DNA of 27,867 nucleotides from a virus. The stretch covers positions 1 through 27,867 of IMG/VR virus record IMGVR_UViG_3300006793_000204. One strand, 5' to 3'. The notes beneath the pieces were generated by a model, which did no database searches, was not told the DNA's origin, and was given only the letters and a program-made list of their open reading frames with translations. This document shows, in pieces, positions 1 through 27,867 of the stretch (the stretch's first letter is position 1; every line of letters starts with the position of its first letter). The translations under genes were made by a program, and so were the position numbers.

Positions 1-3
1 CAT
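1..3 (-). CDS. Start codon of the next leftward gene (runs off the edge)
   Basis: An ATG read on the minus strand lies at 3-1. An AAGGAG ribosome site at 15-10 is followed by a 6-base spacer. The site overlaps the TAA stop of the replication-like gene that ends at 14, so the two genes are tightly spaced members of one leftward operon. Nothing can be said about the product. Confidence 0.6.
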
Positions 4-13
4 TGTATTCTCC

Positions 14-802
14 TTAGTTCGCAAACTTAATTTGCAAATTTGCAAACTTCGTTTGTCCGTTTTTTGATTTAATCCGTAATGATTTTAGAGATAACAGATT
101 GGATGACCAAAAAGAGTCATTTGTAGCCCATCTGATAACATCACGAACTTCTTTTTCATTCCACCCATCTAACTTAATGAGGTCAAATAAAGTATTAACC
201 GAACCAACCGTTAGCCGTTGATCGTTATACCAATCCGCTTTAACGTGATTGGGGTATTGTTTATGCTTTGCCGTATAAAATTCCGTTACTATCTGTTTGA
301 GATATTCCATCTGCCCTTGTGTAATCTTTGTATTATAATTAATTGGAACCCTCTTATCAGAGTATATATATCTAATATTATTATTTATAATAATAGAATC
401 GGAAAAATCGGCATCGGCTTTTGTACCATTCTCCTCGGTGGCATTAGCCAAAATAGGCTCTACCCCTACCGATAAATCAGACACGGCTTTTTCTAAATTT
501 GGATTACCCCCACCCGAAAAACTGGTACTGGTTTTCAAAATAATATATCTCTTCTTAAACTTCTGGCTTTCGCTATCCTTTTCGATTATAATGTCGATGA
601 ACCCAAATTCACGTAATTTAGTCATACTTGCCGAGATCGTACTTTTGGTGCAATTCAAAACATTCGAGAAATAAATATTATTTTTAACACAAAGCCCTCT
701 ATCATCTAAGGTGGCAGTAATCTCGCAATAAACAAGTTTATCCCTCGGTGATAGATCGGGATGGTGTCTAATGGGCTTGTTAATATAACCTATATAACTC
801 AT
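14..802 (-). CDS. Winged-helix phage replication initiator-like protein
   Basis: 262 residues. The N-terminal ~90 residues look like a winged helix: a 'LSPRDKLVYCEI' helix, then 'NCTKSTISASMTKLREFGFI' as the recognition helix, and a beta wing near 'KFKKRYIIL'. The middle (about 95-145) is low complexity. The last ~90 residues have the helical pattern and terminal 'FWSSNLLSLKSLR' motif seen in phage replication organisers of the O/DnaD-like type, where the C-terminal part recruits helicase or loader. Its ATG overlaps the stop of the upstream gene (ATGA at 802-799) and no good ribosome site precedes it, so translation is probably coupled. The tail carries a KFAN repeat. Replication role is inferred from architecture; a transcriptional regulator is the alternative. 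Confidence 0.6.
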   Translation of the reverse strand: MSYIGYINKPIRHHPDLSPRDKLVYCEITATLDDRGLCVKNNIYFSNVLNCTKSTISASMTKLREFGFIDIIIEKDSESQKFKKRYIILKTSTSFSGGGNPNLEKAVSDLSVGVEPILANATEENGTKADADFSDSIIINNNIRYIYSDKRVPINYNTKITQGQMEYLKQIVTEFYTAKHKQYPNHVKADWYNDQRLTVGSVNTLFDLIKLDGWNEKEVRDVIRWATNDSFWSSNLLSLKSLRIKSKNGQTKFANLQIKFAN

Positions 803-966
803 AGATTAAACCATATTGCATATAATTGTTTTTTCTTCATATCGTTTGCCTTTGATTCACTAATATTAAATCTTTTGGTAGCCCATCTTACAAGTTCATA
901 TTTATACCTGTAAGGGCAAGAACGGAGGGTGGGAAAGGAGGTAACCACCCTGTTGCCCGTTCTCAT
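799..966 (-). CDS. Small basic protein with SAP-like helix pair (55 aa)
   Basis: 55 residues from the ATG at 966, which overlaps the TGA of the upstream gene (ATGA). The longer reading from 1002 would run 39 bases into that gene, so the coupled start is preferred. The C-terminal half reads 'YELVRWATKRFNISES' then 'DMKKKQLYAIWF', two helices with a MKKxQL turn like a SAP or Rho-N nucleic-acid-binding motif. The first 15 codons form a very stable RNA hairpin (listed separately). It lies directly before the replication-like gene and shares a coupled junction with it, so an accessory DNA-binding role is plausible but unproven. Confidence 0.55.
   Translation of the reverse strand: MRTGNRVVTSFPTLRSCPYRYKYELVRWATKRFNISESKANDMKKKQLYAIWFNL
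919..963 (-). promoter_or_regulatory. Strong intragenic RNA hairpin with anti-SD-like loop
   Basis: On the leftward transcript, AGAACGG and AGGGTGG (separated by a 5-base bulge GCAAC) pair perfectly with CCACCCT followed by CCGTTCT, giving 14 base pairs around a 12-base loop. The stem begins directly after the start codon of the 55-residue gene. The loop contains ACCTCCTT, the same sequence as the 3' end of 16S rRNA. It could block initiation at 966 and thereby affect the coupled replication-like gene. Pairing is seen in the sequence; the regulatory role is inferred. Confidence 0.5.
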
Positions 967-1163
967 AAAATCGGCTCTACAATCTCGATAAAATAGTCGC
1001 ATTCTTTCTTATCCAAAATCCGACACCGCTTTCCATATAAATCTGAATCTACCCATTGTTGCAAGTGGCTCCCTATCTGAATCCCCATACACATACCAGA
1101 ATTATAATTGGCACAATGTTTTTGGGGGTCGCTTTTATCTGGGAATTTCTTCTTCTTGCTCAT
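963..1163 (-). CDS. Small cysteine-containing phage protein, possible zinc binder
   Basis: 66 residues, with AGGAG ending 4 bases before the ATG at 1163. Four cysteines occur in the order 'HCANYNSGMCMG', 'KRCRIL' and 'KECDYFIEIVEPIL'. The spacing and the aromatic-rich 'CDYF...VEP' ending resemble small Cys-rich proteins found beside replication genes in other phages. Four cysteines could hold one zinc ion. It is the first of three coupled genes (963-1163, 799-966, 14-802) joined by ATGA overlaps. Function unknown; the resemblance is from memory. Confidence 0.65.
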   Translation of the reverse strand: MSKKKKFPDKSDPQKHCANYNSGMCMGIQIGSHLQQWVDSDLYGKRCRILDKKECDYFIEIVEPIL

Positions 1164-1249
1164 AATCTCCTCATTTTGGATACATCAAGTTACCACTATA
1201 AATATAACTATCCAATAGACGATGTGGCAGTTAAGCCTCTGTCATATTG

Positions 1250-1399
1250 TCATACATTAAGATCATCCTCTAATTCGGTAATATAATTCCAACACTCCTC
1301 GTTTTCCTTTGATAATTCTCTCAATCTCATATATGCGAGCATTATACCGCACCATAAACCGAATAGGAACCCCACAATACTAATCCAAAGGGTATTCAT
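1250..1399 (-). CDS. Single-helix membrane protein (49 aa)
   Basis: 49 residues from the ATG at 1399, which overlaps the TGA of the upstream gene (ATGA at 1399-1396). A GTG at 1444 in the same frame would add 15 residues but has no ribosome site. Residues ~3-23, 'LWISIVGFLFGLWCGIMLAYM', form one transmembrane helix. An acidic, probably helical tail 'RELSKENEECWNYITELEDDL' follows. Size and layout resemble small phage inner-membrane proteins such as spanin-like or exclusion proteins, but no specific family is recognised. Confidence 0.5.
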   Translation of the reverse strand: MNTLWISIVGFLFGLWCGIMLAYMRLRELSKENEECWNYITELEDDLNV

Positions 1400-1488
1400 T
1401 TTTTTCTCAAAAGTATTGTTATAATTATAAGTGTTATCATCCACATTGTATTTATAAGTACGAATGGGTTTAATATATAATCAATCAT
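1396..1488 (-). CDS. Tiny hydrophobic protein (30 aa)
   Basis: Reading from the ATG at 1488 gives 'MIDYILNPFVLINTMWMITL' followed by a short hydrophobic run and a basic RKK end. Its start overlaps the stop of the upstream zinc-ribbon-like gene by one base (TAATG) and its stop overlaps the next start (ATGA). The upstream GAGGTGGAG can serve as ribosome site. It could be a one-helix membrane peptide. Because it is so short it may instead only carry ribosomes from one gene to the next. The exact fit at both junctions is the main evidence. Confidence 0.4.
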   Translation of the reverse strand: MIDYILNPFVLINTMWMITLIIITILLRKK

Positions 1489-1646
1489 TACTCCACCTCA
1501 CTTTCTATTTTATTAAAACAATCTTGGCAATATGGGTCTCCGTAGTTATCCCATTTTGTGTTATTATATGGAGAATCATCGTCAGTATGCTTATCGCATT
1601 CTGAACAAACACTTATATCACAAGGCAATTCTTTAACTTCTTCCAT
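1488..1646 (-). CDS. Zinc-ribbon-like small protein (52 aa)
   Basis: 52 residues, starting at the ATG at 1646, which overlaps the previous stop by one base (TGATG). It contains 'CSECDKH' and 'YCQDCF', two CxxC knuckles about 22 residues apart, as in a zinc ribbon; a further lone Cys precedes them. The protein is acidic and ends in ESEVE, the same ending as the upstream 40-residue protein, because the DNA AGAAAGTGAGGTGGAGT is repeated at both gene ends. Such small zinc-ribbon proteins in phage early operons often bind host proteins or nucleic acid; its target here is unknown. Confidence 0.6.
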   Translation of the reverse strand: MEEVKELPCDISVCSECDKHTDDDSPYNNTKWDNYGDPYCQDCFNKIESEVE

Positions 1647-1768
1647 CACTCCACCTCACTTTCTTTTATCTGTTTATGCCATTTGTATAATATGTATATG
1701 TTGCAGAATATTGACCACGTTGCCAATCCCAACAACCCTAAAAGCAGACCTACATTTAACGTTATCAT
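1646..1768 (-). CDS. Single-helix membrane protein (40 aa)
   Basis: 40 residues from the ATG at 1768, overlapping the stop of the upstream gene (ATGA). Residues ~3-28 ('LNVGLLLGLLGLATWSIFCN' and onward) are a continuous hydrophobic helix, followed by a charged end 'KWHKQIKESEVE'. Its TGA overlaps the next ATG by one base. Topology is probably N-out with a short cytoplasmic tail. This is one of three tiny membrane proteins in the same 500 bp. No family recognised. Confidence 0.5.
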   Translation of the reverse strand: MITLNVGLLLGLLGLATWSIFCNIYILYKWHKQIKESEVE

Positions 1769-2121
1769 TTTTGTTCCTTTTCTTTTGGTTTAATTTCAAA
1801 ACAATCAGCAAAAATTCCCCAAATATCATCACAATGAGCATGGTCGTTATAAGCTTTAGCAACCCTACTTAATTCATCGTATATCTCATCATCATTCATA
1901 TGGGAAATTTCTTCTTTGAATAGGTGCTTTACATCACCAATACACCATTCACTTCCAAATGTTATTGTATCTTTCGTCTCAGTAATGAGTTGACCAACCT
2001 CAAAAGCGAAATCCAAATCACCGTTAATCTCACCTTCTTCTAACACTCTAAGAATGTCGTTTTTTTGTTTATCATTCTCGACAATTATGGTTATTATTGG
2101 ATATGGTGCTTTTTTATTCAT
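1765..2121 (-). CDS. Hypothetical acidic phage protein (118 aa)
   Basis: 118 residues starting 'MNKKAPYPIITIIVENDKQK'. The start at 2121 is chosen because AAGGAG lies 7 bases upstream and the ATG overlaps the previous stop by one base (TAATG). A 23-residue in-frame extension lies inside the upstream gene. Predicted beta-alpha N-terminus, then a helical acidic C-terminus with two Cys and two His around 'NDHAHCDDIWGIFADCF'. The spacing HxHC...C could hold a metal but this is weak. Not recognised; soluble and cytoplasmic by composition. Confidence 0.65.
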   Translation of the reverse strand: MNKKAPYPIITIIVENDKQKNDILRVLEEGEINGDLDFAFEVGQLITETKDTITFGSEWCIGDVKHLFKEEISHMNDDEIYDELSRVAKAYNDHAHCDDIWGIFADCFEIKPKEKEQK

Positions 2122-2453
2122 TATTTTTTCTCCTTTTTTTCTTCTTCTCTTCTTACATAGAATTCGTTGAATGCAATGCCACGTAGACATTCGTAGATAT
2201 TCCCCGCGATTATATTAATTGCATTGTTCGAACCGTCGAACGCTAAAGCCTCTGGAACGCAGATAGCCAAGTCTATATCGTCTTGTGCATATTCCAATAG
2301 TTCCCAATTATAAATTGGAACGTATGAGTCTACGAGTTCATCAATTAGGTCTTCGGGGTACTTGTGTTCGCTGATTTCACCCCACCGTTCTACGAGTTCA
2401 TCAATGAGTTGACTTTTTAGTTCGCTCATTACGTAGTGTTTTTCTTTTGTCAT
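2121..2453 (-). CDS. Hypothetical acidic protein (110 aa)
   Basis: 110 residues, ATG at 2453 with GGAG 9 bases upstream. Mostly helical and strongly acidic until a lysine/glutamate-rich tail 'RREEEKKEKK'. The segment 'KYPEDLIDELVDSYVPIYNW' repeats the 'LIDELV' word seen near residue 16, suggesting paired amphipathic helices. Small acidic helical proteins of phage early regions are often DNA mimics or host-factor binders, but there is no direct evidence for that here. Its TAA overlaps the next start by one base. Confidence 0.65.
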   Translation of the reverse strand: MTKEKHYVMSELKSQLIDELVERWGEISEHKYPEDLIDELVDSYVPIYNWELLEYAQDDIDLAICVPEALAFDGSNNAINIIAGNIYECLRGIAFNEFYVRREEEKKEKK

Positions 2454-2454
2454 T

Positions 2455-2631
2455 TTATTGTCTCCGTTTTTTGTGTTCGTTGTTTATGTCGATACTTTCT
2501 AACCGACGAATGAAATTGAGTAGTTTTTTGTGTTCTTTGGGTTTGAAAAACATTTCAACACGAAAAATGAAATTGAGCAGTCTGTCATTTTCTGTGAAAT
2601 ATTGATGTATTTTCTTTTTATTTACAGTCAT
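2455..2631 (-). CDS. Small basic protein with internal repeat (58 aa)
   Basis: 58 residues from the ATG at 2631, preceded by AGAGGAAC about 4-5 bases upstream. It overlaps the end of the upstream gene by 14 bases and stops one base before the next ATG. It contains two related stretches, 'RLLNFIFRVEMFFKP' and 'KLLNFIRRLESIDIN', joined by KEHKK, and the word 'EHKK' occurs twice. In the DNA this is a partial direct repeat around 2505-2520 and 2563-2578 (TGAAATTGAGYAG on the plus strand). Two copies of a basic amphipathic helix suggest nucleic-acid or membrane contact; function unknown. Confidence 0.55.
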   Translation of the reverse strand: MTVNKKKIHQYFTENDRLLNFIFRVEMFFKPKEHKKLLNFIRRLESIDINNEHKKRRQ

Positions 2632-2893
2632 TTTCTGTTCCTCTTTTATTTAAGTTATCGTTAAGTTGTACGTATTGTCTCGAATCAAAGTCTATCAAGG
2701 TTTTATAGTCGAGTTCCCACCAATTAATAGCGTTAGCTTTAAGGATATTCTCCGAGACTCTTAGGTCGACCCAAAAAACTTTATCCCAAATAGCATAAAG
2801 CATGAAGTTTCTTTTGAATCCCCAAAAAGATAAGACAAGATATTTGTCTTGTTTTATCCAAATGAAATACTTGTTGTGTTTTACTTTTGACAT
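2618..2893 (-). CDS. Hypothetical protein rich in aromatics (91 aa)
   Basis: 91 residues with AAGGA 5 to 6 bases before the ATG at 2893. The N-terminal half alternates charged and aromatic residues ('KYFIWIKQDKYLVLSFWGFK'), as in a small beta sheet with exposed basic face; the C-terminal half is more acidic. Eight tryptophans or more in 91 residues is unusual. No membrane helix is evident. It is followed by an overlapping start of the 58-residue gene. Not recognised. Confidence 0.6.
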   Translation of the reverse strand: MSKVKHNKYFIWIKQDKYLVLSFWGFKRNFMLYAIWDKVFWVDLRVSENILKANAINWWELDYKTLIDFDSRQYVQLNDNLNKRGTENDCK

Positions 2894-2909
2894 AATAATC
2901 CTTTATTGT

Positions 2910-3104
2910 TTATTGTTGGTTGTTTTGTCGAAATTTCACCATTTTATCGTCCATAAACTTGGCTCGGTATTCAAGTTCGTGCATGGTCTCCAATAAATGG
3001 TGTCTAAAGTCTTCCCACCCTCGAACATAGTAGTACATGGGTTTAACTTTTTTAATGAAGTTCTTTAATTCTTTTATTCGTAATAATAAGTCTTGGTCGT
3101 TCAT
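2910..3104 (-). CDS. Hypothetical helical protein (64 aa)
   Basis: 64 residues from the ATG at 3104, chosen because GGAG lies 7 bases upstream; a TTG at 3116 would place that ribosome site inside the gene. The sequence begins 'MNDQDLLLRIKELKNFIKKV' and is predicted almost entirely helical and basic, with 'YYYVRGWEDFRHHLLETMHE' in the middle. A small helical bundle or dimeric nucleic-acid binder is possible. Not recognised. Confidence 0.55.
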   Translation of the reverse strand: MNDQDLLLRIKELKNFIKKVKPMYYYVRGWEDFRHHLLETMHELEYRAKFMDDKMVKFRQNNQQ

Positions 3105-3134
3105 TATATACTCCAATCATAATGTTTGTGTTTT

Positions 3135-3404
3135 TTAATGACCATAATTGTATCCGAAGTAATACTCTTTCCCATCGACAAGAAAGGGAACGAGTATGTA
3201 ATCCGCACTTCCGCAACACCCTATGCGCTTGTGCTTTTCGTAACGAGTTTGGCTATCTGGATTCCCTTTTTCAGCGATTCGCACGTTGTCAGCAAATTCG
3301 ATATATTCAACCACACCCAATACATATTCCAATACACCGTTAGGTATTCCCCTATGCCTTTCGCCGTTTGGAATTATATCTATGGCTTTAGTTTTAGCAC
3401 CCAT
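3135..3404 (-). CDS. Hypothetical protein with CC motif (89 aa)
   Basis: 89 residues starting 'MGAKTKAIDIIPNGERHRGI' at 3404. This ATG is preferred over the one at 3413 because the AAGGA ribosome site is 8 bases upstream of it but abuts the earlier one. The protein ends in 'DGKEYYFGYNYGH' and includes 'RIGCCGSADYILVPF', so it is likely beta-rich, with vicinal cysteines. It follows the VWA-like gene with a 2-base gap, so it may belong to the same AAA+/VWA module. Function unknown. Confidence 0.6.
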   Translation of the reverse strand: MGAKTKAIDIIPNGERHRGIPNGVLEYVLGVVEYIEFADNVRIAEKGNPDSQTRYEKHKRIGCCGSADYILVPFLVDGKEYYFGYNYGH

Positions 3405-3406
3405 TT

Positions 3407-4318
3407 TTAGCATCCTTCCATAATTTGAGTCACAAAGTTCTGTGCATATTCACTCATTGAACCGCCACCCCATGAGTTTTCAACAATATAATCTATGCCC
3501 ATGAATTCCATCATCTCTTCTGAAGTAGCCATTGAATTGCCAAACCCCATAGCGTTTGTATGTCCATAGAATCCTCTTCTGAAAAGAGCGAAAATTGAAT
3601 CTCGAAAGATTCCCTGTGCATATATGAGTCCGATACGCCGTTGGTCAAGTGGCTCTTCGAAATCTTTTAACGTGAAATTGACCGATGTTTCGTGCGTACT
3701 TAAACCCCTTAATTCATTCCATCCCGAGGAGCAATACATAATCCGCGTTGCTACTCCCCTCGTTGTTAGCACGTCACTTAGCACTATAGCCATTGCAGTA
3801 AGTTGCGCGAATTCCTTTTCGCCATTCCTGTGAGACATGGATGCATTAAGACCTAATGTTATTGCCTTCTGCTGAACACCTCTTTCGGTTTTTATCCAAT
3901 ATTCTGGTACTCCCGACATTACTCTATCAATGTCTAATTCATCACCATCGTCTCTGTACCGCCTTTTTCTTTTCATGGATTTACCACGACCACTAAACAA
4001 TTCTGGGCTTTCGAATTCAATCTCTGTGCGTAATTCTCGAACCAAATCAACAATCTTATTCGATACATCTCCCCGCGTTGCGACTTCGTGAGTCTTGGCG
4101 CGAGTTCGATAAGAGCCATATGTCCATAAAGGTTCGTCACCACCATACACATATTTATTTTCCTTCACATATTTCATAAACTCGCGGTTATTCTTGTACT
4201 CTTTCATGAAGAGCCGTCTAACTATTTTCTTGCCATCCTTAACTTCATAGTATTGATAGTCTCGCCCCTTGCCTTTAGGGTCTCGAATAAACTCTATTTT
4301 ATCTTTATTTATTAGCAT
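3407..4318 (-). CDS. VWA/CobT-like partner of the AAA+ ATPase (DUF7192-type)
   Basis: 303 residues. The N-terminal 100 residues are charged and helical. Residues ~112-132 carry 'GKSMKRKRRYRDDGDELDID', a basic-acidic stretch that precedes the VWA fold in phage proteins of this kind. Residues 152-195 read beta strand, 'LGLNASMS', then a long helix and another strand, which matches the start of a von Willebrand A domain. The metal-site motif DxSxS appears as NASMS (158-162), so metal binding may be altered. It starts 2 bases after the stop of the MoxR/CobS-like ATPase. MoxR-type ATPases typically act with VWA proteins to remodel a target; that pairing is the main support. The DUF7192 label is from memory. 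Confidence 0.6.
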   Translation of the reverse strand: MLINKDKIEFIRDPKGKGRDYQYYEVKDGKKIVRRLFMKEYKNNREFMKYVKENKYVYGGDEPLWTYGSYRTRAKTHEVATRGDVSNKIVDLVRELRTEIEFESPELFSGRGKSMKRKRRYRDDGDELDIDRVMSGVPEYWIKTERGVQQKAITLGLNASMSHRNGEKEFAQLTAMAIVLSDVLTTRGVATRIMYCSSGWNELRGLSTHETSVNFTLKDFEEPLDQRRIGLIYAQGIFRDSIFALFRRGFYGHTNAMGFGNSMATSEEMMEFMGIDYIVENSWGGGSMSEYAQNFVTQIMEGC

Positions 4319-4320
4319 GT

Positions 4321-5577
4321 TTACACCTGTGGGTTTGTTGCGGTCTGAACATCTTTTTTAATCTCAATTAGCAAAGCCTTATCTTTTTCATTTTCTTCCC
4401 ACGATACCGTTACATCGTCTAACACTTGGCTTGCCGTATCTCCATCGAGGATAGCTTTTCTCCCCTCAGAGAAGACCCTTGTAGAAACCACTCTTCTTAT
4501 GTTTGCCTTTACTACATTCTTTCTGAGATGGATAAGTGCCTTATTCAATGCGCTTAGATTAATGCTAACAGAGGACTTACTACCGTCATGAGTATCGAAC
4601 CTCATGTTGGTTTTCCTCTTCATCTTGCCTGTGAGTAGATACTCTTCAAGTCTTGGGTCATAGTCGACATATACGGTGCTAAGTGCAAATCTGTCGAGAG
4701 TTGCTATATCTAATTGATTCCGTCCTGTATACTCCCACGAGCCACTTGTACCATATGTGTTACAGCATGCCAAGAAGTAACAATCCTCATGCCTATCAAG
4801 TGACGGTTGCTCTCGGTTATTGGGTACGCTTAGCACCCCATTCGCGAGGAATGAATTCCATACCACAAGCATGTTTGAGTCACTTGCATCAAATTCATCT
4901 GCTAAGTACAATCCACCGTTTTTTGCAATGTCTATAAATTGAGTACCGATATAACTCCCATCCATAGTCATTCTTCCAAGCACCTGTGCTTCTGACATTC
5001 CTGCACTACATGATATATGCCCAAAGTCCTTGTCGATAACTTGAGCAACTTGTTGTGCTAAGGTTGTTTTTCCTGTTCCTGCGGGGCCAACAAGCATAAC
5101 ATTCTTGTGCCTTCGCGCTTTCCTCACTATCCTATCGAGTAGTGGGTGACTGATAGTTCCTTTTGGTAATTTATCCTCGGGAATTGGCGAACCGTCGGGA
5201 AGTGAGTCGGCATCTCCATCTCCATTTAGCCCATCCTGTAATGCATTTAGGAATGCAATGGCATCCGCTAATTTTTCATCTGGCTTAGCATCATCTGGCT
5301 TAGCATCAGGTTTAGCATCAGGCTTAGCATCTGGCTTAGCATCATCAGATTTAGAGGGGTTTGTCGACGGTACGTGTTCCGATGGTGTTGAGACTTTAGC
5401 ACCGATTTCACCATTTTTGAGGGTTTCGATTAGCTTATCCTTCCTCATGTGGGCGATTTCGGACGTAGTAGAGGATAATTTTCCGTCTTTAATTGCAGAA
5501 TAGCCAAGTTTCCTCAAGTTTCTGACTGTCATGCCTTCGAGGATAGATGCGTGAGGGTGATATGTGCTTGTTTTCAT
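4321..5577 (-). CDS. MoxR/CobS-type AAA+ ATPase
   Basis: 418 residues, ATG at 5577 with GAGGAGG about 8 bases upstream and an ATGA overlap with the preceding gene. Residues ~10-58 resemble a SAP/Rho-N-type helical domain ('MTVRNLRKLGYSAI...MRKDKLIETL'). A linker at ~78-102 is made of DAKP repeats. The AAA+ core has Walker A 'GPAGTGKTT' (164-172), Walker B 'LYLADEFD' (223-230), sensor-1 Asn in 'CCNTYGTSG' (~273) and an Arg in 'ATLDRFA' (~296). The arrangement fits MoxR/CobS ATPases, which remodel protein complexes together with VWA partners; CobS-like genes are common in phages. The physiological target is unknown, and cobalt chelation is not implied. Confidence 0.85.
   Translation of the reverse strand: MKTSTYHPHASILEGMTVRNLRKLGYSAIKDGKLSSTTSEIAHMRKDKLIETLKNGEIGAKVSTPSEHVPSTNPSKSDDAKPDAKPDAKPDAKPDDAKPDEKLADAIAFLNALQDGLNGDGDADSLPDGSPIPEDKLPKGTISHPLLDRIVRKARRHKNVMLVGPAGTGKTTLAQQVAQVIDKDFGHISCSAGMSEAQVLGRMTMDGSYIGTQFIDIAKNGGLYLADEFDASDSNMLVVWNSFLANGVLSVPNNREQPSLDRHEDCYFLACCNTYGTSGSWEYTGRNQLDIATLDRFALSTVYVDYDPRLEEYLLTGKMKRKTNMRFDTHDGSKSSVSINLSALNKALIHLRKNVVKANIRRVVSTRVFSEGRKAILDGDTASQVLDDVTVSWEENEKDKALLIEIKKDVQTATNPQV
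5281..5343 (-). repeat. Five 12-bp repeats (GATGCTAAGCCW) inside the ATPase gene
   Basis: On the plus strand, copies of WGGYTTAGCATC start at 5281, 5296, 5308, 5320 and 5332; three extra bases separate the first two. They encode the DAKP linker of the ATPase. Two copies are identical apart from one base to the next, suggesting slippage expansion. The core TTAGCATC is also found in the control region upstream of the leftward promoter. Confidence 0.85.
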
Positions 5578-5732
5578 TGGGTTTTCCTCCTCTGTTTATG
5601 AGTTTTGGGTGATTTACTGACGGTAATCAAAATTCCACTATTGGTTTGGTATCGTAAATTCCTATTGCCGTCACTAATAAGCTTAGCATCTGCCATGCAT
5701 CTGCTTATAATCTGGGTTCGTTGTGTAGTCAT
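5574..5732 (-). CDS. Small basic hypothetical protein (52 aa)
   Basis: 52 residues from the ATG at 5732, with AAGGAG about 9 bases upstream. The sequence runs 'MTTQRTQIISRCMADAKLIS', continues with a likely beta hairpin 'RYQTNSGILITVSKS', and ends in a basic tail 'KTHKQRRKTQ'. The TGA overlaps the ATPase start (ATGA), so it is probably coupled to ATPase translation; the GAGGAGG near its end is the ATPase ribosome site. Charge suggests nucleic-acid binding. Not recognised. Confidence 0.6.
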   Translation of the reverse strand: MTTQRTQIISRCMADAKLISDGNRNLRYQTNSGILITVSKSPKTHKQRRKTQ

Positions 5733-5771
5733 GGGTTTTATCTCCTTGTTCGCGTTTTAGGTGTAAACTTA

Positions 5772-6137
5772 TCAATTCGCTGAGGCTGAATACGTATCGT
5801 CATTCATGTCGAAAGTCACCGAGTCACTACCGAAGTGGATTGGGTCGGGATTTAAGAACGTGGGTGCATCTACGTACCATTCGCCCTTCGTCTGGTATAC
5901 GTGAAATCCGAGACCGTATGCCTCTGCGACCTCATTCATCCGCCTTTTTGTCGTCGGGGTGAACCATCCGCCTGTGCTGAGGGTAATGCTATTATCTCGT
6001 CGGTTAATAGCTACGATGTCGGTTACGTGTAGCACCACGACGGTCTTTCCTTCGCTTGTGTCTACGTGGGTGTTACCCTTGCGTTCGATGTCCTCGGGGG
6101 TTAGCGTGTTTGTTGTTGGTTTGCGTTCGATGTTCAT
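5772..6137 (-). CDS. Conserved phage protein, first gene of leftward operon (121 aa)
   Basis: 121 residues starting 'MNIERKPTTNTLTPEDIERK' at 6137, with AAGGAG 6 bases upstream. An in-frame extension to 6221 is rejected because it would consume the leader and hairpin. The core 'DNSITLSTGGWFTPTTKRRM' followed by 'YGLGFHVYQTKGEWYV' is a pattern I recall in many short uncharacterised proteins of unrelated phages, probably a small beta-alpha fold. As the promoter-proximal gene it is likely expressed early and strongly. Local base composition is visibly richer in G+C than the genes around it, which hints at a separate origin. Function unknown. Confidence 0.7.
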   Translation of the reverse strand: MNIERKPTTNTLTPEDIERKGNTHVDTSEGKTVVVLHVTDIVAINRRDNSITLSTGGWFTPTTKRRMNEVAEAYGLGFHVYQTKGEWYVDAPTFLNPDPIHFGSDSVTFDMNDDTYSASAN

Positions 6138-6149
6138 GTCAATCTCCTT

Positions 6150-6163
6150 GTCGGTCTCCCGAC
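6150..6163 (-). promoter_or_regulatory. Leader hairpin with GAGA tetraloop at the ribosome site
   Basis: In the leftward transcript GTCGG and CCGAC flank GAGA, a 5-bp stem closed by a GNRA-type tetraloop. It ends where the AAGGAG ribosome site of the first early gene begins. It may protect the message or affect ribosome access. Confidence 0.4.
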
Positions 6164-6240
6164 GGTTTAGGTTTATCAAATCTGGGATATTTCCCCTCGA
6201 TTCGTTGGCACAACTTACCATGTACGTTTAGCTTAGTCCA

Positions 6241-6269
6241 GTATTATCGTGCAACTCCAACAATATCAA
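6241..6269 (-). promoter_or_regulatory. Sigma70-like promoter for the leftward early operon
   Basis: Read on the minus strand: TTGATA (6269-6264), a 17-base spacer, then TAATAC (6246-6241). Each hexamer is one or two changes from consensus and the spacing is ideal. Transcription would start near 6234, giving a leader of about 100 bases before the ATG at 6137. The site is bracketed by TTTAGC elements on both sides, so it is likely regulated. Confidence 0.6.
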
Positions 6270-6270
6270 G

Positions 6271-6328
6271 GTTTAGCAGATGTTTAGCAGATGGCTTAGC
6301 ATGAGGGAATCCGAGGAGTAGCATGCTA
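6271..6328. promoter_or_regulatory. Operator-like TTAGCA array and palindrome
   Basis: GTTTAGCAGAT occurs at 6271-6281 and again, identical, at 6282-6292; a third GGCTTAGCATG follows at 6293-6303. The TTAGCA cores are spaced 11 and 12 bases, one helical turn, directly upstream of the leftward -35. A perfect palindrome TAGCATGCTA (6319-6328) joins two inverted TAGCA half-sites. A related TTTAGCTTAG (6227-6236) covers the likely start point. This fits binding sites for a phage repressor or activator. Confidence 0.55.
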
Positions 6329-6343
6329 TCCTACGCGTACGGT

Positions 6344-6446
6344 GGGCTAAATGGGGGGTCGGGGTCAACGTAAACGGGGAAAAGTTGGCTACTCAACGGC
6401 CTTTGGAATGTGGAATCCGCTTTTGTGCGGGGGCGGTACGGGGGGG
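6344..6446 (+). other. G-run clusters with G-quadruplex potential
   Basis: Runs of 3, 6, 4 and 4 G lie at 6344-6346, 6353-6358, 6361-6364 and 6376-6379. Further runs of 5 and 7 G lie at 6429-6433 and 6440-6446. Four G-tracts with short loops can fold as a quadruplex on the plus strand. The surrounding phage DNA is AT-rich, so the strand bias stands out. No convincing gene overlaps. Confidence 0.45.
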
Positions 6447-6477
6447 AGAGACCTCCATAAAAATTACGAGCTAAAAT

Positions 6478-6521
6478 GCTTCCAAGTTGCTTACAGGTTG
6501 CCTACAGATTGCTTACAAGTT
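6478..6521. repeat. Four tandem 11-bp iterons (GCTTACARGTT)
   Basis: GCTTCCAAGTT, GCTTACAGGTT, GCCTACAGATT and GCTTACAAGTT follow one another without gaps at 6478, 6489, 6500 and 6511. An 11-bp period places all copies on the same DNA face, as in iterons or cooperative operators. They sit directly beside the AT-rich repeat block, matching plasmid and phage origin architecture. Confidence 0.75.
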
Positions 6522-6562
6522 GTACTTAAATAATTATTTTATAGAGAAGAAACCACCCTCAC

Positions 6563-6630
6563 TTATTTAATAAGTTATTTAATAAGTTATTTAATAGACT
6601 ATTTAATGGGTTATTTAATTAGCTATTAAT
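6563..6630. repeat. AT-rich 12-bp repeat block, candidate DNA-unwinding element
   Basis: TTATTTAATAAG occurs twice in tandem (6563-6574, 6575-6586), then TTATTTAATAGA (6587), TATTTAATGGG (6600), TTATTTAATTAG (6611) and a partial CTATTAAT (6623). Together with the iterons immediately to the left, this resembles an origin: protein-binding iterons next to easily melted AT-rich repeats. Confidence 0.7.
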
Positions 6631-6632
6631 CT

Positions 6633-6662
6633 GGTATAGGTACTGGTACTGGTACTGGTATA
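6633..6662. repeat. Hexanucleotide tandem repeat (GGTACT)
   Basis: Five 6-bp units: GGTATA, three copies of GGTACT, and GGTATA again. This is a perfect small microsatellite at the edge of the AT-rich block, prone to slippage. No coding function seen. Confidence 0.75.
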
Positions 6663-6665
6663 ATT

Positions 6666-6693
6666 ATATAATATTAGTATATTAATATTATAT
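6666..6693. repeat. AT-only inverted repeat with 11-bp arms
   Basis: ATATAATATTA (6666-6676) and TAATATTATAT (6683-6693) are perfect inverted copies separated by GTATAT. It could extrude as a cruciform or bind a dimeric protein. It lies between the origin-like repeats and the rightward genes. The stretch 6694-6751 shows nothing further. Confidence 0.65.
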
Positions 6694-6751
6694 GGAAAAT
6701 TTAGTAAATTCATTTTTATTTAGTATGGAACTAAAATGTGGTAATAGTTGT

Positions 6752-6779
6752 TTGCATTTCCCAAGAGTCATGATATATT
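6752..6779 (+). promoter_or_regulatory. Possible rightward promoter before the packaging genes
   Basis: TTGCAT (6752-6757), a 16-base spacer and TATATT (6774-6779) resemble a sigma70 promoter. It would start transcription at or next to the GTG at 6786, leaving almost no leader. The region is AT-rich, so such matches arise easily by chance. Confidence 0.3.
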
Positions 6780-6785
6780 AGCTAT

Positions 6786-7592
6786 GTGAAAGTTCATTGT
6801 CATGGAAAAGAGTTTGATGAATATTCCTTAACTGAGGCGATGAGATATAAAATCCCAGCCTTGTTTGATTGGCGTAAAGCTGAGAAGAATGATTGGATTG
6901 TCACATGGAATAATCGAGTTATACAAGTGTTTGCGCGGTTTGAGTTCAATAAACAGAATGTAAAACCGAGCGTAATTCTGCGAACAGGATATGGAGATAC
7001 ATCAACTGCTTCTAAACATATCTATGCAAAGGAAACCAAGTTTTTTGACGATATTAGTAAACCTTATGTGCATGCATTACCGCCTACAAGCAAACAAAAG
7101 GCGTACATCGAGAGACTCATTAACAAAAATTCGTTTGATGAGTTCGGAAACGCAAATGCTAATGACATTATCAGCGAGTATATGGCGGTTTTTAGCGACA
7201 ACAACCCAAAACAGGCTCTGCGTCGCGGACTAAGGATATTAAGAAAGAAATCAATAAAGGAAATGGTAAACCAATCACTAAAAGATAAGTTTGAATCACA
7301 TGGGCTTGACGACGATTATGTTGCTGTTAATCTAAAAACACTTGTTGATGACGGCGAGACACCTGATAGTGTTCGACTGTCAGCATTAAATCGTATTGGA
7401 GATGTTTTAGGGCATACTGCTAAAGAAAAAGAAGAGAAAGCTCAAAATATTATTATGATATCTGATGGGGACAAAAAATTGTTAGCACAAGTTAGGCAAG
7501 ATTTAAGCGACCAACAGATAAATCAACTGATGGCAAAGGTTAAAAAGGATGGCGTTGATGCCATTGTTGAAGACAACGATACCGAAGGCTGA
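6786..7592 (+). CDS. terS: Terminase small subunit (putative)
   Basis: 268 residues from a GTG with no ribosome site; a leaderless message or a later start (ATG at 6840) is possible. Residues ~98-150 are helical and basic ('SKQKAYIERLINKN...ALRRGLRILRKKS'). Residues ~155-215 read 'LKDKFESHGLDDDYVAVNLK' then 'LSALNRIGDVLGH', the helix pattern usual in small terminases that recognise DNA and form the ring feeding the large subunit. The C-terminus is acidic. Position, two small genes before the large terminase, supports the call. The extended N-terminal ~95 residues are unlike typical small terminases and may be an extra domain. Confidence 0.6.
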   Translation: MKVHCHGKEFDEYSLTEAMRYKIPALFDWRKAEKNDWIVTWNNRVIQVFARFEFNKQNVKPSVILRTGYGDTSTASKHIYAKETKFFDDISKPYVHALPPTSKQKAYIERLINKNSFDEFGNANANDIISEYMAVFSDNNPKQALRRGLRILRKKSIKEMVNQSLKDKFESHGLDDDYVAVNLKTLVDDGETPDSVRLSALNRIGDVLGHTAKEKEEKAQNIIMISDGDKKLLAQVRQDLSDQQINQLMAKVKKDGVDAIVEDNDTEG

Positions 7593-7767
7593 GTTCCAAG
7601 TTGAAATGGATGTTGAGCGCGATGCTTTTATCAACCTTGATGGCAAAATATACCCTCTGGATGGTGCGATAAGCGAATTGGTGGTATCAATGTTGGAAGA
7701 AATCGTTGTTTTGAGAGAACAAGTGGACACTTATACAAAATATATGGGTCAAGGGGGCGATGCTTAA
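7558..7767 (+). CDS. Small hypothetical protein between terminase genes (69 aa)
   Basis: 69 residues starting 'MPLLKTTIPKAEFQVEMDVE' at 7558, with AAGGA 8 bases upstream; an ATG at 7549 is too close to that site. It overlaps the end of the small terminase gene by 35 bases. A short beta segment ('DAFINLDGKIYPL') is followed by a long helix 'SELVVSMLEEIVVLREQVDT', suggesting a small coiled-coil dimer. The stop overlaps the next ATG by one base (TAATG). It may assist packaging, but this rests only on position. Confidence 0.6.
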   Translation: MPLLKTTIPKAEFQVEMDVERDAFINLDGKIYPLDGAISELVVSMLEEIVVLREQVDTYTKYMGQGGDA

Positions 7768-7892
7768 TGCCTGTGTACTATGGAACAGGAGAAATAAGGT
7801 ATTCAGACGGTGTATCCAGACTTATAAATACTTTAAAGAAAAAATCACGTGTAAAAAAGAGCATAAAAGGCAAGAAAAGGAAGAAAAAATGA
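7767..7892 (+). CDS. Very basic small protein (41 aa)
   Basis: 41 residues, 'MPVYYGTGEIRYSDGVSRLI' then a lysine/arginine-rich tail ending 'KGKKRKKK'. The start overlaps the previous stop (TAATG) and the TGA overlaps the next ATG (ATGA). The tail strongly suggests nucleic-acid binding. Its last codons also supply the AGGAAG ribosome site for the next reading frame, so the polylysine may partly reflect that constraint. Confidence 0.5.
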   Translation: MPVYYGTGEIRYSDGVSRLINTLKKKSRVKKSIKGKKRKKK

Positions 7893-7948
7893 GTCGATTC
7901 CATAAAATATTCTTTTTTTTGGCATATCTGTGCAAAGGATGGGGTTGA
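7889..7948 (+). CDS. Leader peptide or frameshifted 5' end of the large terminase (19 aa)
   Basis: An ATG at 7889 with a strong AGGAAG ribosome site opens a 19-codon frame, 'MSRFHKIFFFLAYLCKGWG', ending at 7948, just past the first ATG of the large terminase (7939). It has a run of eight T (7913-7920). A one-base backward shift on T TTT TTT would join it to the terminase frame. It may be a coupling leader or the true terminase N-terminus; sequence alone cannot decide. Confidence 0.4.
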   Translation: MSRFHKIFFFLAYLCKGWG

Positions 7949-9579
7949 AGTACGATTATACTCCCGAAGAACGGGAAAGTCTTCTAAGAAGAATGTATGT
8001 AGATATATTCTTTTTTGCTAAATTTATACTTGGAGACCCAGAACAGCCAATGAATTATCATATTCGGTCTAAATCTCCAGATTTTCACAAAGAAATTGTT
8101 AATAAGCTCCTTAGCATGGAAATCGGGTCAAAATTGGCTGTTGTTGCGCCACGTGGTCATGCAAAATCTACATTGATTAACTTAGTTTACCCCCTACATC
8201 GCATATTATTTGATGAAGAAAAATTTATTGTTTTAATTTCTGAGTCTGAAACGCAGTCTAAGTATTTCTTGCAAGCTCTTGGTAATGAAATAGAACATAA
8301 CGAAAAACTCCAGTATTTTTTTGGAGACCGCAAGGGTAAAACATGGGGAAAAGAGGAAAAAGAATTTATTGCTGGCTTTGATGAAGACGGCAAACCCAAT
8401 TCTTGGGTTAAAGTATTAGTTCGCGGTACTGGCCAAAAGGTTCGTGGGCTAAAGTATGGCGCTTACCGTCCTACTCTGACGATTATTGATGACGGGGAGG
8501 GTGAGCGCAATACGGCAACACCATTGTTACGCGAACAGTTTCGCGGGTGGCTGAATGGCGCTGTAATTGCAGGTAGCAATGATGCGCGCCTCATATTTAT
8601 TGGGACGATAGTGGATGAACAAAGTTATTTGAATCGTATTGCTGGGCCAATGTCTTTTGACCGTAAGGGTAATCGAAAACGTAAGGGTTGGGATACGATG
8701 TTTTATCAAGCTATTGTCCAAGATACACAAAAAGGGCTTTTTGTTGCCAGCGGAAAAGAAATAGTCAGACTCGACGGAGAACCAGAAGTATTATGGTCTG
8801 ACTATCGTTCCTACAAATGGTTAAGCGATGAGCGGGAACGGCTGATGTCCGAAGGTGACGTAGCCTATTTTTATCAAGAATACCAAAATATACCAATGGA
8901 CGACAGCTTTCGCGTCTTTAAGAAAGAGCATATTCAGTATTGGGATGGTTCGTTTGGTTATAACAATGACCAGCCCGTTATATATCTCGCGGAAGATGGA
9001 GAACGACGGGAAGTGCCTATTAATATATTTTTTGGTGTAGACCCTGCTTCATCTGAGAATGTAAAGGCGGATTATACGGTTATAATGGTTGTTGGCGTAG
9101 ATAAAGAACATAATATTTATGTAATTGACTATTTTCGCGGACAAGTAACTCCGATGGATGGTGCAGATAAAATTTTCGAACTGGCAGAAGTCTATAAACC
9201 GAAAGAAATCAAGATTGAAGAGACAGGACATGTGATGTTATCTGAATATGTTACCCAAAAGTCAAAAGAATTGGGACATTTCTGGAACATTACGCCCAAA
9301 CAAGCGATAAAGGGTAAATATTATCGAATAAAACAGCTTCAACCCTATTTTGCATCCAAAGCAATGTTTATTCGTGACGAACATTTCGAGTTGGAACAAG
9401 AATTATTAAATTTTAAAGAACATGGCTCATTTAAGAAAGATACACTTGATGCTTTGCGCTGGGCGGTAGATGATATGTATAAACCAAACGTGACTTATGA
9501 CGATGAAGGCAGTATTATCCCCTTCCAACCTAAAATGCGTGGCATGGATTGGCAAACAGGTGAAGTTATTTATGCATAA
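7939..9579 (+). CDS. terL: Terminase large subunit
   Basis: 546 residues from the ATG at 7939 (549 from a GTG at 7930); neither start has a good ribosome site. Numbering from the GTG: ATPase Walker A 'APRGHAKST' (73-81), Walker B 'LTIIDDGE' (183-190), then the RNase H-like nuclease with 'GVDPAS' (Asp 371), 'IKIEETG' (Glu 430) and 'KKDTLDALRWA' (Asp 504/507). These are the motor and cutting residues that translocate DNA into the prohead and cleave it. Length is normal for the family. Upstream initiation probably depends on the 19-codon frame described at 7889. Confidence 0.93.
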   Translation: MGLKYDYTPEERESLLRRMYVDIFFFAKFILGDPEQPMNYHIRSKSPDFHKEIVNKLLSMEIGSKLAVVAPRGHAKSTLINLVYPLHRILFDEEKFIVLISESETQSKYFLQALGNEIEHNEKLQYFFGDRKGKTWGKEEKEFIAGFDEDGKPNSWVKVLVRGTGQKVRGLKYGAYRPTLTIIDDGEGERNTATPLLREQFRGWLNGAVIAGSNDARLIFIGTIVDEQSYLNRIAGPMSFDRKGNRKRKGWDTMFYQAIVQDTQKGLFVASGKEIVRLDGEPEVLWSDYRSYKWLSDERERLMSEGDVAYFYQEYQNIPMDDSFRVFKKEHIQYWDGSFGYNNDQPVIYLAEDGERREVPINIFFGVDPASSENVKADYTVIMVVGVDKEHNIYVIDYFRGQVTPMDGADKIFELAEVYKPKEIKIEETGHVMLSEYVTQKSKELGHFWNITPKQAIKGKYYRIKQLQPYFASKAMFIRDEHFELEQELLNFKEHGSFKKDTLDALRWAVDDMYKPNVTYDDEGSIIPFQPKMRGMDWQTGEVIYA

Positions 9580-9594
9580 ATTAATATTTTTTTC

Positions 9595-9627
9595 TTGCAA
9601 TAAACGTCACATTAATGTAACATAACC
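9595..9627 (+). promoter_or_regulatory. Promoter-like site with 11-bp repeat before the portal gene
   Basis: TTGCAA (9595-9600), 17 bases, TAACAT (9618-9623) could be a promoter. The spacer holds GTCACATTAAT (9606-9616) followed by GTAACATAACC (9617-9627), with a palindromic core ACATTAATGT. The same element, 19 of 20 bases identical, precedes the fibre gene at 27217. A phage-specific operator or late promoter is likely. Confidence 0.45.
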
Positions 9628-9636
9628 TAAGAATAT

Positions 9637-11673
9637 ATGATAAAACTGAAAAAATTAAAGCTTGAAGACATTTCCGCCAATGATGTGCGGGATGAATATA
9701 CGTTATACCAATCAAATGCGATTGATTATCGGGCGCAGATGGCTGAAGATGAAGAATTTTACTTGGGTGTTCAGCTAACATCGGCACAAAAAGATTATTT
9801 ACTGAGTGTGGGGCAACCACCAGAGGCCAATAATAAAATTCGCCCTGCTGTGGAGCAGGTTTTGGCTAATATTGCAGGTGCATCTCCTGAGTGGGATGTT
9901 CACGCCACAGGCAAGACTGATAATGAAGTCGCTCACGTGTATAATGCGCTTTTAGACAAGGTTTGGTATGACAGCAATGGTGATAGACATTATCGGAGCG
10001 TGTGCCGTGATTTTATTGTAAAGGGAATTGGTTTTGTTTATGTATACCCAGATTGGCAGGCTGAAAATGGTGCAGGTGGTATCCGCATAAAACGTGTATC
10101 CCCCGAAAGTGTATATGTAGACCCAAATTCCATAGACCCATTTTTTAGAGATGCATCAAGTATTATTTTGTCTGACCTACATACGAAGGAATCTTTAAAG
10201 CATCATTTCCCTGAATATGCTGATATTATTGAAGATGCGCGTGAGGATGAATATAAGAATGAAATCGGCGCTGATGGCTATAACCGAGATAAAGTTCTTC
10301 GTCGGAATGATATTACGTCTGACGGTCAGCCAAAGGTTAGAAAATTTGTACGGTGGAGCTATGTGAATGTTCCCCATGTAATTGTCACGGATGTATTGAC
10401 GGGGAAATATGATACATTTGACCATGAACAATATTTAAAATTATCCAAAGAGGATAAATATAAATCATATATTAAGGCTGGGCAAGTTGAAGAACAGGTT
10501 ACTTATATTCGGCAAGTCCGCGAATTATTTGTAATTGGTGACAAGGTTATTTACGATGAAGTGTTGCCGATTGACCGATTTCCTCTTATTCCTGCGTGCA
10601 ATGAGCATAATGGAACCCCCTACCCTGCTGGTGATGTTCGTCATGCAAAGTCGCCCCAGCGAATGTTAAACCGAACAGAGGCATTGTTAATAAGCCATGC
10701 TACATCTACAGCCAGTTTTAAATTAATATATGAGGATGGTGCTTTAGACCCAGAAGAGATGGAGAAGTGGTTTGTTCCAAATGCAATTATACGTGCAAAC
10801 CCGAATGCGCTATCGAATGGCAAAATCAAGGAATTTGCCCCACCATCCATCAGTAGCCAGCTCTATTCTGAGAAACAGCGTTATGAAATCGACATAGAAA
10901 CGATTTTTGGTGCGTATAAATTTCAGCAGGGCGACCCTCGTGGCGCTGTTGGTACGGTGGGGGAAGCTCAGATAATAGATGAGGCATCATCACGGAAGCA
11001 GAATTGGAAGATATTGCCCGTATATGACATGTTGAACGAGGTTGGTAAATGTGTGGCTTTATATACGCCTTACGTTTACGATAAACAGCGTGTATTGCGT
11101 ATCGTGAACCCATTGGGAATCGAAAAAGAATTAACCATCAACGTGCCAGTTATTAATGATTATACAAAGGCTGTTGAGCGGATTTATGATGTAACGACTG
11201 CTGAAGTTGATATTCGTGTTGTAGTTGGAAGTACCCGTGCTAAAAGCCCAAGTGCTAATCTGTCGCGAGACATTTCACTTATGCAAGTTGGTATTTACGA
11301 TAAGATTCAGGTGATAATGAATATGGAAGGCGATGTTGATAAGACAGCTTTAATCGAGCGTATGGGCGAGATATCGAACCTGACATCAGAGAATGCTCAA
11401 CTAAAAGAGCAAAATAAAGAATTATCTGGTGATATACAAACCAGAGAACGAGAATTGTTTCATGCAAATATGCGGGCGGAAATCGCAAATGCCACAAAAC
11501 CTGTGGCTCAGGCTGTGAGCAACTTGCGTGCCACCGCAAAAGCAGAACAAGACAAGCAAAAGGAAATGACGCGAGAGACCGCAAGTGATTTAGCGTTTAT
11601 GTCCGATAGTGCGATTAACTCAGAAACGGAAGCCCCACCTCCTATTGAAGAGGGGATAATGGGAGTTGGGTAA
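9637..11673 (+). CDS. Portal protein (P22 type)
   Basis: 678 residues; ATG at 9637 without a clear ribosome site. Typical P22-like portal features: an N-terminal helical segment with 'NNKIRPAVEQVLANIAG', a core region 'RVSPESVYVDPNSIDP', and a stem/wing region near 'PLIPACNEHNGTPYPAGDVR'. The C-terminal ~100 residues form a coiled coil ('LTSENAQLKEQNKELSG', 'NMRAEIANATKPVAQ') like the portal barrel. Twelve copies form the ring at the head vertex through which DNA passes and to which adaptor proteins attach. Directly after the large terminase, as usual. Confidence 0.88.
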   Translation: MIKLKKLKLEDISANDVRDEYTLYQSNAIDYRAQMAEDEEFYLGVQLTSAQKDYLLSVGQPPEANNKIRPAVEQVLANIAGASPEWDVHATGKTDNEVAHVYNALLDKVWYDSNGDRHYRSVCRDFIVKGIGFVYVYPDWQAENGAGGIRIKRVSPESVYVDPNSIDPFFRDASSIILSDLHTKESLKHHFPEYADIIEDAREDEYKNEIGADGYNRDKVLRRNDITSDGQPKVRKFVRWSYVNVPHVIVTDVLTGKYDTFDHEQYLKLSKEDKYKSYIKAGQVEEQVTYIRQVRELFVIGDKVIYDEVLPIDRFPLIPACNEHNGTPYPAGDVRHAKSPQRMLNRTEALLISHATSTASFKLIYEDGALDPEEMEKWFVPNAIIRANPNALSNGKIKEFAPPSISSQLYSEKQRYEIDIETIFGAYKFQQGDPRGAVGTVGEAQIIDEASSRKQNWKILPVYDMLNEVGKCVALYTPYVYDKQRVLRIVNPLGIEKELTINVPVINDYTKAVERIYDVTTAEVDIRVVVGSTRAKSPSANLSRDISLMQVGIYDKIQVIMNMEGDVDKTALIERMGEISNLTSENAQLKEQNKELSGDIQTRERELFHANMRAEIANATKPVAQAVSNLRATAKAEQDKQKEMTRETASDLAFMSDSAINSETEAPPPIEEGIMGVG

Positions 11674-11699
11674 CTTCATAAACGGAAAAGGAGCATCGT

Positions 11700-12629
11700 G
11701 TGAGTAAAGCGACAAAAGAACAGCAGACCCAAGACATTGGCGACGATAACCTTATGAACGTATTGGATAAGTTCAATACATCTGAAGGCTCGGAGACCGA
11801 AGGCGCACCTGAAGTGGTGCTTGAAAGCCAACCTGAGACCGATGTGGAAGTGGAAGCTGATGAGCCTGCGAAAGAACAGGCTGTGGAAACAAGTGACGAC
11901 AGTAAGGAAAAAAGTTGGCTGATAGAAAATAAATTTCGAGATGATGATGATGGAAAATCGAAATTGGCTGAAGCATATCGAAATATGCAAAGTATGAAGG
12001 ATAAAGCAGAGCAAGAGTTGGGCAATCGAAACGAGCGTTATGAAAAGTTATCTGAACTTGATGAATGGCTGAAACAGAATCCAGAAATGGTAAAGATGAT
12101 GCAGAATGAAGTGCAGAAACAAGATGTTCGCGGTGGCTCCCCTCCTGCTAAACCTGAAGACTATGATGTATATGAAGAGAGTGTTGAAGGCAGTCTATCA
12201 GCAAAATGGCGTGGAGATTATGACGAATGGCTTATGGAACAAGGCGCAAAGAAAGCAATGCAATATGTGGACAGGCTTCGTGCAGAAGACCAGCAAATAA
12301 ATGCACAAAATTCTGAAATACAGGCTTTGAAGTCAATCGGTATGAGCGATGAAGAAATAAAACAATATTATAGCTTCATGAGCGCCCCTGAAAATGTTAC
12401 TCCGCAGAATATGGTTGAGGTATGGAAGAAACTCGACCCACAGGCTCAAAACACACAAGAAAGCGATAATGCGGAGTCAGAAGCTAATGTTTCAACTGAA
12501 AATGTTAAAAAGTCAATGACAAAAGTACCCAATGCGGGTGCAGTTGACGGAAAGACAGCGCCTGTAAAAAGTGCGCAAGATAAGCAAGTTGAATCATGGT
12601 GGACTGGCATTATGGCTAATTCAAGATAA
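11700..12629 (+). CDS. Head scaffolding protein
   Basis: 309 residues from a GTG preceded by AAAAGGAG. It has a strongly acidic N-terminal ~85 residues, a helical/coiled-coil centre ('LAEAYRNMQSMKDKAEQELG', 'YEKLSELDEWLKQNPEMVKM') and a C-terminal region ending 'ESWWTGIMANSR'. Acidic, helical proteins of this size between portal and capsid genes are the assembly scaffold that guides capsid shell formation and then leaves. No protease motif is seen. Confidence 0.8.
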   Translation: MSKATKEQQTQDIGDDNLMNVLDKFNTSEGSETEGAPEVVLESQPETDVEVEADEPAKEQAVETSDDSKEKSWLIENKFRDDDDGKSKLAEAYRNMQSMKDKAEQELGNRNERYEKLSELDEWLKQNPEMVKMMQNEVQKQDVRGGSPPAKPEDYDVYEESVEGSLSAKWRGDYDEWLMEQGAKKAMQYVDRLRAEDQQINAQNSEIQALKSIGMSDEEIKQYYSFMSAPENVTPQNMVEVWKKLDPQAQNTQESDNAESEANVSTENVKKSMTKVPNAGAVDGKTAPVKSAQDKQVESWWTGIMANSR

Positions 12630-12678
12630 AAAACTCGAAGCATAATAGACGTTAGCGGTTAGACGTTATACGTTGAGT

Positions 12679-12702
12679 CGATAGCTGTCATGGATGCTAT
12701 CG
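12679..12702 (+). promoter_or_regulatory. Hairpin upstream of the capsid gene
   Basis: CGATAGC (12679-12685) and GCTATCG (12696-12702) form a 7-bp stem with a 10-base loop, just before the AAAGGA ribosome site. No T-run follows, so it is unlikely to terminate; it may be a processing or stabilising element. Just upstream (12649-12674), GACGTTA occurs twice. Confidence 0.4.
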
Positions 12703-12723
12703 GGTTTGAAAGGAAAAAGCCTT

Positions 12724-14166
12724 ATGGCGTTTACATATGGTAGTGGAACTTCGACACAGTTCTCAGACGGTTCGCAACGGCAGGTACTTGAACTTGGGCC
12801 TGAAATACATTATTACAACCCAAGTGTCACACCTATCTTGACTGTTTCTGGTCGTATGTCTCAGCACGGAACACCTGTTCCGATTTTTGAGTGGATGGAA
12901 GACGAATATTTCGTTAAGCGTTCTATCAGTCTCTCTGCTGGAGAAATGACCGCAGACAGTGAAGTCGTAGATAGTGCAACAGCATCTGCAAATGGCGACC
13001 AATCAATCATAAAACTCCCCCGACAAGCTCAAATGGAAATGTTTGAAGTCGGTGGTCTTTACACAATCTCTGGTAGTTCAGCACAGGGTTCTGGCGGTTC
13101 AGGCGCAAACACACATTTTCTGTGTATTGCGGTTGGAAAAGATGTAAACCTGTCCTCACCTTCAGATAAACACGTGCAGTTTGTTGGCGGTACATATAGC
13201 TCTGGTACATGGACATTTGATTCTGTGGCAGATGCAACGGATATGATTACTGACGGCCAAGCAACAACGATTACGTTTGTTGGTACTGCATCGGGCGCAG
13301 GTAGCTCCAGCGGGAAGGCTTCTTATGAAGCTGGTTCTGATGGTGCATCTTTGACTGACGGTGAAACCTTTGCCATTCGTGGTATAGAAGGTATTGCTGA
13401 GGGTGCTGGGGTTGGAAAAGCAACACAGAAGAAAGTGCGTCGGTTGTCAAACTGCACGCAAATCTTCCGCGAACCTTACGAGATTACTCGTACGGCGCGT
13501 GTTTCCCAGCAATATGGCGGGCCAGAATTGGCACGCTTACAAGCACGTAAACTGGCTCAAGTAAAAGTGAATGTTGAATATGCAATGATGTTCAACGGCG
13601 CGAAGAGTCTGGATTCAAGCTCAGCTAACCCGAAACGTGCGTTTCAGGGACTTGGCGTGGGTGGAAGTGCTGGTGCTGTTCAATCAAACAATGGTTATGA
13701 CAACTCAAATTTGCAGTTGTCTGACTCATCGGGTTCATTAAACGACTTTGATGCATTGATTGAAAACATCTTCCAAGATACGGTTGATGGCAGTATGGAA
13801 AAGACTGTTTATTCTTCGAATAAATGGTTGCGTAAGTTAGCGAAGATGGTTCGTGGTGATGCTTCAACAGCGCTTAATTCTATTCAAGGTTCGGAAACCA
13901 AAGCTGGTTTGCGTGTACTTGAGTATGTTGGCCCTGTTGGGAAGTTAAGTTTTGTACCTCATCCTTTACTGAAGGGTGGATACGAAAATTACGCTGTTGC
14001 GATTGATGAATCGAATTTCGATATACGGGTTCTTAGTGAATCTGGCTTCCAATTACGGAAAGATATCGTTAAAGATGGTTCTGATGGGCAAACTGATGAA
14101 TGGCTGGTGGAAATGGGGCCTGAAATTAGACAGGAACAAACCCACGCTGTTTTAAAGTTGACGTAA
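12724..14166 (+). CDS. Major capsid protein (SU10/DUF5309 type)
   Basis: 480 residues from the ATG at 12724, with AAAGGA 9 bases upstream; an in-frame ATG at 12694 lies in the hairpin. N-terminal 'TPILTVSGRM' and 'PIFEWMEDEY', central 'SNCTQIFREPYEITRTARVS' and the helical spine 'LARLQARKLAQVKVNVEYAM' match the SU10-type HK97-fold capsid proteins. A Ser/Gly-rich insertion at ~125-225 may form a surface domain. The protein forms the icosahedral shell. It is flanked by two hairpins, which fits high and separately tuned expression. Confidence 0.9.
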   Translation: MAFTYGSGTSTQFSDGSQRQVLELGPEIHYYNPSVTPILTVSGRMSQHGTPVPIFEWMEDEYFVKRSISLSAGEMTADSEVVDSATASANGDQSIIKLPRQAQMEMFEVGGLYTISGSSAQGSGGSGANTHFLCIAVGKDVNLSSPSDKHVQFVGGTYSSGTWTFDSVADATDMITDGQATTITFVGTASGAGSSSGKASYEAGSDGASLTDGETFAIRGIEGIAEGAGVGKATQKKVRRLSNCTQIFREPYEITRTARVSQQYGGPELARLQARKLAQVKVNVEYAMMFNGAKSLDSSSANPKRAFQGLGVGGSAGAVQSNNGYDNSNLQLSDSSGSLNDFDALIENIFQDTVDGSMEKTVYSSNKWLRKLAKMVRGDASTALNSIQGSETKAGLRVLEYVGPVGKLSFVPHPLLKGGYENYAVAIDESNFDIRVLSESGFQLRKDIVKDGSDGQTDEWLVEMGPEIRQEQTHAVLKLT

Positions 14167-14188
14167 AAACAGTAATAACAGATTATCG

Positions 14189-14210
14189 GGGGGGCGGGCG
14201 ACTGCCCCCC
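14189..14210 (+). terminator. GC-rich hairpin after the capsid gene
   Basis: GGGGGGC (14189-14195) pairs with GCCCCCC (14204-14210) around an 8-base loop. It lies 23 bases after the capsid stop. The following sequence is ATTAATTAAA rather than a T-run, so it is probably a partial terminator or a 3' end stabiliser rather than a full stop. Confidence 0.5.
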
Positions 14211-14231
14211 ATTAATTAAAGGAAAATAAAT

Positions 14232-14747
14232 ATGGCAGACCATATAAAATATGCAGTTTCAGTTGATGTAGTCGATGAGTATGTAGCTACAACTGCGTAT
14301 ACTGACGATGAGAGTGACAATGCTGGTAGCAATGTTGCAAAAACAAGTTATAGACATTACTCAGCAGTAGGAAAAACATTGGGCGGTAGTGTTAGTGCGA
14401 CTACTACAGCTACTGGTGGTATTGAGATTGCAGGTAATATAAGTGGGTACAGCAGTGGAGACCCTACATACGCAGAAGCTACTGTGTCGGGGGGAACAGC
14501 AACAACTTTAGGTAGTGCTGGATATGATATGGTGTTTGTCAAAAATACTGGGTTCGACTATGATAGCGGTTTGGGGTCTACGGCGAGAACAACAGAAACC
14601 GTTAAGGTTACTATTGGCGCACAAATAATTGCTGAACTACATAATGGTGGTGCGATTATTTTGCCCAAAGTTCCAGCGGAAGATGTTAAGGTTCAGTCTT
14701 CTGATGCCAGCAATAATATTACAGTTGAATATTGTTTAGTGACATAA
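14232..14747 (+). CDS. Head decoration/minor structural protein (putative)
   Basis: 171 residues with AAAGGA 8 bases before the ATG. The protein is Gly/Ser/Thr/Ala-rich and beta-like throughout, with few charged residues, and ends 'SDASNNITVEYCLVT'. Its position right after the capsid gene and its composition fit a decoration or head-surface protein. Another small virion protein is possible. No family recognised. Confidence 0.55.
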   Translation: MADHIKYAVSVDVVDEYVATTAYTDDESDNAGSNVAKTSYRHYSAVGKTLGGSVSATTTATGGIEIAGNISGYSSGDPTYAEATVSGGTATTLGSAGYDMVFVKNTGFDYDSGLGSTARTTETVKVTIGAQIIAELHNGGAIILPKVPAEDVKVQSSDASNNITVEYCLVT

Positions 14748-14749
14748 TT

Positions 14750-15376
14750 GTGAGATATCAAGAAGCATACGAACTAATAGACGCTGGACTAATGAAGGCA
14801 AACCTGAGCTTTCCTGTTTTGGAAGCACTTAAAGCTGAGGTGTTCGACGAAAAGGTAAATGAAGTCGGATTGCGTTCGGTTAAAAAGCGTTCAAGCGAAA
14901 GTTTTACCTCAACAAGCACAAATGTTTATACATTCTCGAATGATGATATCAGCAATAAAATTTATAAAGTTCAGCTTGATAAAAGTATCGTACCATTTGT
15001 AAGTGAGAAGCGATATATAGAAAATCTGGATGAAAATTTAGTGGATGAAATTGGTTATTTTATAAAAAAAGAAGGAAATGACACTAAAATATATTTTACC
15101 AAAGATACGAATGCAGGAAAATCGCTGAAGGTATTTTACTATGCGAAGCCAACAGCGAAGTCTGCGGTGACGAGCGTTGTAGATATTCCTGCGCAATTAA
15201 TACCCGCGTGTGTGCATTATGCATTGAGCCAATTTTTGGCATTTGACGGACAGATGCAGATAGCATCTGGGCATCGCGGTTTAGCACGGCAGATTGAAGC
15301 GGAATATATTGAAACGGATAATGCCAGAGAAGCAAAACCTGATATTATTCCATTACCATTACAGGATTTTATCTAA
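14750..15376 (+). CDS. Head-tail adaptor protein (T7 gp11 / P22 gp4-like)
   Basis: 208 residues from a GTG at 14750, 2 bases after the previous stop; upstream TTG at 14732 is an alternative. It starts 'RYQEAYELIDAGLMKANLSF', has a beta-rich middle, and a C-terminal helical portion 'IPAQLIPACVHYALSQFLAF' then 'GLARQIEAEYIE'. This helix pattern is common to adaptors that bind under the portal ring and link it to the short tail. The gene order adaptor, structural protein, nozzle supports it. Confidence 0.65.
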   Translation: MRYQEAYELIDAGLMKANLSFPVLEALKAEVFDEKVNEVGLRSVKKRSSESFTSTSTNVYTFSNDDISNKIYKVQLDKSIVPFVSEKRYIENLDENLVDEIGYFIKKEGNDTKIYFTKDTNAGKSLKVFYYAKPTAKSAVTSVVDIPAQLIPACVHYALSQFLAFDGQMQIASGHRGLARQIEAEYIETDNAREAKPDIIPLPLQDFI

Positions 15377-17409
15377 TGGCAGATTTTAAAGAACAAATAG
15401 AAGATATGATTGGCACGGTTGGCGATGACCAATATTTGGCAGATAGTATGAATGCTGTTGCAAAAGAAATCATCAATGCAATGCCAGAAAATAAATTGTG
15501 GGCGGTGGGGGAAGAATCCGATGAACAAACGTCCAATGGTTTTTTATTAGAAGATGGTAAAGTATTGGGCGTTTATAGGGAAAACGGTACAAACGATGAA
15601 TTTGTATCATGTAAAGAAGTGCCTATTTATTTTGAGCGAAAAGTTCAAGACAGCAATTCTTTATTTTATCCATCAAAAGAAGAACCTGTTTTTTTATTAA
15701 AAAATGGTTCTGTAAACGTGTATCCTTTACCCGCTTCTACGGGTGAAAAGGCTTTTAAGGTTGTTAGTGTTGCCTATCCAGCCGTGACATCAGTAACGAT
15801 TTCAACATTAAGTACGATTGCTAACTTCCCAAATGAGGTTGAGCATTTATTAATATTGGGCGCATCGGCACGAGGTTTACAGTATTTGATGGCGCGGGTA
15901 AAAAGTAATTTGTCTGGCTTAGCACCAAGTTTTACTGCACCTACATTCCCAACTATTAGTACGTTGAGTCTCAGCATAGCGCCGAGTGTACCAAGTATTA
16001 GCGCACAAAGCGTTAGTAGTTTGGGGACTGCTCCTACTTATTCGAAGCCAATTTTTACTGCACCTACATTCCCAACTATTAGCACGTTGAGTCTTAGCAT
16101 AGCGCCGAGTGTACCAAGTATTAGCGCACAAAGCGTTAGTAGTTTGGGGACTGCTCCTACTTATTCGAAGCCAAGTTTTGTAGCACCTACATTCCCAACT
16201 ATTGGGACACTTTCTGTTTCTGGTGCGCCAGCTATACCAGTGTTGAGTTCTTTAGCATATAGTAATGCAAGTAAAACAGCTTTTGGTGATTCAGTAGCGA
16301 TGACATCGCTTGGTACACCACCGAGTTATATTTCTCCTACTGCGAGTATTGATACAGGACAACTAATTACATTTTTAGAAACAAATGAAGACCCAGAATT
16401 GGCAGGCGTACAAATTGAGCGAATGCGTGTGGAGCTGGGTAAATATCAGGCGGATTTATCAGATAGGTTGAATGATTTTAATGAGAGCGCTGAATCTTAT
16501 CGCGCTGATATCCAGAAAAAAATCAAACAGGCGGATATTGATATTGCAGAAGCGCAGATAGATGCGCAAAATGGTACGAATGTATCCATTCAGAATGAAG
16601 CAAAGCAGTTGGAGGCGGATTTATCAAACAACAAGTTGGTATTGGAGAAATATACGTCTGAATTGGGAAGTTATCAAACGACGGTGAGTGGCGAGGTGCA
16701 GACGTTTGTGAATAATGAAATCCAGCATAAGTTTCAAAAATGGGTCACTGAATACAGTAGTGAGTTGCAGAGATATCAATTAGATATTCAAAATGAATTG
16801 AATGTATTCAACAAAGAAAATGTGGCATTTCAAGCAGACTTACAGAAGAAAATTAAAGATGCGGAATTAAATGACGCTAATCAGAATCGTTTATTGCAGA
16901 CTTATTCAAATGAGATTCAAGGCTTTGGTGTAACAATTAATGCTGAAGTGGAGCAATGGTCGAAGAATGAAATCGAGAACAAGTTTAATAAATGGTTGAA
17001 TGAATACAGTAATGCGTTGCAGGAATATCAATTAGATATTCAAAATGAATTAAATGAATTCAATAAAGAGAATGTAGCATATCAAGCAGAATTACAGAAG
17101 AAAATTAAAGATGCCGAATTAAATGACGCTAATCAAAATCGCTTATTGCAGAAATATTTAAATGAGATTCAAGGTTTTGGTGTAACGATTAATGCTGAAG
17201 TGGAAACATGGTCAAAGAATGAAATCGAGAACAAGTTTAATAAGTGGTTGAATGAATATGCGAACAAAGTTCAGGTCTATAATGTGGATATAGCGAAATA
17301 TAATGCAAACCTGCAAAGGTATAATGCAGAATACGGTTGGTATCAGGAACAGTATCAACGGTTGGATGGTAAATATAATGAAATGCTAAAAGTATATATT
17401 TCAAACTGA
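15376..17409 (+). CDS. Coiled-coil structural protein with long internal repeats
   Basis: 677 residues, start overlapping the previous stop (TAATG). Residues ~1-170 are a mixed domain ending 'FPNEVEHLLILGASARGLQY', like proteins beside adaptors in marine podoviruses. Residues ~185-300 are Pro/Ser/Thr-rich and include two almost identical 41-residue repeats. Residues ~330-677 are a long coiled coil with Asn, Gln and Tyr at many core positions, containing an 84-residue unit present about two and a half times. It may be a tail needle, fibre-like or internal virion protein; a tape-measure role is unlikely given the short-tail gene set. Function inferred from position only. Confidence 0.6.
   Translation: MADFKEQIEDMIGTVGDDQYLADSMNAVAKEIINAMPENKLWAVGEESDEQTSNGFLLEDGKVLGVYRENGTNDEFVSCKEVPIYFERKVQDSNSLFYPSKEEPVFLLKNGSVNVYPLPASTGEKAFKVVSVAYPAVTSVTISTLSTIANFPNEVEHLLILGASARGLQYLMARVKSNLSGLAPSFTAPTFPTISTLSLSIAPSVPSISAQSVSSLGTAPTYSKPIFTAPTFPTISTLSLSIAPSVPSISAQSVSSLGTAPTYSKPSFVAPTFPTIGTLSVSGAPAIPVLSSLAYSNASKTAFGDSVAMTSLGTPPSYISPTASIDTGQLITFLETNEDPELAGVQIERMRVELGKYQADLSDRLNDFNESAESYRADIQKKIKQADIDIAEAQIDAQNGTNVSIQNEAKQLEADLSNNKLVLEKYTSELGSYQTTVSGEVQTFVNNEIQHKFQKWVTEYSSELQRYQLDIQNELNVFNKENVAFQADLQKKIKDAELNDANQNRLLQTYSNEIQGFGVTINAEVEQWSKNEIENKFNKWLNEYSNALQEYQLDIQNELNEFNKENVAYQAELQKKIKDAELNDANQNRLLQKYLNEIQGFGVTINAEVETWSKNEIENKFNKWLNEYANKVQVYNVDIAKYNANLQRYNAEYGWYQEQYQRLDGKYNEMLKVYISN
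15931..16215 (+). repeat. 123-bp tandem duplication in the structural gene
   Basis: Units at 15931-16053 and 16054-16176 differ by about three bases; a third, shorter copy starts at 16177 and diverges after ~38 bases. The repeat keeps the frame (41 codons). The two copies being nearly identical even at third positions shows a recent duplication. Confidence 0.85.
16738..17290 (+). repeat. 252-bp coiled-coil repeats
   Basis: The word AAATGG followed by a GAATA-containing sequence recurs at 16738, 16990 and 17242, a period of 252 bases (84 codons). Units share phrases such as 'YQLDIQNELN', 'KKIKDAELNDANQNRLLQ' and 'EIQGFGVTINAEVE' with scattered differences. Older than the 123-bp duplication. 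It lengthens the coiled coil in multiples of 84 residues. Confidence 0.8.
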
Positions 17410-20000
17410 TGCCGAAGAAAACGCACATAATTAGTCGTTTTGATGGGGGCATTAATGAAGAATCAAACCCCAGAGACCTTGAAATCCATGAACTTGTCAG
17501 TGCTAAAGATGTGGCTGTTGATAATGTTGGCAAAGTTAAGACAACGCCCTATTCTGCCAGTAATGAAGCTACAATAACTAATATTTTGCAAGTATTTGGG
17601 GATGGAATATTTTTATTTTCTACGGATTATCTTCGGGCTGAGTCTGCAACTCAGAGCGTAACAGATGACACGGGTGATGATTATGTGGCAATGGCTGATA
17701 AGGAATCATCTGGCGGTATCCGAATACTAAGCCGAACGAACGGCAGTGATTCTTCAGGTACTAACCCTATCCAATTTTCTGATAATGCCGATATCCAGCC
17801 CAACTATTTTATTGCTGATGGCGGATTGCGTGTATGTGATGGCAATTTTGATACTACGGAGAATGATTCACGGTGGTATGGATATATTAAGCGTGATTTG
17901 TTCCCGAATAATACAGCAAATAAATATTCGATAGATGGCTGGAAACATGAGAAGGTAAATATTGAGACCCCCTCTACATCGAGTAGTTTAAAATCGGGTA
18001 CGTCTGTTTCGTCTATAGTGTCATATAATGATGAGACGGATGTTTCGACAGCTACAAACAATGATACGTCTTATACGTCTAATTCGAATGCGGTTGATTC
18101 AGATGATGGAACCATAACAAAATCTAAAGGTGACTTGGGGTTTACGGGGGGCCAAAATTATGTGAATAGTGTTCGTATTCGTTTAAAAGTAACTGGATAT
18201 GATGATGATAATTGGATGATTACAAGTGCGTTACGTGTGGGCGCACAAAATAGCACATCTTTTCAGTCTACTGGTTATGCATACCATTCTTTTTCGCTGG
18301 AACAGATAATAGACCAATTTGATGGCTATCCAATGAGTACGGAAGATATTTATGAATATACATTTACATTCCCTGATAGCGGGTTAGACATATCGACGAA
18401 TAGTTTACGTGTAAGTTTAAGAACATTGACAAATGATTCGGGTGGTACAGTTAAAATTGACAGTATTTATGTCGAAGGCGGTACGGGAATCGGCGATACA
18501 TCTTATAACCAAAGTCCTAATTCGATTGATGTGACTATTGGCGACTCGGCGACGGCGGGGGCTGACTGGGTTGGGGATTGGAATGTGGGAGTTTCTTTTG
18601 TTTATGATGGTGTACAAGAATCATTGGTACAGAAACTTTCTACGCAGAGTGGCGGTGATACGGTTACACTTACAAAAGCACCCTATACCAATGTTGGATT
18701 TAACTTTACAACCAGTTGGAATCAGCGGATTACGGGTACAAATATATATGTAAAAAAAGAGGATGAAACAGATTGGAAGCTCCATGCGATTGTGGATATG
18801 ACGGATGGTACGATACAGCGATATGACGACCCACAGAAGTTCTATTCTGCTTACAGCGTAGCGAATACTGGGTTTTTGTTTAATCTAAAAGGTGAAGTGA
18901 GTGTAAATATACCATTTATTACTTATGAATCCAGTGCAGGTTATTCTCAAAGTTTGAATACATTAAATGCGCGCTATAAGACAGCCGTTATTGCTAATAG
19001 GCGTTCTTATGTTGCAAATGTGATGGTGAAAGATAAGAGTGGTACATATATAAAGTATGCAGATAGAATTATTAAAAGCGCCCCCAATAAGTTTGATGTA
19101 TTGCCATTAGAAAACTCTTTAGAGGTGACGGTGAATGATGGTGAGAGTATTACGGCATTGATGGAGTATGGCGACAAATTATTACAATTTAAAGAGCGTA
19201 CTCTATATATTATCAATATATCGGGTCAGTTTGAGTTTAATGAGGGTGTATTTCATTTTCGTGGTATAAAAAATAAGGCGCAGGTCTGCAAAACAGATAT
19301 TGGCATTGCATGGGTAAACGAGAATGGATGTTTTTTGTTTGACGGTAAACAGATACGTGATTTACTGGAAAAACGCGGGAAAAGATTAATAAAGAAAAGC
19401 ACATGGGCAAGTTTTGTTTCTGAAAAGAGCATGATAGTGTATCAACCCGATTTACAGCAAATTATTATAGTGAAGAGCTATGGAACGGAATCAGATGGTG
19501 GCGACGCTTATATATTTGATTTGGTAACGAACAGTTGGGTATATAAAAATGATTTTTTAGCCAGTAGCCTTAATAAAACAAATGTTATTAATGACTGGGA
19601 TGGTAAGATATCTTATTGTACTCAAGTACAAACCAGCTCAATATTCAAACAAGTCATACAGAGCGAGACTGCTCAAAGTGGATTTGAGCTAATTACCCCC
19701 GATATTGACTTTGGGAATCCTGCAACGAGAAAGAACATATATGAAGTTCAAGTAAGTTATAAAGGCGGAACGAGTCAAAATGTAACGGTGGCTTATGATA
19801 CAGACGGTGCTAATAGTTTTAGCACAAGTTTTAGCACGGTGCTAAATAGCACAAGCGCCAACCAGACGACAACAACCTTAGCGCCAACTTCTATTATAGA
19901 GGATGCTAAAAGTTTTCAACTAAAATTTACAGGTACGATTGCAACAGGGTTTGAGATTAATGATGTTTCGATAGTTTATCGAGAGAAGAGAGTAATATAA
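17409..20000 (+). CDS. Tail nozzle / tubular-B-like beta-propeller protein (putative)
   Basis: 863 residues; ATG overlaps the previous TGA (TGATG). Early on it reads 'FIADGGLRVCDGNF', mid-protein is beta-rich, and near residues 575-650 it has 'DGESITALMEYGDKLLQFKE' then 'DIGIAWVNENGCFLFDGKQI'. Blades of this type ('gkllvfk...', 'ng.ylydG') occur in phage tail nozzle or stabilisation proteins such as the T7 gp12 and P22 gp10 groups. It would form the tip tube below the adaptor. The exact family is not certain. Confidence 0.6.
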   Translation: MPKKTHIISRFDGGINEESNPRDLEIHELVSAKDVAVDNVGKVKTTPYSASNEATITNILQVFGDGIFLFSTDYLRAESATQSVTDDTGDDYVAMADKESSGGIRILSRTNGSDSSGTNPIQFSDNADIQPNYFIADGGLRVCDGNFDTTENDSRWYGYIKRDLFPNNTANKYSIDGWKHEKVNIETPSTSSSLKSGTSVSSIVSYNDETDVSTATNNDTSYTSNSNAVDSDDGTITKSKGDLGFTGGQNYVNSVRIRLKVTGYDDDNWMITSALRVGAQNSTSFQSTGYAYHSFSLEQIIDQFDGYPMSTEDIYEYTFTFPDSGLDISTNSLRVSLRTLTNDSGGTVKIDSIYVEGGTGIGDTSYNQSPNSIDVTIGDSATAGADWVGDWNVGVSFVYDGVQESLVQKLSTQSGGDTVTLTKAPYTNVGFNFTTSWNQRITGTNIYVKKEDETDWKLHAIVDMTDGTIQRYDDPQKFYSAYSVANTGFLFNLKGEVSVNIPFITYESSAGYSQSLNTLNARYKTAVIANRRSYVANVMVKDKSGTYIKYADRIIKSAPNKFDVLPLENSLEVTVNDGESITALMEYGDKLLQFKERTLYIINISGQFEFNEGVFHFRGIKNKAQVCKTDIGIAWVNENGCFLFDGKQIRDLLEKRGKRLIKKSTWASFVSEKSMIVYQPDLQQIIIVKSYGTESDGGDAYIFDLVTNSWVYKNDFLASSLNKTNVINDWDGKISYCTQVQTSSIFKQVIQSETAQSGFELITPDIDFGNPATRKNIYEVQVSYKGGTSQNVTVAYDTDGANSFSTSFSTVLNSTSANQTTTTLAPTSIIEDAKSFQLKFTGTIATGFEINDVSIVYREKRVI

Positions 20001-20001
20001 A

Positions 20002-20568
20002 ATGGCAAGTAGTTTTTTACTAAATAGATATCAGCGGACATTAAGACCTAAAACACGGTTGTTTTTGGAGCGTGCTAAGATGGAGAGCAAAATAGCAAGT
20101 GAGATGCATGATGCTAAAATGAATACGATTACCAAGACATCAAGTGCTATCCAAAAAGGTGGTGCAACACTTAGAGACTATAAGCTGGCAAAAGCAGGCG
20201 GATTTGAAGGTGGTATATTAAACTTTTTAAACAGCCCTGAAGAAGCAGGAACCTTTAAAGCAAAGGGGGCTGATTTGGCGAGGGTATATGGAAAAGATAA
20301 GGTATTGAGCGGTGATATGTTTATTGGGAAAACTGGTGGTGTAGAACAAAAAAATCCAGTGGATTTTAGTAAAATAGATAATAAAGATGACATATTTCAA
20401 GGGGCAAATGGCGCTTGGCAACAAAGAGTTCCAGTGGATTTAAATAAAATTACAGATGAAGATGTTGCCCCAGATAAGGGTAAAATATATAAACAAAGAC
20501 CTGATGCATTGTCTATTTATATTAAAAAACAACTTGAAAAAAAATTGGGATTGGGGAGGACTCGCTAA
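20002..20568 (+). CDS. Small basic virion/ejection-type protein (188 aa)
   Basis: 188 residues starting one base after the previous stop. Helical basic N-terminus ('SSFLLNRYQRTLRPKTRLFL'), then 'GGFEGGILNFL', and two related pieces 'QKNPVDFSKIDNKDDIF' and 'QQRVPVDLNKITDEDVA' at ~113-152 that look like a short internal duplication. Basic end 'KKLGLGRTR'. First of four genes between nozzle and fibre, the place of ejected internal proteins in podoviruses. Function by position only. Confidence 0.5.
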   Translation: MASSFLLNRYQRTLRPKTRLFLERAKMESKIASEMHDAKMNTITKTSSAIQKGGATLRDYKLAKAGGFEGGILNFLNSPEEAGTFKAKGADLARVYGKDKVLSGDMFIGKTGGVEQKNPVDFSKIDNKDDIFQGANGAWQQRVPVDLNKITDEDVAPDKGKIYKQRPDALSIYIKKQLEKKLGLGRTR

Positions 20569-21114
20569 ATGGGATATGCAAGTAGTGGTACAATAGAAGG
20601 TGGGATGTCTGGTGCATTGGCTGGCTATGCTGTTGGTGGGCCTGTGGGCGCAGGTATCGGCGCTGTTGTAGGTGGAGTGGGTGGTTATCTTAGTGGGGGT
20701 GAAACTGACCGTAAGAATGCCAGAATTCGAAGCGGTTTGTATGAACAGGTTGGAAATCTGCAAGAAAAGCATGGTGAGATTGACGCTTATTATACAGATA
20801 TGTTGAAACAGGCTGAAGCGGAAGATAAATTAGAAACAGAGGGATTGTTCAACAAATTTTTAAATGATTCTGTCACTATGGAGGGGAACACAAACCAGTT
20901 GATTGGTCAAACGGATTTTGCCACACATGGAACGGTGAATAAAGCACATACAAAGCAAGTTGAAAGTTTGAAGGATTGGATGAATCTGGCGCGAGAAACG
21001 CAAGAAAATAAATTTAGTACAGAGCAAACGGAGATAAATATGGCTCAAAATGAAGCTCATGATGAGGTGGATAATTTAATTGAAAGTCTGAGAATACAGG
21101 CATTGGGATTATAA
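20569..21114 (+). CDS. Glycine-zipper membrane-active virion protein (181 aa)
   Basis: 181 residues with GGGAGGA 10 bases upstream of the ATG. Residues ~9-46 are a glycine-zipper: 'GALAGYAVGGPVGAGIGAVV' and onward, small residues every fourth position, as in membrane-inserting proteins. The rest is helical and charged with 'YEQVGNLQEKHGEIDAYYTD'. Small internal proteins of this sort (like P22 gp7 or T7 gp14 in role) form a channel in the host envelope during DNA entry. Role inferred from zipper and position. Confidence 0.55.
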   Translation: MGYASSGTIEGGMSGALAGYAVGGPVGAGIGAVVGGVGGYLSGGETDRKNARIRSGLYEQVGNLQEKHGEIDAYYTDMLKQAEAEDKLETEGLFNKFLNDSVTMEGNTNQLIGQTDFATHGTVNKAHTKQVESLKDWMNLARETQENKFSTEQTEINMAQNEAHDEVDNLIESLRIQALGL

Positions 21115-21127
21115 TACAGGAAATAAG

Positions 21128-21877
21128 ATGGCAACACAATCACAGATACGGAAACAGAGAAATACAGCAGAGATAATGGAGCTTTTGGGCGGATATCTTA
21201 AGATGAAAAATGAAGAGCGGGATTTGTATAAGCCAAAAGATAAGCAACTTCGTACTGTGGGCGATGCACTGTATGAATATAATCCAAATGACGGTTCTAC
21301 AAGAGAAGTTATATCTAATCAAAAGCCAGAACTTCGTACTGTGGGCGATGCACTGTATGAATATAATAGGAATGACGGTTCTACAAGAAAAGTTATATCT
21401 AATCAAAAGCCAGTCTACAAGACGGGGCCTGATGGTGCTATTTATAGTATAAATGGTGATAATCAAAAAATGCTTATCAAGGGCCAAGAAGAAAAAGTTT
21501 GGGTTAATGTGAAAGACCCTGATACTGGAGAACCCAGAAGAGTACTTGTTACCGCAGAAGAGGCACTTGCAAATAAGAGGGGATATTCCATCTACGAAAA
21601 GCCAACTGGACAGAAAGCATATATAAAACGGGATGCGAATGGGCAATTTTTCACCGTAACCATTGACCCCAAAACAGGAGAACCAAAGCTAAGCGCCCCT
21701 TTTGGTGCGAAAAACATTGTTGAACAACAAATGCTGGAAAGAATGATGGAGAGCGAGGAAAATAATGATGGTTTTACTTTTGAGGCACTTTCACAGAAAC
21801 TTTTTGGTATCTTTAATTCTGGGGAGGCAAGTCACCCTGCACCAGAAGACGAATTCTCAGAGTTTCTAAAGAAATAA
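21128..21877 (+). CDS. Virion-associated protein with 28-residue repeat (249 aa)
   Basis: 249 residues, with AGGAA about 6 bases upstream. The N-terminal ~38 residues are helical and charged. Two 28-residue copies 'LRTVGDALYEYNPNDGSTRE' plus 'VISNQKP' follow, each likely a small beta unit displaying an Asp-rich loop. A further 'KTGPDGAIYSINGDNQKMLI' continues the pattern more loosely. The C-terminus is acidic and helical, ending 'DEFSEFLKK'. Position suggests a virion or ejection role; no family recognised. Confidence 0.55.
   Translation: MATQSQIRKQRNTAEIMELLGGYLKMKNEERDLYKPKDKQLRTVGDALYEYNPNDGSTREVISNQKPELRTVGDALYEYNRNDGSTRKVISNQKPVYKTGPDGAIYSINGDNQKMLIKGQEEKVWVNVKDPDTGEPRRVLVTAEEALANKRGYSIYEKPTGQKAYIKRDANGQFFTVTIDPKTGEPKLSAPFGAKNIVEQQMLERMMESEENNDGFTFEALSQKLFGIFNSGEASHPAPEDEFSEFLKK
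21248..21415 (+). repeat. 84-bp tandem duplication
   Basis: Units at 21248-21331 and 21332-21415 are almost identical, differing at only a few bases, and keep the frame (28 codons). Recent duplication by the same criterion as the 123-bp repeat. Confidence 0.85.
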
Positions 21878-21883
21878 CCATCC

Positions 21884-24800
21884 ATGCCTCAGCATAATAT
21901 AAGGGCTGGCGTAGACGGTTCTACTTCTGGATATAATTTATCTGACTATGTATCTAAGGATACGTTGATAGATGAATTCAATCAACTTCCTGAAGATACA
22001 CGTAATGATATATATGGTGGTGACTTTGAGACTTACGCTCAGAATAGGCAGACCCAATTCAGCAATATGATTGGATATGGTAAAATAAACCCCGATACAT
22101 TAGCACCTATCCCCTCTCAACAGGCGAATCAACAAGCACCTAAAAAAGCACCCACTCTCTATTGGGCTAATGGAAAATATTACGATATACCAGACAGTGT
22201 AAATAGTCGTTTTTTAGAAAAGAACCCCAATGCAGAAATTGTTACTCGTCTTGAAGCAGACGGCAGACGATTTGATATCCCCCAAAGTAGACTTGATGCG
22301 TTTAAGCGTAAATATCCTACAGCAGTTGCAGTTAATGAAGACAATACAATCAATGAGCAACAGCTTCCAGAGGAGCTATTAACCAATGAAGTGAGACGTA
22401 TTCGCGATAAGACATCAGATACAATAGATGTCTCTCCTGTTATGCGGATAGATAACGTATCTGAAGAGGTAAAAGAAGAAGTATCTGGTGCATTTGAAGC
22501 ATTTGGTCGTAACGCAATGACTTACTTGCCTGAAACATTGGGTGGAATTGGCGGTGGTGCTTTAGCGGTGGCTTTGATTTCGAACCCTGTCGGTGCTGTT
22601 GTGGGTGGATTGTTAGGTGGTTTTGCCTTTGCAATGGGCGCTGGTTGGGGGAAAAATGCCATATTAGAAGAAGTCGCACCTGAATTTAAGGCTGGATTAG
22701 ACGTTCAGCTTGAGCGTGATATTGAAGAACACCCTCTCGCCTCATTTGCTGGGCAGGTTGCGCCTCAACTTATTGCTTTTAGACCAAGCCCAAAAAATTT
22801 AAAGAATTTTGGAAAATTTACAAAGCATCTAACTAAGAATTGGGAAAAGAGGGGCGATATATTCAAGACCGAAGCTGGTCGCGAAGGTGTTTCAAACATG
22901 ATTAATGTCACAGTTGGCTCTGCCACAGAGAGTGGTGTAGAAATGTATAGACAGATAGAGTCTGGTGATTGGAGTGGCGCGAGACTGGCACTTGCACTCA
23001 CGACAGGCGCTTTGATAAATGAGCCGAATAAAATTGGTCGCGCAATAGGTTTCAAACCTACGAAGTCTTTTATGAAAGATTTGGAGACAGTTAAATCTAA
23101 TTTAAAAACATCTGTAGAATTGGCTGAATCTGGTCAGGTTCCTTCAAAAACAAAGTTATATCAAGATGATGAACTGGTTAATATAGAGACTGCTCCCCAA
23201 GATGTAGATGTGGTACAGGGGCGCGCGGATAGGCTTAATGAAGAAATCGCATCTCGGAAAGAAGCTATCCCTGATATAGATGGTCGTGTTAAAGATATTG
23301 ATGCTGAAATAAAAGATATTAGTAACGAAATAAAGATTATACGTAAAGCAAGCCCAGAAGAATTGGACGAACTTGGGATTGCTAATAAAAAAGACCATAT
23401 AAAGGCTTTAAGTGATGAGATAGAAAACTTTAAAGGTCAGAAAAAAGATTTAAGAGGGCAACGGGCGCTTGCCAACAAAGAATTGCGTGCTAAGAATAAA
23501 GAATTAAAGTCAGTATTGAAGGAATTGCCTGAAGATGTTGGTGAGATAACGGTTAGAGAAACTTCTCAAGATGAAGTGCGCATAAAAGAGCATCAAGAAT
23601 TATCGGCTAAAGAAAAAAGTTTAATGAGTCGATGGAAAGAATTGGATGCTAATGACCCTGAGAAATTGGTTATTGAACGTGAACTTGACGAAATATCCAA
23701 GAAGATGAGTGCCATAAATGACGAGGGCGTGGATTGGGTTGTTACGGAAAGAAAAGCACCTAAAAAACAGCATCCTCAGACCCGCCGAATGGTATTTGGT
23801 GATGAGAGCGGAGAAGTTAAGTTGTTACCTGAAGTTGACGGTAGCGAGATTGTGAGTACGGGTTCTCGTGTTCGTGTTGCTAATTTGGGTAAACATGGTG
23901 GTAAAACAGGCGATGTTGTAAAGGTTTATAAAAACGGTAATATGAAAGTCCGTTTTGATGATGGGAGTCATGCAAGTATTAAAGAGAGCAACCTTGAGAC
24001 GGTTTCTCGTCCTGTAAGGCCCAAAAAAGGTCAAATATATATAGACCCACAAACGAAGCGCGTTATTAAAGGTATGCAAGCCCAGAAGAAGTCAGGTGAT
24101 ATGGGTGAAGCGGGTGAAATGGTAAAATTTGAGGGCGATAGAGATTTTGGTGTAGACCCCAGACGCGAACCATTAAAGCGTGATAAGCCCATCTATACTG
24201 ATGTTGAAGATAATTTTGTTCGCCAGAAAGATGGCAGTTGGAATGGGAGAGTTGGCAATCGGACATATAGTATTGTTCGAATGAAGGCTGGAGACATTCA
24301 CGAGGGCAGTGGATTTGTATGGTATGATTTGGGCGGTGATGGGCGTTATTTGGGTCGAACAAAGAAAGAAGCGATACGGACATTACAGCAGGTTGAAGAA
24401 GCACCATTAAGAGGGATTTCTTATGACAACCCTAAGAATATTGAGGGGAAAGATATTACAGCGGTTGCTAAAGAAGAGGGCGCACAATCCCAGAAGCCAT
24501 TTTCTATTGAGCGTGGTCGTGGTCGAACCCTTGACCGCGTATTTAAAAAAGTAGACAAGTATAGTGAACAAGGTGGTGTACCGAGAGAACACCAGAACAA
24601 AATTAATGCATTGAAGAAGAATGCAGAAGGTTGGCAAAAAAATATTGATGAATTGGAAGCCAACCCTAATTATAATAAGAATGACCCTGATTACGTTCGT
24701 GCTAAATATGCACTTAAAACGGCATTGGCTAAGCTTGATGAAGCGATGGAGCTGGATTTTATGCACGGGACGACGATGGGGCTGGAATTTATGCCATTAA

Positions 24801-27217
24801 TGAACCGTATTGTGGGTGCTTTTGATACTCTTGTTGGTAAGCACGGCAGTAGAAAAGGTAAAGCGCGGTTGCGCGCAATTAATAAGCGCGAAAAAGAACT
24901 GTTAGATAAGTATAGAATGGGTGATAAAAGCGTTGAAGAAGAGTTGGACATGCTTTCAACGACTCGAAGTGAATTAACTGGTGATGAGTTAGGTGTTATG
25001 ACTCCCAAAGGGTTGAAAGACTTTGTTGTAGAGGAAAAGCCAATTACAGAAAAAGAGATTCGAAAATCTATTCAATGGTTAAAAGGAGTAAAACAACTTC
25101 AAAACAGGAGTGATAATAAATATTTCAAATCTATGGTATATTTGCTCCAACGCTCGCAAGAGACTGAGAACCAAATTATGGGAACATATTTTGAAGGACT
25201 CAGAAAATTTAAGGTTGAAAGACTGAAGCCAAAACATCGTGAACGGTTGGCAGATATATTGGAAGGTGTAATAAAAGAACCGAGCAAGGGTATAGATAAA
25301 AAACTATTTGCGGTGGCAGATGAAATGCGCAGTTCTTTTGACCGAATGCATCGTGATGCAATAGATATAGGCATTGATGTAAAAGGTTATATAGAAAACT
25401 ACTTTCCTAAAATGATTAATCGTGAAGTGGGTGTTAAGATTTATGGTGAAATTAATACAATAAAAGCAAAACTTGAGACTGCATTAGCCAAAAGTGGTGT
25501 AGCTGGAGATGAGGCATATAGTGACCGAATATTAACGAGTATAATTAATAAGGAGATTACTCGAAAGACTAAATTAGCAGGTATGCTTGAACATTTGATT
25601 GAAACAAAACAAGCGAGAGACTTGAACGAAGCGTATCGGAAACTGAAGTTTTATACAGGTGAAACATTATTCAGACCTTTTCAAAATATGGAGAAAGCCA
25701 GACGGTTGGTATTGCCAGCGAAATTTTATGAGCGTGATGCTGTGAAGGTATATGAACGGTATTTACGCGGGTATTCTACCCGTTATGCAGAGGTTAAGCA
25801 CATGGGTGGCCCGACTATCCCTGATTTTACGACGAATCATAAATTGCTTATGATGGAAGATGCTGATTTAGCCAGAGATATTGATATGGCATATAAGATG
25901 TGGAATGGTACTATATATATGGATAAAACATTTGGCAAAGGAACGATGACGCTAATCAGGTGGAGTCAAAAAACTACTTCTGGTTTGGTAGGAACCAAAA
26001 TTGGATTAGGGTTTGCCACTATTCCTAACTTATTTCAGACATTGTATTCTGTTTGGACACGGACAGGTACAAAAACATATATAAAAGGTATTTTGAGTAC
26101 ACTTAGCCCAAAGGCACGTTCTGAAATGCGTCGTTCTGGTATTGTTGTGGATGATGCAATAAAGGCAATGGCAAATATTGAACATGACGGCATGATGAAT
26201 AAATTTGCGGAAAAGACTTTAAAATATTCTGGATTTAATGCGGTTAATAAGATGAATAATTATATATCTGCTTCTTCGGCTAAGCATCTGATAGGTAGTT
26301 TGTATCGTAAGGCAAGTAAAAGTGGCAAAAGTGCGCAGAAAGCTAAGCGCGTGCTAAGGCGATATGGGTTTAATCCAGATAAAATGCCGAGTAATGAACG
26401 TATGGGCAATTTTATGTATAGGTTTGCAACCGATACGCAGTTATTGAGGAATATAGCACGTGACCCCCTTGTCTTCCATGACCCTCGATATCAATGGGCA
26501 TTTTTATTTAAAAAATTTGGTGTTAAACAGTTTATGCTGATAAAAGATGATTTAATGACGTTATACCGTGAAGGTGACAAATCTGGGATGGCTGGCTATT
26601 TGACACGACTATCATTGGCGACTGGTATTTCTGGTCTCGGTGGCGAGTCTATTAGGAACTTGGTAAAGCAAAAATTGGGGACAAAAGAGGATTATACACG
26701 AATTCCTGCGAATGAATTTGAGGATTTTGCCAATATCATTGCGAATGCGGGTAGTGTTGGTGTCACAGGGGATTTGGTGGCTTCATCTATTTATGCAAAA
26801 GAACCAATTAGTGCTATTTTCAAGACGGCTACCCCCGTTCATATTGATTTTATAATTGAATCTAAAGATAATCTTGTCCGTTTTATTCAAGAAGCGCATG
26901 GAGATTCGTATGGTTTTAAGAATGCATTTTTGAGGGCTGTACCCCATGTTGCCCGAACGATGGGTAGTGTTACCTCCCACTTGATTGGTGAACGTGCTAT
27001 GACACCTAAACAACGCAAACAAGATGCAATTACGCAAAAAGGACGTACGCATGCAAGAATATATGAAGCAATTCAGAATAACAGATTTGAAGCTGGGTTT
27101 GAAATGATATATCAACACAATTTGAATTATCCAGATAACCCGATAGTTGTTAAGGATATAATTAGCGGTTTTGATAATTATTTAAAGAAACAAATAAAGA
27201 ATAAAATCAATTATTAA
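21884..27217 (+). CDS. Giant internal virion / polyvalent-type protein (1777 aa)
   Basis: 1777 residues; the ATG is 6 bases after the previous stop and has no clear ribosome site. Order of parts: two 'DG..YDIP....F....P.A' repeats (~94-118 and ~125-148); a Gly/Ala-rich hydrophobic segment at ~212-250 ('GGIGGGALAVALISNPVGAV'); a long charged coiled coil (~445-570); a KOW/SH3-like domain near 657-705 ('GKTGDVVKVYKNGNMKVRFD'); and a large helical C-terminal half with 'DPRYQWAFLFKKFGVKQFML'. The last piece recalls C-terminal domains of large polyvalent phage proteins and podoviral core/ejection proteins. It may form an internal core that enters the cell with DNA. No catalytic motif was identified; enzymatic domains may be present but are not seen. 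Confidence 0.55.
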   Translation: MPQHNIRAGVDGSTSGYNLSDYVSKDTLIDEFNQLPEDTRNDIYGGDFETYAQNRQTQFSNMIGYGKINPDTLAPIPSQQANQQAPKKAPTLYWANGKYYDIPDSVNSRFLEKNPNAEIVTRLEADGRRFDIPQSRLDAFKRKYPTAVAVNEDNTINEQQLPEELLTNEVRRIRDKTSDTIDVSPVMRIDNVSEEVKEEVSGAFEAFGRNAMTYLPETLGGIGGGALAVALISNPVGAVVGGLLGGFAFAMGAGWGKNAILEEVAPEFKAGLDVQLERDIEEHPLASFAGQVAPQLIAFRPSPKNLKNFGKFTKHLTKNWEKRGDIFKTEAGREGVSNMINVTVGSATESGVEMYRQIESGDWSGARLALALTTGALINEPNKIGRAIGFKPTKSFMKDLETVKSNLKTSVELAESGQVPSKTKLYQDDELVNIETAPQDVDVVQGRADRLNEEIASRKEAIPDIDGRVKDIDAEIKDISNEIKIIRKASPEELDELGIANKKDHIKALSDEIENFKGQKKDLRGQRALANKELRAKNKELKSVLKELPEDVGEITVRETSQDEVRIKEHQELSAKEKSLMSRWKELDANDPEKLVIERELDEISKKMSAINDEGVDWVVTERKAPKKQHPQTRRMVFGDESGEVKLLPEVDGSEIVSTGSRVRVANLGKHGGKTGDVVKVYKNGNMKVRFDDGSHASIKESNLETVSRPVRPKKGQIYIDPQTKRVIKGMQAQKKSGDMGEAGEMVKFEGDRDFGVDPRREPLKRDKPIYTDVEDNFVRQKDGSWNGRVGNRTYSIVRMKAGDIHEGSGFVWYDLGGDGRYLGRTKKEAIRTLQQVEEAPLRGISYDNPKNIEGKDITAVAKEEGAQSQKPFSIERGRGRTLDRVFKKVDKYSEQGGVPREHQNKINALKKNAEGWQKNIDELEANPNYNKNDPDYVRAKYALKTALAKLDEAMELDFMHGTTMGLEFMPLMNRIVGAFDTLVGKHGSRKGKARLRAINKREKELLDKYRMGDKSVEEELDMLSTTRSELTGDELGVMTPKGLKDFVVEEKPITEKEIRKSIQWLKGVKQLQNRSDNKYFKSMVYLLQRSQETENQIMGTYFEGLRKFKVERLKPKHRERLADILEGVIKEPSKGIDKKLFAVADEMRSSFDRMHRDAIDIGIDVKGYIENYFPKMINREVGVKIYGEINTIKAKLETALAKSGVAGDEAYSDRILTSIINKEITRKTKLAGMLEHLIETKQARDLNEAYRKLKFYTGETLFRPFQNMEKARRLVLPAKFYERDAVKVYERYLRGYSTRYAEVKHMGGPTIPDFTTNHKLLMMEDADLARDIDMAYKMWNGTIYMDKTFGKGTMTLIRWSQKTTSGLVGTKIGLGFATIPNLFQTLYSVWTRTGTKTYIKGILSTLSPKARSEMRRSGIVVDDAIKAMANIEHDGMMNKFAEKTLKYSGFNAVNKMNNYISASSAKHLIGSLYRKASKSGKSAQKAKRVLRRYGFNPDKMPSNERMGNFMYRFATDTQLLRNIARDPLVFHDPRYQWAFLFKKFGVKQFMLIKDDLMTLYREGDKSGMAGYLTRLSLATGISGLGGESIRNLVKQKLGTKEDYTRIPANEFEDFANIIANAGSVGVTGDLVASSIYAKEPISAIFKTATPVHIDFIIESKDNLVRFIQEAHGDSYGFKNAFLRAVPHVARTMGSVTSHLIGERAMTPKQRKQDAITQKGRTHARIYEAIQNNRFEAGFEMIYQHNLNYPDNPIVVKDIISGFDNYLKKQIKNKINY

Positions 27218-27218
27218 C

Positions 27219-27271
27219 GTAACATTAATGTAACATTAATCCTTTGAAAAAATATGAACTTGAGATAAAAT
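27219..27271 (+). promoter_or_regulatory. Promoter and 11-bp direct repeat before the fibre gene
   Basis: GTAACATTAAT occurs twice in perfect tandem (27219-27229, 27230-27240) and matches the site before the portal. Downstream, TTGAAA (27244-27249), 16 bases and TAAAAT (27266-27271) look like a sigma70 promoter ending 5 bases before the ATG. A short or leaderless transcript for the fibre would follow. Confidence 0.45.
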
Positions 27272-27276
27272 AACTA

Positions 27277-27867
27277 ATGCCTGTAAGCAACAATAGTAAT
27301 AGCCGTAATTTTAATCAAATACCAATTACAGGGCCGTTTGGTAAGCCTTTGAGCAATGCAGAAGGTATTGACAATGAAGTTCGTGTTGTTCGAAGTGGCT
27401 CATCCTATTCCCTTGCTATAAAATCTGGAAATATATGGCATTATATTAACGAGAGTGGGAAAGCAAACTCTACAACTCTTGGATTGGTCAAAGTTGGTTC
27501 TGGTCTCGCAATAACCTCAGATGGCACATTATCTGCAACAGGTGCGGGAGCTAATTATTATCTTGATGGGATTACAAAATCAACAAATACACTTACCTTT
27601 AGTGTAAATGGTGCTACACCTGTTCCTTACACCTTTGGTAGCAACGCTTTTACTTCTACGACCATCTTTGCATTAGGGACTACTGTCGGGACTGCTCTTG
27701 AGGGAGATACAGAGGTAACTAATTGGAGTGGTGGTAGTGGTGGTTTAACTGCATCTACAGGTAGAACAAGTTTAGGACTTGGTAGTATGGCTCAAGAAAA
27801 CACAAGTAGTTATGCTACAGGGGCGCATCTTGCTATAGGAACATCTTCAACCACTGCATTACGTGGA
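27277..27867 (+). CDS. Tail fibre/appendage protein, N-terminal part
   Basis: 197 codons open from the ATG at 27277 to the edge. No ribosome site is seen. The sequence is Gly/Ser/Thr-rich and beta-like, with 'GLVKVGSGLAITSDGTLSAT', 'YYLDGITKSTNTLTFSVNGA' and 'LGLGSMAQENTSSYATGA', phrases typical of repetitive fibre and appendage proteins. It would attach to the short tail and bind the host. Receptor-binding parts lie beyond the window. Confidence 0.7.
   Translation, partial: MPVSNNSNSRNFNQIPITGPFGKPLSNAEGIDNEVRVVRSGSSYSLAIKSGNIWHYINESGKANSTTLGLVKVGSGLAITSDGTLSATGAGANYYLDGITKSTNTLTFSVNGATPVPYTFGSNAFTSTTIFALGTTVGTALEGDTEVTNWSGGSGGLTASTGRTSLGLGSMAQENTSSYATGAHLAIGTSSTTALRG

Follow-up and report, generated by a model that had tools for sequence, protein, structure and literature searches.

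A candidate initiator-binding site beside the terminase genes of an uncultured marine phage

Background

The replication origin of phage lambda lies within gene O. To our knowledge, paired initiator sites are known in detail only from phage SPP1. There, oriL is located inside the initiator gene 38 and oriR is intergenic, with direct repeats and an AT-rich unwinding element that are bound by gp38; at oriR, gp38 is thought to stall the replication fork and to trigger concatemer synthesis (PMC6316719, PMC3485210). In bacteria, the basal unwinding system and its DnaD recognition element (PMC10201434) offer a further comparison, in which boxes and AT-rich DNA adjoin a tract of short period.

Here, we analyze a linear IMG/VR record of 27,867 bases from an uncultured marine phage (the window, meaning this whole stretch of DNA), in which a non-coding gap carries tandem repeats next to AT-rich DNA. 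The gap resembles SPP1 oriR and, by this resemblance, would fall into the class of iteron-type phage origins: both have direct repeats and an AT-rich element, and in relatives of the window a site in the initiator gene accompanies the intergenic one. The phage family is unrelated to SPP1 and the repeat sequence differs, the locus being known here from sequence and the paired site only from relatives; moreover, oriR is intergenic within the late gene block, whereas the gap lies beside terS where two gene blocks diverge. Lambda ori likewise consists of iterons followed by AT-rich DNA, and in relatives the second copy falls within the initiator gene, like ori within O, but lambda has four 18-bp iterons where the window has gapless, intergenic 11-bp ones. 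Lambda also differs in having a single copy, as its O gene, used as a negative control, has no second copy in lambda above background.

The gap and its repeat array

At the nucleotide level, the window matches nothing in the phage collection or among named phages, whose TerL identity reaches at best about 28%. The ORF map places the array where a first, sequence-only reading had placed it, in the non-coding gap between divergent operons (Table 1), flanked by a leftward ORF (5772-6221) and by the rightward terS. The latter assignment combines a weak profile match with a predicted fold of overall moderate model confidence, in which the DNA-binding domain has SF6 TerS as its best PDB match (Z 7.0, rmsd 1.7, 57 residues) and other TerS structures are also among the best fold matches; the sequence profile gave nothing useful against the PDB. 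The ORF is thus a likely TerS with a predicted SF6/SPP1-type DNA-binding fold. Downstream of terL follow portal and then major head protein genes.

Table 1 Features of the window
Feature	Position	Strand	Basis
HTH_36/DnaD-like initiator ORF, in segment from another phage group	14-802	-	Profile and contig comparison
Junction zone: small ORF between two copies of linker ATCACTCCACCTCACTTTCT	1486-1666		Contig comparison
Non-coding gap between divergent gene blocks	6222-6785		ORF map
Family-wide conserved core, candidate packaging or regulatory element	6364-6465	+	Motifs in relatives' gaps
Four gapless 11-bp iterons TGCYTACARRT	6477-6520	+	Repeat analysis, shuffles; conserved in L005/L006
12-bp AT-rich repeats, 5-6 copies, putative unwinding element	6563-6627	+	Repeat analysis; stability
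Five CTGGTA-type hexamers	6631-6660	+	Repeat analysis; counterpart in G001
28-bp AT-rich palindrome, part of putative unwinding element	6666-6693		Stability
Terminase small subunit (TerS)	6786-7592	+	Weak phrog_51 match and predicted fold
Terminase large subunit (TerL)	7930-9579	+	phrog_38, E 6.9e-77

The four iterons are TGCTTCCAAGT (6477-6487, one mismatch to the consensus), TGCTTACAGGT (6488-6498), TGCCTACAGAT (6499-6509) and TGCTTACAAGT (6510-6520); perfect consensus copies number three in the whole window, all within this array. They are followed by 5.4 copies of TTATTTAATAAG, and then by the hexamers and the palindrome, both of which the sequence-only reading had missed. The iterons and 12-mers that it did report are real and correctly placed. 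None of 500 dinucleotide shuffles of the gap, and none of the 93 other segments of the window, reaches its 11-, 12- or 6-bp periodicity. Its description of iterons beside an AT-rich melting block also holds: in nearest-neighbor calculations across the whole window, the two 60-mers and the one 120-mer of lowest stability all fall in the AT block, and the AT block of the relative G001 is likewise lowest in stability. As such, the gap has the tandem direct repeats and the adjacent AT-rich, low-stability element of an iteron-type phage origin.

A DnaA-dependent origin has a different signature, and no DnaA box TTATNCACA occurs within one mismatch in 6222-6785, which also separates the gap from the bacterial basal unwinding system. 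Tracts with a T at every third position, as in the DnaD recognition element, are present in two relatives (G006, G008) but non-significant in the window (71/500 shuffles), and a reading of the hexamers as DnaA-trio or DnaD element was rejected. A search for RNA elements returned a single subthreshold Rfam match and nothing else.

GC skew had been suggested as a check. A cumulative minimum does lie near the gap in the window and in the relatives G003, G004 and G005, but its value as origin evidence was rejected: the sign change near the gap follows gene direction and transcription, as can be seen from the circular contig G003, in which the opposite turn, at about 6.1 kb, is not antipodal.

Conservation and movement of the array

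Searches with TerL and TerS returned about 65 related contigs, mostly fragments. Two of them (L003, L004) are near-identical to the window across the gap, while three with 83% TerS identity (L005, L006, L007) keep the order of iterons, 12-mers, hexamers and AT-rich tract with changed letters, so that the layout is conserved among the nearest relatives, as the sequence-only reading had asked to be checked. Among relatives at large, array types vary clade by clade.

The core adjoining the array, a candidate packaging or promoter element, is shared more widely. It comprises GTCAACG/CTCAACGG (6364-6370, 6392-6399), a G-run (6440-6446) and CCTCCATAAAAATT (6452-6465), motifs that were found in the gaps of about 10 clades and in two contigs of a Marinimicrobia MAG, which carry both core and boxes. 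In more distant relatives, the core spans about 100 bp where the gene blocks diverge, in the form CTCAACG ... G-run ... CCTCC-ATAAAAATT, and the core persists even without a downstream array (G006, L053). In the gaps of L016, L022, L036 and L067, an operator-like palindrome, TAAACCTTAGGTTTA, is repeated downstream of the core.

With TerS, of predicted SF6/SPP1-type DNA-binding fold, encoded by the next gene and a conserved G-rich core adjoining the array, the gap might be read as a pac or cos site for packaging initiation, in which TerS would bind the iterons that immediately precede terS, with cleavage taking place in the G-run/CCTCC core. The behavior of the array in relatives makes this quite improbable. 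Specifically, the orientation of the module with respect to the core in L011/L012 is the inverse of that in L052/L057/L058, and in G006 the module lies across the core, to its left and about 0.7 kb away, one gene into the leftward operon, with a similar arrangement in G008. The array thereby lacks the fixed orientation of a packaging site, which disfavors a TerS-bound pac or cos sequence, for which such movement is unexpected; it fits a self-contained module. Furthermore, the boxes recur in initiator genes and not in terS, and the ends of contigs, as distinct from those of virion DNA, are scattered around the core and do not pile up at any single base. By itself, the core may still be a pac or cos site.

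The location between divergent operons would also suit a regulatory site, bound by an initiator or a repressor and controlling divergent promoters without origin activity, and the TAAACCTTAGGTTTA palindromes in the gaps of other clades point the same way. We consider this unlikely, as promoter-like sites are no commoner than in shuffles, and the AT-rich, low-stability block and its changes of position are more origin-like.

Paired sites in initiator genes

A clue to a binding partner comes from relatives in which the boxes of the gap recur within a DUF1376 initiator gene, in the stretch encoding a linker (G003, G004, G005). Local scores between gap and initiator gene are 45, 45 and 53, respectively, against shuffle maxima of 33-34, with BLAST E values of 1e-5, 1e-5 and 7e-8, and the match ranks first genome-wide; in the reverse test, the gap is the best genome match to the initiator gene in all three. 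The modules of G003/G004 and of G005 match the initiator gene of their own clade with scores of 45-53 and those of other clades with at most 26. Since these cross-clade matches are at background, boxes and initiator gene diverge together. Within the window's family, such strong pairing is limited to two clades, G003/G004 and G005. G006 and G008 take first rank in the forward direction but not in the reverse one, with matches due to simple triplet repeats, G009 gives a tie, and G002 shows no pairing between gap and initiator gene. The initiators of G003, G005 and G006 match DUF1376 (G006 below the cut-off) and replication-initiation PHROGs. At nucleotides 392-419 of the G003/G004 initiator gene, CTGCTA hexamers encode a TATA linker, and the G004 gene copy carries in-frame stops.

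Repeats of the same type also occur beyond the family. Three consecutive TGCNTACAR units, used as a search pattern, matched 13 viral contigs outside it, some of them duplicates, and three of these matches (L154, L156, L157) lie inside genes of replication-initiation or DnaD-like loader families (phrog_3926, phrog_9474 and phrog_2514 types). These share the TGCYTACA unit with the window but carry it within coding sequence, whereas the window's iterons are intergenic. Their presence in initiator genes of three unrelated phages ties this repeat type to phage initiators independently of family. A further match, L152, belongs to a phage whose TerL is of another family; close to where its packaging gene block starts, four 11-bp copies follow one another without gaps next to a G-run.

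The partner named on the contig

The sequence-only reading had proposed the protein of ORF 14-802 as the iteron binder, and this found no support in the comparison with other contigs. Positions 1-1509 are 99.4-99.7% identical to L088, L089 and L090, which belong to another phage group (group X) with its own terminase, while the window from 1630 onward matches L003; both families of matching contigs end at copies of the short linker ATCACTCCACCTCACTTTCT. The window is therefore probably a chimera or a very recent recombinant at this junction, which makes the ORF unfit to be taken as the binder. Its relatives occur in phages such as G022, which is fully sequenced, has a 127-bp repeat at its ends and encodes a terminase of its own; G022 also has its own repeat pair between initiator gene and intergenic DNA (E 3e-7), unlike the window's repeats in sequence. 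In ORF 14-802 there is no TGCYTACARRT box, and its matches to the gap are confined to AT-rich low-complexity sequence; it is probably not the cognate initiator.

A natural recombinant whose newly acquired initiator uses the array would nevertheless account for ORF and array sharing a contig, and the linker is native to both phage groups and the end of L003 resembles a group-X contig. We regard this as very improbable, given that the ORF lacks the iteron, that the sites of its own group carry other repeats and that so close an identity with group-X contigs points to a chimera or to an exchange in the very recent past. The linker copies at 1486-1666 are RBS-like, and the genes to the left of the junction belong to the group of G022 and L089.

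A candidate origin and its implications

We propose that the gap serves the phage's own initiator as an intergenic site and that it is most likely a candidate replication origin, a reading to which we assign a probability of about 0.58. Of the original origin proposal, the layout, the conservation in nearest relatives and the matching initiator-gene sites argue for retention, and its partner is dropped. From these features we infer initiator binding, melting and firing at the gap: the initiator, expected to be a DUF1376/O-like protein encoded off this contig, would bind the iterons, and the 12-mers, hexamer tract and palindrome would melt for helicase loading. The pairing is known from relatives and, with the window's own initiator gene off the contig, suggests by analogy that the gap would be a second such site, alongside a first one inside the initiator gene, as oriR is to oriL. 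A site may bind an initiator without being an origin; this one may fire, or may act in the switch to concatemer replication by blocking forks.

A more tentative and, in our view, doubtful extension holds that both the marine family and the separate group X maintain a movable initiator-site module as a co-evolving pair, of which one copy lies within the initiator gene and the other, intergenic, can flip or jump around the G-rich core beside terS, which would make SPP1-type paired origins a general, evolvable strategy that couples replication mode to packaging.

If the proposed reading is true, paired initiator sites exist also in unrelated marine phages, can be found from sequence alone by matching intergenic repeats to a phage's own initiator gene, and include a candidate for the theta-to-concatemer switch next to packaging genes. 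The case also carries a warning, in that the initiator named from the contig itself was probably the wrong one.

Two further repeats in the window are coding. A 12-bp repeat, GGCTTAGCATCT (5277-5343), encodes an AKPD linker in a CobS-like AAA ATPase gene and resembles TTTAGCAGAT repeats in the gap at 6271-6302 (E 0.001), and a 677-aa structural ORF contains long in-frame tandem repeats of 123 and 252 bp (15925-16203 and 16710-17258).
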